Of a stretch of DNA of 64,000 nt, positions 1-64,000 are shown in pieces. Origin of the DNA: Picochlorum sp. 'celeri' (taxonomy: Eukaryota > Chlorophyta > Trebouxiophyceae); assembly GCA_010909725.1 (NCBI GenBank), contig JAACMV010000023.1, positions 62,001-126,000 of the forward strand, in the 5' to 3' direction. The translations under genes were made by a program, and so were the position numbers. Within the stretch, counting starts at the first letter, position 1; each line of letters starts with the position of its first letter. The notes below the pieces were generated by a model. That model was given only the letters and a program-made list of their open reading frames with translations. It searched no databases and was not told the DNA's origin.

Positions 1-261
1 GAACTCCAGATCCTTGTCATAGTACTCTTTAGGGGCTCTGACAAAGGCATATTCTCGTATGCCCATAGATTCTAACTCGTCTCCAAGCCTCTTGGCAGTG
101 CCTTGTGGATCATCAACAGGTCGTGGTCGACGAAGTCTCCACGAGTAGCTGCCCGACGTTTCTGCCTCCTGTGTTCCTTCCTCCAGTTTCTCCAAGCGCT
201 GGAGAGATTCATCCAACGAGCGCGACAATGCTGCGATTCTGCTGCTCACAGTATGGGCCAT
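1..261 (-). CDS. partial protein, unrecognised (N-terminal 87 residues)
   Basis: A minus-strand reading frame starts with ATG at 261 and stays open to the left edge, so the rest of the gene lies outside the window. The visible 87 residues begin MAHTVSSRIAALSRSLDES, form a short amphipathic, coiled-coil-like helix, then a basic segment (SWRLRRPRP) and a segment ending REYAFVRAPKEYYDKDLEF. The last part weakly resembles the region before the YbaK/EbsC domain of some plant and protist proteins, but I cannot confirm this from so little sequence. It is divergent from the WDR12 gene, whose ATG is about 200 bp away, so the gap 262-462 should hold both promoters. Confidence 0.55.
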   Translation of the reverse strand, partial: MAHTVSSRIAALSRSLDESLQRLEKLEEGTQEAETSGSYSWRLRRPRPVDDPQGTAKRLGDELESMGIREYAFVRAPKEYYDKDLEF

Positions 262-462
262 TTTGAATCATCAACGTATTAAATATACATGTGTTTGTGC
301 GCCCTTGGCCTCACCCCATCCGATGGTCCAGAACGAGTGTTTTTATAGTGTTTATTTAGGACGTCTTGGCCTGACCGTCGTTCCAGGAGGTGCATTTTGA
401 AATCTGAATGCATGCATATTTTATGATCAGTGTAAAATTGACAGAATATTCAGGCGGTCACA

Positions 463-1844
463 ATGGCCGGCGTAGATGTGGATAGCAGTGGTCATGCATC
501 TGACCACCAAACGCAAATTGAAGTGAAATTCACAACAAAACTCAAGGAGCCATATAAAGTATCTACTGACGGATCAATTGTATGTATACTTGTGATTTAT
601 GACACTGATGAGCGAGTTCTGTCTGATTGATCGAAAATTGTCCCGGTGTGCAGACTGTGCCAGCACAGGTGACACGGTATGGGCTGTCCCAGATTGTGAA
701 TCATCTCTTAGATCTCGATCGACCCATTCCATTTGAGTTTATTGTATGTGGAGATGTGCTTTGCTCGACATTAGGGGCCCATATATCGAGCAGAAATGTG
801 ACAGCAGAAAAGGTCTTGGAAGTAGAGTATGTTCCAGCTATGTTGCCACCTTCGCCAGGAGAGGACATTGCGCAGGATGACTGGTTGTCTTGTATATCAG
901 AATCTGATAGCGTGATATATACTGGGTCATATGACGGGCTGGTGAGAATGTGGAACAGCGATGGAGATGAGCTGGCACAGTTTGCTGCTCATCCTTGTCC
1001 TGTGAAATCATGCCTCACTATACCAGGCCATGGTCAGTTGTTGACGACTGGAGACGATGGTTCAGTGCGAATGTGGAAGTGTGATCAAGGGAGTCAAGAT
1101 CTGTTGGCTCACTTGACAGGGCACGAATCGACAGTGGAATCCTGTGCTGTGCGGCCTGATGGTGAGCGATGTGCCACAGCAGGATGGGATACAAACATCC
1201 TTATTTGGAGATCAGGGGAAAGTTTAGAAACGCATGTGTCTGAGAATCCAGCAAAAAAACAGCCAGGAAAAAAAACGATGAAGAGCTCATCGGCGGAAGT
1301 AGAGTCTGTAGGTGCCCTGGAGGCACACTCCCAATGTGTGTCGGATATGGTGTGGAAGTCCCATGAAAATCTAATATCCTGCTCTTGGGATCATAGTATC
1401 AAGTTCTGGGACGTGGAAATGGAAACAGTAACTGATTCGTTCACACACAACAAGGTTTTGTACTGCCTAGACACTTCAAATAGTGATGATTCCAGCCACG
1501 TGGTTGCCTTTGGTGGCGCAGAAAAGGCCGTTCGACTCTGGGACAGGAGGGAAAAGCAGGGAACCTTTGCGAAATCCCTGCGTTCATTGCAATCACATAC
1601 GTCATGGGTGTCTGATCTTGAGTGGCACCCAACATCAGAGTACCATATCATGACTGCTTCGTATGATGGCTCTGTGAAACTCTGGGACATTCGTGGTGAA
1701 ATACCCCTCCACACAATCCACCCTACGACCGTGTCAGATGATGATAGATTGCTGTGCTGTGCGTGGATTGGGTCGTCTAGCATTGCGTTCGGTGGTACAA
1801 ACAAGACCCTGTCCACCATGGTGTTGCAACCATCGACCTTGTGA
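463..1844 (+). CDS. YTM1: WDR12/Ytm1-like ribosome biogenesis WD40 protein
   Basis: Coding exons are 463-579 and 654-1844, separated by a 74-bp phase-0 intron (GTATGT...GTGCAG), giving 435 residues. Residues about 15-75 form the NLE (ubiquitin-like) domain that in Ytm1/WDR12 contacts the Rea1/midasin AAA ATPase; the rest is a WD40 propeller (for example YTGSYDGLVRMWNSDG, TASYDGSVKLWDIRG). The order NLE, then DDWLSCI, then first blade matches WDR12 closely. In other eukaryotes this protein joins Nop7/Pes1 and Erb1/Bop1 in the PeBoW complex, needed for 27S pre-rRNA processing and 60S subunit maturation in the nucleolus. A lysine-rich insertion (AKKQPGKKTMK, near residue 260) lies between blades. 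The exon-1 start is supported because the NLE domain would otherwise lose its first strand. Confidence 0.88.
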
Positions 1845-1930
1845 TCTGCTACAGGGAGATGACCAAAACCACCGACCCTCCCTATAGCTCAGCATTCGGA
1901 AATTATCATAGATAATTCTTGTAATAGAAA

Positions 1931-4143
1931 ATGTTGTATCAGATGAATACTCCAAGGACGATGGGGGGCATTTCGTTGCCTGCTCCAGCAGGACATCGTG
2001 TGGCCCTCAGAACGAGGATGGTAGTGACCGCACAGGTACGAGCACCGCAGCCTTTGGTACCGATTTTGTGGTTTATTTATATAACTAGATAGAATGGGTG
2101 GTGACGATGTGAGGAATGTGTGTGCAGAAGGGGGATAAGGATCAGAAATCCTACGTTCCATCTCTCGCTGCCTTTGCGGCCATGACCGGGCTCTTGGGCA
2201 ATGTGAACCCTTCTTTGGCTGCAGATTTTGTTCCTCCTCCAACAGAAGGTAACACTGCGACAATTGAGAGTAACAAAGCGGCCAATGAGTTTGGTGGTAT
2301 GGCTGCCGCTCCAGCAGTGCAGAGCTCGACCTCGGAACTTCCAGAGGGAAACCAATGGAGGTATTCCGACTTTATTGGCGCTGTTCAGAACGGAAAGGTT
2401 GAGCGCGTGAGATTCTCCAAGGATGGATCGCAGCTCCAGTTGACTGCTGTGGATGGACGCAGAGCTTTGGTTGTTCTTCCAAATGACCCAGAATTGGTAG
2501 ACATCTTGGCAAAGAATGGGGTGGATATCTCCGTGGCTGAGGCAGAACAACAAGGAAATTACGTATCATTGCTCGGAAATCTTTTGTTCCCATTGGTGGC
2601 GTTCGCTGGACTGTTCTTGCTCTTCCGCCGTTCTGGAGACCAGCAGGGTGGGGGCCCAATGGGTCCCATGGGTGGGCCAATGGATTTCGGTCGCTCAAAG
2701 TCAAAGTTCCAAGAGATTCCAGAAACTGGAGTGAAGTTTGCTGACGTCGCTGGATGCGACAATGCGAAATTGGAACTCCAGGAATTGGTTGACTTTTTGA
2801 AGAATCCAGAAAAGTACACCAAGTTGGGTGCCAAGATTCCAAAGGGAGCTCTCTTGGTCGGTCCACCAGGAACAGGTAAGACGTTGATCGCCAAGGCTGT
2901 GGCTGGCGAGGCTGGAACTCCATTCTTCTCCTGTGCTGCATCAGAATTCGTAGAGCTGTTTGTGGGTGTGGGAGCATCCCGTGTCCGTGACCTGTTCGAA
3001 AAGGCCAAGGCCAAGGCGCCATGCATCATTTTCATCGATGAGATCGATGCCGTAGGAAGACAGCGCGGTGCTGGAATGGGAGGAGGTAATGATGAGAGAG
3101 AGCAGACCATCAATCAGCTGTTGACAGAGATGGACGGATTTGAAGGCAACACAGGTGTCATTGTGCTTGCTGCCACAAACAGACCAGATGTCTTGGATTC
3201 CGCCTTGCTTCGCCCAGGGCGATTTGATCGTCAGGTGACTGTCGATCGTCCAGATGTCCAAGGCCGTGTGGCGATTCTGAAGGTGCACTCTGCAGGAAAG
3301 ACGCTGGCAAAAGATGTTGACTTTGACAAAGTGGCACGCAGAACCCCAGGTTTCACAGGAGCTGATCTTGCCAACCTCATGAACGAAGCTGCTATTCTCG
3401 CGGCTCGTCGTAATCTTACTGAGATCACAAACGAAGAAATTGCTGATGCCCTTGAGCGCATTATTGCTGGACCAGAGAAGAAGGGAGCCGTCATGTCTGA
3501 GGCAAAGAAGAGACTTGTGGCATACCACGAAGCAGGCCATGCAGTCGTTGGTGCATTGATGCCAGAGTACGACCCAGTGACAAAGATTTCTATCGTCCCA
3601 AGAGGAGCAGCAGGAGGGCTTACCTTCTTTGCCCCATCTGAGGAGCGCCTGGAGTCTGGACTCTACAGCAGATCTTACCTGGAGAACCAAATGGCTGTCG
3701 CCATGGGTGGACGAGTAGCCGAAGAATTGATCTTTGGTCCAGAGGACGTGACCACCGGTGCCTCTGGAGACTTCCAGCAGGTATCACGTGTTGCCAGAAT
3801 GATGGTTTCCCAGATGGGATTCTCAAAAGAGCTGGGACAGGTGGCCTGGAGCGGCAGTGGGGGAAACCAGTTCCTGGGAGCCCAGATGGCGCAGCCAGCA
3901 GATTGCTCTGCTGCCACAGCTGATAAAATTGATGGCGAAGTGAACAAGATTGTTGATGTTGCCTACCGTAGAGCCAAGGACCTTCTCCAGCAAAACATGG
4001 ACGTCCTCCACAAATGTGCGGATCTCCTGATGGAGAGAGAGACCATTGATGGAGAGGATTTGCAAGCATTGCTGGTGGAGGCCCAATCAAGGCAGTATTT
4101 GAAAGAAGATGAACCATCTGTCAGCATCCCATACAGAGGATAA
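1931..4143 (+). CDS. FTSH: thylakoid FtsH protease, type A (FTSH1/5-like)
   Basis: Exons 1931-2035 and 2128-4143 (92-bp intron GTACGA...GTGCAG, phase 0) encode about 706 residues. The N-terminus is basic and hydroxylated, followed by an Ala-rich segment ending LAADF, consistent with a bipartite plastid/thylakoid transit peptide. Then come a lumenal domain, one membrane span (about residues 180-200, [15 protein letters not shown]), the AAA+ module with Walker A GPPGTGKT (about 280), Walker [10 protein letters not shown], the second region of homology with arginine fingers (RPGRFDRQ), and the zinc protease motif HEAGH (about 501). The linker [15 protein letters not shown] is characteristic of plant type A FtsH. 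Known role: ATP-driven degradation of photodamaged D1 in photosystem II repair, as a hetero-hexamer with type B subunits. An alternative ATG at 1943 is possible. TGTAA lies 47 bp past the stop. Confidence 0.93.
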
Positions 4144-4480
4144 GTTGATCCATCTATGATTGATTTCGTACACATATTTTTTTCTTGGATGTAACAAAGA
4201 CCTTGTTACTCGACCATGAGCAATTCAATGCATGCTTTTGCCGCTGGTGGAATGATTCTTCAGCACAGAATGATGATGCATGCACAGCCAATGGAGGGCA
4301 CATCATGAAGAGAGCACGAGTACCCCACAATCTGGTCATATGAAATACATTTAATGCTAAAATGACCTTACTGAGTCGGTATTTGGGGTTGTTATAAAGG
4401 TCATGGCCCTTCTCCAGGACGCCTCAGCCAGACCACGCATTTGTCACACACAAGATTAATATCGATTTCCACCGGATACA
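4144..4480. other. intergenic, no gene seen
   Basis: This 337-bp gap lies between the FtsH stop and the ATG of the carrier gene. It holds a TGTAA element at 4190-4194, a candidate polyadenylation signal for FtsH, and presumably the carrier promoter. I see no open frame with family resemblance and no RNA gene. Confidence 0.6.
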
Positions 4481-5548
4481 ATGGTAATTCTAACACCAAA
4501 ATACCCTACAATACATGAGTTCAATGGGAAAAGGCGGAATGCTCTACGCATTGGTGGCGTAGCATGTGTTGCTCTTGCTGGAACCGCGGGGTTGCTGTCT
4601 GTTCGGCAGCAGAGGTCGAGCAAGAAGGTGGGCGGAAGCGGGCGCATGACTCTCAATGAGACGGCAATTGACTGCATCAGTGGGGCACTTGGTGAAGTTG
4701 CAGCGCTGTATTCTTTGTTTCCGCTGGATACACTCAAAGTGCAGTGTCAGGCAAAGTCAGTGAGTCTTTCAACAGCCTTGAAGCACTTTGTCTCCCAGGG
4801 ACCTCGTACTGCAGTCCGACTCCTTTATGCAGGAGCTGGAACGGCTGCATTTGGGGGAACTATAGTGGGGGCCTTACATCTCTCGGTGTATTATTACTGG
4901 AAACGCATCGGTGATAAGATTCAGGCCCACGAGTCCTCCTCAGATGGGATGAGCAAGGGTGGCTTTGCTCTCTTTGGAGCACTCATGAGTTCCATTTGCG
5001 TCGGAGCTGTCGAGGCACCTTTCGATCAAGTTAAAATGAGGGCGCAGGCGAATGCAATCAGGGGTCCTCCCATGAAGCATCTCATAGAGACTCTGACAAG
5101 CTCTGGGGCCCGTGCAGTCATGAGCACTTCATTTGTCCCATTCATCATGAAAGCCATTCCGCATGATGTAGGGGAATTGATTACTTTTTCAGCTCTTAGC
5201 GAGACAGATTCCATTGCAGAAGCACTGGGACCATTTCCAGAATCTGCCAGAGATGCTGTGTTGGGTGCTGCCGCGGCAGTGACTGCTGCAGTCCTGAGCA
5301 CTCCCTTTGATGTCGTTTGCACGAAAACCAACGTGTCTGGCGCCGCCCGCGCTAATGGAACCATGATTGATTCCTTGAAAGCATTTGGGAAGACTGCACG
5401 AATAGAATTCCAAAAAGGGGGTGTAAGGGCGTTTTATTCAGGCTTCCTACCACGACTCCTTCAAATGGTCCCAGCAGGGGTTATATACTGGGCTGTGGTA
5501 GAATCGAGTCGTCGAGCTCTTTCTCCCAAGCCGGTTACAATTTCATGA
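4481..5548 (+). CDS. mitochondrial carrier family transporter
   Basis: A single-exon gene of 355 residues with the three-fold repeat of the SLC25 family. Carrier signature motifs are visible in each third: FPLDTLKVQ (about residue 86), APFDQVKMRAQ (about 185) and TPFDVVCTK (about 270), each at the end of an odd-numbered transmembrane helix. The N-terminus is about 60 residues longer than a minimal carrier and carries an extra hydrophobic stretch (VACVALAGTAGLLSV), so the protein could sit in the mitochondrial inner membrane or the plastid envelope. The second repeat's Px[DE]xx[KR] motif is intact, but the third ends VCTK rather than VKT[RK]. The substrate cannot be told by eye. It ends 19 bp from the stop of the convergent GT90 gene. 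Confidence 0.82.
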   Translation: MVILTPKYPTIHEFNGKRRNALRIGGVACVALAGTAGLLSVRQQRSSKKVGGSGRMTLNETAIDCISGALGEVAALYSLFPLDTLKVQCQAKSVSLSTALKHFVSQGPRTAVRLLYAGAGTAAFGGTIVGALHLSVYYYWKRIGDKIQAHESSSDGMSKGGFALFGALMSSICVGAVEAPFDQVKMRAQANAIRGPPMKHLIETLTSSGARAVMSTSFVPFIMKAIPHDVGELITFSALSETDSIAEALGPFPESARDAVLGAAAAVTAAVLSTPFDVVCTKTNVSGAARANGTMIDSLKAFGKTARIEFQKGGVRAFYSGFLPRLLQMVPAGVIYWAVVESSRRALSPKPVTIS

Positions 5549-5567
5549 TTATTGCTCATTTTATTTC

Positions 5568-6875
5568 TCACTGAAAATACATAGTTCCATATTTTTGCAA
5601 CGCTCCATACCAATAGCAACTGAGAGCATCCTCAGTCAAATTGTATTGCACAAAATTCTGCCCTCCCTTTGCGACGCGAGACTGTTGCTTTTTATTCTCT
5701 TGCACGGCAGATTTGATCTTTGGGGCTGATATATTGAAAAATTGCCCCTCATCCACGCCGTCATCTGTAGCATCCACTTGAATCACATGAACACCATCCT
5801 TGAGAGCTGGTTCATAAAACTCCTCAAATTTGGACGTGAATTTTATGACTAATGAACCACATGCTAACTTATACTTCAAACCTGCAGAATATGTGAGTCC
5901 AGCAGTATGAATTTGGCTCTTATACTTGCACTGCTCATGCAAAGGAACAAACCGCTCCATATTGGCTGTGGCAAACCCAGTATCTTTGATATCCAGGTTC
6001 GTTCCCAGTACATCGATATCCTTCTTCTCCTTATGGAGCTTTTCCAATAGAGGCATCAGGCCTCTCCTTGGCCCAACACCCCAATTCGATCTGTGAAACA
6101 AAGCATCAACTCTGTCACTCCATGCCATCTTGGAGGATGAATCCAACAACAAATTCCTCACATCAAGCCACGAATCCTTGTCATAATGCGTCTCTGGATA
6201 ACAGCCAAATGTAAAGTCAGGGACAGGGACATCGACGTGGTCCCTATCAGTCGACATGGCGAACGCAGGAAGTTTGGAATTCATATGCCGAAACACAATG
6301 CCAAAGTCCTCTGTCGTCACCACAAAGCGCATCGATTTCCCACCAAACTCTTCCGCCAAAGCCTTCCCATGAACCTCGATAGCCTTCCTCAAAGCTATCC
6401 GGATGCATCGCGACTTGTGTTCCACATTCGCCGGAAACCTCTCGGTAATATTGAGGTCGTACGCCTGTGTCTTCTCGCTGTACACCAACTCCACCAAATC
6501 CTGCCCAGGACTGTACTCACCCCATTTAATATCTTTCATAGCATCTATAGATTCCTCTGAAGTCTGCGTAGAAGCAGCTTTGCTTTCCTCTGCTCGTTTA
6601 AAATGGTGATCTAACGCATCCTGAACCCATGGATTCTGCTCGAAACAGTCCATTTTCGAGACATCCTCAGACTTTGAGAACGGAACTCTGCCTTCATATG
6701 TCTCTGATAACACACCAAGATCCCCTCTATTCTGAATCCCCAGAATCAACAGGGCTAGAACCACCAAACTGGACACGAGCACCGGCAAACTTGGAATTCG
6801 AAATTTCCTCTGTGTCACCACGGCACTAGATCGAAGCCTTTTCATAAAGACAGGTATTAGGTGCATTAAAACCAT
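5568..6875 (-). CDS. CAP10-domain glycosyltransferase, family GT90
   Basis: Single exon, 435 residues. A short basic cytosolic tail (MKRLRSSAVVTQRKFR, if the second or a later Met is used) is followed by a membrane anchor at about residues 28-48 (LPVLVSSLVVLALLILG), the layout of a type II Golgi/ER protein. The catalytic part shows CAP10/GT90 features: TFGCYPETHYDKD, the W-RVDALFHRSNWGVGPRRG segment, and the C-terminal KYKLACGSLVIK block that in POGLUT-type enzymes lies in the nucleotide-sugar pocket. Family members move glucose or xylose from UDP-sugars to protein or polysaccharide acceptors; the acceptor here is unknown. It is convergent with the carrier gene and 29 bp downstream of the thioredoxin-like gene on the same strand. 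Confidence 0.8.
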   Translation of the reverse strand: MVLMHLIPVFMKRLRSSAVVTQRKFRIPSLPVLVSSLVVLALLILGIQNRGDLGVLSETYEGRVPFSKSEDVSKMDCFEQNPWVQDALDHHFKRAEESKAASTQTSEESIDAMKDIKWGEYSPGQDLVELVYSEKTQAYDLNITERFPANVEHKSRCIRIALRKAIEVHGKALAEEFGGKSMRFVVTTEDFGIVFRHMNSKLPAFAMSTDRDHVDVPVPDFTFGCYPETHYDKDSWLDVRNLLLDSSSKMAWSDRVDALFHRSNWGVGPRRGLMPLLEKLHKEKKDIDVLGTNLDIKDTGFATANMERFVPLHEQCKYKSQIHTAGLTYSAGLKYKLACGSLVIKFTSKFEEFYEPALKDGVHVIQVDATDDGVDEGQFFNISAPKIKSAVQENKKQQSRVAKGGQNFVQYNLTEDALSCYWYGALQKYGTMYFQ

Positions 6876-6904
6876 GGTATAAATAATGTATTAGCATTTC
6901 ATGA

Positions 6905-7633
6905 TCAGTCCCTCTTGGTTGCTGACTTCAAAGACGAGTTCTTCAGCCCACGAACAACTGTCAAGAGCACAGTGATGGCTACTGCAATAGATATGTAGGA
7001 ATAATATGGAATCTGCTGCTGGGTGAACTGCATGGACGATAGGCCAGCCAGAATGTCATGATACCATGATGGCTCTGGTGGCACATCCATTGGAGAGGAG
7101 GCAGTCTCCCATCCTGTGGTGATCCACGTCCTCATTTCCTGGAACACTCGTTCATCATCATACGTTCCCATACCCTTTGGAAGAATCCAATCTTTCACAT
7201 ACATGTTACGGTGTTGCCGAAACATGATCACGACAGGATGCCTCTTCAAAACCTGGCCCTCACCACCACCATTGTGGGGAACTACAAACTGCTCTTCAAA
7301 TCTCTTCAATAGCCCCTTCTCCTTCTCCACTCGAACATCAGCCACTATAATATTCTCTGATTCCAGTAAATCACCTGCCAAACGCTTCCACACGGTGTCC
7401 GTTTGTGAGCAAGAACTCAGAATGTCTTGTTGGCCTGCCTGGGCTTGTCCACCCGAACAAAAGCGTATCGCCCAAATGCCAGTCGTCTGCCCTGTCGATG
7501 CCTGTGTATCATGTTCAAATGTCTCATCTGTCAAGACGATGGGTTCAATATCGGATGCATGACTGGAACTCGCAAGAAGACAGGAAAAGAGCAGCAGTAT
7601 GAGAGTGCAGTTGAACAGCTCCATCAGTCCCAT
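6905..7633 (-). CDS. membrane-anchored thioredoxin-like protein without CxxC
   Basis: About 242 residues from the ATG at 7633; ATGs at 7714 and 7624 are also in frame, but the 7633/7624 start places a clean signal peptide (ELFNCTLILLLFSCLLASSS) at the N-terminus. The middle is a thioredoxin-like fold: WAIRFCSGGQ in the active-site position, then VWKRLAGDLLESENIIVADV and HPVVIMFRQHRNMYVKDW. A C-terminal membrane helix (YYSYISIAVAITVLLTVV) ends in a short basic tail. This is the TMX/ER-membrane arrangement, but the usual CxxC is CSGG, with further Cys about 17 residues later, so disulfide exchange is doubtful. Function is inferred only at fold level. The ATG is 95 bp from that of the divergent GNAT gene. 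Confidence 0.62.
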   Translation of the reverse strand: MGLMELFNCTLILLLFSCLLASSSHASDIEPIVLTDETFEHDTQASTGQTTGIWAIRFCSGGQAQAGQQDILSSCSQTDTVWKRLAGDLLESENIIVADVRVEKEKGLLKRFEEQFVVPHNGGGEGQVLKRHPVVIMFRQHRNMYVKDWILPKGMGTYDDERVFQEMRTWITTGWETASSPMDVPPEPSWYHDILAGLSSMQFTQQQIPYYSYISIAVAITVLLTVVRGLKNSSLKSATKRD

Positions 7634-7728
7634 GGGTCGATCGATGTATATATATATTGGTATCGTATGAATTAAGTGATGATTAAAATCCATCCCAAGG
7701 CAAAGAAAACCCATCTCCAGATGCCATC

Positions 7729-8646
7729 ATGGCATACGTTGCGAAGAAAAGAAGAATGTTGTATTTCAAATTTGAATTCAAAACTATTTATTCCGAGACC
7801 AATCCGCGGTTGGTCGCAGGATTGATCATGGCATATTATTGGTATTGTGGCAAGCAGTACCCGTATCAGCGCAATGCAGCCACAGATCACTCATCCATGG
7901 CACGAATGTCTCGGAGGGAACTATCAACGATGGTTGGTGCGGTGGGAAGGAAAGAGAGTATTAGATACTCTATAATTGATACAAAGGGCGACTTGGGGGT
8001 ATTGAGGCAGCGGATGGGGGCAGGCATGCCAAGAGCTGAGCAGGTGTATGAGCTCTCCATGGCATGTTTTGAGTGCGATGGGCGCTTGGATGGGGTTTTT
8101 GGTGGTCTAACTCCTTCTTTTTCTCTCAAGTATACCGATGATGATGATGAGGAACCACCATCGCCCATGGCGACCAGCGAGGTATTGAATGATAATCACA
8201 TGCATCATCAAACAGGCTATTTTGCATGGACAAGAGAGCAGGTATTGGGCAAGATTGACCTGTCCATGAAGAACAGCATGGTCATTTGTGCAGCGTATGC
8301 AGAGGATGGGGATGAGAATGCATTGCGGAGATGGGTGCGTGGACTCCATGCGGAGAGGCGTCTCGTTGGGTTTGGGAGAGCTGTTGGGGACACAGCGCTG
8401 GTTGCCACAGTCTGTGATGTCATGGTGCACCCCTCCTATCGGCGGCGCGGGATTGGGAGTAGAATTCTAAGGAACATAACGAGGCACTTGGATACAGTGT
8501 GGGATATTATCGATGTAGGGGCTCCCGTGCATCCCGAGGCCATGCCGTTCTTTGAGAGTGACAAGGCACATTTTGGCCTCGACGATGAGGGGTCAATCGC
8601 CCTTCAATTACAGGTTCCTGCGTGCTTGGTCGATCATGCACCGTAA
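7729..8646 (+). CDS. GNAT-family N-acetyltransferase, possibly plastid
   Basis: Single exon, 305 residues. The last about 110 residues are a GNAT domain: LVGFGRAVGDTALVATVCDV (beta strands 2-4), MVHPSYRRRGIGSRIL (the R/Q-x-x-G-x-G/A acetyl-CoA pyrophosphate loop) and a C-terminal strand VGAPVHPEAMPFFES. The arrangement resembles plant plastid GNATs of the NSI/GNAT group, which acetylate lysines and protein N-termini. Residues 1-95 could contain a transit peptide, but several Met codons (7729, 7756, 7828, 7897) are in frame and the exact start is uncertain. A low-complexity acidic insert (YTDDDDEEPPSP) sits between the N-terminal part and the core. Substrate unknown. Confidence 0.72.
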   Translation: MAYVAKKRRMLYFKFEFKTIYSETNPRLVAGLIMAYYWYCGKQYPYQRNAATDHSSMARMSRRELSTMVGAVGRKESIRYSIIDTKGDLGVLRQRMGAGMPRAEQVYELSMACFECDGRLDGVFGGLTPSFSLKYTDDDDEEPPSPMATSEVLNDNHMHHQTGYFAWTREQVLGKIDLSMKNSMVICAAYAEDGDENALRRWVRGLHAERRLVGFGRAVGDTALVATVCDVMVHPSYRRRGIGSRILRNITRHLDTVWDIIDVGAPVHPEAMPFFESDKAHFGLDDEGSIALQLQVPACLVDHAP

Positions 8647-8752
8647 TTCAACAAAAACCATACACGGAAAAAATTGATTGATATCGAATGTATGGGATAC
8701 AGGGTTCGCCAGTGTCATAACAGAGCTTTCCGGAATACCTGAGGATATTCGC

Positions 8753-9844
8753 ATGGCTGTTCGCTTACGACAGAGTGATAGGGTTCAAGGCCATAAAATT
8801 AAATCATTGGTGTGCACGAGGTTGGGGGATCCGTCGACGAGCAGTAACTTGGTTGTGAAGTATTCGAATTCTGCGAGGGACGCACATGTTCCTCTTCCTC
8901 CCAATTGCGTGCGGATAAAAGTTGTCGCTGCTGCTCTTAATTTCGCAGATAGTCTTCAAATACAGGGTGTGTATCAGGAGAAGAAGAAGTGTCCGTTCAT
9001 TCCGGGGAATGAGTGTAGCGGTGTTGTGTTGGAGGTTGGAAAGGATGTGGATCCAGAGCAGTCCACCATACATGTGGGGGATCATGTGTGTGCTGTGACA
9101 GATGGGGGTGCTTTCAGTGAGGAGGCTATAGCTCCCGCGATATCAGTGATCAAGGTCCCCAAAAGCTCAGATGTAGAAGCTGCAGCTGGCCTTCCAGTAG
9201 CATTTGGAACAGCCTACATGGGTTTGTGTATGAGGGCAAGGGTGCAGCGTGGGCAGGTGGTACTCGTTCTTGGAGCTGCTGGCGGCGTTGGAATGGCTGC
9301 AGTCCAGATTAGTAAGCATTATCAGGCCAAGGTGATTGCTGTCGTCAGGGGCTCGGATAAAGCAGCCCTTGTCAGGGAGCTGGGGGCTGATGTGTGCATT
9401 GATACGTCGGGGGCATCGCATCCAGAGCATCTTGTGAGAAGTGAGGTAAAAAAGATTCTATCAAATAGCGGGGTAGATATTGTGTTTGATCCTGTGGGTG
9501 GCTCGCTGGGGTCCATGGCCTTCAATCATCTTGTGCGTTTTGGGGGACAGGTCATTGTGGTTGGCTTTGCAAGCGGCTCTGTGCAAGAGTACAAATCAAA
9601 CATAGCGCTTGTCAAAAATATTACCATCCATGGATTGTACTGGGGGGCCCACATGCATCACAAGCCTCAAGAGTTCAGAGAGAGTCTCTCAAAGGTTGGC
9701 AAGCTATTTGCCAATGGAGACATTCGAGTTCCAGTCAGCCACCAATATGCTTTAGAGCAGGCACAAGAGGCTTTCCAAGTGCTTAAAAATCGATCCGTGT
9801 CGGGCAAATTGCTGTTTTTGCCAACAAGGAAATCCATGCTGTGA
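8753..9844 (+). CDS. NADPH:quinone oxidoreductase-like (zinc-independent MDR)
   Basis: The reading frame is open from 8678 but its first in-frame ATG is at 8753, giving 363 residues. N-terminal GroES-like domain with LNFADSLQIQGVYQ and PFIPGNECSGVV, then a Rossmann domain with the nucleotide-binding loop VLGAAGGVGMAAVQ (about residue 190) and the C-terminal NITIHGLYWG segment typical of the zeta-crystallin/QOR branch. The structural and catalytic zinc ligands of alcohol dehydrogenases are absent, as expected for QORs. Expected reaction: NADPH-dependent reduction of quinones or enones. A short upstream exon supplying another start cannot be excluded. TGTAA at 9925-9929 follows. Confidence 0.8.
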   Translation: MAVRLRQSDRVQGHKIKSLVCTRLGDPSTSSNLVVKYSNSARDAHVPLPPNCVRIKVVAAALNFADSLQIQGVYQEKKKCPFIPGNECSGVVLEVGKDVDPEQSTIHVGDHVCAVTDGGAFSEEAIAPAISVIKVPKSSDVEAAAGLPVAFGTAYMGLCMRARVQRGQVVLVLGAAGGVGMAAVQISKHYQAKVIAVVRGSDKAALVRELGADVCIDTSGASHPEHLVRSEVKKILSNSGVDIVFDPVGGSLGSMAFNHLVRFGGQVIVVGFASGSVQEYKSNIALVKNITIHGLYWGAHMHHKPQEFRESLSKVGKLFANGDIRVPVSHQYALEQAQEAFQVLKNRSVSGKLLFLPTRKSML

Positions 9845-10150
9845 TGCATGTCTTTGAGTTGCATGCATGCAATGCCATCCGGTGGTGCACGGCGATATGT
9901 GCAAGCCTTGTCTATGCATGGCCATGTAAACAGTATTATTATATTTACATACAAATAATATTGGTATTGCCATAGCATGCTGGGGCAGTGACTGTACCAT
10001 ATCGTAATACATGTGGACAGTGTGTTCAGGTTTACAGCGCTTCTCAACGATCGATTTTCTTATATGAATGAATACATTTAATTATGTGCATCTGAATTGA
10101 AGATTGTGAAGAACAGACTAGGTATTATTAGTTTTTGGTGAAGAAAAGGC
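9845..10150. other. intergenic, no gene seen
   Basis: 306 bp between two plus-strand genes. It contains TGCATGCATGCA-type palindromic runs just after the QOR stop and AT-rich sequence before the next ATG, a likely 3' UTR and promoter. Nothing else is recognisable. Confidence 0.55.
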
Positions 10151-12975
10151 ATGCCAAAGAGTCATAAACGTAAGAAAAACCCAGGTGTGGGGATTGATTT
10201 TAAAAGGGCGAAGCACAAGGTTGGGAAAAAGTTGCCAAAAGCTCAAAATGAGACGGACACAACGGTGAGGGCCTCGAGGCTTGTACTGGCAGAGCAAAGT
10301 GTGGCAGTGGACAAGAGTGGCGTGGCAACTACTTCTCGCAACGTATCTCTCAAGGTGCGCGGTGCTTACCTTCAGCATTGGCTCGTATGTATTATGAGGG
10401 ATGTGTGGTTGACGGATCGTGGAATATGCAGGAATTGTTGGGTCAATGCCGGCATTATAGTGAAAAGGTACGCTTGAAGGCACTCCATGGTCTCACAGAG
10501 TTGCTGCGGGAGCATCCGTCCGAGGGGAAGATTCACGGTTCTGAGATTGTTGCCATGACAGCGGATAGAGCTGGAGACTCAGACTCGTCTTGTAGGGAAG
10601 CGTATTGTACGTTTCTCAAGACTGCATTGTTTCCAGCTCTTGGTGAGCACGCTTTGCAGCCCTTTTTGCCCTTGATGATGGGGCACATTTGCAGTGCAAT
10701 GACTCACCTGAATCACGCCATTCGATCATCTGGCATTGACATGATGAACATTGTCCTCGAGTGGAGGCCGGATATCGTGGCTCAGAGGTATTTTTGTGAG
10801 ATTTGCAAACATTTCATTGATTCACTGGGGAGATCTTCGCGGGGCAGGTCTCTGAGTGCTGGCTCCTTGAAGACACTTCTCAGCCTGGCAGAAGGGTGTC
10901 TGAAATTTTTGAAATCAACTCTGCCGCATGTTCCGGGAGTATTTCATGTACAAAATGAAAATGTCATTCCACATGACAATGCTAATTATGTGGACTCTGC
11001 CAAGAAGGCTAGAAACAATAAGGAGAGTCGCAGCAAATGCATTGGGATGTCTGGGACGGTTTTGCTGAATGCCTCAAAGGGACAATGGGATTCTGCTAGA
11101 AATACAACGTTTGGTACGACTACAAGCGAGGGGGAAGGGGATTCATATGTTCAGCATGCCGCCAAACTTGTAGTATTATTACTGGACTGCTGGGAGGAGT
11201 GTGGGTTGACTTCTCCAGATGGGGACATTGGGAAGAGCGAGCGAGGCACATCCCCAGATGTATGTGGTTGTAGAATTCTAGAATGTTGCTCGCTTCTGAT
11301 GGCCAGGTATAAGGCGCCAATTCTCAGGGATCCGTTGTATGTATCAACCATTTCCAACGGTATTCTGTCCAGAGTGTTTCCTTATTTCCCGAATATTGGG
11401 TCCTCAAAAGGTGGCATTGGCGAGATTGATGCGGTAGCGGCGGACTTGATCGCACATATTATTTTACAATCTCGCGAGCAACCTGACGATTTTGAACATG
11501 AATTGATTGAGCAGGCAACAGAGAGATTATTTCTTTGGTCCAAGTTTTGTCTGGATCAAAGTCATCATGACACATCGGCATTCTCGGTTGGGATCAAGCT
11601 TGGTGGTCAATTGATCTATTGCTTGAAGGAAGACTCCAGAAACGAAATTTTGAGGTCGATCATGCATGCGTGGAAGGGATCGGATATTCACAGCAATGAA
11701 AGAAATCAAGGCCTCAAGTTTCTTGGTGCCATCCTTCGACCAGTCCTGACAGATCAAAGTGCAGATCGTAGCCTTTCGGATGGTTCTAGACAAGATTGTA
11801 CCACAAAATCCATCGTAAATTCTAGATCGGATGAAATTTTTGCAGAGTGGCTGTCTGATATCCCATCCTTCTTGTGGAAGGTTGGTACCAGTTCCTCACA
11901 GACTTACACGTATGGCCTGGGACTGACGGCCTTGTTGAACGCTTCAAGATTTTTCGACAATGGAGAATCAGTGCGTCTTCCAAAGCTTAAATGTGAACTA
12001 GAATCACTGACGATGAAGATTGTGCCCCTGTTTGCGCTGAAAATGAAGAACAAATTGGTTCCTGGGCCCTTGGTACAGCTGCCAGTACACGTGCAAAAGA
12101 TGGCAGTTGATGTTCTGTATCATCTCCCAGGTCTGCACCAAAACGTGGTGCAGATGATATCACTCTGTATCGAATACGGAAATATGTATTCTTTCGACCT
12201 AATGGAGAGGTTGTTTGAAGTGATATATTTTAAATCCCAGTATGGTGACCCAGAGCAAGTGTGGAGTTTCATTTATGGAGCTTTGAGGGGACCGAGCGTC
12301 TCAGATACTTCCGTGAAGAACGGCAAAAAGAGCGCTTGTAATGATTGGAAGACTGACGTCTTCATCGTGGAGAGAGTCAGTCAAGTTGCATTGCATTGTA
12401 GCCCGCCAGCCATGGCTCTTCAAGCCGTTCTGCCTGCTCTCCTTGCCGAGCAATCACATTTGTCTTCAGTGACACAAAAGGCCAGGGCTGCATATGGAAC
12501 GCTATTTTTCTGGAACAAGGCACTAAGTATATGCCACCCTGTCGACATGAAGATTTCATCGACCGAGTTGATGACATTGCTCGATTTGAGCAGTAGCTTA
12601 TCTTGTGGGCTTCCTGGCAATATCATTGACCAGGAGATGAGTGACCATCTGGAGAAGGCTTCTCGGCATGCAACAAGAAGTATGATGGAACACTTTCCTG
12701 ATCAAAGTCTTCAGTGCATTGCAGAATACATAGATTCCTGGCACGAAGAGAGATTGCAATCAGTTGTTGCAATTTTGCAGAATCTACAGTGGGTTCTAGA
12801 TGGTGATCTTGAGGCCAGTTTTTTGGCTTCCCTCCAATCAGCGCCATCCAAGCACAAGGTGCAAACTGCTTTAGAAAATCTAATGTCGAAAAATGATACG
12901 TCAGAAGAAGAGAATAACATTCTCATTGAACAGGTTTTACATATGTATAGATTACTTATTATTGTTCCTCGATAA
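10151..12975 (+). CDS. IPI1: Ipi1/TEX10-like 60S assembly factor
   Basis: Exons 10151-10354 and 10432-12975 (77-bp phase-0 intron GTGCGC...ATGCAG) encode 915 residues. The N-terminus (KSHKRKKNPGVGIDFKRAKHK, then KVGKKLPKAQNETDT) and the start of exon 2 (LLGQCRHYSEKVRLKALHGL) match the conserved opening of Ipi1/TEX10: a basic tail followed by HEAT/ARM-like helices. The remainder is a long, weakly conserved helical-repeat protein. In yeast Ipi1 works with Rix1 and Ipi3 to recruit Rea1 to pre-60S particles for ITS2 processing; the same Rea1 acts on Ytm1, encoded 10 kb upstream. The coding end overlaps the last 17 bp of the convergent HPAT-like gene. Confidence 0.82.
12959..12975. other. 17-bp overlap of convergent coding ends
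   Basis: The plus-strand Ipi1 frame stops at 12975 (TAA) while the last coding exon of the minus-strand HPAT-like gene stops at 12959 (TAA). The final five sense codons plus stop of each gene are therefore read from the same base pairs in opposite directions. Their transcripts must overlap further through the 3' UTRs. Confidence 0.8.
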
Positions 12976-15082
12976 CCCCATCCCAAAGTTTACTGACATG
13001 CCCTGTCTTGGCATAGTGATTCCATCCTGGGATCTTTTCCGTTGCTTCATTGAATGCATTAATCAAATGGCGTACAAGATCGTTTTGAACACCATCAGGG
13101 GGAGGTTCAAGATTTCTTGGAAGAGGTGTATTACTGTATGAGCGCTTATCGAACCTCCATTCACCATATTTCCCTGCAAATATCATCAGATGTCATTTCA
13201 TGTACACATTGACTTTTTCTGTATACCGACAAAGTATGTTCGTACCTGGTGTAAATGTACCATTTTTGGCGTAATCCATTCCGTATGTATAGTGCAAAAT
13301 ATAATATCTGTCCTTCTGGGAATCCCACGGTGGCTGTGCCATCATGTCAAGGAAGAGGCCGCACTCTTTAATCCCTGCTAAATACATTGAAATGGTGAAT
13401 GCATACATTTCCTGCACCCATCCCCATTCTTTAACTGCTTCGTCATCCTCATGAACTGCAAGTGAGACATTGTACCATATGGGTGCAATCTTTTTCATGT
13501 CCTTCACAGACAATAAAGTAGGAGAACTGCCAATAGGGAAAAGGCGAGCCTTCTGTTCTGGAGTATCAATTTTGCCCACAAACTTTTCCGTAATATGAAT
13601 ATACTTTGGACTCGTAGGTTCGATATAGAAAAATGGAAACGCAGCGGGATTCTCCCCATCCATCAAATTTGGCATGGGCTTCAACCAAAGGTGATCAGGT
13701 TCTCCCATGAGGATGTACTTCTCCTTAATGGTAGCTTTTTTCATCCACTGCAAAAAGGCGTATGGCCTATTCAAAACAATATATCCATGATGCGGGTGTT
13801 CAGGAGGAAGTTCCTTGGCGACAAATGTAGGTATTTCATCCATGAGATCATCAGGCTTCCCAGAGTGCAAAAGACGAGTGAAGTCTCCCATATCACAATG
13901 TCCCTCTGCCTCGCATTGTTTCTTGATCTTCTTATACCAATAGTAATGGATTCGTGACTGCCAATGCGTTGCCGTTCCCTGCGCAGATACGACAATGTGA
14001 TATGTCCTGTCCTCCCCATGGTGCTGGGATGCAAGAGAGGCCCTCGGCTTTTTCATAATACCCGTCGTCCATCCCACCATCGGTCCTTCTGCAGCAGGCA
14101 CAGCCCCATCTGGGTGCGTCAAATGCTTCAACCAGCATTGCCTATAGTTGGCACGGCAAAGATTCTCCACACCGCAGTACACCCAAACATTACATGCAGG
14201 CCCACCCTTCTTGGGCTTGTGCTCGGCACACATCTTGCAGCACTCATCCTCAGAATCGGCAAGATTCTCCGTCCCCCATACTAGTGGATCTCCCCAGAAA
14301 TCAGTATTCTTCTTCACAATGATATCCTTGCAATCTAAGGATTCTTCGTCTTCTCCTCCGTCATCATGGCCAGCAGTGCCCATATCCTTGGATTCCTCCT
14401 GGTCATCATCATACTCTACGCCCGATTCATCATCATCATCATCATCTTCTTCTTCGTACTCCATTCCATCTGCATCCCCTTTAGATCTGTTGTAACGCTC
14501 CTCTCCCTCCTCTGCTTCCTGATACTCCTGATCCTCATTCTCCTCATCCTTCTTGGAAGTAGTAACAGTCGTCCCAGAAGTAGAAGCAGAACTGGCCGGC
14601 GTGTCCTCATACGCGTCATCATCTTCCGAATCCACGTCCCCTTCAGATCTACGTTGCTGCTTCTCTTCCGCCCGCCCTTCATCCTCACCAACAAGACCAT
14701 CACGAGTATCATCAGTATTGGCATCCCCTGCCACCTCCCCACCAATCGCAGTAGCCTTCTTCTCTTCACCAAGACCTTCATCTCCCGTGTCTCCATGTTC
14801 AGTCTCCTTGTGTTCCTCTTCCATGGCTCCACCCATGTCTTCCTTTGCCCCTTCCAAACCCCCAATACCCCCTCCGTCCAGGTGACCATCATCTCCACGG
14901 CGCTCTTCAAATCCATGAAAATGATCCATCACCCCACCACCATGCTCATACTCCACCATTCCATGGAGTTCCCGCAGAGACTTGTACGATACCCCAATCC
15001 CAACCAGAACAGCCAACAACAGGATCCAGCGCTTCCTCCCATACGACGACTGAACTTTATGAGAAGAAAATAAAGGGCTCAT
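12959..15082 (-). CDS. hydroxyproline O-arabinosyltransferase-like (HPAT/SGT family)
   Basis: Exons 15082-13246 and 13173-12959 (72-bp phase-1 intron GTACGA...TTGCAG) encode 683 residues. Residues 19-36 (WILLLAVLVGIGVSYKSL) form the signal anchor of a type II Golgi protein. Residues about 40-245 are an exceptionally acidic, low-complexity stem. Then a Cys-rich segment (CKMCAEHKPKKGGPACNVWVYC) and the catalytic domain, with YHIVVSAQGTATHWQSRIHYYWYK, ILMGEPDHLWLKP (acidic metal-binding site) and a C-terminal exon reading KYGEWRFDKRSYSN and PPDGVQNDLVRHL, as in plant HPATs and the peptidyl-serine galactosyltransferase SGT1. Expected role: adding arabinose or galactose to hydroxyproline/serine of extracellular glycoproteins. 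The intron is confirmed because only the splice joins the conserved C-terminus. Confidence 0.85.
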
Positions 15083-15729
15083 CTTGCTATGCGTGAATCC
15101 TCTCTACATGAAATTCCGATGTCAAAATTGATCCAAACGATCATTCACAAAAGCGATTCCTTTGATAAATTCCTAGCTCCTACTGATAACCTTGAGTGAT
15201 ATTAGTATCTTAAACTACTACAATTATTACACACATGGCATGGGCTGATACATCCTGAATACATTCTTCAGTGGCCACCATGATCCTTGTTGGGTAGCCA
15301 TGGCCATGGCCATATCATGATGCCATGTCATATTAGGAGATATCTACATCGATGCGTCTACAGTACCATGCAAGTGTCTTCTATACATGTGCGACATGCG
15401 CCCATCTGTGCATGCAGGCATTCATGCATCCACATTCTGACCCTCCCATGGACACACAGAGGAACCCGTACATGCAGCCTCCTGCAGGGATGAGGGCATT
15501 TTCTTGGATAGTCCAATTTCCGAAGATTCGCAATGTTCGGGACCATGATATTATCTTCTCACGTATGTATCGCTTTGTACATATCGGTTGTATATATTTA
15601 CTGCTTTTTCCCTTGTACATACAATAGGGAGAGCAGTGGTCCGATACGGCTGGATACGTCACGCTCCCCGAGCGCAATACCTGTAATAATACTGTATGCT
15701 GACGGGACGTCTTCGTATCCATATGCACG
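15083..15729. other. divergent intergenic region
   Basis: 647 bp between the ATGs of the HPAT-like gene and the kinase gene, so it should carry both promoters. It is rich in ATGCATG-type motifs and holds the tandem GCCATGGCCATGGCCAT near 15298-15314. Short open frames are present on both strands, but none resembles a protein family. Confidence 0.6.
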
Positions 15730-16770
15730 ATGGAATATGACAATGGAAACGAATCATTGCCAGATTTGTCTCCTACATATCATGTGTTGAGAGAAATAGG
15801 TAGAGGGAATTTCGGAAACGTGGTCCTGGCCAGGGATGTGGAACAGGATATGCTGGTGGCCATTAAATTACTGCAGCGTGGTCCTCGATTGGCAGCGAAC
15901 AGAATTTATGTGGGGCGAGAGATCTTGCATCACGGTTCTCTTCTGCATCCGTTTGTGATCACTCTGTACAGTGTGTTTCTGACTCGGGACTATGTTTGTA
16001 TTGTCATGGAGTTGGCAGATCACGGGGATGTCTTTACACTGATGCGACGGAAAACCTCTTCTTCTTCTTCTTCTTCTTCTTCTTCTTCTTCTTCATTAGG
16101 GATTGGTGAGGAGGGGGCGAGGTATCTGTTTCAACAGCTGATTATAGGTCTGGACTATGTCCACCGCAGTGGGGTGGCCAATAGGGATTTGAAATTAGAA
16201 AACCTTCTGCTTGCGCGGGCAACTGACCCAAGGCAGGCGTCCATGTTGAAGATTTGTGACTTTGGGTTTTCAAAACATGAGCAGAATAGCAGTGCGCGGT
16301 CTGGGGTGGGAACTCCCATGTACATGTCACCAGAGATTGTCATGGGAGGGTGCGGATACGATGCCAAAAAAGCAGACGTGTGGTCTGCTGGAGTGGTCTT
16401 GTACACGATGCTCGCTGGTTCCTACCCTTTTGATACAAAATCTCCAACGCAAGCTCAGGATGTCGTGCTGGGTCGATATATACCCTTGGGTGACTCAATC
16501 TCGTCAGAGGCACAGGACCTGGTTCGAATGATGTTGACACCCTCTCCAAAAGAACGGGCATCTGTTTCCGACATTATGCAGCATGAATGGTTCAAAAAAG
16601 GCTTGCCCGAGAATACAGATCAAATAAATTCAGTCTATCTGGCACGAAATAAAGCCATCCCTGACGATGTTATCGAAAAAGTTGAGAAACTCATGGATGT
16701 CATTGGACGACCAGGACAGTGCAATGACGACACTGAGAATAGTCTTGCATGTGTGTTTCATACACCATAG
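15730..16770 (+). CDS. SnRK2-like serine/threonine protein kinase
   Basis: Single exon, 346 residues, almost entirely kinase domain. Visible motifs: glycine loop IGRGNFGNVVLA (residues 21-32), VAIKLL with the ATP-anchoring Lys, a catalytic loop ANRDLKLENLLL in which the usual HRD is NRD, DFG (KICDFGFSK), activation segment VGTPMYMSPEI and DVWSAGVVLYTMLAG. The short C-terminal lobe and the overall pattern place it near SnRK2/plant SNF1-related kinases, which signal osmotic or nutrient stress. Asn in place of the HRD His occurs in some algal SnRK2-like kinases and does not remove the catalytic Asp. A TCT microsatellite encodes 13 serines between helices D and E. The C-terminal tail lacks a clear ABA/acidic box. 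Confidence 0.82.
   Translation: MEYDNGNESLPDLSPTYHVLREIGRGNFGNVVLARDVEQDMLVAIKLLQRGPRLAANRIYVGREILHHGSLLHPFVITLYSVFLTRDYVCIVMELADHGDVFTLMRRKTSSSSSSSSSSSSSLGIGEEGARYLFQQLIIGLDYVHRSGVANRDLKLENLLLARATDPRQASMLKICDFGFSKHEQNSSARSGVGTPMYMSPEIVMGGCGYDAKKADVWSAGVVLYTMLAGSYPFDTKSPTQAQDVVLGRYIPLGDSISSEAQDLVRMMLTPSPKERASVSDIMQHEWFKKGLPENTDQINSVYLARNKAIPDDVIEKVEKLMDVIGRPGQCNDDTENSLACVFHTP
16056..16095 (+). repeat. (CTT)n microsatellite encoding poly-Ser
   Basis: About thirteen copies of a CTT/TCT triplet inside the kinase gene. They are translated as a run of Ser after MRRKTS, in the loop between kinase helices D and E, where an insertion is likely to be tolerated. Length polymorphism would be expected. 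Confidence 0.9.
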
Positions 16771-16774
16771 CCAT

Positions 16775-16797
16775 CCTACTACTACTACTACTACTAT
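16775..16797 (+). repeat. (CTA)n microsatellite in the kinase 3' region
   Basis: Seven to eight CTA/ACT triplets begin five bases after the kinase stop codon, followed by a short TGAT repeat. It lies in the presumed 3' UTR. Confidence 0.85.
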
Positions 16798-16917
16798 GAT
16801 TGATTGATTCATCTTAACGTTTTTACAGCAGTTTTAATATTAGAGGAGACAATGTATTTTCTGTCGTACAGACCCCATTTCGACACCATTGATGATGGTA
16901 AACAAACAGCACCAGCA

Positions 16918-17746
16918 TTAGGAAAGGCTCAGTCCAAGATATCCGAGAATGGCAACCCCAACAAGTCCTCCAATCACGGTGGCCAAGGTCCCCACATCCA
17001 GACCCGCTCCCTCCGTCTTTCCAGTGTCTGCATTAAACTTGACAAACCTTCTCTTTGGAGCATTGCACTGTGGGCACCTGTAATCTCCTGGGAGTTCATT
17101 GAATGGTGTCTCATCGCAGTAGATGTATCCGCAGTCGATGCAGAGATGGGTGGCCCTCGCCTTCTGGGCTGCTGACAGTCGGCGACCAAACCTCGCTGGT
17201 GCTGGCTTCTTTGGAAGCCTCTTGACGTCCACTGACGTGTTGTCTCCCTTGACAACCACAAACGTCACTGGAGATGGAGCAGCTTGGATGGCAGATCTGG
17301 TGAATCCTAACTTATCGGATGGCCAAAGCTCATCTCCAAAGAATGAAGACGTGTAGATGACTGTGTCTCCCGCCTGGATACCAGCCTTTGCGGCATTGCC
17401 AGATGCTGACTTGACTTTGAGTCCATTCTTTCCCTGGCTCAGCTGAAGACCGAGTGGCTTATCGACATCCACCTGCAGACAACAGTATGATGCATCTGTA
17501 TATACATCAGATGTAAGAAAATCAGACATCACGCACCTGAATCTGCTTCGCTGCAGCCTTCTTGGCAGTGACAGTCACTGCGCGACGAGCACTCATTGCT
17601 GCGGCACGAGGTGACCTTCTGATGGAGGTATCAAGGGAAGTTCCAGCCATGAATGAAGAACTTGGTGATTTCTGGGGCATGCATTGCCTGGTAGATGACA
17701 CATTCTGTGCAGCCACTATGCGAGTGGTTCTCGTAGCCATTGCCAT
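16918..17746 (-). CDS. thylakoid PDZ-rubredoxin protein (ENH1-like)
   Basis: Exons 17746-17537 and 17472-16918 (64-bp phase-0 intron GTGCGT...CTGCAG) encode 254 residues. The first about 70 residues are rich in Ala, Ser and Arg, a plastid transit peptide. Residues about 72-165 form a PDZ-like domain (KPLGLQLSQ, then [14 protein letters not shown]). Next is a rubredoxin domain with both iron-binding pairs, CIDCGYIYC and CPQC, spaced as in classical rubredoxins, and last a membrane helix ([20 protein letters not shown]). The PDZ plus rubredoxin plus C-terminal anchor order matches Arabidopsis ENH1 (At5g17170); the related RBD1/RubA protein acts in photosystem II assembly. Role in redox protection or photosystem assembly in the thylakoid is inferred from those relatives. 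Confidence 0.86.
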
Positions 17747-17895
17747 GTCGGTACGCGTGTCTTTTCGATATCGCCGTGGATATATGATTTTCAATAAATA
17801 TATTTCAATAATCGACGATGTAACGGACCCACGTCCCTAATGATCGTGATCTTCCATGCCATGCCGAATTCATCAGAGAGATATCGTGCGATATC

Positions 17896-18853
17896 CTACA
17901 TGTAGTCCTCTGACGCTTCCGGGTCCTCCTCATCGGCAATTTTGACATCCTGGTCCTCTCCGTACTGAACGGACATATCCACCTGAAGCATACACATTTC
18001 GATACTGTCTTCATCGGTGATATCTAGAGGGACGAATGCTACCATACTATAATCTTCCAGGAGACTTGCAACTGCTGCATTGAGTTTTTGAAACTTGTGA
18101 CTGGATGTGGCATCCAGGCTGTCAAGCAATGACCGTCCATCCGGAATCACGAGCCCATCTTCATACATGGTGGCCTGTGCACCGAGTAGGTCAATCTTGG
18201 TGAGGACATTCACATGTGGTAGTTCCAGTTGCACCATGGAAGACAAGGCAGTCAGGCACCCAGCAATGTACTTTGATGCATCTTCTGTGAACTGCGCATC
18301 CAGACAGTAGACGCACCCAACATGCCACCCATCGGCTCGAAGCTCTCGTATGATTGATTGAAATACAGACAAATGCGAGTACAGCTCTATTTGGCCGGGG
18401 CAGTCGAAAAATATGTAATCATCATCCCCGTATGCAGAGAGTTGCTCGTGCAGCCATTCCTGCAAATTCTCCTCGAGATACTCCATGCAGTACAATAGGC
18501 CCCTGATATACGCATAGATAAATAGGATTTAGATATAGACACGGTGCCGAAACGGAAAAAGAAACACGCACCCATTGGGCCCGAGGTCCAATTCATCCAT
18601 GGCCTCGTCTAGAGAAAGAAGCTCTCTCACATCTATGGACACTGGGTAGTTGAATACCTCAGCAGCAGGATCTACACACACGCAGTCCACTCACAGTCAG
18701 TCTACACGCTGATATGCATCCATAGGTATCATACGCACCAAGGTTGGCGAGGTGAAGCGACCTTCCAGAAGAGTCACAAAACTGCTTCATAGTCTCACAA
18801 AACGTGGACTTTCCACTCCCTGCTGGCCCTATCACCAGCTGTGCGAATTTCAT
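17896..18853 (-). CDS. GPN3: GPN-loop GTPase 3
   Basis: Three exons, 18853-18739, 18671-18572 and 18502-17896, with introns of 67 and 69 bp (both GTGCGT donors), give 273 residues. G1/P-loop GPAGSGKST is at residues 9-17, the family-defining GPN tripeptide occurs in DLGPNGG at the exon 2/3 junction, followed by LLYCMEYLEEN, G3 DCPGQIELYSH and G4 TKIDLL. The acidic tail is typical of GPN2/GPN3; the CMEYLE sequence and length favour GPN3. GPN GTPases help assemble RNA polymerase II and bring it into the nucleus. Splicing is strongly supported because each junction restores a conserved block. Divergent from the RCC1 gene. Confidence 0.9.
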
Positions 18854-18935
18854 TGTACTACCAAACAAATTATTCCATTTTGTATTCAGTCATCCCATTG
18901 CATGCGTCTTTTAGTGTAATGCATTGCTTCTTCTC

Positions 18936-18962
18936 GTTTGGAGATCTCCATGTTTGGAGATC
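18936..18962 (+). repeat. short direct repeat in divergent promoter
   Basis: GTTTGGAGATC occurs at 18936-18946 and again at 18952-18962; the first copy also forms the palindrome GGAGATCTCC. It lies between the divergent GPN3 and RCC1-repeat genes and could be a regulator binding site. Confidence 0.5.
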
Positions 18963-19049
18963 CAGGCACATCGAAGTTATCGGAAACCACATATCAGGCA
19001 ATGGGTGCATTAATTCAGTTAATCAGTATTTGCTCTGATATTTGCGTGT

Positions 19050-19074
19050 CGTGTCGTTATCTGTAAACGACACG
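19050..19074 (+). promoter_or_regulatory. inverted repeat upstream of the RCC1 gene
   Basis: Perfect 9-bp arms CGTGTCGTT (19050-19058) and AACGACACG (19066-19074) flank a 7-base loop. It sits 57 bp before the chosen ATG, in the promoter or 5' UTR, so it could act as a DNA operator or an RNA hairpin. Confidence 0.45.
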
Positions 19075-19130
19075 GCGTGATAGTATTCACTGATTCGTTT
19101 GCTGACGAATGTGTGGTAATTCCAAACACC

Positions 19131-20840
19131 ATGTTATCCTCTCAGGTGAAAGAAACGGGGAAGAGATGTATAGGAACTAGGTCCATGTCTTTGGTGGCGT
19201 GGGGTGTGAATAGGTGGGGGGAGTGTGGGGTATCTTCGATGAAGCCGGTATTGGAGGTACCCGAGGAAGTTGGGGGTGTGAGGGGGGAAGGCATTGCGGA
19301 TATGTGCACAGGGGTGTCTCATAGCCTGGTTGTTAGCGAGGAAGGACATGTGTATTCGTTCGGGAAAGGGTCTTGTGGAGAGCTCGGTACTGGAAGATTG
19401 GACCCTGTGTTTACAGCGGCACGAGTGGAGCATTTAGTGGGGAGTCATCGGATTGTGTCTGCGAGCGTGGGGCCCACGCATTCGTTTTATCTGAATGAAA
19501 AAGGTCGTATATTGGCGGCAGGCAAATACATGCGATCGAATCATTCTGTATGGAGTCATCAGCAGGATGAGGATGGGCAGCCTGGAGATGGTATGGGGGA
19601 TGAGGAGGATTTGGCTCAGATGTTGTTGCAGGACGAGGGGAATAGGGTACGAAGCTCTTTGTTCGAAGCACATCATCATGTCAGGAATGAGGGGTCACGT
19701 TTGCGCGTGGATGCATACGGGAATTTTGTCAAGGAGGGTAGGGGTAGGGCACATTCTACCCCGGTTGCTGCAGCTCAGGAGCCGAATTGGGGTTCTATGC
19801 ACTTTGTGCCGTTTATTGATCATCGGAGTCGTTCGTTAGAGATTCAGAATTCAAAATATATGCTATCAGAGCCCTTGAAGAAGATGTCAGATGCACTCAG
19901 TGCGAGTAAATTGTGGGATGATCACATGTCTGGGGAGAATGCTACAGACTCTGTTAGTCTGCCGACATTATTAGGAGGGGGAGCTGGTCTGATGGGGAGC
20001 ATTGTGAGTGCTGGATCGAGGCAGATATTTGCTTCGAGGATGAAGGGAATAGTATCCTGTTCGGTGAGCGGGCAGTCCATTGCTATTGATGAGAGCAATA
20101 TGCCAGTAATGATTGAGCCTTTGAGAATAGGTTTGCATGCATTCGAAAAAACGGGCGTGCCTGCGTCTTGGGCGCAGGGGTCGTACCCTAGTTCGATTGT
20201 TTTGGATGCGGTCAGGGATAATGGCGGGGCTGTCAAGGCTGGCATAGGAGAACATTACAGCTGTGTGCTGACATCGAATGGCCGGGTGGTCGTGTGGTGG
20301 AATAACGTGGTTCATTCGAACAGCAAGCAAGACGATTCTGTTATAGTTAGAAAAGGATCCCGGGCATTTTATGTGAAAGGGAAAACGATGGTTACAGTAG
20401 TGGATAGTCTCCCCCCCTTGGTTGACATGTCTGCATCGAATGGGAGCATATGCATGAGTGATGGGACATCAGTGTGGAGGTTGAACATTCCTTCTGCATC
20501 TCCGATAGACTCACTTGAAGATCCGGTTCGAGAAATGACAACAAAAGACGTAGGGATTACAAAAATGGTTGCTGGACCTCGTTCCACAGCAGTGATTACG
20601 GGTAATGGAAAGCTGTGGCTGTGGGGAACTATTCTTTCTCCTCAGGAACTTGAAAAGGAAAAGCATGCCGCTGAAACACAAGGATATGGCCACTGGAGCT
20701 TTAGCAGCACGGATGATTCGAGTCGAGAGTCATCGTGGGCTGGACTGGGAGGGAGCCCCACACCAACCGAGGTCCCAGGATTGCATGGTGTGTCCGATGT
20801 CTCCTTGGGAACGAAACACGCCCTTGCAGTTGTTGTGTGA
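19131..20840 (+). CDS. RCC1-repeat protein (RCC1L/Fmp25-like)
   Basis: The frame is open from 19077, but the first ATG is at 19131 (569 residues); 19185 is a second candidate just before the first repeat. RCC1 blades are clear at the N-terminus (LVAWGVNRWGECGV; CTGVSHSLVVSEEGHVYSFG) and at the C-terminus (VAGPRSTAVITGNGKLWLWG; VSLGTKHALAVVV), with a long divergent middle. This arrangement, with the WG-x-N opening directly after a short N-terminal extension, resembles mitochondrial RCC1L (WBSCR16) and yeast Fmp25 rather than chromatin-bound RCC1. RCC1L acts in mitoribosome assembly and fusion in animals; function here is inferred. No intron seen. Confidence 0.72.
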   Translation: MLSSQVKETGKRCIGTRSMSLVAWGVNRWGECGVSSMKPVLEVPEEVGGVRGEGIADMCTGVSHSLVVSEEGHVYSFGKGSCGELGTGRLDPVFTAARVEHLVGSHRIVSASVGPTHSFYLNEKGRILAAGKYMRSNHSVWSHQQDEDGQPGDGMGDEEDLAQMLLQDEGNRVRSSLFEAHHHVRNEGSRLRVDAYGNFVKEGRGRAHSTPVAAAQEPNWGSMHFVPFIDHRSRSLEIQNSKYMLSEPLKKMSDALSASKLWDDHMSGENATDSVSLPTLLGGGAGLMGSIVSAGSRQIFASRMKGIVSCSVSGQSIAIDESNMPVMIEPLRIGLHAFEKTGVPASWAQGSYPSSIVLDAVRDNGGAVKAGIGEHYSCVLTSNGRVVVWWNNVVHSNSKQDDSVIVRKGSRAFYVKGKTMVTVVDSLPPLVDMSASNGSICMSDGTSVWRLNIPSASPIDSLEDPVREMTTKDVGITKMVAGPRSTAVITGNGKLWLWGTILSPQELEKEKHAAETQGYGHWSFSSTDDSSRESSWAGLGGSPTPTEVPGLHGVSDVSLGTKHALAVVV

Positions 20841-20942
20841 TTGATTAAACATGTATATTACATATTGTACATTATCATCAAAAGATTCATCACTTTCATC
20901 ATCATAGAATTCATTGTCGATTCTTCATCACCAAAACATGAA

Positions 20943-21653
20943 TTACTCCTCAGAACGCATGATATTCTTCAGAGCTGATATCTGATTCAAGATACCATTC
21001 GCCTTCATGGAAAGAGAGTCCATATCAGATGTATTCTTCTCGTAATCTTCAGCCAAGGTTGCAGTCTCACGCTCGATAGTCTGCAACTGCTCCTCAACTC
21101 CTTGGCGGTTCTCATCAGTCTTGATCTTGGAAACATCGGTTTGAAGCAAAGGTATTTCCGCATTCTCGAGCTCATTGATCACATCAGACACATTCGATGC
21201 GTCACAGACAATGTCGATCGACTCTTGTGGACCAGAATAGGCATGGGCATCCCCTGCAAAACATACCACCGCGGTGAGCCGTGTCGGAGACAAAGCGTAG
21301 TAGGGTTTACAATGCACCGCGCGGAATCACTCTAGTACAACAATAGAAGTAGTTATAAAGATAATTTACTGCCGACGCACCTGCCATATACGTCACTGGA
21401 GACGCAAACAAGGCTACCGAAGCCAGAGCTGCTCCAACCTTGGACAGGACCGTCTGCATCCAACACACACGCATCAGTCCCCCTGTATCACCATACGAAG
21501 ATAGTTTGGACTCATAAGAAGACATACCTTGCCATCCAGGGCTTCTTGCTTGGATGCATACACTCGCACAGCCCGCTGTGGAGTCGTGTTGACTCTGCTG
21601 GCAACACGAGACCAACGAGCACTGTTGGTGGACATGGATACTGTTTGCATCAT
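20943..21653 (-). CDS. predicted thylakoid-lumen coiled-coil protein, unknown function
   Basis: Three exons, 21653-21528, 21453-21381 and 21253-20943, with introns of 74 and 127 bp, give 169 residues. Exon 1 is a plastid transit peptide (Ser/Arg/Thr-rich, ending VRVYASKQEALDGK). Exon 2 is a hydrophobic lumen-targeting segment, VLSKVGAALASVALFASPV. Exon 3 starts with AHAYSG, a plausible thylakoid processing site (A-x-A), and continues with about 100 residues of helical, heptad-rich sequence (VINELENAEIPLLQTDVSK, then EEQLQTIERETATLAEDYEK). I recognise no family. The three-part targeting layout strongly suggests a small soluble or membrane-associated lumenal protein. Transcription converges with the RCC1 gene (102 bp between stops). 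Confidence 0.72.
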
Positions 21654-22107
21654 TGGTATCACGCGTATCTTTCTTGTTTCCCTTGATTGATTGATTGATA
21701 GATGTTGTGCTTGACAAATTTGTATGCTATAATTTTTCTACTACCTCGGCATGAGAGATCTACTACTACTACCCACCGGTGGGTTTCTAGAAATGGCTGC
21801 CACGTGGATCGGGCGCCCCTCAGGCAATATTGCCCCACCAAGGAAGATTAATCTTCTTCTTATCAGAATCATCGTCCAAACGCATTTGTAACTGAAAAAA
21901 TTGAATAGAGTTTGCATAAACAGGGCAACGAACTCTTGTAAGCATTCGATGCATGCCTTCCCACCTGTCAAACACCGAATGGCCACAACTGTGTGCTTGA
22001 TACTCGCTTCAAAGGGATCTTTCATATTATATGAAAATATAGATTGAACAGGAATACTCATGGGCGAAGCAGATGATCGAGTGACGGCAGGGGGCGTTCA
22101 GTAACGA
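21654..22107. other. divergent intergenic region with palindrome
   Basis: 454 bp between the ATGs of the lumenal protein and snurportin. It includes a TAC microsatellite and the palindrome listed separately. A minus-strand frame of 106 codons (21741-22061) covers much of it; its composition is unremarkable and it matches nothing I know, so it is not called as a gene. Confidence 0.55.
21771..21784. promoter_or_regulatory. 14-bp perfect palindrome ACCCACCGGTGGGT
   Basis: A perfect palindrome in the divergent promoter of the lumenal-protein and snurportin genes. The same half-site occurs in a larger palindrome at 56787-56808, also between divergent genes, suggesting a dimeric transcription factor site. 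Confidence 0.5.
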
Positions 22108-23316
22108 ATGAAGAAGAGACCGCATCCTCGGGAATTGGAGGTTCATTTTCAAAGGAAGCGGAGGGAAGAGTATCTAAGTAAGCAGAGTGAGCGACGGAGT
22201 ACCTTGTTGGATGTGCTGCGAGAGTCAAGGAGCCATGTGCCAGCTACGGTAGGGGGCCATCAGCCTACGGCTGCTACAGATGTTTCATCAGGAAGGAGGA
22301 ATGCATCTGAAGCGATGCGAGCGTTTTGGGCCTCTCAGTTCATGGTTCCAGAGTGGATGGTGGATGTCCCACTGGATATTGGGACCCACTGGTTTGTCAT
22401 GGCGAGGCCAGAGGGGCAACGGTGCCTTGTTGTCCTCTCTCAAGGGCGCATCACCATCAGAAATAAAGCTGGTGCGGTTGTTGAAACGCTTGATGCGCAT
22501 GATGTAGGGTGGGCTCGTCTCATGCCCCAGAAGGAATCCATCCTTGACTGCATATTGCAAAAGAAGGTCTTGTATGTGGTTGATGTGCTGTGTTGGGGGG
22601 GACACGAACTTTTCGACTGCACTGCAGAATTTAGAATGTATTGGAAATTATCAACAATCTCTCAGGCGATTCAGGACGTTCAGCCTGATGGGAACGCCCA
22701 GTATGATATTGTGCTGCTTGAGCATCATACGGCAGATCCCACTGGGATACGGTGTGCTTGGGGCAAAGAGAACGTGCCTTTTATGCGTGATGGTCTGATC
22801 TTTCTACACAAGAGTTCCTGCTACCAAGGAGGGCAGTGCCCTTTAATGCTCACATGGAAGGATGGGCATACAAGCAGGTATTGCATAGATACTGATTCAT
22901 CTGGGATCCCCTTGGAAGAGCAGCATGTCATCCTTTCATACGGGGGTGATAGTGCGCTGCAAACAGGGGACGACGTTCCAATGACGGTGGCATCCTTGCC
23001 ATCGTCTTTTGAGCAGGCGAATGCGCATCTTCTGAAACCTGGCCAGCTCTTCAGATGCACGCTCCAGCCCAATGGCATTCACCTAACCCCAGGGGGTGAT
23101 ATTTGGTTATCATTAGAATTCCACGGTACAGCCAATCGACGGAGGAAGCGGGCAGATACAATATCCAAGATAATATTTCAGAACATGGCTCGCCATACTC
23201 CTTTGACCATTGACACAATTCTGGAAATCTCCCGGCAGTCAACTGAGCATGCCATGGAGGATGCCAACGATACTGGTTTGCAGAGTATAGGGACCACTCG
23301 TGGCGTGAACCCATAA
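22108..23316 (+). CDS. SNUPN: snurportin-1-like m3G-cap import adaptor
   Basis: Single exon, 402 residues. The N-terminus (HPRELEVHFQRKRREEYLSKQ) is basic and resembles the importin-beta binding segment. The core from about residue 75 matches the snurportin trimethylguanosine-cap binding domain: VPEWMVDVPLDIGTHWFVM, RPEGQRCLVVLSQG, ILDCILQKKVLYVVDVLCW (the D-x-M/L-C-W-x-G block) and EFRMYWKLS. These correspond to the sheet that holds the m3G cap and first nucleotide of U snRNAs. Role: carrying mature snRNPs from cytoplasm to nucleus with importin-beta. The last about 130 residues are a less conserved extension. Confidence 0.87.
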   Translation: MKKRPHPRELEVHFQRKRREEYLSKQSERRSTLLDVLRESRSHVPATVGGHQPTAATDVSSGRRNASEAMRAFWASQFMVPEWMVDVPLDIGTHWFVMARPEGQRCLVVLSQGRITIRNKAGAVVETLDAHDVGWARLMPQKESILDCILQKKVLYVVDVLCWGGHELFDCTAEFRMYWKLSTISQAIQDVQPDGNAQYDIVLLEHHTADPTGIRCAWGKENVPFMRDGLIFLHKSSCYQGGQCPLMLTWKDGHTSRYCIDTDSSGIPLEEQHVILSYGGDSALQTGDDVPMTVASLPSSFEQANAHLLKPGQLFRCTLQPNGIHLTPGGDIWLSLEFHGTANRRRKRADTISKIIFQNMARHTPLTIDTILEISRQSTEHAMEDANDTGLQSIGTTRGVNP

Positions 23317-23844
23317 CAAGGTATGTATGCATATGCAAGGTTCTGGTTCAATATCTGAATGATAAAAACAAGTCGTTTTCACAACCACACTGAGGTTAGT
23401 ATCTTTGTGATGAGAAACCACTATACCCAGCTCTTTGACAGATATTGCATTCTTGTCGACTCTCTCTATGAACTACCGCAATGTATGACAACTATCTAGA
23501 GTTCTATGTTTGTGATCTGCAGGCCCCTGGGACCATTAATTAAATTTGCCAATATTGGCACAACACCAAGTACTTGAGAGAATTCTAATGCTGCTGGGCT
23601 CCATGCATGGACATGAAGAATGCTTTGATCAGCAGATCAACGACTGTATAGTCCAATAATATTAATAAATTATTTGGTATTTGTAAATTATTACGACATA
23701 CCCTGTAAGACTACGGATTACAAAGAAATTGTAATTCAAGTCTTTGAGTTTTAGCGACAGTGCACTGTTTTTGGAAGAGAAAGGGCGCAAGATGCATTTT
23801 AGTTGATTAATTTGTATTAAACGGATCGTATACAGTAGCGTTTC
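23317..23844. other. intergenic, no gene seen
   Basis: 528 bp between two plus-strand genes, AT-rich, with no supported frame or RNA gene. Probably the snurportin 3' UTR and Trs120 promoter. Confidence 0.55.
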
Positions 23845-26800
23845 ATGGTCAGAATGTCTTCTTCTGAAGCGAGAAAGCCAACTGTGACAAGAACGCTGGA
23901 GCCTGGTCTGACCTTCTTTAGCGCCGCAGAGATTGATGTGGTGCGTTTTTTTTTTCACTTGAATGTACATTATGGTCGTGCGTTGTATCTGAATACGTCG
24001 AAATGCCTCATTGTCCAGGTTCTGGTGCCAGTTGGCAACATATCTCCAGCACTGTTTGATCATTATGTGACGCTGGTGATGCAGCATCGTCAAGTATGTG
24101 CATTGCGAATCGATATATTTGGCAGATGTGATAGTCATGTGTTGTGTGTAGGTGGAATTGACGAATGTGAGGTCGTTTTACAGGGCTGCTCAGAAGAGTC
24201 CTTTCAATCATTTTCCTTGGAAGACAGGGACGATGAACTTTCGATTTCTTCCCGAGGATGTCGCTTTCCGTGCACGACCTCTTGGATGCCTTCATGCGAG
24301 CAGGAATGTACAGGCTGCCATTGGCATCATATCGTGCTCTGAGGAGGAGGGGGATTTGATAGAGTTGTATGATGAATTTGAGAAGAAAATAAAGTCCATC
24401 TCTGACACAAACATTATCATGCGTACTCTTGCATTTGATCCGAATGATGCTCAAACACTCCAAGATGTGAAGGCACGGCCTGATCTTGTTCTGTTTCCTC
24501 CTGGGCAGGGGAGCCATTTGCTGAGTCACATGGAGGTCGTGATGCATGACTTTGCCGCATGCATGCTGGATGACTTGGAGCAGAGAATGCTCACAGTCTC
24601 GCCTCAAAATATATCTCTGTCGTCGTATATAGATAGTCGTGACTTTTTGGGACCTGCATTGAGCTCTGTTGCTTTTGCATCGGAAGATGAATCTCAGCGG
24701 ACAAAGCGCAAGTATGCAAGGGTCCAAAAGGCCATGGGAGATTATGCATTGCTATCTGGGTCTCCTATGGATGCGGCAGAGCACTACGCGACGGCAGTAG
24801 ATTTAGCTAGGGTGTCTCAGGACTGGGTATATGTAGCTGCTGCGTCCGAGGGTCTGATATCTGCAAAGCTGTTGAGTGAAGCCATGTCTCACAATGGTTT
24901 TGTCCCAAGCGAATTTAGTGTGTTTCATAACGAAGATCAGTGGAGAGCCCCAATGTCAGATATAGAAGTTCTTGAGTCGAAGAGATCATCATTGTCACCA
25001 AGGGATGGCACCGTGAACGGGGAATTGTCCGAGAAACTGGATGACCAGACTCTAGAAACAGGAATCTCTGAGAATACTTCAAGCCAGCATGTCAAAACCA
25101 AGTTAACAGGGGACAGTATTGAACACGAGGATGTGGATCGCGATGATCCATTCTCTCAGAATCACTTCTGGCAGGCACTGCGATCATGTGAGAATCTGCA
25201 AGAAGAAGTCGTGAAGATGATGGAAGAATGTAAATCTGCGATACGGAAACGGGGTGCTCTCTCTCTCCTTGTTGAATCAGAGTTACGATATGCAAGACTT
25301 TTAGTAGGTCTACAGGTACGATGGATGTTAAATCTATTTTATGCAATTGTTAATGACGCTCGTGTGCTTTTTCAGGGAAAAAAAGCACGTGGAAAAGTGT
25401 GTTCACTGGTATCATCAATTCAGCTCGCTGCTGAACTGCTCCCCTTGCCAGAAGATCGAATCATAGCACTCACGGAGGCTGCATCTGTATTGGGATCAGT
25501 AGGTGCATCGAGAAAACGGGTTCTCTTGCTCTGGCAGGCTGTTGAATTGAGCAAGTATTTTGGCTTCCCTGATGAAAAGACACTTGCTGTAGCTCGCCAT
25601 GCACTGGAGCCATTTGCTCATACAGCCGACAGTCATGACGAGTGGTCGGTATTCAAACGCCCTCTATCGCAAGATACTAGCATTCCTGACTCATGGAGCA
25701 CTGTCAAGGCTGGGATATTAGAGGCAACCCTGGGTCTGGCAATCTACGCCAGCAGACATGCTGATGTCTGGGATGCAGCAGCAGCTTTATTGCGAGAGCA
25801 CAGCCATGAGCTGTCTGAGCACCGAATTCGTTCTCTGTATGACAATTTGAAAACTGCATCGTCAAATATGGCTGCAAAGGATAAGTTCCGCCCAGGGAAA
25901 GGACCTCCTCCGGTCTTGTATCTTGTAAAGCCTCAAGCATTGGAGGGAGAAAGGACACTGCATCTGTTCGACTCTAACGTTTTGAGAAAAGCAATCACGT
26001 CTCCTATAACGTCACCAACAAGCTCTCAAACACCATTTTTGTATGATGCCTTTGCAGCAAAACGGCAGGAGAGAAGACAGAATTCTGCTGGGAGATCTCC
26101 TAGTGCTGTCGATTGGATTTGTGGAGAGCCGGGAATTGTTGAGGTCGAGATAGCAAACCCTTGTTCGATGACAATGCGAATTGCTCGTTTGACGCTAGAG
26201 GCCAATTGTAATGGTGCTCCCGCCACCAAAGATGAATGGAAACCAAAAGTGGTGTCTCTGAGTGTACCACCAGGGGTGAAGCCATCTAAAGTTTGTTTAG
26301 AAGGGACTCCGCTGGTTGAAGGGGAATTCATCCTTACTGGTTGTAGAATGACATCGCTTGAAGGAGTTTCATGGTTTGCTCCGTGGAGCATCAAACCTCT
26401 TGACACATGGCAGTGCCTTGCACAGGACTGTAGGCTCGCATGCAAGGATATTTTAAACTTGCCCTTCTCGAACGAGTTTAGGGCGTTGAGGCCACAGCCC
26501 AAGGCGAGAATATTTTTCAAAGAAGACGTCGTCCATTTTGACGGAAAAAATGACAAGGAGCTTCGCTTGACTCTACTTCAAGGCCAGAGGACACATGGCA
26601 TCCTCACGTTTGAAAATGAAGGGCCTGTTCCCATTGACTATGCGTCTTTGAATGTGCTTTGCACAGACGAAGATCTCTCCAAAGCGTCAAAAATTAGTAT
26701 TGAAATGGTCGAGCCCAGCATTTTGTCAGAGAATCTACCGATACAGCCAGGATCATCCATTGATGTTCCTGTTCTATTCTCCACTGAAATCTTGCCCACA

Positions 26801-27919
26801 CTCGTGGGCCAGATGCTTTCGAACGATGATATTTTGCATCATTTTGTGATTGAATACGCTACAGAAAACAATGGATCAATGGAAGGTGGTAAAAGAGTCG
26901 TTGGAAGGCGGACCTGGTGTGATTTGAACATCAGAATAAAACCTTCCATTGGCTTTACAGAACTTGGCATAGAAGAGGTCTGGTGCCAAAGTCCTGGGAA
27001 CAGTGATTGGGAGTTGAAGTGCCTAATGCTTGCAGGAGTTGTTAACAGAGGAAAAGAGAGCATGAAGATAAGCTACGAGATCGAAGAAGCCGCAAAAAGA
27101 GACTTTGGCACATTTGACCTTGTAGGTCAAACAATTGAGGTCAACCCAGAAGAACGTGGTGTAGTACCCCTTTTCCTCCCTAATCTGGCGCAAGTAAACC
27201 TAGAAGAATTATTGACAGGTGAAATTATTGATAGACTAGATAAGAAGACTGTGTCCGCTGCGGAATTCGAGAGGCAACTCTCTGCTGCCTGGCTCTCAAA
27301 CTCTGTCGTAATGAAATTCATTGGGGATGGAGTTGTTGGACAGTTGCCCCTCGCCCGAGGGGAACTCTATCATGCTCTCGCGCCACAAATAATATCACAC
27401 ATTCGAAGGCACGGTGTCCATTGTTGTTTACACGTGGATGGCGAGAACGTGGAGCGGAAGCACGCAACATGTATTGCTGGGGGGGAAACATGCTTTTCTG
27501 AATCAGGCGGCGTGCCAGTTTTGTGCGCCACGATGGGCGAATCTCTAACAATCACAGTATCACTTAAAAATACCCAGAACTTACCAATCTATGCCCAATA
27601 TAGTATCAGTTCGTGTTGTGTCGCGCTCAGTCCCGTTCTGGTGGAGGATGGGAGTGCATCAGCAATTGTTGCCACCAGCCAAGCCACCGAAACAAATCCC
27701 ATGGACTTGGGAATAGCTTGGAGCGGCATGATACAGAATGTGACTACTCATGTGCCCGGGAATTCGTCACATGATCAGAAGCTGACTGCCGTGTTTTGCT
27801 TGCCAGGTTGGTACATGATTACATTATCCAACACGAGTGTTCAGTTGATAGATGAGGAACATCACAATTCTTTCATGCACACAACTCCTGCTTTTGTTCA
27901 TATCTCTCAACCTAAATGA
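23845..27919 (+). CDS. TRS120: TRAPP II subunit Trs120/TRAPPC9
   Basis: Exons 23845-23940, 24019-24093, 24152-25315 and 25376-27919 give 1292 residues. Introns are 78, 58 and 60 bp (donors GTGCGT, GTATGT, GTACGA); the 78- and 60-bp introns contain no stop and are divisible by three, so an unspliced reading also stays open. Splicing recreates the conserved Trs120 opening: VVLVPVGNISPALFDHY, then FYRAAQKSPF, AAIGIISCSE, and the tetratricopeptide-like block KAMGDYALLSGSPMDAAEHY. The C-terminal half has immunoglobulin-like beta segments (VEIANPCSMTMRIARLTL). TRAPP II acts in late-Golgi/endosome traffic as part of a Rab GEF. A second ATG at 23854 is possible. It ends 32 bp from the stop of the convergent Ctf4 gene; TGTAA at 27942-27946. 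Confidence 0.88.
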
Positions 27920-27951
27920 TCTGTATTGCTATATAATTCTGTGTAACAAGT

Positions 27952-30522
27952 TTAGACCTTTTTCCTCGCGAATGGATTTGCCCGTTTTGCAATTTTCGCA
28001 AATGGATTTCCTCCAGTAGGGGCAGTAGGTTCCACACTCATGTTTGGTTCTCCATTCTCCGGCTGGGGTTGACCTCCCTGTGCGAGCTCCGTATCCAAAG
28101 CGGTGGTGCCTAATTGGGTTTGACTGTCATATATAGGTTTGTCCATCCAATCAAGCTGCTGATCATCCATGCGTTGCTCTTCTTGCAGCAACTCAATCTT
28201 TTCAATCAAGGCACCAATATTAAAGTGGTTTGCAAGTCTCAGTGCTCCCTCCAAAGCGTTTGTCGAAAGCATTCTACGCGCTACTTCCAATGCCCTGGAC
28301 GCTCTATCTTGCTCTAAAAGGCTCTTGAACAAACTCAGAGATGCCCTGTCATACGCAGATTCAGATTCTGCCAGAATATCCGAATCTTGGAAAGATGTAG
28401 GATCCAATTGCGACAACAGGAGTTTCGCTCTCATCATGTTCGCTTCGCTCTGCGCCGTTTTGGTATCTCCGGGAACGAGAGGAAGTTGCAAAGGTGCTGC
28501 GGTGATGACTGGTCGAGCAGATCCTGATGGAACAACAGGCTCTACTGTATCAGCACACACAATACATTGCACCTCATTTGCTGCTAAACTTACAGAAAAC
28601 AGCCAGAAGATCTCTGATCCCTTCCTTTCTTTCGATGCATCAAATATAGGAGTCCATGAGCCGCCGAAATCGGGAGAAAATACTCTCAGAATCCCCTCAG
28701 AATCATACGTTGCTAGTGCTCGTTCATCAGTAAATCCAATCCAGGCAAGTTGCGCAGCAGAAGACAAGCATACCCGAGTTTCAATCTCTCTCTTTCCTGA
28801 TGAAAATTGATATGTTTGTACATCTAAAATTTGATCGCCTTCGGTGGTTGGATTTCCAGCATGATAGACAACACCAAATGCATCATCCTGTGCAAACACA
28901 CATACAATATCCCCTGGGGTAGATATCACGTTTGTCTGAAGGCCAGCGAGGGTGAACAAACGAATCATTCGTAGATTATTTGCAACAACGCAGAATGAAT
29001 CCCCCACAGCGACGCTACATGCTTCTTCGCCCTGTGGCAGTCCCACAGTCCAGTCTGTATTTGCTGACCATGGTTCAAATGGGCGGAACACGACTGTAGA
29101 GGGACTATGGTCACTGGAAGGACTCGCGTAAAGGGCCCCTTCGGTGCCTAGAGTTCCCATAGTAAACCCATAAAAGTCATTCAGCAAGGGGATCCGCCGT
29201 CTATGCATTGCAGTGTCGTGAAAATTCACTTCCACAATGTTATGATCAGATTCTGACCTCAGGGTAATACAGCCAAGGGAATTGTACGAGAGGTAGCGAC
29301 GACCCATGACCAAATCAGTGGAGCTAGGCTGGAAAGGTTGCTGCGGGGGAGCAGTTGAACTGTGGAAGCGCTTCATGTGCCTCTCCACACCGGGGTCCTC
29401 CACGTGGACTCTCTTCTTTTTTGGTACTGCCAGCATGCCATCATCATCGTCAACCACAAACGTGTCATCATTCCTATCCAAGTCTGATCCATACTCATTG
29501 TCCTTCAAACCCTCATACGGACCATTTTCTGTTATTCCACCATCATCCACAGCATCGCCTGGCCCGAGAAGCCCATCAGAAATCACCTGGTCCCACTCCA
29601 CCAAATCCCCTCCCTCTGTAACACACACAAGGCAATTGTCTTTTGGATGCCAGGCCAAACCACACGCATTCCCAGGAAGCTCACAAACCTCAAGGATCCG
29701 CTTTTCATTGACATCCCATACCACCACTTTGGAATCTTCAGCAGAGGATGCCAGGTACAATCCATTGGGGCAAAATGCAACACAATGCACTGGCCCATCA
29801 TGTCCACCTGCAAGCTCATCGGTCTCTTCCCAGCTCAATCGTTCGTACAAAGAAATCGAACCATCTCCCTTTGGCACGGCAACCAACTGTCCTCCGTCAG
29901 GATGCCAAGACGGAACGACTCTATTCGGAGCAGTTGGATCCATTCGCGTAGACCCCTTCTTCTTTTTCATCATCACCTTGCCTGATGCAATCTCATACAC
30001 CGCGAACGTTCCATCCGCACAAGTCACAGCAAGAAACTGCGACTCTGGATCGTATGAAATACCCCTCACGTATGCTCCCGACTGAATCGATTTAAACACT
30101 TTTTTTGCTCCCACGTCAATCATTTTGATCATGTCATCATCCCCTCCAGCAGCCAGATGCATCCCACTGGGACTAAAACTCAAACATCGAGGTGGTAGCA
30201 CAAACTTGGTCACCACATCCTGAAACTGGCCATCAGGGAGGGAGTAGACCTTTACATAATTCGACGCATCAGCCACACAAAACCTGTCCCCAAGGGGTGA
30301 AACAGCAACACCCGTCAGCGCATCTTTTGCATCCACAGACCCCACTGCTTCTTCCATATTCTTCGAGAGTCGAATAGTAATCTTTCCATCAGCACCGCAT
30401 GTCACAGCACGCCATCCACCCTCCTCCAGAGGGGGACATGTAGAGAAGGAAACATCGCAAAATCCAGCAGCTCCGTGGGCATGGTGGACTTTTCCACGTC
30501 GCTTTTGAATTGTTGAGTCCAT
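27952..30522 (-). CDS. CTF4: Ctf4/AND-1 (WDHD1)-like replisome protein
   Basis: Single exon, 856 residues. N-terminal WD40 propeller (residues about 10-320; HDGPVHCVAFCPNGLYLASS, KVVVWDVNEKR), an acidic linker with KKKRVHVEDPG, then the SepB/second propeller domain (SLGCITLRSE, HRRRIPLLNDFYGFTMG, PFEPWSANTDWTVGLPQGE) and the helical bundle (AKLLLSQLD, ALEVARRMLS) that binds partner peptides. This is the domain order of yeast Ctf4 and animal AND-1. The C-terminal HMG box of vertebrate AND-1 is absent; instead there is a short tail with two FA[KR]-like basic repeats (GGNPFAKIAKRANPFARKK). Role: trimeric hub linking the CMG helicase with DNA polymerase alpha. Confidence 0.9.
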   Translation of the reverse strand: MDSTIQKRRGKVHHAHGAAGFCDVSFSTCPPLEEGGWRAVTCGADGKITIRLSKNMEEAVGSVDAKDALTGVAVSPLGDRFCVADASNYVKVYSLPDGQFQDVVTKFVLPPRCLSFSPSGMHLAAGGDDDMIKMIDVGAKKVFKSIQSGAYVRGISYDPESQFLAVTCADGTFAVYEIASGKVMMKKKKGSTRMDPTAPNRVVPSWHPDGGQLVAVPKGDGSISLYERLSWEETDELAGGHDGPVHCVAFCPNGLYLASSAEDSKVVVWDVNEKRILEVCELPGNACGLAWHPKDNCLVCVTEGGDLVEWDQVISDGLLGPGDAVDDGGITENGPYEGLKDNEYGSDLDRNDDTFVVDDDDGMLAVPKKKRVHVEDPGVERHMKRFHSSTAPPQQPFQPSSTDLVMGRRYLSYNSLGCITLRSESDHNIVEVNFHDTAMHRRRIPLLNDFYGFTMGTLGTEGALYASPSSDHSPSTVVFRPFEPWSANTDWTVGLPQGEEACSVAVGDSFCVVANNLRMIRLFTLAGLQTNVISTPGDIVCVFAQDDAFGVVYHAGNPTTEGDQILDVQTYQFSSGKREIETRVCLSSAAQLAWIGFTDERALATYDSEGILRVFSPDFGGSWTPIFDASKERKGSEIFWLFSVSLAANEVQCIVCADTVEPVVPSGSARPVITAAPLQLPLVPGDTKTAQSEANMMRAKLLLSQLDPTSFQDSDILAESESAYDRASLSLFKSLLEQDRASRALEVARRMLSTNALEGALRLANHFNIGALIEKIELLQEEQRMDDQQLDWMDKPIYDSQTQLGTTALDTELAQGGQPQPENGEPNMSVEPTAPTGGNPFAKIAKRANPFARKKV

Positions 30523-30742
30523 CGAATTATATGGTATCGTATTGGATACTGATTAAAACAATGAGACAGTTGTTGTTGCCAGGGTCTTGTAACGACGATT
30601 TCAAAATTTCAAATTTATATTTTTAATTTTATTCTTCGGAAGGGAACTCACCCAATCATTCCTTCTTCACCCATCAGTGTCTACTTATTCGGCATGAAAT
30701 GCACGCAAAGAAGGCTAGTATGCATCTTGCACTGCAGAATAG

Positions 30743-31279
30743 CTACTTGTGCAAGGCCTGGCACCAAAACTGCAGATGGATGGCCATTCTTCTAGAACTT
30801 ATGACACTTCCACAATGCGTGCACTCCACGGTAGACCCATCAGATTCCATGATATCCTCCATCTCATGTTCTGGTCCATACTCAAATATACCCGAGGGAT
30901 CTTGCATGTCCTCATCGTGGGTAACGAGGGACATGTCTTCAAGCTGTGACAGCACGTGTGCCAGTTCACTGGTAGGCATGCTATCGCCCTCTTCAGTCGA
31001 ATGCTCCATGAATGACTCTATTTCAGAACGTAACCTAGAGCACACATAATGTTTCAACGGTGCATTGCCCATGGGTATCTTTGTGATGTACTGAATAAGG
31101 TCCACAATAGCCTTGAGAGCTCCAGCAGGTTGATGCATCCTGAGGCAACCTGAGACCTGTTCAAGGCTCTGTTCGATAATACAATCTACCCTCATGTCAT
31201 TCATAATCCCTTGGAGTGTCCGGTGTCCAAGGGAATGCGACGAAGACGAACCGTCGTCTCTGAACCGACCCTGTTCCAT
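30743..31279 (-). CDS. small zinc-finger protein, possibly Sgf11-like
   Basis: The frame is open from 31324 with GTG, but the first ATG is at 31279, giving 178 residues; upstream in-frame sequence is Lys/Arg-rich (KKDRKKKQKQRRRD), so an extra 5' exon or earlier start is possible. The centre is helical (AGALKAIVDLIQYITKIP) and the C-terminus holds a single zinc finger CTHCGSVISSRRMAIHLQFWC, pattern C-x2-C-x11-H-x4-C. The SR-R-x-x-HL core is like the SAGA deubiquitinase subunit Sgf11/ATXN7L3, whose spacing is H-x3-C, so the assignment is tentative. Divergent from the kinesin gene. Confidence 0.5.
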   Translation of the reverse strand: MEQGRFRDDGSSSSHSLGHRTLQGIMNDMRVDCIIEQSLEQVSGCLRMHQPAGALKAIVDLIQYITKIPMGNAPLKHYVCSRLRSEIESFMEHSTEEGDSMPTSELAHVLSQLEDMSLVTHDEDMQDPSGIFEYGPEHEMEDIMESDGSTVECTHCGSVISSRRMAIHLQFWCQALHK

Positions 31280-31707
31280 GTCTCTCCTCCTCTGCTTCTG
31301 CTTCTTCTTCCTGTCCTTCTTCACGGCATCATGGATCTTTTCTATTTCTTAATCATTGATTGATAACCGTCTATGGCGCAGTACAGATTGCTAGTATGAG
31401 AACGCCAGCTCCTTTTTGGTCCATGGGATTCCTAACAGTCGTGGAGACGAGCCCGCTGGCGGGGAGCGTGGTCACGATTTTTTATTGTGCGGTCTTCGGA
31501 ATATAGAATATCTCGCGATTCCATTATGGATATCCAAAGTATGCCTCAGCGGCCTGATGCTGTTGGTAGTATATCCAAAAAATACATTGAACGTGTTTGT
31601 GGCATTTATAGCGTAGGTATCCGAGAGGCGTGCGTGTCCGAACATCTCAACGGTTTGCTAACGGACTCGATTACAACTGGTCGATATTGTGTCCTGAACG
31701 TACGCCA
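31280..31707. other. divergent intergenic region
   Basis: 428 bp between the ATG of the zinc-finger gene and that of the kinesin. It holds both promoters and possibly a 5' exon of the zinc-finger gene, because its basic frame continues to 31324. No other feature is supported. Confidence 0.5.
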
Positions 31708-34173
31708 ATGTCTTCAACAAAGACTAGAATACCTCGTCCTGGGGTTTCTGTGGAGGGACATGCGTGTGATAAAGAGAATGCCGGGGTGACAACGCTGCAG
31801 AAGACCAAGGGGTCAACAACACCTTCTCGCAACGTCTTGAGCGATTGTCGCAATACCGAGGTATCTGTCAGAAAGAATAAAAGAGGCAAGGGAGATGAGC
31901 AGGACGTATCACAGGAGCAACAGGAAAAGAAGGGTCGTTGGGAGGATGTTTCAGATTCTGACTCTGGCAAGATGCATGATGTACCCGAGGAGGAGCTGCT
32001 TATGTGGGCTGATGTGTTGAAAGAGACTGGTTGGGAGGAGAGAGACTGCCTGCTTCACAAGTTGAGTCTTCCAAAGCGAGGGGATCCGGCAAAGAAGGTG
32101 TCAACATTGGGGCAACATGTGAAGAGGCTGCGGTCGCTTGGGTGGCATTTGTATGCTGACAGGAAGGAAGCGTTGATAGAGTGTAATGGATTGCGGAAGA
32201 GCGAGACAGCGGCTCGAGGCGAGTTGGACAGTGTCAAGGAACACCTTGAGAGGGTGCAGTCAGAACTTGATGAAGAGGTGGCAGCATCACGGCGGGCTCT
32301 GTCCCAGCACAAAGAAGAGATCAAGGCATTGACAAATAAAATCAATGAAATAGATGCCAAATTGAAGGAAGTGACGGAGGAGAGGAACAGTTTGGAGGAT
32401 GAAGTTGAGTCCTATCACATGACAAAAGCAAGCTTGGAAAAGAAGTTGCAGGATGCGGAAGCTGCTCAGCTGGAGAGCCAGAAGTATTCCATGAACCTTC
32501 AGGAATACAATTCAAAGCTTCAAGGCGAAGTACAGAGTCTGACTCAGCAGATGGATGATCTCAGGGAGGAGAAGGCCCGTTTGACAGAGGACAAGGCTAG
32601 CCTGACAGGGCGGGTACAAGCCCTTGGCGATGCTTTAGAAGCGTTACAAGCGTCTTCCTCGTCAACAGAAAAAGCACGAAAAGATGCCGTTGCAGAGCTG
32701 TCTAGGTTGCGAGGGGAGTTGGCATCCATTTCTGCTGAAAAGTCATCCCTCAGTGCAGAACTCTCCACTCTGAAGGGTGTGTGCAACGAGCAAAGGTCTG
32801 ATCTCGAACGATACAGGGCTGCGACAGGAAAGGATTTGGCTGCCCTGGAAGAAGAGAAGGCAAATAGTCACATGCTAACTCAGAGGACAAAGGCTCAGGC
32901 TGAGACGGTGGCAGCTCTCCAGGACCAATTGACAATGATGAAGGAACAGCGGACAGCTGCAGAAGCACAGACTGAGAGACTCTCGGAAGAAAACAGGGGG
33001 CTGAAGGCAAAGATTGCCGAGTATGAGGTACTACTGCCGGCCATGGAGGAGCGATTGAGGGATTCTGAGGCAATCCGCAGAAGGTTACATAACACCGTGC
33101 TGGAGCTGAAAGGAAATGTGCGTGTATTCTGTCGGGTCAGGCCGTTGTCACAAGACGAAAAAGATGCCAAAGAGGAAACCGCTTTGGTCCCTGTCTCGAC
33201 AGGAGATCTCTCTGGAAGAGGACTGGAGTTGGAGAATGCCAATTCCAGCACAAAGCCAAGTGTCAGCAAAGACAATCAGCAACAGAAACATTTGTTCACA
33301 TTTGATAGGACATTTGGACCGACCTCCACCCAAGAAGATGTATTTGAAGAAGTTTCCATGTTGGTACAAAGTGCTCTTGATGGGTACAGGGTCTGTATTT
33401 TTGCATATGGGCAAACTGGCTCTGGTAAAACACACACCATGCTCGGTAACCCAGACAATGAAGGTATCATTCCAAGGAGTGTGCGCCAAATTTTCACCAC
33501 TGCTGAAAAAGATTCCGAGCGTGGATGGAAGTATGTCATGAAAGCATCGATGCTTGAGATCTACAACGAAGAGATTAAGGATTTGCTTGGCCCTGGCCCA
33601 CCAGAAGGCAAAAAGCACATCATTTCCAGCACAGATACTGGCGAAGCAGCAGGCGTCGAAGTCAGTTATCTCGAATGGAAACAAGTCAGCTGCTCAGATG
33701 ACGTATCATCTCTGCTGAAGAGGGCTATGAAAGAAAGATCAGTGGGTGCAACAGCATGTAATGCTCAGTCTTCAAGATCCCACATGGTGTTCATGCTTGC
33801 AGTGGAAGGGACGAATGAGGCCACCGGCCAAAGACTCTCTGGTGCCCTCAACCTAGTTGATTTAGCTGGAAGTGAACGTGTGGGCAAGAGCGAGGTCACA
33901 GGCGACCGGTTGAAAGAGACCCAAGCCATCAACAAAAGCCTGTCTGCACTTGGCGACGTCATTTCTGCGTTGGGTACAAAAGAACATGTGCCGTACAGAA
34001 ACTCCAAGCTCACGTTTTTGCTTCAAAATAGTTTGAGTGGATCTGGAAAGGCGCTCATGCTTTGCAATGTTGGTCCATCATCATCAGCGTCCAACGAAAC
34101 ACTCTGCACGTTAAGGTTTGCATCAAAAGTCAATGCAACCAACATTGGAACAGCTCGCAGAAACATTCGATAA
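31708..34173 (+). CDS. kinesin-14, C-terminal motor
   Basis: Single exon, 821 residues from the ATG at 31708; the frame is open from 31630 without an earlier ATG. Residues about 1-120 are basic and disordered (MSSTKTRIPRPGV), about 150-460 a long coiled coil, and about 465-821 the motor. The neck ELKGNVRVFCRVRP directly before the motor is the kinesin-14 hallmark and predicts minus-end movement. Motor motifs: GQTGSGKTHTM (P-loop), NAQSSRSH (switch I), DLAGSER (switch II), and VPYRNSKLTFLLQ. An expected role is spindle organisation; many algae and plants lacking cytoplasmic dynein rely on kinesin-14s. Confidence 0.92.
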   Translation: MSSTKTRIPRPGVSVEGHACDKENAGVTTLQKTKGSTTPSRNVLSDCRNTEVSVRKNKRGKGDEQDVSQEQQEKKGRWEDVSDSDSGKMHDVPEEELLMWADVLKETGWEERDCLLHKLSLPKRGDPAKKVSTLGQHVKRLRSLGWHLYADRKEALIECNGLRKSETAARGELDSVKEHLERVQSELDEEVAASRRALSQHKEEIKALTNKINEIDAKLKEVTEERNSLEDEVESYHMTKASLEKKLQDAEAAQLESQKYSMNLQEYNSKLQGEVQSLTQQMDDLREEKARLTEDKASLTGRVQALGDALEALQASSSSTEKARKDAVAELSRLRGELASISAEKSSLSAELSTLKGVCNEQRSDLERYRAATGKDLAALEEEKANSHMLTQRTKAQAETVAALQDQLTMMKEQRTAAEAQTERLSEENRGLKAKIAEYEVLLPAMEERLRDSEAIRRRLHNTVLELKGNVRVFCRVRPLSQDEKDAKEETALVPVSTGDLSGRGLELENANSSTKPSVSKDNQQQKHLFTFDRTFGPTSTQEDVFEEVSMLVQSALDGYRVCIFAYGQTGSGKTHTMLGNPDNEGIIPRSVRQIFTTAEKDSERGWKYVMKASMLEIYNEEIKDLLGPGPPEGKKHIISSTDTGEAAGVEVSYLEWKQVSCSDDVSSLLKRAMKERSVGATACNAQSSRSHMVFMLAVEGTNEATGQRLSGALNLVDLAGSERVGKSEVTGDRLKETQAINKSLSALGDVISALGTKEHVPYRNSKLTFLLQNSLSGSGKALMLCNVGPSSSASNETLCTLRFASKVNATNIGTARRNIR

Positions 34174-34214
34174 TTATACCTTTACATGTACACATTAGAC
34201 ATATAAAAAGAGAA

Positions 34215-34871
34215 TTAATATCCAATGCTCTTCCATCCCTTTTTCTGCAATTCTTGTCGAAGGGCTTTGATTCTTTTGCGATTGATATCCCCATCAGATT
34301 CACCTATCCTTGACGCTGACCTATATTCAACGATCCCTGCCTTGTCTTTTGGGAAATATGCCTCGAAATCATCAATGAATCCAAATGTAGGACTTTCATA
34401 CTCTACATGAAGATAATCATCTGTTCGTTCGACAATTTTTGGCGTAAATCCATCAGGACTTGTGTTCTCCACGACCTCCACAAGTTCATTCATAGCCTGC
34501 TCTTGTGTGGCAGGGTTCTTCCTTCCACGTCCTTCCTCTGGATTATATGTCCACTGTGGGACATAGTGTGTCATGTCATTTGCCTCCTCAGCCGTTGAAA
34601 TGCAATTTGGCGATGCTGGGCAAAGCTGGAGGGATTTGAAACTTCCATAATCCTTGAGGCCAATGTTCTTGGGCGTTGGGGCTGCTCCCCAGGTAAACAA
34701 GGCTCCCAAAACAGCTACATTCACACTGTTCAACACCAATTCTCTTCTAGATGATTCCTTCTGTCCATCGGAGGAAGAAGAGGAAGAGGCTCGAACCACA
34801 AACTTCCTGCCGCAAGCAGGCGCAGAGCTGCAAGGTTGCTGAAATCTAAGAGTAGCTCGATGCTGGTACAT
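34215..34871 (-). CDS. plastid DUF1499 protein
   Basis: Single exon, 218 residues. The N-terminus is a basic, Ser-rich transit peptide (ATLRFQQPCSSAPACGRKF) followed by a twin-Arg containing hydrophobic stretch (RRELVLNSVNVAVLGALFTW), suggesting import to the thylakoid lumen by the Tat route. The rest is a DUF1499 domain: LQLCPASPNCISTAEE near its start and DYLHVEYESPTFGFIDDFEA, EYRSASRIGESDGDINRKRI near its end, the last matching the conserved R-S-x-S-R-x-G-x-x-D-x-G/N-x-N-R block. The biochemical function of this family in plastids is not established. The ATG lies about 30 bp from the start of the divergent gene to its right. Confidence 0.82.
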   Translation of the reverse strand: MYQHRATLRFQQPCSSAPACGRKFVVRASSSSSSDGQKESSRRELVLNSVNVAVLGALFTWGAAPTPKNIGLKDYGSFKSLQLCPASPNCISTAEEANDMTHYVPQWTYNPEEGRGRKNPATQEQAMNELVEVVENTSPDGFTPKIVERTDDYLHVEYESPTFGFIDDFEAYFPKDKAGIVEYRSASRIGESDGDINRKRIKALRQELQKKGWKSIGY

Positions 34872-34906
34872 TTTGATCTGCTTTAATTTCGATAGAATTT
34901 CAATGG

Positions 34907-36013
34907 ATGAAACTAGTGGTAGGAGGAGGTTTGATGGAACATCTGATCCAGTTTCTTAATTGGAACAATACGATGATCGCGAATTTGATGCATTTGTACG
35001 ATGTATTGCGAGTAGCAACTGGATCTTCTCACAATGAAAATGAACATGTCATGGAAGAACAGCAGACAGCAACGAATGAGGATGACTTTGCCCGGTTGGC
35101 AACAGAGAAGTTGTTTCACTCGAAAAAAGTGAAACATCCTGGCCTGGCGTCGCACCGGCAGTATTATGAAGCGAAAAGCTCATGGAATAAATTTATTGGG
35201 GAGGATTTTGCATCTAGACGGCCAGCTGGCATGACAGGGGGGCAGACCCCTTCCGCGGAGTATTTGCCGAAAAGTCATACCCGGCCGGGCCGTACGCAGA
35301 CAAGCGCAGTCGCAAGATTGTATGAATTAAAGATGCAACGTGTAAGCATGCAGCGGAACCTGGGGAGTCAGGAGGAGGAGCAGAATGACGTAGGCTCTGT
35401 GTCCAATATGAGCACAGGGACATTTTCTCGCCCTCCTAGTATACTGTCGGATGCTTCGACAAAAATACTGGAGGGCCCAATAGCAAAGTCTGCGTGGAAG
35501 CCTTTACGGTCGAGTAAAGGGCTGGTGGGGAGGAAGGCCAAGGGCGTGGGCCTTCTTCATGTGGATGGAGATGCATCCGACTTTGTACCACTGCGGGATA
35601 CATATGGGGAGCAGAAGCAGGAGCCTATGAATGACAGGAGTGATGAAACAGCTGCATTTAGATGTGCAGACGCAGGGGAGCTGAGAAGCCGTATGAAATC
35701 GGAGATGCATTTGTTCCCTGGCTTGGAAATGTTCCAGGATGCCCAGAGTGTCGCATTTCACTTTTCCAAAAGATTGAGCTCTCTGGAACGAACGGACGCA
35801 TTTTCAAGACTCCATATGTTGCAAAAAGAAGCTAATAGTCGGATTGCTGACGAGATGGTAGATGTAGATGAGGGGGACATGAGTAGAACGATATCGTATC
35901 CATTGAGCAGTGCCCCTTGTAGGTTGCGCCCTGAAGTCATAGAGCGCTTGGAAAGAATTAGAAAGTTATCCGAGCACGCGGAAAAGTTGTATATGGTGGG
36001 AAATTGTACATAA
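34907..36013 (+). CDS. uncharacterised basic/disordered protein; N-terminus unsettled
   Basis: The frame is open from the ATG at 34907 (368 residues), but the 5' end may be spliced: a consensus donor GTACGA at 34996 and acceptor ending at 35062 would remove 67 bp in phase with QTATNEDDFARLATEK, and then the first exon would be read in the frame of the ATG at 34903, which meets a TAA at 34957. From about residue 60 on the sequence is polar and basic (KLFHSKKVKHPGLASHRQYY, KSSWNKFIGEDFASRRPAG), with short helices near the C-terminus (RPEVIERLERIRKLSEHAEK). I recognise no family. The start is only 31-35 bp from the ATG of the divergent DUF1499 gene. TGTAA at 36020-36024. Confidence 0.6.
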   Translation: MKLVVGGGLMEHLIQFLNWNNTMIANLMHLYDVLRVATGSSHNENEHVMEEQQTATNEDDFARLATEKLFHSKKVKHPGLASHRQYYEAKSSWNKFIGEDFASRRPAGMTGGQTPSAEYLPKSHTRPGRTQTSAVARLYELKMQRVSMQRNLGSQEEEQNDVGSVSNMSTGTFSRPPSILSDASTKILEGPIAKSAWKPLRSSKGLVGRKAKGVGLLHVDGDASDFVPLRDTYGEQKQEPMNDRSDETAAFRCADAGELRSRMKSEMHLFPGLEMFQDAQSVAFHFSKRLSSLERTDAFSRLHMLQKEANSRIADEMVDVDEGDMSRTISYPLSSAPCRLRPEVIERLERIRKLSEHAEKLYMVGNCT

Positions 36014-36044
36014 ATGAAGTGTAAATTTATTAATTTATTCAAGT

Positions 36045-38261
36045 TTAACGGAGCTGGTTCTCAAGCCGCTCTATGCTGTCAGAATACTTTTCGAAGATGT
36101 TGGGACGGCGAGGCTTCATGGTTCTTGTCAATGTCCCATCCTCGAATGAGAATTCGGTATCTAACACTTCGATTGCTTGTACTCGCTCCCAAGGCTGGCG
36201 TCCAGGTGCTTGGGAATTCCGGACGGCTTCCAAGATAGACTGATAGATGTCCTCTTTTGAGGGATTCTCATTCTGCAGTTCAGCCGAAATATGGTCCACA
36301 TCTGGCACGATGAGGGCCCCCAGTGATCTCTTGCCATTCCCGATCAAAATAGCAAATTTAATGAGTGGAGAACGACAGATTTCATCCTCGATTGGAGATG
36401 GCTCCACATTCTCTCCATTTGTCAAGACAATGGTGTCCTTTGCTCTACAGACACATGACACAAGTTATGCATGTTTTCAGGATACCAACATGAAGCACAC
36501 ATACACTCACCTCCCTTGTACAACGATGCATCCGGACATTTTTGAAGACGGAGATGATGGGATTCTCCACCCAATATCCCCTGTGATGAAATAGTCCCCA
36601 TAAAAGGCATCTGAGGTTGCTCTATCATTGTTGTCATAGCCATTGAAAATTCCTGGGCCTTTTGCCAATATAATGCCTTTTTCACCATCAGGCACGTCTT
36701 CGAATGTATCAATATCTACAATACGAAGATCGGTTCCTCGAATAGGCCTTCCAGCTGTCCCTCTAATATTTCCATCATCCCGAGTTTCACTTCTGCATGT
36801 CAGTACGGGTGATGTTTCACTCAATCCGTAACCATTGATGATGCCCAGTCCAACAGCTTCATAAAAATCATCCAGATACGGAGATAAGGAGCCGCCTCCT
36901 GAAATGACGGTTTTACGAATCCCAAGGGCAGCGCGAATCTTTTTCGCGACCAACACTCGGAACAGGATGAAAGGAAACGAGAGCATAGCAACCCCAATGG
37001 CAGCCTGCATGACCTCAAAGAATGATGCTCGTCGCACAGCATATCTTACGTCTGTACCATTCAATAGCCTTTTGTTCTTGGTAAATTCTATTGCAGCGTG
37101 AAGAAGAGTTGTGGCAATGAGACGTCGAATTACTGAAACATTCTTGGTCATTGTTGCTAGGATCCTAGAGTACAGGGTATCCAGGATCAGAGGCACGCAC
37201 ACAAAATGATCGAGCGTGTACTTCTGCAAGTCTTTCTTCATATTTCTTATGTTTGTAAAGACGAGGCAACCTCCAGAGCTGCTAATGTAGTACATGCTTG
37301 TGCGTTGGTACATGTGCCAAGCAGGTAGTATGGATAAAACCTTCTCCCCTGGGCAAATATCCACAAACTCTGGAAAGTGATCAATTTGATACTGAATATT
37401 GCCATGAGTCAATTTCACCCCTTTTGGAGCTCCAGTAGTCCCAGATGTATATACAATGGTTGCCAGGTCGGTCTCGCTGGTTGTCGGAATATGATCGTAG
37501 TCCATTTCAAAGCATGAGACAATGTTGTCAAATGTCTTCACCTTTGCTCCAACAGACTCAGGCAATCCATCCACTATAGCATCACCCCAAAGCACAACAA
37601 TGAACTTCAATCTGGAGACCTCTTCCGCACTCAATTCCATTTTCTGAAGCGTCTCAACATCCTGGGCAATAAGAGCACTGGACTGGGAGCTCTCCATTAT
37701 GTAATGCAGTTCCTCTTTGGAGGAGGAAACGCCCCTAACAGCACTCACCCCACCACATCGCATGATGCCTTGATCTACAATCAACCATCTGTGCGAGTTC
37801 TCTGCAAATAGACTCACCCGCTCTCCCTTTGAGAGCCCAAGTTTTCGAAGCCCAGCACTGCACCGAGCAATGAGATCCTCCACCTCATTAAAAGAGAATT
37901 CTCTCTTCGCAGATGGAGCGTGTGGGTCCATCAAAGCAATCTCATCTCCATACGTCTTTGAAAGCCTCCCCCACATACCGTCAACAGACCCGAAGGCCCC
38001 AGTATCCGTGGTTACGCAACGATGGTCATCCACCGAGGCGCTTCCGCCCACAACAGCAGTACCAGGCTTGCGATGCTGGAATCTAGTATCACTTCCATAC
38101 CCCTGAAAATATGAATGATATGGTATCTTATAGTTTGGGTTTCCGCGACTGTTCCTCGTTCTCGCGCCTCGTGGTGTCGTCTTCGAGTGACATGGCAACG
38201 TCCAAGGACAGCCTTGAGAGACAGTCACCATAGGCCCCCCAGGATTGTACAATGAGCACAT
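36045..38261 (-). CDS. plastid long-chain acyl-ACP/acyl-CoA synthetase (AAE15/16-like)
   Basis: Exons 38261-36511 and 36444-36045 (66-bp phase-2 intron GTGAGT...CTGTAG) encode 716 residues. After about 90 residues of Ser/Thr/Arg-rich, transit-like sequence, the AMP-binding enzyme core begins: ERVSLFAENSHRWLIVDQGI, the P-loop TIVYTSGTTGAPKGVKLTHG, GYGLSETSP, and GRAKDTIVLTNGENVEP, the A8 hinge spanning the splice site. These blocks match plant AAE15/AAE16 and cyanobacterial acyl-ACP synthetase, which reactivate free fatty acids to acyl-ACP in plastids. A membrane-type hydrophobic stretch (IGVAMLSFPFILFRVLV, about residue 430) is typical of that group. Convergent with the previous gene, 31 bp between stops. 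Confidence 0.86.
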
Positions 38262-38599
38262 TTCAGCTTATATACTACATCAAATGGAATTTAAAAATTA
38301 TTTAATGCCAAAGGGGGCCATAAGCGCCTCCATCATGTATGATGATGTACATGGTTGCAAGACGGAAACATTGCAATGAGGCAATTGCCTCGACAGGATT
38401 TCACTATTCCTTGTGATGCATCGCCAAACACGTAGTCTTCACAACAGAATTACATATGTATATACAGCAGGGTGACTTTCTCCAAGCATATCCGTGAGTG
38501 GGTGCTTTAATATCTACAATTATGTATATGATTGTATCCCAGCAAATTTCATCTGACAGTACAATCACCACATTAATCCACACGATAGGTGTTGATGGA
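38262..38599. other. intergenic, no gene seen
   Basis: 338 bp between two minus-strand genes, AT-rich. It should hold the acyl-ACP synthetase promoter and the 3' UTR of the next gene. No RNA gene or supported frame. Confidence 0.55.
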
Positions 38600-39510
38600 T
38601 TAATACCTATCGTCATATCTGGAACCCCCTCTGCGGTCATCATACCGAGGTCTATCATCATATCGATCCCTTCTTCTACCTCGGTCGTTGTATGAACGCC
38701 CTCTTCCAGATCTATGATCTCGATGACCCCCTCCTCTTCGGTGACCACCTCTTTGACCCTGTCCCGGCCTAGGTGGCATCATCCTTTTGACAATTCCCAT
38801 GAAAAATCCTTGCTTTGAACGAATGGTGTCATCGAATGAAGACTCGTATCGTTCCAAAGCAATATACCTGTCGTCCTCGCTCAACCGTCTCATACAGTGA
38901 ACCACTCTGTGGTCAATGTCAGTTCTCTCGAATTTACCCTCGCCAATCAGTTCCTCTAGCTTTTGCTGAATCTTTTCACCCAAAACTGAAAAATCAGGAT
39001 CACCCTCTTCCACTCCATATTCTTTAACGCGACGAATGATTCCTCTGCAGAATGCAGAAACGTTTCTCACCTTGTCAAACTCAGTACCCTTGATGCGTTC
39101 AATGGCATGCGCCGCCTCTTTATCACCGAGACTCTTGAGATCCTCAATAACATCATCTTCCAAATCCCCCTTTTTCAGGATACCACTGTCGTATAGTTCG
39201 TCAAAAGAAGACTCCCATACTCGTTTCTCCTCCTCCTCTCCTCTCGCAACAGGAGATCGTGATCGTTCTGTATCACACCATGAACCCATTAAGTGTGTGT
39301 AAAATATTCATATATAAATACAGACAAACCCGTACCCCTTGGATCATCCGTTCCTTCGATATCGAGTGGGGCCTCCTCCTCAGCCTTACTGCATGCAGTT
39401 GAACCGATGTAAGCTCATAATACCGCACGATATAAGATACTAGGCATCTTGAAATGGAATAAAATTGAGATCAAGTCGTACTTTGGGTCGCGGGTATCCT
39501 CCTCTGCCAT
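38600..39510 (-). CDS. hnRNP Q acidic-domain (NURR) protein with RGG/RY tail
   Basis: Three exons, 39510-39482, 39388-39336 and 39267-38600, with introns of 93 and 68 bp (donors GTACGA, GTACGG), give 249 residues starting MAEEDTRDPNKAEEEAP. Residues about 45-180 contain two helical repeats of the acidic domain seen at the N-terminus of hnRNP Q/R (VIEDLKSLGDKEAAHAIERI, then NVSAFCRGIIRRVKEYG; second copy VVHCMRRLSEDDRYIALERY, then SKQGFFMGIVKRMM). The C-terminus is an RGG/RYDDR low-complexity tail (GGHRRGGGHRDHRSGRGR), typical of RNA-binding proteins. No RRM is present, unlike animal hnRNP Q, so it is a short plant/algal-type relative. RNA binding is inferred. The frame before the MAEED start stays open, so a longer N-terminus is conceivable. 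Confidence 0.72.
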
Positions 39511-39859
39511 GGCTACTGTCACTGTCGAAAACTGTGCCTGCTGAACCTCCGAGTCCTTGGTCCCTGATCGATTGAGAACAAACTCGCGTAGTTTTACTAT
39601 TAAATTGTACTGCTTTATCAAGTGTGCCCTCGAGCTCTGGGATCTGGCATCTGTATGCCGTACTGTTTGACCATGTCATTGATGAACTGTTGGGTGGGTC
39701 GACCCATCTGCAAGTCAATCATTGAATGTGATGATCCCGAGGGTTCCGATGGTGGTCTCGATGGTTTCGACAAGGATATCAGTGACTGAATAGGCTCATG
39801 TGAAAGACAGGTTGAGGTTGAAAGGGCGTGTGTTTGAATTTTTGTAAAACAGAGGTGTG
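39511..39859. other. divergent intergenic region with overlapping short frames
   Basis: 349 bp between divergent starts. On the minus strand a 29-codon frame (39707-39618, MGRPTQQFINDMVKQYGIQM...) precedes the NURR gene and could be an upstream ORF or part of an unannotated 5' exon. A donor-like GTACGG lies inside it. Confidence 0.4.
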
Positions 39860-41641
39860 ATGAGTGATTGGAGAGGATCACTGGGGGGCGTTCTGCCCAA
39901 AGTGCACACGCTCGATGCTCTGATTGAGGTACGACTGTCATGTTTTTTTGTATGAAAGCATGGTATCTGACAGTTGACAGACTGTACTGTGGGCAGGTTT
40001 TGCCAGAATTGGAAAAATATGTCAAAAATGGAGGGGTGGGCCAGCGACAGGAGTCTTCGAGTCAGGGGGCTGAGGGCGGGTTGGAACGAACAGAGAGTGA
40101 AGAGAAAGAGTATGAATATGCTCTTTCGGTTGAGTTGGTGAGGAAAGAGAAGCAGGAGAATCGAGTCCTGCTGGATTCTCTCAAGAAGGCCAAGGAGTCT
40201 GACACAGGTTCCTTGTACGAGAATGAGATTTCGTTATTGAGGGATTCCATACACGAGAAACAAGAACTCATCAATCGAATGCATGAAAAATGCATCAGTT
40301 TGGCTGCAAAGTATGTGCTCTAGAGTATTGATGACAACCTTTCTGCATGTCATGCTTCTTGTTACATCTCTGCAGGAATGATGAGTTGGAGCTCAAGGTG
40401 AAAGATCAACAGGATCATACCAAAGAGGCACGAGAAAGGCTTTTCTCGGAAGCAAAGTCTATCGAGGAGGATATCATGAATATTCAAGAGGACAAGATGT
40501 GTGCTCTGCAACGTCTCCACCAGTATCAATTACTATACACAAGGACAAAAGAGGACAGAGATGACGCCGAGCTGAAAATGCAAAAGACAAAAGATTTGGT
40601 AGAAAAAAGTCGACAAGACTTGTTTACGATGAAGGAATTTCAGAATAAAGCTCAGCATGCTGAGGAGCAAGCCCAAAAAGAGTTGAATTTGGCTGTGGCC
40701 AAGTTGGAGGCCTCCAGGAAATTTTGGAGATCGTCTTTAGAGAAGAAGAAGCGAGAGGTGTGTATGCATTTGTATCGTGTACATTGAATAAGGTACTGCC
40801 TTGATAGTTCAAATACTGCATCACACTGTAGGTCGCATCCTTAATATCCCGCTATGAGAGGTCAAAGGCTGAAAGACTGAGGCGAGCAGAGGATGAGGAC
40901 AAGCGTGCCGAGGCGGAGCGAGCAGTGCAAGAAAGTGAACGAAGGATCATCTCTTCTCAGAAAAAGGCTTTGGAAGAAACTGCACAGAAGAGAAAGATAC
41001 GTCGAGAACAATGGAGGCTTGTCTGTGCTGCAGCAGGCCTGAATGGAGAGGCCTCTGTGGCTGACGTCATAAAAGCTTACCACGCATTGCAGGAGCTGCA
41101 CGCCAGTTTGAAGCAAAAGTCAGAGCAAAATATAGTTTCAGAGAACAGAGATGACGGTGAAGTGTCGTCTAGAGTGGAAACGAATAGTCCTCAGGCAGAT
41201 ACTAATGGGTACGAGAACTCTCCAATGGTATCACAGACTTGCAGTGACACAGAAGAAAATATAGGAGAGGTTCAGATCCCCAAAGAGTCCTCCCAGGTGC
41301 CAACTCAAAATACATCAAACGTGCTTTGCGTCATTGATCAGAATCAATTTTCGGAACAATTTGAAAGGCTTGCACAGCTCATCAAAGTTACTGATACAAA
41401 AGAAGCATCTACATGCCAAATACCCACTGCAGAATCATCACCCAAGAGCCAATGGCACAATAGTCATGCTGCAGAACTACTAGGAGGGAAAGACATCATG
41501 GAGCAGAATGCAGACATTCGCAAGGAGGTTAATATTGACTACGAAGAGAGCAAGCCAGTCCTGCAGAGGGAAGATATCAAATCCCGCTCGGCAAAACTGA
41601 AGGCGAAGTTGGACAAGCAACGTTGGATGAGACAAATTTGA
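39860..41641 (+). CDS. coiled-coil protein, outer-dynein-arm docking family-like
   Basis: Four exons, 39860-39928, 39997-40310, 40376-40757 and 40832-41641, with introns of 68, 65 and 74 bp, give 524 residues. Most is coiled coil (residues about 60-290), interrupted by KTKDLVEKSRQDLFTMKEF and SLISRYERSKAERLRRAEDE. The segment after the coils, REQWRLVCAAAGLNGEASVA followed by DVIKAYHALQELHASL, resembles the F-x-K-I-x-x-A-T-G-x-S-D-x-x-E-V-x-x-K-F block of CCDC63/CCDC114/CCDC151 (ODA-docking/ODA10) proteins. If right, the organism builds motile flagella. The C-terminal 200 residues are polar and disordered, ending in a basic helix (SRSAKLKAKLDKQRWMRQI). Coiled-coil resemblance alone is weak evidence. 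TGTAA at 41668-41672. Confidence 0.62.
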
Positions 41642-41903
41642 ACATAATTTCCACATTTACATGCAATTGTAAACAACGTTGTTATGAGTTATAACTCATG
41701 GAGGAAATAGTTGAATAATAATAATAATTTAGTTGCCCGGCTTCCTTTTTTGAATGGCCAAAACATGCACAAAATATTTTTATTTTTTTAAATTTTGTTT
41801 TCCAAATGGCAACGCTTGCTGCGGCAAGATAAGTATGCTTACTAGCCGCTGTATGGATAGTAACGAGAAGATGCAAACATAAAAAGAGCGCATGTTATGC
41901 GCC

Positions 41904-43160
41904 TTAATGAGATGTTTCCATAGCCTTGGCACCTTTGTCATGCCACTCATCTGCTTCGCTTGCAGAAGAGTTGTCTGATCCACCTACACTTGGTAACAAG
42001 CAGACGTTTGACTTTTCTGTGATGACAACCTCTTCAAGTACCTCGTGATCCTTTTCAAGGAGTCCGGCAAGATCCTTGTAGGATGCCTGGCACAATGCCT
42101 TTCCAATTTCCTTGCCAGACTCATCGATGAAAGCGACAGCTTCTCCGGATTCAAAGTTTCCTTCGATCCCGTCAATGTGTGCGGCGCTCACCGTGCCATC
42201 CTCCCTGAGTTCTTCCAAAGCTTCTGCAGAGACTTGCACAGTACCTCGGACGGGATTCGAGAGTACCCATCTCTGCCCACCAACAACGGGCTCAGTGGCT
42301 GGGAGGAACAAAGTACCAATCTCCTTTCTCTCCAAAACAACTTGCGGTACAACATCCGGGTCAGCCTGGCAGATGACCATTTTGGTGCCACCCGCAGTGG
42401 CCATGTTGGCTGCAGACAGCTTGGTACCCATACCACCTGTACCCCACTCTGATCCGGCATCTGTGTCTCCTGGTGTCTCAGTTTTCACTTGCAATGATTG
42501 CACATCCTCGACAACCCTGATTGGTTCTGCTTTGGGATCCACGGATGGGTTTGCTGTATACAGAGCATCGACATCCGTGAGCAAGAACAACCAGTCTGCG
42601 TGCACCAGGGTTGCAACCTGGGCAGAAAGGGTGTCATTGTCCCCAATCTTGAGCTGCTCAATGGCAACTGTATCGTTCTCATTCACAACAGGCACAACTC
42701 CATACTCGAGCAGTTCCTGAAATGTATTGACAGCATTCGTATACTGTTGCTTATCAGATAAATTGTCCAATGTAAGCAACACCTGGGAGCATGTCAGACC
42801 GACAGCAGAAAACAAGTCCTCATAGAATCTCATGAGGTGAACTTGCCCAACTGCAGCCAGAGCCTGTCTCTTCGACAAGTCCTTGGGCTTTTTCTCAAGT
42901 CCAAGTCTCTGGCATCCGACACCGACAGCTCCGCTTGAAATCAAGATAACATGGCATCCGTTGTCCTTTAGCGTTCTCACAGACTCTGCCAACCCCGCCA
43001 ACGCACTGAGATTCAGAGAAGAGTACTCGCTGTTGATCAAGGAAGTCGTACCAATCTTGATCACGACTACCTGCATGTTGTCATGCCTATCGCCAACGCG
43101 TTCGGGTTTTGGGGTGGAGGAATCAGCGCGCAGCTGCTTCAGTTCGTCAATATTCATCAT
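41904..43160 (-). CDS. PROB: glutamate 5-kinase (monofunctional)
   Basis: Single exon, 418 residues. Residues about 28-290 form the amino-acid kinase domain: VVVIKIGTTSLI, HVILISSGAVGVGCQRLG, VVNENDTVAIEQLKIGDNDT, LTDVDALYTANP and GTGGMGTKLSAANMA, all standard for ProB. Residues about 310-390 form a PUA domain (GTVQVSAEALEELREDG, GEAVAFIDESG). It makes gamma-glutamyl phosphate from glutamate and ATP, the first step of proline synthesis. Land plants and animals fuse this enzyme to gamma-glutamyl phosphate reductase (P5CS); here it is separate, as in bacteria and many algae. No clear transit peptide. The about 35-residue C-terminal tail after the PUA domain is Ser- and Glu-rich. Confidence 0.92.
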   Translation of the reverse strand: MMNIDELKQLRADSSTPKPERVGDRHDNMQVVVIKIGTTSLINSEYSSLNLSALAGLAESVRTLKDNGCHVILISSGAVGVGCQRLGLEKKPKDLSKRQALAAVGQVHLMRFYEDLFSAVGLTCSQVLLTLDNLSDKQQYTNAVNTFQELLEYGVVPVVNENDTVAIEQLKIGDNDTLSAQVATLVHADWLFLLTDVDALYTANPSVDPKAEPIRVVEDVQSLQVKTETPGDTDAGSEWGTGGMGTKLSAANMATAGGTKMVICQADPDVVPQVVLERKEIGTLFLPATEPVVGGQRWVLSNPVRGTVQVSAEALEELREDGTVSAAHIDGIEGNFESGEAVAFIDESGKEIGKALCQASYKDLAGLLEKDHEVLEEVVITEKSNVCLLPSVGGSDNSSASEADEWHDKGAKAMETSH

Positions 43161-44025
43161 CTCTTCGCAACCAAAATTGTTTGAAAAATGACACTCAAAT
43201 GAACTGTTTATTCGGAGACAGAAAAAAGCCTCTTAATTATTATAGAATCTGAAATTATTGGTGCTTTAGTTAATGAACTCGTTGATTCATTCAACAAAGC
43301 AATTTGTAGTTGATTATTCTGACCGTTTCACTCGAGCAATAGCCCTCTTGTGTTCACCAGTGCAACAGCAGGTCCATAAATTTTCAACCCTAGCCGATAC
43401 CTAAGTATTCTAATTTAGTGTAATAATAGTATTCTGCAATGTATATGACAGTATAGTGAGAAATTGTGCCATGCATGCATGCGTAGTACAAAAACTGCCT
43501 CAAGAACAGAAAGGACAATGCCTTCCCATCATGACAGGCCTTCGACCGACAGATTGAGCCAAGTCACGTGGCGACGTACCTCGATATTACCATCGAATAC
43601 TGACACGATATTTGCTACGAATACCACTTCAGTAATAACGAATGAAATTCAAACGAGATTCGGAGCCGCTGGTACAAAAGGCTTTCAGCACACCAACAGA
43701 CGTCGCTCGTTGTTTCGTCAAATCAAGCCACACACAGACAATACTACGCTGTCTGTCGTGAATATAAATATATTAAATCTTGGAATGAGTTCAATAGAAT
43801 TTTTTGATTATCACAATGGTGAAACTGTAATGGTTTCGAGATTTATCCTCTGATAACGTGGCGCGTTCAAACAGGACCACCGTGTCCGTTTTGGAGGCCA
43901 TCGGTCAGACAATTGTCGGACCGTTGGTCTGACGACTTCCTTTTTCGTTGGAGGTGGAGTCCGTAATCCTTGTCCCCCCACCGCAGAGTCTACGATGTCG
44001 AAGAAACCATGAATTTTAGGTATCT
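43161..44025. other. intergenic, no supported gene
   Basis: At 865 bp, the longest gene-free stretch in the window. It holds the glutamate kinase promoter and the 3' UTR of the Yvh1-HAD gene. A plus-strand frame of 129 codons (43464-43853) shows no family resemblance. At 43904-43933 there is an inverted repeat, GTCAGAC/GTCTGAC, around the palindrome GACAATTGTC, about 100 bp past the Yvh1-HAD stop. Confidence 0.55.
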
Positions 44026-46004
44026 CTACATATCTAACATGCTTCGGAGCGCTGAAAACGTTTCCGGGAGGGTGGGTCCGATGATTGTAACCGTACACGT
44101 GCGTGTCAAGGGTACCCTGTTTGGGTCCCTGGATGCTTCATCTTCTTCTGGCTGCCGTGGTCCATCTGCTGCATCAAATGAGCTACGCTTCAAATGGTGC
44201 AAGGCTTCATACATCTGTTCATGCGTCAGAGATGTTGTCACCGCAGCGATATGGCCAATTCCTGCCGCTGCTGCTGCATGAATGCCATGGATGGAATCCT
44301 CAATCACGATAGCACCCTGTCCACAGCCTTGGCAGTCTAGAATGCTCAGTGCCTCGACATAAACATCAGGGTGAGGTTTTCCACGTGCTACTTGCTGAGC
44401 GCTGACAATACTTTGGGGTTCTATGATGCCCCACAGCTTGGCAGATTGTAGATTGTGCTGGATTTTTGCATGGCTTCCAGAAGAGGCAATGCCAACGAGG
44501 GGCAATGCATGGTCAGGTCGACGGCAAACCCGACATGCATCTTTCATCAGAGATGCTGCACCTGGTATAGGATCTATTCCGGAGGATGTGATGGATGTGT
44601 AGCATTGGTTTTTTGCAGCAGATACCATGTCTACAAGGTGCTCCATCCACCGTGTTTCATCCTCAACGTCTTCCGACAGGGCTACATGCTTGAACATATC
44701 TTCCAGGACATAGGTTCTCATATAGTATTCCAAGCAAGATCGAATATCCATACCAAACACGGGAACGAAATCCTGAGGAAATATGTGAGGAATGTCAAAG
44801 GATGTCACTTGTTGTATACCTTGTCTCAAAGCTTCACAGCTCGCCCTCTCAGAATCGACCAGTACTCCATCGCAATCAAATATAAGACAAATCTGTTTCG
44901 TACGGGTCGCTTTCTTTCCCAGAAGTTTTGGCTGCCTGATGGCAGGCATGGAGACATGGTGGCTTCTTTGCATGTCATTAATATCAAGCTTTGACATGTG
45001 AAGCTGAAAAGCTGGGGTTATCCACTCGGCATCTTCATTTTGCATACCAGACCAATTGTAGCTTCCTAGCCTGGATGCGCATTGATAGCAATAAATCTTA
45101 CCTTGGGTATCCTCTGTGATGGCCTTCATCCACCGAAGAGGTTCAACAAATATGCTCCCAGTGGTAGATTCCCCGTGCGAGTCAGCCTGCCTACTGTTTT
45201 TATGATCTTTTGATTTCTTCCTCCAAGAAAACCCATTCTTACAGGATCCCACAGACACGTCCACCATGATATTGGCTGCTGTTGCCAACACAGCTCTACA
45301 ACTTCTACAACTGTAGAGAATAGAACTCTGCGACGTATCATTGCGCGGATCTCGAAACTCCTTAACATCGAATGCATCTCCTTGGCTTTGGACATCTTTC
45401 GCAGTTTGCCTCGCTCTCAGGGACCTGTATGCACCATGCGTCATGTCATATGAAAACTTCATCTCATGCCACACATCCAACTGATTCAGAAAACCTTGGT
45501 TTGGCGACGCCTGTGGGTATATACGATGTAAATCCTCAAGGCACTGCAATGACGTGGCATCTCTGTTTACATACTCCATCATGTATGCCAATACCAGTGT
45601 GCAACTTCTTGAGACACCTTGTGCACAAACAACCACCACATGCCCTCCTTGTTTTACTGCATTGTGTATGAATCGCGACGATTCTTTAAAGTACTCTATA
45701 ATCAAAGACTCGTCGTCATCTTCGATTTCAATATGCATGCGATGGTCTTCAGCAAAATCGTCGTATCTGCAGGCACGAGGAACTGGGCCCTGAACTGCCA
45801 CCTGCACAGTGACATGTTTGCCGTAATTCATACTCAGGCCAATGCATTGTGCACATAGTAATGTAAAAATGACTTGATCACAGAGAGACGTACAAGTATG
45901 TGAGTAAAATGGCCTTTTTCCAAAGCACGCTCTAAAGCTGGGTTCGACGACCCACTAATGGAAACACCATCCAGTACTCGATCAACCTTACATTCATCAG
46001 CCAT
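44026..46004 (-). CDS. Yvh1/DUSP12-like phosphatase fused to a HAD hydrolase
   Basis: Exons 46004-45894 and 45801-44026 (92-bp phase-0 intron GTACGT...GTGCAG) encode 628 residues. Residues about 6-150 are a dual-specificity phosphatase domain with the C-x5-R loop CAQGVSRS and general-acid region IEDDDESLI. Residues about 190-310 match the zinc-binding domain unique to Yvh1/DUSP12 (CRSCRAVL, FVEPLRWMKAI, CYQCASRLGSYNWSG, WITPAFQLHMSKLD). Residues about 340-600 are a HAD hydrolase of the beta-phosphoglucomutase type: IFDCDGVLVDSE, VGIASSGSHAKI, ARGKPHPDVY, VIEDSIHGI. Yvh1 drives Mrt4 release in late 60S assembly. The phosphatase signature lacks the usual His before Cys (VVVC, not VHC), and one Cys pair of the zinc domain (the C-S-C before the W) is missing. 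HAD substrate unknown. The reading frame is continuous, so this is one polypeptide. Confidence 0.85.
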
Positions 46005-46165
46005 TGCATCATCTATACGATTTAAGATATCTGCTCGAGTGACTCTCTCTCTCTTCAAGTAATGAATGATGATTGATCTGCCTGTGCAAAAAAGATGCAG
46101 GAGGGAGATTCAAAATTGATAACCAGATATCCACAACGAACCCATGTATTTGATATGAAAATGAT

Positions 46166-46297
46166 TTATATGCCTTCTGCGTATATATCAAAGGAATAGA
46201 TCGGTCTTTGGTCGAATTTTGAGAACCAGTCTGCATCGCATGCGAGTGCATCCTCCTCAGATACAACTCTGCGCATTATAGGCGTGGTGGATCCCAT
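46166..46297 (-). CDS. possible 43-residue protein
   Basis: A short minus-strand frame beginning MGSTTPIMRRVVSEEDALAC and ending SFDIYAEGI. Composition is protein-like, and it fills the gap between the Yvh1-HAD gene and the Dbp10 gene, whose ATG is only 17 bp away in the opposite direction. No family recognised. It could equally be chance. Confidence 0.3.
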   Translation of the reverse strand: MGSTTPIMRRVVSEEDALACDADWFSKFDQRPIYSFDIYAEGI

Positions 46298-46314
46298 TGT
46301 AAAGATACAGTAAT

Positions 46315-48880
46315 ATGAATGAAGTAGAATCAAGTGCATCAGAAGGTGATGGGGTGGAGGGTGCCGTAGAGTTTGGGTGGGAGGAGCCAGAAAAGAAAGT
46401 TTCTGGTCGGCGTAAAAAGACTCAAAAGAAGGCCAAGCTGGGGACATTTGGTGCGTTTCCATCATTGTATGACGCTGTGTGACTGGATGGTGTCCAATGT
46501 GGCATTGTGTTTGGATGCAGAGGCTATGGGGCTCTCTCCACTTGTTTTGAAAGGAGTTCGGAGGAAAGGTTTTCGTTTACCAACCCCTATACAACGGAAA
46601 ACCATACCTTTGATTCTTCAAGGGCTAGATATAGTGGGAATGGCGAGGACTGGATCGGGTAAGACTGCGGCTTTTGTGATTCCCCTACTGGAGAAGCTGA
46701 AGGGGCACTCTGCAACTGCAGGAGCAAGGGCATGCATCTTGTCACCGACGCGTGAGTTGGCGCTTCAAACGTACAAAGTTGTACAAGATCTGGGTCGACA
46801 TATGGATTTAAGGACTGCGGTGTTGGTTGGAGGAGATTCCATGGAGGCACAGTTTACAGAGTTGGCAGCATCCCCTGACATCATTGTTGCTACGCCAGGG
46901 CGGTTGGTGCACCATTTAGCCGAAGTTGATGCGTTTAATTTGAAGGCTGTTGAGCTGGTGATTTTTGATGAGGCGGATAGGTTATTTGAGATGGGGTTTG
47001 CGGAGCAATTGACTGAGATTCTTTCTGGGATGTCTAACGCTCGACAGACATTGTTGTTCTCTGCTACAATGCCACGAATCCTTGCCGAGTTTGCTCGAGC
47101 TGGATTGAAGGATCCAGAGCTGATTCGACTTGATGCAGATACCAAAATCTCTCCGGATCTAAAAATGTACTTCTTTCGAGTCCGGGAAGAGGAAAAGGTT
47201 GCAGCATTGGTTTTTCTCTTGAGGGAGGTGATTGAAAAGGGTCAATCAACGATACTATTCGTGTCAACCAGGCATCATGTGGAGTTTTTATGTCTACTAC
47301 TGGATCAAGAACATATATCTGCAGTGCCGGTTCATGGTAATATGGATCAGACAGCGAGAAAAATCAACATGGCCAAATTTAAGGCAAAAAAGGCAGAAGT
47401 TCTTGTCGTCACAGATGTTGCAGCGAGAGGGCTTGATATTCCGCTTTTGGACAATGTCATTAATTATGACTTCCCTCCTAAACCGAAATTATTTGTCCAT
47501 CGGTCTGGTCGCGTTGCTCGTGCAGGTAGACCTGGAACATCCTATAATTTTGTCACTTCTGATGAGCTGGGATATTTAGTTGACTTGCACCTCTTTCTTG
47601 GGCGTAAACTGAATCCTGCTCCCATCCGAAATTTAGCTCAAGCAGCGGAGGAGGTTGAGACAATGGTTGCTGATCCGAATGCTCCACCGCCCTCGGAATT
47701 TGGCAGATTTCCTCAAACAGTCTTAGATCCTCTTGTTGGTCACATAGCAGATGTGATCAACAACGTTCCTGATTTGCTTATACAGCAGCTATCCTTAAAG
47801 AATGCAAAGGCATTGTATATCAAAACGAGGCCACCTGCATCTGCAGAAAGTGCTAGGAGAGCGAAAACGTTCGAGAAAGAAGGCATTCACCCTGTTTTGG
47901 CAGCAGCAGTCCCATCTGTTGCTCTGGGAGGATTGGAAGCACAGGAATCTCTGGCCTCAATTACAGCCTCGCTCCGCTCATATAGGCCATCACAAACGGT
48001 TTTTGAGGCGCAAGTAGCGTCTGCTAGAGCAGGCCAAGGTGCAGGAATGGCCGCTACACCAGGGATATTGGCTGCTGCACCGCATGAGAGAAATCTCGAG
48101 GTAATGAAGATGAAACGAGATGCACACTCCGTCGCGATTGAATCTAGAAAGAAGCAAAAGGCTTTGGAAAATAGTGACAAGGTTGAGGAGGACGAGAATA
48201 AACACCTCGCTGATACTGCAGCCCCACTCAACAGTGGGCGATTTAGAGATGATTCATTTTATTTGTCTCATGAGCCATCTGCTGGCGGCAGAACAGCTGA
48301 ACAGTTTCTCGCCGTTGGATCTGGTGACCAGTTTAAAGACGCTGTCATTGATCTTGGCGGAGAGGATATGGAGGGAGAAGCTCAGCGAAAATCAGCGTCA
48401 TGGCACTGGGATAACAAGTCAAAACGCTATGTCAAGTTGCAGAAAGGAGAGATCATGAAGGCAGGCACAAGAGCCAAGAGCAAATCACAGAGTGGCCCAT
48501 CAAAGATGAATAGAGAGAAGGAAGGAAGCCTTTATAAAAAATGGACTAAAAAGACTAAAATGTCGATTGGCAAGTCAAACGCAGACTCGAGAATTGCACA
48601 AGCAATGGGTGGTAGATTCAAGAGAGGTGGACGTGGCTGGGAGAATCCTCTCAAGCCTGTTGCTGATGATCCAGATGTGCACAAGAGAGCTAGAAACGAA
48701 ATGAAAACTGCGGATCAAGTTAGAAAGCAGAGGAAAGAAGAGCAGAAGAAACGTGAACGGAATATGCCCAAGAAGGCACGGGCACAAACATCTCTTCCAG
48801 GAGGCAGGAAGAAGAACAGTCACAAGGCAATTCCTAATAGGGGCGTCAAAGGCATGCGTGTTAGTAAAAAACGCAAATAA
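46315..48880 (+). CDS. DBP10: DEAD-box RNA helicase Dbp10/DDX54
   Basis: Exons 46315-46450 and 46521-48880 (70-bp phase-1 intron GTGCGT...ATGCAG) encode 831 residues. After a Lys-rich N-terminus come the helicase motifs: Q motif GFRLPTPIQRK, ARTGSGKT (I), PTRELALQ (Ia), TPGR (Ib), DEAD (II, VIFDEADRLFEMG), SAT (III), RGLDIP (V) and HRSGRVAR (VI). Beyond the core, SASWHWDNKSKRYVKLQKGE is the DBP10CT signature, and the tail is strongly basic (KKRERNMPKKARAQ), as in Dbp10. Role: nucleolar helicase in 60S subunit assembly around the peptidyl-transferase region. The splice restores GTFEAMGLSPLVLKG, the conserved entry to the Q motif. TGTAA at 48890-48894. Confidence 0.93.
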
Positions 48881-48917
48881 TTTTACAAATGTAAAAAGCT
48901 CCATGTACCAATTCTAT

Positions 48918-50306
48918 CTATTTTCTTCGCCTATTTGTTGCAACATGCTTTCGTTCATTTGGATTCTTCTTCCACCCACTGTTTAGCAACGTAGCCATGC
49001 TTGGTGGTCCTCCAGCGACAGCAGCAACCTGGTGCCACGTCTCATCCGTGTACTCTGGTGCAAAAGGATCGAGCTGAGCATTCTTTGACGCCTTCTTAGA
49101 CCTCAGTAAATGCTTCTTGGTCAACAATTGATCCTCGCGGAGGATGGGATCATGATTTCTACCGCCCTTGGGTTTTGGGAGACTATACTTTGTTCCTTTC
49201 AGGATATGCTTCTTCCTCACTCCATACTGCTCAGCTCCTTCAGGGGAAATTGTCATTTTCACCTTGTCCAGCGTCGCATTCCCGCAGCGAGGGCAAAATA
49301 ATCTACCAACCTCTTTTGTCACCTGGTTACATGCCGTGCAGCGGAGAACCCATCGCGTCACAGACTGAATCTGCATACCATCAGGCGCAGCAAGCCTGAG
49401 ACCCATCTGGAGAATTACATTTTGCATCGCAAAGTCAGCTGTCATGGAAATCACAGCACTTGTACCTACTGGATGGTCAGCAACAAGGTCCTCCTCCTCG
49501 ATATCACCATCATCTTGGTCACCCAAACTCAAAGGCTGCGCTTCGTCGTCTTGGGCTTCAGCCTCTTCCCTCCTCTGTTCCTTCCTTCTCTCTTTCTTCT
49601 TCATTCTCCTAGCCTTACCTTTATTTTTATACGCCGTCTCCCATGCCCCTTCGTCTTGTTCATCATCATCATCTTCTCTCTCTTGGTCCTCTACTGCCGT
49701 GTGATCTCTTGCATCATCATTAGTGCTTCCCAGGGCCAACTGCTGCACATGTGCAGATACATGACTACCATCCTCACCTTGAATCAGAGCCTGTGCAGCC
49801 TCCTCCTCCTCCTCATTAATACGATCAATATCTGCCCAATCTCCTCCAGACACGCCCCACCCAGGAAGAGCCTTTTCGTCAACAACAGGCTTTGTCAACA
49901 TGGTAGGTGGAGCAGGGCGACTCCGTAAATGATCACTACCATAATATTCCACCTCAATCGTCCTTGCCAGCGCAATCAGACCCATATCTATAGAGGAAAG
50001 AGCGTGCAAATCCCCTGTCTGTCGGGCGAATGCCACAACAGCCTTCATACTCTCCTCACTAGGCTCCCGTGTCTCTATAGTGAAAGGAAGGCTTGCCAGT
50101 GCCTGTCGAGACTCTGAATCCCGGATCTCATGAAGCACCTGAGGAATAGTTACGATAGTATCGTAATTCTGCTTCAAATTTAGCAACCCATTTCTCTGAA
50201 TTATTGCATTCGCGTCGATAACTGCAACAGGCGACTGGTTGCATGTGCATGGGCCATCTTTCTCTTTGGCCGGCGGTTCCGCCTTTGCAATGGCAGCCCA
50301 ATTCAT
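48918..50306 (-). CDS. NOB1: NOB1, 20S pre-rRNA endonuclease
   Basis: Single exon, 462 residues. Residues about 25-135 are a PIN domain with its acidic metal-binding residues (VAVIDANAII, PQVLHEIRDSESR, TGDLHALSSIDMGLIALA). An acidic/basic low-complexity region follows (EDDDDEQDEGAWETAYKNKG). Residues about 320-370 form the zinc ribbon CTACNQVTKEVGRLFCPRCG. The C-terminus, SLPKPKGGRNHDPILREDQ, is diagnostic of Nob1. The enzyme cleaves site D to form the 3' end of 18S rRNA in the cytoplasm. Its stop is 37 bp from that of Dbp10, and its start is about 200 bp from the divergent carotenoid dioxygenase. Confidence 0.93.
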   Translation of the reverse strand: MNWAAIAKAEPPAKEKDGPCTCNQSPVAVIDANAIIQRNGLLNLKQNYDTIVTIPQVLHEIRDSESRQALASLPFTIETREPSEESMKAVVAFARQTGDLHALSSIDMGLIALARTIEVEYYGSDHLRSRPAPPTMLTKPVVDEKALPGWGVSGGDWADIDRINEEEEEAAQALIQGEDGSHVSAHVQQLALGSTNDDARDHTAVEDQEREDDDDEQDEGAWETAYKNKGKARRMKKKERRKEQRREEAEAQDDEAQPLSLGDQDDGDIEEEDLVADHPVGTSAVISMTADFAMQNVILQMGLRLAAPDGMQIQSVTRWVLRCTACNQVTKEVGRLFCPRCGNATLDKVKMTISPEGAEQYGVRKKHILKGTKYSLPKPKGGRNHDPILREDQLLTKKHLLRSKKASKNAQLDPFAPEYTDETWHQVAAVAGGPPSMATLLNSGWKKNPNERKHVATNRRRK

Positions 50307-50505
50307 CGAGTATTAATGAATATTATACTTCAGAATACTACACTGCAGGATGGAATGGCAGACTGATGTAGGATTGTTGGTGATGGATTGCAATGCAGTC
50401 CTCATTTTTTGGTTCCAGCTACTTGTGCCTCATTTCCATGGCATGGTTTTCTGTCATGAGGGCAGCACCCCGCACGTTTCACGCATTAAATAGAATTTTT
50501 ACAAT

Positions 50506-52287
50506 ATGTCGGTCAATGTAGCATCCAGGTCTACTCTTGTATCCCATTGTGGTGACAGGAAAGGACAAGAGAAGAAATGTGTGGCAGTGGGGACGAGGAG
50601 AAAACAACAGCCACGTGGTACTACTCGGGCTGCCCGTGTGGATGAGTCGATCAATGTAGATACTAGAGATCCAACAGATACTTTCCATGTGCCAGAGTTG
50701 AATCAGGAGACATGGGAAAATTTTCTAAAGCCTTACAAGTCTTCATACGAGGAGCGAGCTTTCGTTATCGAGAAGGATATGATTCAGGGAGAAATTCCAA
50801 AAGAGCTGCGAGGGTCATTGTTAAGAAATGGCCCAGGGCTCTTTGAGATTGGGGGAAAGCCCATTCCTCAGCCGTTTGATGGAGATGGCAAGGTGGCCAT
50901 GTTTTGCTTTCCAGGAGGGGAAGACAACAGACCCTTCTTCTCGACGAGATTTGTGAGGACCAAGGCGTTTGTAGAAGAGCAGAAGGCAAATAAGATGATA
51001 TATCGAGGGGCGTTTAGTGTGGGGAATCCAGCAGGAGGTTTGTTTTATAACCCATTTGACCTGAGCGTGAAGCAGATTGCCAATACTGGGGTGGTTCATT
51101 GGGCGGGCAAGATTCTCGCATTATATGAGCGGGACTTGCCGTATCATTTGAAGGACGAAGACCTCAAGACGTTGGGATCAACCACGCTTGATGGAGCGAT
51201 CGATGAACCATATTTTGCAGCACACAACCAGATTGTATCCATGCCAGATGGATCAAAAAGGCTGGTGACTTTTTCTGCATCTGAGAGGGGATTAGACAAT
51301 AGAATCGTTGTGTGGGAATTCGATGAAGATGGAAAACAAGTGGCTCGAATCGAAAAAACGCTCCCAAATGCTGCCTTTGGTTTCTTCCATGATATGGCGG
51401 TGACGGAAAAGCACTACATCTTTGTAGAGAATCCAATACGGCTGGACATGAAGAAATTCTTATTAGAATACATGTTTGGAAAAGCATGTATTGCCGAATG
51501 CCTGCAATTCGTCCCATCCATGGATACAAAGATTCATGTGATACCCAGACCCTGTGCAGCGGGTGAGGAGGAGTACAAGGTATACACCTGCCCCAGACCA
51601 TTCTTTACATTCCATCACGTAAACTCATTCATCACAAGTACCGGTGACATTGTTTTGGACACGTGTGCATTGCATGAGGGAATGGACTTTAGCGCAAATT
51701 TGAAGACAACTGATGTGTCATATTACAATAAGAATGTTGGTAGAGGAGCATATACTCGTTTGCATATCAATACTGCATCAGGGGTTGTGTCAGAGAAGAA
51801 AATGATGTATAGAGCATGTGATTTCCCTTGTGTGGCACCACAAGTAACAGGAAAGAAGCACAAACATGCATACGTGTATGGGTCAGCTGCTGATCAAGAG
51901 GATCTTTGGGGACCACCCCAGGTGATAAGCAAAGTCTCATTCACTTCTGATGACGAATCAGTTTCGCCCAGCGTTCAGCAGACTGTATTCCACCCAGGGA
52001 GAAATAAATGGGCCCAAGAACCAATCTTTGTTCCACGAGATGGTGCAACAGAAGAAGACGATGGATGGGTGCTTGTGCTTGTGTACGACTCGGACGCCGA
52101 TACGACAGAACTGGCCATACTTGATGCAAGATCGATGAAGGCGGAGGCCACCATCAAGCTGCCATTCATGATACCTGCTGGTTTGCATGGATCATGGACA
52201 CCAGAATACCTGGGCAGCAGACCAGAGGGTGACCCTGAGAATTCTCGATTCGAATACGACATCAGAAATGGCGTCGATTATTTCTAG
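50506..52287 (+). CDS. carotenoid cleavage dioxygenase
   Basis: Single exon, 593 residues. The first about 50 residues are basic and hydroxylated (RKGQEKKCVAVGTRRKQQPR), a likely plastid transit peptide. The catalytic propeller shows RGSLLRNGPGLFEIGGK and PFDGDGKVAMF at its start and the four iron-binding His positions in AAHNQIVSM, GFFHDMAV, TFHHVNSF and AGLHGSWTPE. It therefore looks active. It belongs to the RPE65/CCD family, with closest feel to the plant/algal CCD4 or 9-cis-epoxycarotenoid dioxygenase side, but the substrate and cleavage position cannot be fixed by eye. Products could be apocarotenoid signals or pigments. Confidence 0.88.
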   Translation: MSVNVASRSTLVSHCGDRKGQEKKCVAVGTRRKQQPRGTTRAARVDESINVDTRDPTDTFHVPELNQETWENFLKPYKSSYEERAFVIEKDMIQGEIPKELRGSLLRNGPGLFEIGGKPIPQPFDGDGKVAMFCFPGGEDNRPFFSTRFVRTKAFVEEQKANKMIYRGAFSVGNPAGGLFYNPFDLSVKQIANTGVVHWAGKILALYERDLPYHLKDEDLKTLGSTTLDGAIDEPYFAAHNQIVSMPDGSKRLVTFSASERGLDNRIVVWEFDEDGKQVARIEKTLPNAAFGFFHDMAVTEKHYIFVENPIRLDMKKFLLEYMFGKACIAECLQFVPSMDTKIHVIPRPCAAGEEEYKVYTCPRPFFTFHHVNSFITSTGDIVLDTCALHEGMDFSANLKTTDVSYYNKNVGRGAYTRLHINTASGVVSEKKMMYRACDFPCVAPQVTGKKHKHAYVYGSAADQEDLWGPPQVISKVSFTSDDESVSPSVQQTVFHPGRNKWAQEPIFVPRDGATEEDDGWVLVLVYDSDADTTELAILDARSMKAEATIKLPFMIPAGLHGSWTPEYLGSRPEGDPENSRFEYDIRNGVDYF

Positions 52288-52466
52288 TACATCACGATGA
52301 ACTATCATTGTATTGTGACGAATCATTGAATGAATTAGTAATCCATTTTTAATGCATGTGAAACTTATTGGGCAATCCAGAAAAAGAGAGATTTCAAAAC
52401 TGACCTGGAAAAATTTGGTTCAAACCCAAAGGAAAGAAAGCAATTCATCATCAATATTAAATAATA

Positions 52467-52981
52467 ATGAAGATAGTTTGGTTGGTGGCCATTGTCACGA
52501 GACTAATCCTTGTGGCTGCTGTTGAAAAGTGTGAAAATGACATTTTCGACACCGCAACAGAGACAGCGGATGGCTCTTTGATGGCATACGGATCACAACC
52601 TTGGGGGACCTGGTTGATCAAAACCAGGGCAAGAAATGCTATAGTCCTTCCGTACCAATCGAATTCACAAATTCAGGATACTACCCATCTGCTTTTTGCC
52701 TGAATGTGGTGGACAATGAGACGTTGGTTGTCACATTGGAAGACATGACATTGCAAGAGAATCAGGGATGCACCGACCAATCTGAGCTTGCAGAGATGTC
52801 ATATATAAATGCATTGCCACCGCCACCAGGGACTCCTCCTCTCCCAGATTATTGCAAAGCTCCGTTGCTGACAAAAGGAGAGAATAATCCCGTGGAGGCA
52901 GAGGCCCCAGCATCTGATTCCTGGATGATGAGATCATACATCATCTTCAGTATGATGACCATCATGGTGCTTTTTGGATGA
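52467..52981 (+). CDS. small secreted protein with apparent frameshift
   Basis: An ATG at 52467 opens a frame with a signal peptide (MKIVWLVAIVTRLILVAA) and EKCENDIFDTATETADG, but this frame ends at 52703. From about 52600 a second frame (offset by two) continues as DLVDQNQGKKCYSPSVPIEF and YYPSAFCLNVVDNETLVV, carries six Cys in all, a Pro-rich stretch (PPPPGTPPLPDY), and ends at 52981 with a hydrophobic tail (SYIIFSMMTIMVLFG) like a GPI-attachment signal. The two frames meet at a run of five G (52603-52607); one additional G there would join them as ...YGSQPWGDLVDQNQ.... I found no convincing intron. Either a sequencing/assembly deletion or a disabled gene. Family unknown. Confidence 0.55.
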
Positions 52982-53293
52982 TACCAATACACTTTCTACC
53001 GTGCGGAGGGCATTCCGATTTTCATGTACCCCCACTATAGCGCCAGTGTAGCACCACATTAATGTGGGTTGTTCACATTCATCATCACCTGCAGAAACAG
53101 TTGTGGATGGATGGCATGAAAGAATACAATCTCAGGATTCAAGCCCAATATCAGAGAGACGTGAATATATATACTATTTTTCAAATACCAGATCTGTAAA
53201 TTGTGATACAGTAGTATGCATTGATGTTTGAGAACGAGATGCCAGTGTAAAATTGTCAGCCCTCGTTCAAAATTGATCGATGGATGCGGCTTT
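52982..53293. other. intergenic, no gene seen
   Basis: 312 bp between two plus-strand genes. A short minus-strand frame overlaps it but looks like chance. The likely content is a 3' UTR and a promoter. Confidence 0.5.
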
Positions 53294-54148
53294 ATGACGA
53301 AAGATATCAGAGATACTAGTAAGAAGAAAATAAAGATGGGTGAATCTGAGACATCAGAGGCCGTGTCAACGTTTCTGGATCGGATAGAAGTTGCCAAACC
53401 TGGTACCTTGCAGAGTCTCGTCCTGACAAAGGAAATTAAACGAACAGATGAGCACGGTAGGGTTCTCTTTGCACAAAGAATGATTCGTGCTGAGAAATAT
53501 GATGTCGACAAGGCCGTCAAGCGGGCTATTGATCATTCTGTCTGGAGAAAACAAGTGCTTGGTCCAGAGGGCAGCATACCTGATGACCATGTGCGAGAAC
53601 AGTTGGAGGAGGAAAAGGTGTTTTTACAGATAGAAACGAGATCCAATAGACCATTGCTGTTTGTTCAAGTGAAGAAACACAGCCCTAATAAAACGGATCT
53701 GGAGGTTTTGAAGAAATTTGTGGTCTACTCCTTGGAAACAGCCACCTATTTCCTTGATAGCCCCGAGTATGGGAATCCAGATGGAACGATGGATGTATTA
53801 TTCGATATACGAGGAATGACGTGGGCAAATTTTGATGTGGCAGGGTTGAAGAGCAGTTTCACTGTGCTGGCTCAAGCATTTCCAGAACGAATGCATAAAA
53901 TTTACATGCTTGACCCCCCGTATTTATTTGATATGATTTGGAAGATTGTGAAACCGTTTGTGGATCCTGTGAGCAGAGAAAAGGTGGAATTTCTTCATGG
54001 AGACAAGGGTGTGGAGACGCTCAAGGATGCCATTGGAGAAGAGTACCTGCCACAGGAGGTGACTGGGCTGGACACAAGGCCACTTCCCATTGACCAGGCC
54101 ATGCGCAAAGTCACGAGTGAGTCATGCGCTGTCCATTCTTCCGAATGA
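53294..54148 (+). CDS. Sec14-like CRAL-TRIO lipid-binding protein
   Basis: Single exon; 284 residues from the ATG at 53294, or 270 from 53336, which has a better context (AAGATGGG). The frame is open from 53228 without an earlier ATG. The N-terminal part resembles CRAL-TRIO-N (RMIRAEKYDVDKAVKRAIDH, then VWRKQ) and the main domain has RPLLFVQVKKHS, VLFDIRGMTWANFDVAGL and KIYMLDPPYLFDMIWKIVKP, as in Sec14/PITP-like proteins, with PEE/P-type YLPQEVTG near the end. Such proteins exchange phosphatidylinositol, phosphatidylcholine or tocopherol-like lipids. The ligand is not predictable here. Confidence 0.82.
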   Translation: MTKDIRDTSKKKIKMGESETSEAVSTFLDRIEVAKPGTLQSLVLTKEIKRTDEHGRVLFAQRMIRAEKYDVDKAVKRAIDHSVWRKQVLGPEGSIPDDHVREQLEEEKVFLQIETRSNRPLLFVQVKKHSPNKTDLEVLKKFVVYSLETATYFLDSPEYGNPDGTMDVLFDIRGMTWANFDVAGLKSSFTVLAQAFPERMHKIYMLDPPYLFDMIWKIVKPFVDPVSREKVEFLHGDKGVETLKDAIGEEYLPQEVTGLDTRPLPIDQAMRKVTSESCAVHSSE

Positions 54149-54464
54149 GTCATATACCCTTATAGCGATCGATAAGAATGTATCGTCATCATCATGTATA
54201 GAGCATTCTGTGCATGGATTGCAGAGAAGAAGAACAGCGGTATCCCCGAGGGGCTGAATAGATCCAATTCTATGTAAAATATGTAATGTTAAATCTTGTT
54301 GAGATATCCAAATAGTACAAGGTGCTGAGTTTGAAGAGATCAGGGGCAAATCGTTCCAATCCAATTCGATCCAGCAACTGATCATACCAATCTTGCCTTG
54401 AAGCATCGATTGATCTATAATTTTGGTTCCATAGAAGCATATAGTTGACTCAGACAGCGATAGG
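54149..54464. other. intergenic, no gene seen
   Basis: 316 bp between the Sec14-like and guanylate kinase genes, both plus strand. No supported frame or RNA gene. Confidence 0.5.
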
Positions 54465-55140
54465 ATGACGCCGCCGCCTCAACTGCCGAGTGTGTTGGTC
54501 ATTGTCGGTCCCTCTGGCGTTGGGAAGGGTACCCTGGTGGACAAGCTATTGGAGGGAAATGGGGATAAATACGGATTTTCATGTAGTCATACGACTCGAA
54601 AGCCACGCGAGGGCGAGCAGGTTGGTTGAGCGGTGCTTTTGTTGTCCTGGAATATGAGCTTGAAAAGGTGTTGTGTCTGACATCCAGTATGTCTTGCAGG
54701 ATGGCGTTCATTATCACTTCACATCCAAGGAGGACTTTGAGCGTGGTATTGAAGAAGGAAAGTTCATAGAATATGCCCATGTGCATAATAATATATACGG
54801 AACATCGTTTGATGCAGTCAAAGCTGTGCAGCAGTCTGGGAAATGCTGCATACTGGATATCGATGTGCAAGGTGCTCGGCAGGTGCGCGCCTCGGACCTG
54901 TCAGCTATAGTGGTATTTATTGCACCTCCTTCCTTGGAAGAATTGGAGAAGCGTCTGCGTGGAAGAGGTACCGAGTCTGAAGAGCAGATTCAAGTGAGGT
55001 CGACACAGGCCAAGGTGGAGATGGATTCATTACAAGAAAAGGGACTCTATGATGCTGTGATTGTGAATGATTCTGTGGATGATTGCTTTGAGAAATTGAA
55101 AGATATAGCCGAGATTGCATTGAATGGAGGCCACCTGTAA
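54465..55140 (+). CDS. GUK1: guanylate kinase
   Basis: Exons 54465-54620 and 54700-55140 (79-bp phase-0 intron, donor GTTGGT, acceptor TTGCAG) encode 198 residues, the normal length for a cytosolic GMP kinase. P-loop [10 protein letters not shown] at residues 13-22; GMP-binding [11 protein letters not shown] at the end of exon 1; DGVHYHF and [13 protein letters not shown] at the start of exon 2; [12 protein letters not shown] and the lid region [20 protein letters not shown]. The splice yields [13 protein letters not shown], matching the family. It phosphorylates GMP to GDP. No targeting peptide. The stop codon overlaps a TGTAA. Confidence 0.92.
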
Positions 55141-55243
55141 ATCTCTGTTTCCACCCATCATCTCTTTCTTTCTTTTATTTTACCCGTGTGCCTCATTATT
55201 TAATAATAATACATTATTCCTGTGGTAATCATGAGGATTACAA

Positions 55244-56170
55244 CTACACCCACCCAGTACCACGCTTACCCTTCATCTTGACACGGCCTCGACTGCCACC
55301 GTCCCACTCCGGCAGTGTCTTTTCGACAATGTATTTTTCTCCCTTTGTCGATACGACGGCTCCATCTCGAAACCGTATTTGAGCCTTCTTCTTATTCTTT
55401 CCTTCCTCGTCTCCTTTAGGAAATTTCAATGTTGTCGCTTTTCGAGTACTTGTCAGTGGGTCACTGGGCACTGCCTGCAAGTGATACTTGGACACTATTG
55501 TCGCCTTCAACGCGTCATCCAGCAATGGCGATGGAGGACCCTTTCTCGACGCCTCTCTCTTCCTCTCAATATTCATTTCAATATCCAATTCTCCAGTACT
55601 TTGCATCTGTAAGAGCTTTTCTGCAGCCTGATGCACATCATGTGAGCAGGACTGCAACACTCTTTTGATGTACCGTCGTTGAATCTCATCATCATCACCA
55701 GCTTCTTCTTTGAGCGCCTTCAACCCCAACAGAGACCGCAACATGCTCACGTCATCATCAATCTTATTGTCTTCCGTAGGTTCCTCCTCCTCCTCCTCTT
55801 TAGATTCTTCTAGGGAAGGTTCTTCCTCCTTCTCCTCTTGCTCCTTTCTTGTCTCAAGTTCTTCCTCTTCACTACTACTCCCGTCATCCTCATGACCCCC
55901 TGACACATCTTCAGATTCCGTCCGCAGCAGATTGATCAAACCCTCCACAACCTCATCCACACCCCTCTCATTCCCATTCGAATCCGAAATGACATGTTCC
56001 ACCAAACCCCGCAACCCCTCCTCCAATGCCTCAACATCCTCCCTCTGACATTCTTCTAATATATTAGACTCCAACAATGCTGTCACATAGTCAATAACGT
56101 ATTCGTCAACAACCTCGTCCCGATCAGAGGCATGTTTCAGAACAGAAAGAACGCCATGTCGCAGTGACAT
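55244..56170 (-). CDS. CUE-domain protein, CUEDC2-like
   Basis: Single exon, 308 residues from the ATG at 56170 (the frame begins at 56182 with TTG). Residues 1-90 are helical. A Glu-rich tract (EEEELETRKEQEEKEEEP) follows, then a CUE-like ubiquitin-binding helix bundle (MLRSLLGLKALKEEAG, RVLQSCSHDVHQAAEKLLQM). The C-terminus, IRFRDGAVVSTKGEKYIVE, is close to the VVSTKGER motif that marks CUEDC2. CUEDC2 regulates the spindle checkpoint and receptor turnover in animals; the algal role is unknown. Confidence 0.7.
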   Translation of the reverse strand: MSLRHGVLSVLKHASDRDEVVDEYVIDYVTALLESNILEECQREDVEALEEGLRGLVEHVISDSNGNERGVDEVVEGLINLLRTESEDVSGGHEDDGSSSEEEELETRKEQEEKEEEPSLEESKEEEEEEPTEDNKIDDDVSMLRSLLGLKALKEEAGDDDEIQRRYIKRVLQSCSHDVHQAAEKLLQMQSTGELDIEMNIERKREASRKGPPSPLLDDALKATIVSKYHLQAVPSDPLTSTRKATTLKFPKGDEEGKNKKKAQIRFRDGAVVSTKGEKYIVEKTLPEWDGGSRGRVKMKGKRGTGWV

Positions 56171-56331
56171 GAATAGCACCAATACGACTACTCAATGTCT
56201 ATTACAATACTATTATTATCTTTATTTTACTACTACTACTAGATTAGATGAGGGAAGGAACTGACCATGAGGCAACACACCCATCTGGTTGTTACTGCTG
56301 TGTGCCATAATACCTGTAATGTATGCTTTTA

Positions 56332-56662
56332 TTACTGATGCTGCTGCTGCGGTTGGTCCTGGCCAAGATGGTCACCACGGATCTCTGACCTATACACTGC
56401 ATTCAACCTAGCAAATTCCTTTCTATGATGGAGGCATTCCAAGTAATCATCCCTAAAATCTTTGCATTGTTTTGGGTCATCTGCCTCGGACATACAGGCT
56501 GAGAAATCCATCCAAATAGGGTAGCATCTGCGTATCAAATGATATACGAATAATAATATTAGAACGGGATGCGTCTAGAGAAGCAAAAACTGGAGCAGAA
56601 GAGAAAGAATCGGTACCCACATACCTCCCAGGTTTTCCACCAATCCCGAATCCGCTCGACAT
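56332..56662 (-). CDS. NDUFS5: complex I subunit NDUFS5 (15 kDa)
   Basis: Exons 56662-56625 and 56527-56332 (97-bp phase-2 intron GTATGT...ACGCAG) encode 77 residues. MSSGFGIGGKPGR is joined to CYPIWMDFSACM by the splice, matching the start of NDUFS5. The twin Cx9C signature is complete: CYPIWMDFSAC and CKDFRDDYLEC, followed by LHHRKEFAR. Such proteins are imported and oxidised by the Mia40 pathway in the intermembrane space and become part of NADH dehydrogenase. The C-terminus ends in a Gln run encoded by CAG repeats (QPQQQHQ). Confidence 0.9.
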
Positions 56663-56786
56663 GGTAGATATATATGCAGTGGTAGTAAGTAACGTTGATT
56701 TGGTATTGAATAGTAGCAGGTTTTGGATTTGGATGCCTTGATGCATTGTCACGAGAAGGCATGGATTGTGACCTGGATCGGTGGGT

Positions 56787-56808
56787 ACCCACCGGTGCAC
56801 CGGTGGGT
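56787..56808. promoter_or_regulatory. 22-bp perfect palindrome with ACCCACCGGTG arms
   Basis: Two inverted ACCCACCGGTG arms meet at a GTGCAC centre, and an overlapping palindrome GTGGGTACCCAC covers 56781-56792. It lies between the divergent NDUFS5 and RbBP5-like genes and shares its half-site with the palindrome at 21771-21784. Confidence 0.5.
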
Positions 56809-56961
56809 TTGATGGGATGCTCATTTTCAATGCATTGAAGTCCATATGGACTTTTTGTTCTATACAAGGAAATTGATGTGATTTTGAAAATGCCCATTTG
56901 GTGTTCCATCGACGATAGGATCTGCGATGAGTGGAATATATGTATATAATAGATCATCAAT

Positions 56962-58395
56962 ATGGAGCAATATGATGATGGTGTGGAGGCTGTGCCTGAG
57001 CGTATAGAGGCCTGTTTCGAATGTCCTCCATCTTCTTCATCTTCTTCTGCTGCGTATGCTTCGGAGGATAGTGGGGCGCTTGTCGCCAAAATGGTGTCCA
57101 TGGATATACATGAGAGATATCTTGTGACTGGGTGCGAGGATGGTCGGATTATTGTGTGGGATTTGGAGAGGAGAGGCCTGGCGTGTGAACTGCGGGGTGA
57201 GCATACAAGTGCCGTGAGGCACGTGGTGTGGGGCGATGGTGGGCAGTATGTGGTTGCTGCTCATGATGCAGGTGTCGTAGTGTGCTGGGATGTCGGCGAG
57301 CGAACGGTTTTATGTCAGAAGGATGGGTTTGATGGTGTGAGGAATCTGTGCCGATGGGGTGGTGGGGTGATGAGGTGTATTATATCGACTGTCGACGGTG
57401 TACAGTGTGTCTCAGTGATGCATGATATTGAAGAAAAGACATGGGGTATTCGAGTGGTACCTTTTCATGAGGCTGCGGGCTTGCCCGAGGCATGGTATCT
57501 AGAGACACGCAAGCAGCAGCAGCAGCAGAAAGCTGGGAAAGGAAAAGAAAAGCCTACAGAGCAGGGGAGTATTGTAAAATATTTAGAGGTGAAGGAGACG
57601 AGTGGGAAGTCTCCTTCAGGGGCTATATCAAGAAGTAATGCACCACACGTGTATTCAAATGAATCGTTTATTGCCCTGTATTTGAAAAAGACTGGGAAAC
57701 TGGAGGTGTACAGGGCAGGCGATGCATCACGTGTGGGGACGTTCATGCTCAAAGAAGGAACGCATGTGTCGGACGTGTGCTTTATGACTCTTGATAGTAC
57801 ATCTCGGAAGGATGATGAATCGTCACCGTCACCATCATCATATGCTGTGGTTTCCTGCGCACACGAGTACATTGTGGTCTTGGACTTGAATGCAGAGACA
57901 GAAAAGCTCGCGGTGGCATGTCAATTTGATTTTTCTCTTGCAGGAAAATCTGATAAAAAGAAGAGGCGTCACACATGGACATGTTCCTGTGTGTCACCCA
58001 AAGGCAGGTTTATTTTTAGTGGCATGACCATGCATGGTGATACTCAGCAGTATATTGTGAGCTGGAATCGTGTCGCCAGCCGAGCAGAGAATATACTTAA
58101 AGCACCACAGGGAAAGCCTGTGTCTATCCTGTGTCACCCCGACCCTAGGCCTATGCAGCTTTTTGTGCTGTGTGATGATGGCAAGATATATGTATGGTGC
58201 TCCATCATCTCTCAATGTTGGAGCATCTTTCAACCTGAATTTGAGACGCTGGAATGCAATAGAGAGTATCAGGAAGCTGAGAATGAATTCGATGAAGACA
58301 TGGATGTTGAACTTGTGGGTGAGGAGCACAACAGAGGTCATCAGCTGCTGTATGATATTGATGATGATGCAGATGCCACTATTGATGTGACATAA
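56962..58395 (+). CDS. RBBP5: RbBP5/Swd1-like COMPASS subunit
   Basis: Single exon, 477 residues. WD40 propeller with GCEDGRIIVWDLERRG, AAHDAGVVVCWDVGERTVL and SCVSPKGRFIFSGM. The segment after the last blade, WSIFQPEFETLECNREYQE followed by AENEFDEDMDVE, corresponds to the activation-segment/ASH2L-binding motif of RbBP5 (N-V-E-Y-x-E-x-E-x-E-F-D), and identifies the family. It works with ASH2 and WDR5 to stimulate SET1-type H3K4 methyltransferases in the nucleus. A Ser run near residue 23 and a short Gln run near 185 (from CAG repeats) are low-complexity inserts. TGTAA at 58419-58423. Confidence 0.86.
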   Translation: MEQYDDGVEAVPERIEACFECPPSSSSSSAAYASEDSGALVAKMVSMDIHERYLVTGCEDGRIIVWDLERRGLACELRGEHTSAVRHVVWGDGGQYVVAAHDAGVVVCWDVGERTVLCQKDGFDGVRNLCRWGGGVMRCIISTVDGVQCVSVMHDIEEKTWGIRVVPFHEAAGLPEAWYLETRKQQQQQKAGKGKEKPTEQGSIVKYLEVKETSGKSPSGAISRSNAPHVYSNESFIALYLKKTGKLEVYRAGDASRVGTFMLKEGTHVSDVCFMTLDSTSRKDDESSPSPSSYAVVSCAHEYIVVLDLNAETEKLAVACQFDFSLAGKSDKKKRRHTWTCSCVSPKGRFIFSGMTMHGDTQQYIVSWNRVASRAENILKAPQGKPVSILCHPDPRPMQLFVLCDDGKIYVWCSIISQCWSIFQPEFETLECNREYQEAENEFDEDMDVELVGEEHNRGHQLLYDIDDDADATIDVT

Positions 58396-58887
58396 TGATT
58401 GCGTTTGTTAGGTATGAGTGTAAGGCTGTTACAGACCCTCACAAGTGCATTTGAATGTTTGTATCAAAGAGAGATCGTGTGCAAATATGACGCACGCAAC
58501 CACGCCTCATCTGGTCACCATTGACCTGGCAAGGTCACGTATAATCCAGCTTCATAGACTGCGCAATACGCCATAGATCACATAGAATACAATATTGAAC
58601 TCTATTTCACCATAGTATGCGGTGTTTGGGACAAACAGAGGGCCCCAGCCACGGACCAGCCGAGCATGCAGGCTCATTCGGCTGAGTGCCGCATGCACCA
58701 AGGATGCCTCCACTGACCATCTCGAGGCAATGTGAGGTTCCAGGGACAAATCTAGCGCCGATGAGATGCGCTAGCATCAACAACGGCCAGATTCTTCATG
58801 GTGAGCCATATTCAATTCTTATTCAAATTGTTTGGTACTTGAACATCAAGTCAAAACTAAAGTTTGTGTGACTCGTATCGTGTACTC
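58396..58887. other. intergenic, no gene seen
   Basis: 492 bp between two plus-strand genes. Short frames only; no RNA gene recognised. Likely 3' UTR and promoter. Confidence 0.5.
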
Positions 58888-60550
58888 ATGAAGTTGTTGA
58901 TTGCTTTGGCGCTCTGCGCCCTACTTGGCTGTGCTGCTGGACAGGATGGAGGTACGTGTTTGCGATTGATCAGTGGTGATTCGGGGACCTGTGTGCACAT
59001 ATGCATGCATATACGTTGATGCGGTGTTGTCTTGGTGCGTGGTGGATCCGGGAGCACTCGGTGGTAGACTTTGCAGCCGGTCAACGGCTTTGGCGGTTTG
59101 GCGGGAAAATCGCTGCGGTCGCCCCAACAGGGTTCCACCACGGCTATGGGTATACGAAGTGATATTTGGGTATGATTATGCAATCTGTATGGGTACCAGC
59201 GTCGATGGCGGGGTGAGAGATGAGAATGCTGGTTGTGCGTGAGGACTCCTGCAGTAGTCCTGCAACGGTGTCATGGCCATATCATTACCCTGACGCGTGT
59301 TTCAATATCGCTATGCAGGAGCTCTGGAACAGCGATTCATTGGAAAGCCTGTACAGAAAACAGGGCTGGTGACAGTTTCGACAAGGGCCGTTTCTTTGGC
59401 TGCTTACACTGGCAACATTCTGTTTGCCACCGAGTATGAATTCAAGTGTGTTGCAGCGGGAGCTGGCTGTGACGCCACTGCCCAAGGTACTACTGTATCA
59501 GGAGTGTTTAACAAAGGAAGGTCTACCGTTGTTGGTACCATCACTGGGTTGGAGCCAGAAACGGTGTATGACTGCTATGTTATCACAAATGACAAGAAAT
59601 GTGGCAAGCCCTTCCGCGTGGAGACAGAGCCATCTCTGCTCTTGGGTGGCTCCCTGTGGTCCTGTGACATTGAAGATACAATTAACCAGGTTGTAGGATC
59701 GGAAAGGGGGCTTGGAGCGTTGGACTGCCTTGAGATTTCCTCTGGTGAAATCCCAGATAATTTCGTACCTCTATCCATTGTTGTTGGAGGTGAGAAGGTC
59801 ACCTTTACATACTTCGACTCTACTGATTTTAATGTTTATGGTGTGCAAACTTGCACCTTGACTCAGGCTGGAACCAAGGTGACTGACTGCATGGAGGTCT
59901 TGGACCAGGAGGACCAGGAGCTGGATCCATCTTTACCGTATGGGCTGGAGATCCTAGGAAAACAAGCGTATGTCACCAGGCCAGGAGAACAGGATGTTCT
60001 CTTGTGTACCATTGACAAGGATGGTGAGTTCACTGACTGTGCTGCAACAGGACCAAAGGAAAAGGCTTTCCTTAGCCTGTACGCATCTGGAGATAAGATG
60101 TACCTCTCAGGAGATGGTGTGACTGTGTGCTCCATTGAAGCTAATGGAAAGCTCTCCAGCTGCAAAGTGGCCTATGAGAAGGTTATTGGAATGGAAAATG
60201 AATTGGAGCCAGTACAAATCCAGGGAGTCGAAATCAACGCAAAGGGAATGGAATTCATTTATGGAACTGCCATTCAGGGAAGCAATGCATACATCACCAG
60301 TCCATCCGCCAATGCAGTTTACTTGTGCTCTGTGAAATCTGACGGTACCTTCACCGGCTGTGAGCCAACAGGACTTCAAGGTGATTTCCAATCTCCAGCA
60401 ATCATTGTCATCCAAGGAAGCATGGCATACATTGGTAGTGATGGGTCTTCCTTTGTCACTGTTTGCTCCATTCTCGAGAGTGGGGAGCTTGCCGGCTGTG
60501 AGAATAAGAACACGCCAGTATCCAATGTGATTACTGCCATCGCAGTCTAG
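58888..60550 (+). CDS. secreted protein: fibronectin-III-like domain plus Cys-pair repeats
   Basis: Exons 58888-58951 and 59319-60550 (367-bp phase-1 intron GTACGT...ATGCAG) encode 431 residues. Exon 1 is a signal peptide, MKLLIALALCALLGCAAGQ. Residues about 25-130 look like a fibronectin type III domain (ATEYEFKCVAAG, GTITGLEPETVYDCYV). The remaining 300 residues are repeats of about 45-60 residues, each with a Cys pair ten residues apart, such as CTIDKDGEFTDC, CSIEANGKLSSC, CSVKSDGTFTGC and CSILESGELAGC, preceded by AY[IV]-type strands. They resemble bacterial secreted beta-propeller repeats with the pattern AYVTN...C.V..DG....C. No transmembrane anchor. Function unknown; extracellular or cell-surface location is inferred. 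Confidence 0.75.
58952..59318 (+). other. unusually long intron with a possible cassette exon
   Basis: This intron is about five times the length of the others. Inside it, 59077-59149 is flanked by a good acceptor (CTTTGCAG) and donor (GTATAC) and is open in the incoming phase (AGQRLWRFGGKIAAVAPTGF). Its 73-nt length would shift the frame of the final exon, so inclusion would give a truncated product. Confidence 0.4.
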
Positions 60551-61037
60551 GCAATGCATCACCATGGGATGAGAAGACACATGCCCACACAATCATCCAC
60601 CTGTACATATACAACAACCACAAGAGAACTACTAGGGCCTCATCTCATTGCAATGTGAGGACAGTTTGAATGTTAACTTTCATTGTAGCACCAATGGCTG
60701 CTATTTGATTGATTAATTGTTCATAGATGTAACATTCCTGTCATGACTGGCATCTCCTTCTTAAAAATGCCTCCATCCCAAAGGTCACCTATACCTACTT
60801 GTGTGTATTACATAACTACTATATATCAAAGAAAAAAAAATCCAAATATCGTGTTCAATATCCATGAATGAATACTATTCATGAGAGAAAGAAGGCAGTT
60901 GTTCGCGTTCAATGATCTCAACATTCGAATGTGTTCTACTTGCAACAAGGAAGCCTTTATGCATGTATATTGAGCCATTTTAATTTTGAATATTTATTTG
61001 GACGAATCAGTGAGAGTGGTTGGAATTTCAGGCAAGT
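60551..61037. other. intergenic, no gene seen
   Basis: 487 bp between the secreted-protein stop and the formin ATG. AT-rich, with a run of nine A at about 60831. No gene seen; should include the formin promoter. Confidence 0.5.
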
Positions 61038-64000
61038 ATGTCTGTTGGACTGAAAGATTTTTTGCCTGGTTGGTTGTCTGGGCAGGACGGTCAACAACTG
61101 AGGCGTGTGGCTTCCATTGGGGATGGAGAGATCGTTTCAGCGGCCTATGGTACGTCATGTTACACTGTATCCTTGTGTGAACATCCCTGGTAGGATTGAA
61201 CTGCGCTATGGAATCATGCATTTGAATATTTGGTTGTGCAGATGTGTCACAGGACATGTGGAGGCATGATGTTGTTGTGACTGCAGAGTCACATCAAACG
61301 TGCTCGTTGTCGGCAGAGTACCGGTCATTTTTGAGCAGCATAGCAAGGAAACTGGCGTCCAAAGAGGCCAATGGCTCTTCCCTCCTGATGAACCTAGGGC
61401 CGGTGTGGAATGATGTGCTTGATTTGAAAACATGTGTGTGGCAGATGCAAGACTGTGTGTGGGAGAGTCCATCGGGGTTGGGGATATGTCCATTGGATAC
61501 TTTAGCGAGCATTTGTGGTAGAATTCATGAGCATATGGCTCGGATAAAGAATCCTATGGTCATTCTGCATGCTCATACATGTACTGGTACTGGGTCCCAG
61601 GTTGCTTATTTCATTGTTGTGGCGCATCATATATTCTCAGCTGGCGTGGACTCCGTGGGTGATGCAGTGCTATTGATTCAAAAGCATCGAAATGTTTTAT
61701 CAATGGATTCCGCCTCGATCGTGGGTTTGCTGCCTGCCCAGAAGCGATACTGTGAATATTTGTCCTGGATTTTGCATCACCCTCACGTGGTTCCTGATCA
61801 TGGTGCCGACTATCTGTTGACTCGTGTGAGATTTCGCATGCTACAAGCTTTTCATGTTCAGCCAGGGGGTGAAGAGGAAGGCTGGAGGCCAGAACGGTTG
61901 CTCATGGGCGTGTACTGTGGTGGGAGGCAGGTGTGGTCAGGTGGGGTGTGTCCTGGATCCATCGTGGATGATGGCGATACATTAGATTTCGATATAGACG
62001 GAACGGGAGAGTATGACAGAGGTGTTTGTATGTCTGGGGATGTGGTGATTGCAGTCTGGTTCAATGATCACAAGTCGCGTTGGACGCCTCCTCGACTGGC
62101 ATATGCTTTTCACGCATCATTTATGGCATGTGAAGAGGAGGGGCATGAAGGAAAGGTGCGACTTTTCGCAAGGCATTTGGATACACCGGATACGTCGATG
62201 AGCTACCGAGATCTTGCGGAGAAGGAAGGATTTTGGATGGAGATGGAGTTTGAGAGCCTCAGGAGGACTGCTGGTGTGTCTTCCATAAGGGATGAGTGGG
62301 TCGAGACCATGAGGCAGACTGGTGGTCATTTGAAATTGCGGGATGATCATATCCATAGTGACCCAATGAGACGTATCGTGGCTGAAATGAAGAGCGCTCA
62401 TGGGCTTCAAAATGGTTCTGGTGACACCGATGTGCTTGTGGTTGAAGAGCATGAAACAGAAGAAGAAGGGATACCTCGTACTGATCCCGAGATGTTCAAC
62501 GAATGGAATGACAAATGCCAACAAGCGCTGACGGATTTAAAGATGCATTTATCAGCAGCACGGGGGCTTTTTCCTGATGATGACGATGTGGTCAGAGAAG
62601 AAGACACTATTGAGGAGCCCAGAGAGGAAATATCAGATGGAGCTGGGGATGAAAACATGCAGAATAGCTACGCAGAATCGCTTTCAGTAGATCAGGAAGG
62701 ATGCAAGGTATCTGATGCATCATATGGAATATCTGGGTTTTCAACAGGGAGCAAGTCTCCACCGCCACCTCCTCCTCCTATGCCTGGTTCTAGTGGAGGA
62801 AACAAATCTCCAGTGCCATCTCCACCACCCATGCCTGGTTCTTCAGCTGCAGGGAGCAAGTCTCCACCACCACCTCCTCCTATGCCTGGTTCTAGTGGAG
62901 GAAACAAATCTCCAGTGCCATCTCCGCCACCCATGCCTGGTTCTTCAGCTGCAGGGAGCAAGTCTCCACCGCCACCTCCTCCTCCTATGCCTGGTTCTAG
63001 TGGAGGAAGCAAGTCTCCAGTGCCATCTCCACCACCCATGCCTGGTTCGAGTGGAGGAAGCAAGTCTCCAGTGCCATCTCCACCACCCATGCCTGGTTCT
63101 AGTGGAGGAAACAAATCTCCAGTGCCATCTCCGCCACCCATGCCTGGTTCTTCAGCAGCTGCAGGGAGCAAGTCTCCACCGCCACCTCCTCCTCCTATGC
63201 CTGGTTCGAGTGGAGGAAGCAAGTCTCCAGTGCCATCTCCACCACCCATGCCTGGTTCTTCAGCAGCTGCAGGGAGCAAGTCTCCACCGCCACCTCCTCC
63301 TCCTATGCCTGGTTCTAGTGGAGGAAACAAATCTCCAGTGCCATCTCCGCCACCCATGCCTGGTTCTTCAGCTGCAGGGAGCAAGTCTCCACCGCCACCT
63401 CCTCCTCCTATGCCTGGTTCTAGTGGAGGAAGCAAGTCTCCAGTGCCATCTCCACCACCCATGCCTGGTTCTTCAGCAGCTGCAGGGAGCAAATCTCCAC
63501 CACCACCTCCTCCGCCCCCACCAATGTCTGGATCAAAAGCAGACAGAACACCAGCAGAGACGGGCCCTGTTACAACTCCTGGAAAGCCCAAGCCACCTAC
63601 CCAAGGATTGCAGACACCTAAAAATGAGGGGCCAAAGTATCGTTCCATTTTTTGGAAAAAGAGTTTTCTGCGTGGAGGAACAGTATGGTCTGATATCAAT
63701 CCAGTTCTGGACTTGAATAAAGTAGAAATGGACTTTTTGCATGAGTTGTTTGCTGCCAGAGAAGCAAAGCAGAACACTCCTGTGTCGCAGTCAAAACCTG
63801 TGGCATCAACCCCAGAATTCCAAATTGTGCAAGATTTGACGAGAGCAAATAATATTTCCATCATGCTGAAATCCTTTGCTTTGTTTGGTTCGCCCTCGGA
63901 GATCAAAATAGCAATCCTGCAAGGCAGTGAGAAGCTGTCAGAAAGGCACCTGGAGCAGCTCAAACAGATGATTCCGAGACAGCAAGAGCTCGAAGCAATC
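61038..64000 (+). CDS. formin with PTEN-C2-like N-terminus (partial, class II-like)
   Basis: Exon 1 61038-61149 and exon 2 from 61242 to the right edge (92-bp phase-1 intron GTACGT...GTGCAG) give 957 residues with no stop, so the gene continues. Order: MSVGLKDFLPGW; a PTEN-like phosphatase fold (about 60-260) with degenerate loop LHAHTCTGTGS instead of HCxxGxxRTG and SASIVGLLPAQKRYCEYLSW; a C2-like domain (about 265-365, GDVVIAVWFNDH); an acidic linker; a Pro-rich FH1 region (about 535-800); and the start of FH2 (GPKYRSIFWKKSFLRGG, NISIMLKSFALFG). PTEN-C2 plus FH1-FH2 defines plant class II formins, which nucleate and elongate actin filaments; the N-terminus can bind membrane phosphoinositides. 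Confidence 0.85.
62744..63525 (+). repeat. FH1 minisatellite of alternating Pro-rich units
   Basis: In-frame tandem array inside the formin gene. Two unit types, about 45-60 bp each, alternate: KSPPPPPPPMPGSS followed by GG or AA(A)G, and KSPVPSPPPMPGSS. Around fifteen units are nearly identical at DNA level, differing mainly in the GG/AAG/AAAG linker, in N or S before K, and in Pro run length. The antisense strand and another frame also stay open across it, as expected for a repeat without stops. Confidence 0.9.

Follow-up and report, generated by a model that had tools for sequence, protein, structure and literature searches.

A probable Yvh1/DUSP12 orthologue of Picochlorum sp. 'celeri' with a C-terminal HAD hydrolase domain and one predicted zinc site fewer

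The window analysed here is the 64,000-nucleotide stretch of contig JAACMV010000023.1 at positions 62,001 to 126,000, and all coordinates refer to it. Three ribosome-assembly genes lie in a row at 44026-50306, namely a Yvh1-HAD fusion gene (minus strand), a DBP10/DDX54 helicase (plus strand) and NOB1 (minus strand). The fusion gene occupies 46004-44026, contains a single 92-nt intron and encodes 628 amino acids. The candidate helicase start codon at 46315 is 310 bp from that of the fusion, head to head, so that a shared promoter and co-regulation of the pair are possible, and NOB1 follows 37 bp past the helicase frame. Downstream of the fusion gene lies a glutamate 5-kinase-like gene with AA_kinase and PUA domains (41904-43160, minus strand), and elsewhere in the window a long Gly/Pro-rich repeat frame at 62692-63963 is open on both strands. 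The features of the locus are as follows.

45894..46004, minus strand: exon 1, with the start codon and first 37 codons, the N-terminus of the DSP domain (MADECK...THIL)
45802..45893, minus strand: intron of 92 nt, GT...AG, phase 0, the same intron as in the contig C3 allele
44026..45801, minus strand: exon 2, a single open frame with the remaining DSP domain, CRD, linker, HAD domain, tail and stop
45427..45801, minus strand: exon 2 part of the DSP domain (Pfam DSPc; yeast YVH1 match)
45604..45630, minus strand: DSP active-site loop VCAQGVSRS, with its Cys and Arg in place and Val instead of the HCX5R His
44968..45336, minus strand: Yvh1 cysteine-rich domain (CRD), both CxxC pairs kept, one His and three Cys ligands missing
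45298..45315, minus strand: first CxxC pair, YSCRSC, zinc ligands retained
45079..45096, minus strand: second CxxC pair, IYCYQC, ligands retained, equivalent to yeast C307/C310 by alignment
45022..45042, minus strand: QNEDAEW, where the equivalent of the yeast CxC pair (C324/C326) is missing, rRNA-stacking Trp (yeast W329) kept
44893..44967, minus strand: linker between CRD and HAD domain, predicted to be flexible (pLDDT under 50 at ORF residues 292-308)
44197..44892, minus strand: HAD hydrolase of subfamily IA variant 3 with a beta-PGM-like fold (Pfam, TIGR01509, fold)
44848..44883, minus strand: HAD motif I, IFDCDGVLVDSE, with the nucleophile and general-acid Asp
44470..44490, minus strand: HAD motif II, IASSGSH
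44359..44388, minus strand: HAD motif III, ARGKPHPDVY
44284..44307, minus strand: HAD motif IV, VIEDSIHG, with the metal-binding acids
44029..44196, minus strand: C-terminal tail, partly folded in the model
46373-48880, plus strand: DBP10/DDX54 helicase frame, candidate start codon at 46315
48918-50306, minus strand: NOB1

The splice of the fusion gene reads THIL-VAVQG, and the junction is identical in P0001 (Picochlorum sp. BPE23) and, with A replacing V, in P0002 (JGI Picre1, which we take to be P. renovo); these two species also hold the nearest proteins, at 94% and 87% identity, respectively. In the window, the stretch from CRD to HAD domain contains no stop codon and both domains lie within exon 2. 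A second allele on contig C3 (L008) likewise encodes 628 amino acids in the same domain layout with an intron that differs at one base, in an assembly of 27.4 Mb and 30 contigs in which the phosphatase loci found are present as two nearly identical copies, the pattern of a diploid assembly. The unbroken frame from a DSP domain through the Yvh1 zinc domain into a beta-phosphoglucomutase-like HAD domain that the first-pass annotation described is thus borne out in both alleles as well as in many relatives. The alleles differ at 13 codons, of which 12 lie from codon 341 onward (8 nonsynonymous, 4 synonymous) and one, nonsynonymous, lies before it; none is a listed catalytic residue. These counts are too few for a test, yet they do not give a picture of tight constraint. 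The Yvh1 half is near-identical between the alleles at synonymous sites too, which resembles gene conversion, and its scant diversity may reflect that process only. The C-terminal tail is common to the nearest relatives and is short or absent in the remaining aligned proteins.

The N-terminal half is recognized by Pfam DSPc at 73.7 bits (cut-off 33.5), and a phmmer search of PDB sequences matches yeast YVH1 over ORF residues 33-290, i.e. the DSP domain and the CRD, with an E-value of 2.4e-24. The catalytic Cys and Arg of the CX5R signature are intact. The His of HCX5R, usual but not universal in Yvh1/DUSP12, is Val in the window protein; among the 51 alignment rows in which the DSP loop and HAD motif I both occur it is present in 29 and absent in 22. 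According to the accounts in PMC9404827 and PMC7463738, the DSP domain is dispensable and the zinc domain indispensable in yeast and Neurospora; yeast 60S maturation proceeds without the phosphatase, for which these two papers give no established in vivo target.

The C-terminal half carries all four HAD motifs with their catalytic residues, as we assign them within motifs I-IV, and scores 63.4 bits against Pfam HAD_2 (cut-off 23.8), 44.8 against Hydrolase (cut-off 26.4) and 39.7 against TIGR01509, HAD subfamily IA variant 3, above the curated cut-off of 29.4. More specific assignments were rejected: beta-phosphoglucomutase TIGR01990 scores 42 bits against a cut-off of 189.4, the broader TIGR02009 56.6 against 153.35, the HAD inorganic diphosphatase NF053653 54.8 against an equivalog cut-off of 245, and the hexitol phosphatase HxpB NF008087 55.8 against an equivalog cut-off of 191. 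As none of the NCBIfam equivalog cut-offs is reached, the substrate class, small phosphorylated metabolites, is a guess from the fold. Nine aligned algal HADs share the invariant residues DSE..SC..L, FP.D and G.D. Across the 51 fused rows both enzymes keep their catalytic residues almost without exception, and in 14 of 15 chosen relatives the HAD domain shows higher identity to the window protein than does the DSP domain; set against both DSP and CRD it ranks first in 11 of the 15 comparisons, is tied in one (P0046) and is lower in three (P0001, P0003 and P0036).

Both the DSP and HAD Pfam domains are present in 50 of 77 protein matches, every named one from a green alga, so that the fusion, which the first-pass annotation had proposed to seek in algal genomes, is widespread. 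Named sources are Parachlorella kessleri, Nannochloris, Chlorella sorokiniana, C. vulgaris and C. variabilis, Micractinium, Auxenochlorella, Bryopsis, two Chlamydomonas and Dunaliella tertiolecta, together with JGI codes that we take to denote Tetraselmis striata, Ulva mutabilis, Picochlorum SENEW3 and Picocystis and that bring in further classes; many other fused proteins are environmental sequences. By taxonomy Tetraselmis, Symbiochloris and Picochlorum fall inside the core chlorophytes and Picocystis outside. Several fused proteins are labelled 'dual specificity phosphatase 12' by their source, with the HAD domain unmentioned. In Bryopsis, P0308 (BSKO_09375), seemingly on the same contig as P0027, is a second, degraded-looking Yvh1-HAD copy in which HAD motif I and a portion of the DSP domain are missing.

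Among the 120 of 236 matches listed for the Yvh1 half, proteins of land plants, Closterium, animals and a fungus are without HAD, as are those of Trebouxia, Symbiochloris, Myrmecia and Coccomyxa. The earlier statement that known Yvh1 ends after the zinc domain therefore holds for the yeast chain and for the land-plant and animal proteins found, but not for the many green algae with the fusion. Trebouxia P0255 and two similar sequences share a tail past the CRD that is not a HAD, and Coccomyxa Yvh1 ends soon after the CRD; the unfused Yvh1 of Symbiochloris irregularis (P0229) apparently has two tandem DSP domains. The first-pass annotation held that close relatives with the two domains as separate genes would speak against the fusion. 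Half of that situation exists, in that unfused Yvh1 does occur in these four genera. The 120 of 2080 HAD matches listed (most rows of which are nameless) include no entry under the name of any of the four, which suggests, short of proof, that the HAD was lost in them and does not persist as a separate gene.

In the Yvh1 trees, which hold no non-Yvh1 DSP as an outgroup, the window protein clusters with its chlorophyte counterparts. A 31-row tree unites fused and unfused proteins of the core chlorophytes in a single clade (95/93), and AU tests on it, performed after a 42-row tree had been inspected, reject a fused-only clade (p 0.021) and do not reject an all-chlorophyte clade (p 0.449). In the 42-row tree the fused label requires five changes, of which the well-supported branches force at most one, so that this tree neither establishes nor contradicts a single origin of the fused state. 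The HAD tree places 21 rows from fused genes (two of which, P0059 and P0083, are models that hold only CRD and HAD) together with three short models and P0082, a standalone protein from a transcript, in one clade (99/96), which adjoins two standalone eukaryotic sequences (97/92) and then bacteria. P0082, P0086 and P0095 are standalone eukaryotic HADs close to the fused HAD and may represent the pre-fusion state. The simplest reading of these trees, though not a proof, is a single fusion with later loss of the HAD: the fusion would have arisen once, before the split of Picocystis from the core chlorophytes, and the HAD would later have been lost in Trebouxiales and Coccomyxa.

The CRD departs from the canonical pattern. 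Yvh1 is described as binding two zinc ions through seven Cys and one His (PMC7463738), and only four of these eight ligands remain in the window protein, one whole predicted site being absent as in the named core chlorophytes that were scored; the first-pass description of a Yvh1-specific zinc domain needs amending to this extent. Homology to the yeast CRD is nevertheless apparent in the phmmer match, which runs through ORF residue 290, and the equivalents of the rRNA-stacking Phe and Trp (yeast F260 and W329; PMC6393466) are kept. Four positions were scored in 145 proteins, fused and unfused, with 18 further ones skipped: a His that follows the first CxxC, the equivalent of yeast C280, and both Cys of the CxC pair (yeast C324/C326). 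The site is all-or-none: 88 proteins have all four residues and 57, including P0052, which was mis-anchored in the automated scoring, have none. From this pattern we infer which His is the zinc ligand. HAD motif I is found in 46 of the 57 site-less proteins and not in 11; P0056, one of these 11, nevertheless has a HAD by Pfam. The named members of the 57 are core chlorophytes, many others being nameless, and the unfused Yvh1 of Trebouxia, Myrmecia, Symbiochloris and Coccomyxa lack the same four ligands. Six fused proteins, two Picocystis-like ones and the P0046 group, keep all four. Since these six retain the site and the named site-less proteins are core chlorophytes, the core chlorophytes seem to have lost a complete predicted zinc site in one piece, after the fusion. 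We class the protein as Yvh1 by its tree position and CRD match rather than by its count of zinc ligands, and read the loss as a lineage-wide departure of an orthologue, a divergent Yvh1. The loss of a predicted His-plus-three-Cys zinc site in core chlorophyte Yvh1 is, we believe, a new observation. With half of the zinc ligands and the HCX5R His gone, the Yvh1 half may be altered in function.

Like yeast YVH1, human DUSP12 and land-plant DUSP12, the window protein has a DSP domain with CX5R, a CRD with both CxxC pairs and the rRNA-contact Phe and Trp, and it is the sole CRD-bearing copy found in its genome; unlike them, it has a C-terminal HAD, is without one predicted zinc site and has Val for the HCX5R His. 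The HADs of subfamily IA variant 3 with which it was compared are beta-phosphoglucomutase, HxpB, the BT pyrophosphatase, CbbY and pseudouridine-5'-phosphatase; in contrast to these, the window HAD is fused to Yvh1, falls below the equivalog cut-offs and belongs to an algal group with invariant residues of its own. The bacterial MtlD of Acinetobacter, a bifunctional mannitol-1-phosphate dehydrogenase/phosphatase, has its HAD at the N-terminus with a dehydrogenase as partner, whereas here the HAD is C-terminal and the partner is Yvh1. The first-pass annotation knew of no described protein with this architecture, and we found none among the matches listed in the open-access literature, searched by titles and the starts of abstracts (preprints and most subscription papers lie outside it).

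We consider it probable that the gene encodes the Yvh1/DUSP12 orthologue of this alga, to which an active HAD phosphatase has been added. That two genes or transcripts merely appear fused is extremely improbable: an in-frame Met (ORF residue 295) in the linker ahead of the HAD could serve such a reading, but the exon is single and stop-free in both alleles, both domains recur in the 50 relatives, and P0008, P0032, P0043, P0046, P0048, P0049 and P0050 have a longest contig of only 2.2-2.6 kb with little beyond one frame, which looks like cDNA. It is also very unlikely that the HAD has been kept as a module without catalytic activity, serving stability, dimerisation or scaffolding. Its absence from some chlorophyte Yvh1 and the clustering of allele differences in the HAD half would fit such a role; the near-invariance of the catalytic residues in the fused rows and its standing as the best-conserved domain in most comparisons argue against it.

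The link between ribosome assembly and metabolite repair that the first-pass annotation envisaged is hypothetical. A further proposal, which we regard as unlikely, is that the HAD rides on the pre-60S particle near Tif6 and Nmd3 and there hydrolyses a ligand or senses a metabolite, tying 60S maturation to nutrient state. The C-terminus of yeast Yvh1 can be traced over Tif6 towards the N-terminus of Nmd3 (PMC6393466), so that a HAD appended to it would sit near these factors on the pre-60S surface. The retention of the fusion in many green algae, the place of the gene beside the divergently oriented DBP10, with NOB1 one gene further on, and the glycogen defects of yeast yvh1 mutants and induction of the yeast gene by nitrogen starvation (PMC7463738) all point the same way. 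Against this, the linker is variable and modelled with low confidence, and Trebouxiales and Coccomyxa keep Yvh1 without the HAD, a loss which argues that coupling to 60S assembly is not obligatory.

Yvh1 in yeast helps to complete the large ribosomal subunit. As no other gene of the genome matched plant Yvh1 into the CRD, the window protein should carry out the replacement of Mrt4 by P0. For the HAD we expect a soluble phosphatase; its fold and motifs suggest a metal-dependent phosphomonoesterase that would act on a small phosphorylated metabolite, of the sugar-phosphate or diphosphate class, and would work largely independently as an additional enzyme, flexibly tethered to Yvh1. The absence of the HAD from the Yvh1 of Trebouxia and its kin indicates that it is dispensable somewhere and not universally needed. 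A more far-reaching possibility, to which we attach little weight, is that chlorophyte Yvh1 is a metabolite-responsive factor, in which the one-zinc CRD would dock and the HAD, near Tif6/Nmd3, would hydrolyse or sense a phosphorylated metabolite, and in this way assembly of the P-stalk and release of new 60S subunits would be tuned to cellular carbon or phosphate status. The fusion offers a tractable handle, in Chlamydomonas and Picochlorum, on whether Yvh1 links ribosome assembly to metabolism, and the loss of a predicted zinc site in a conserved assembly factor provides a natural experiment that can show which portion of the CRD is required for ejecting Mrt4.
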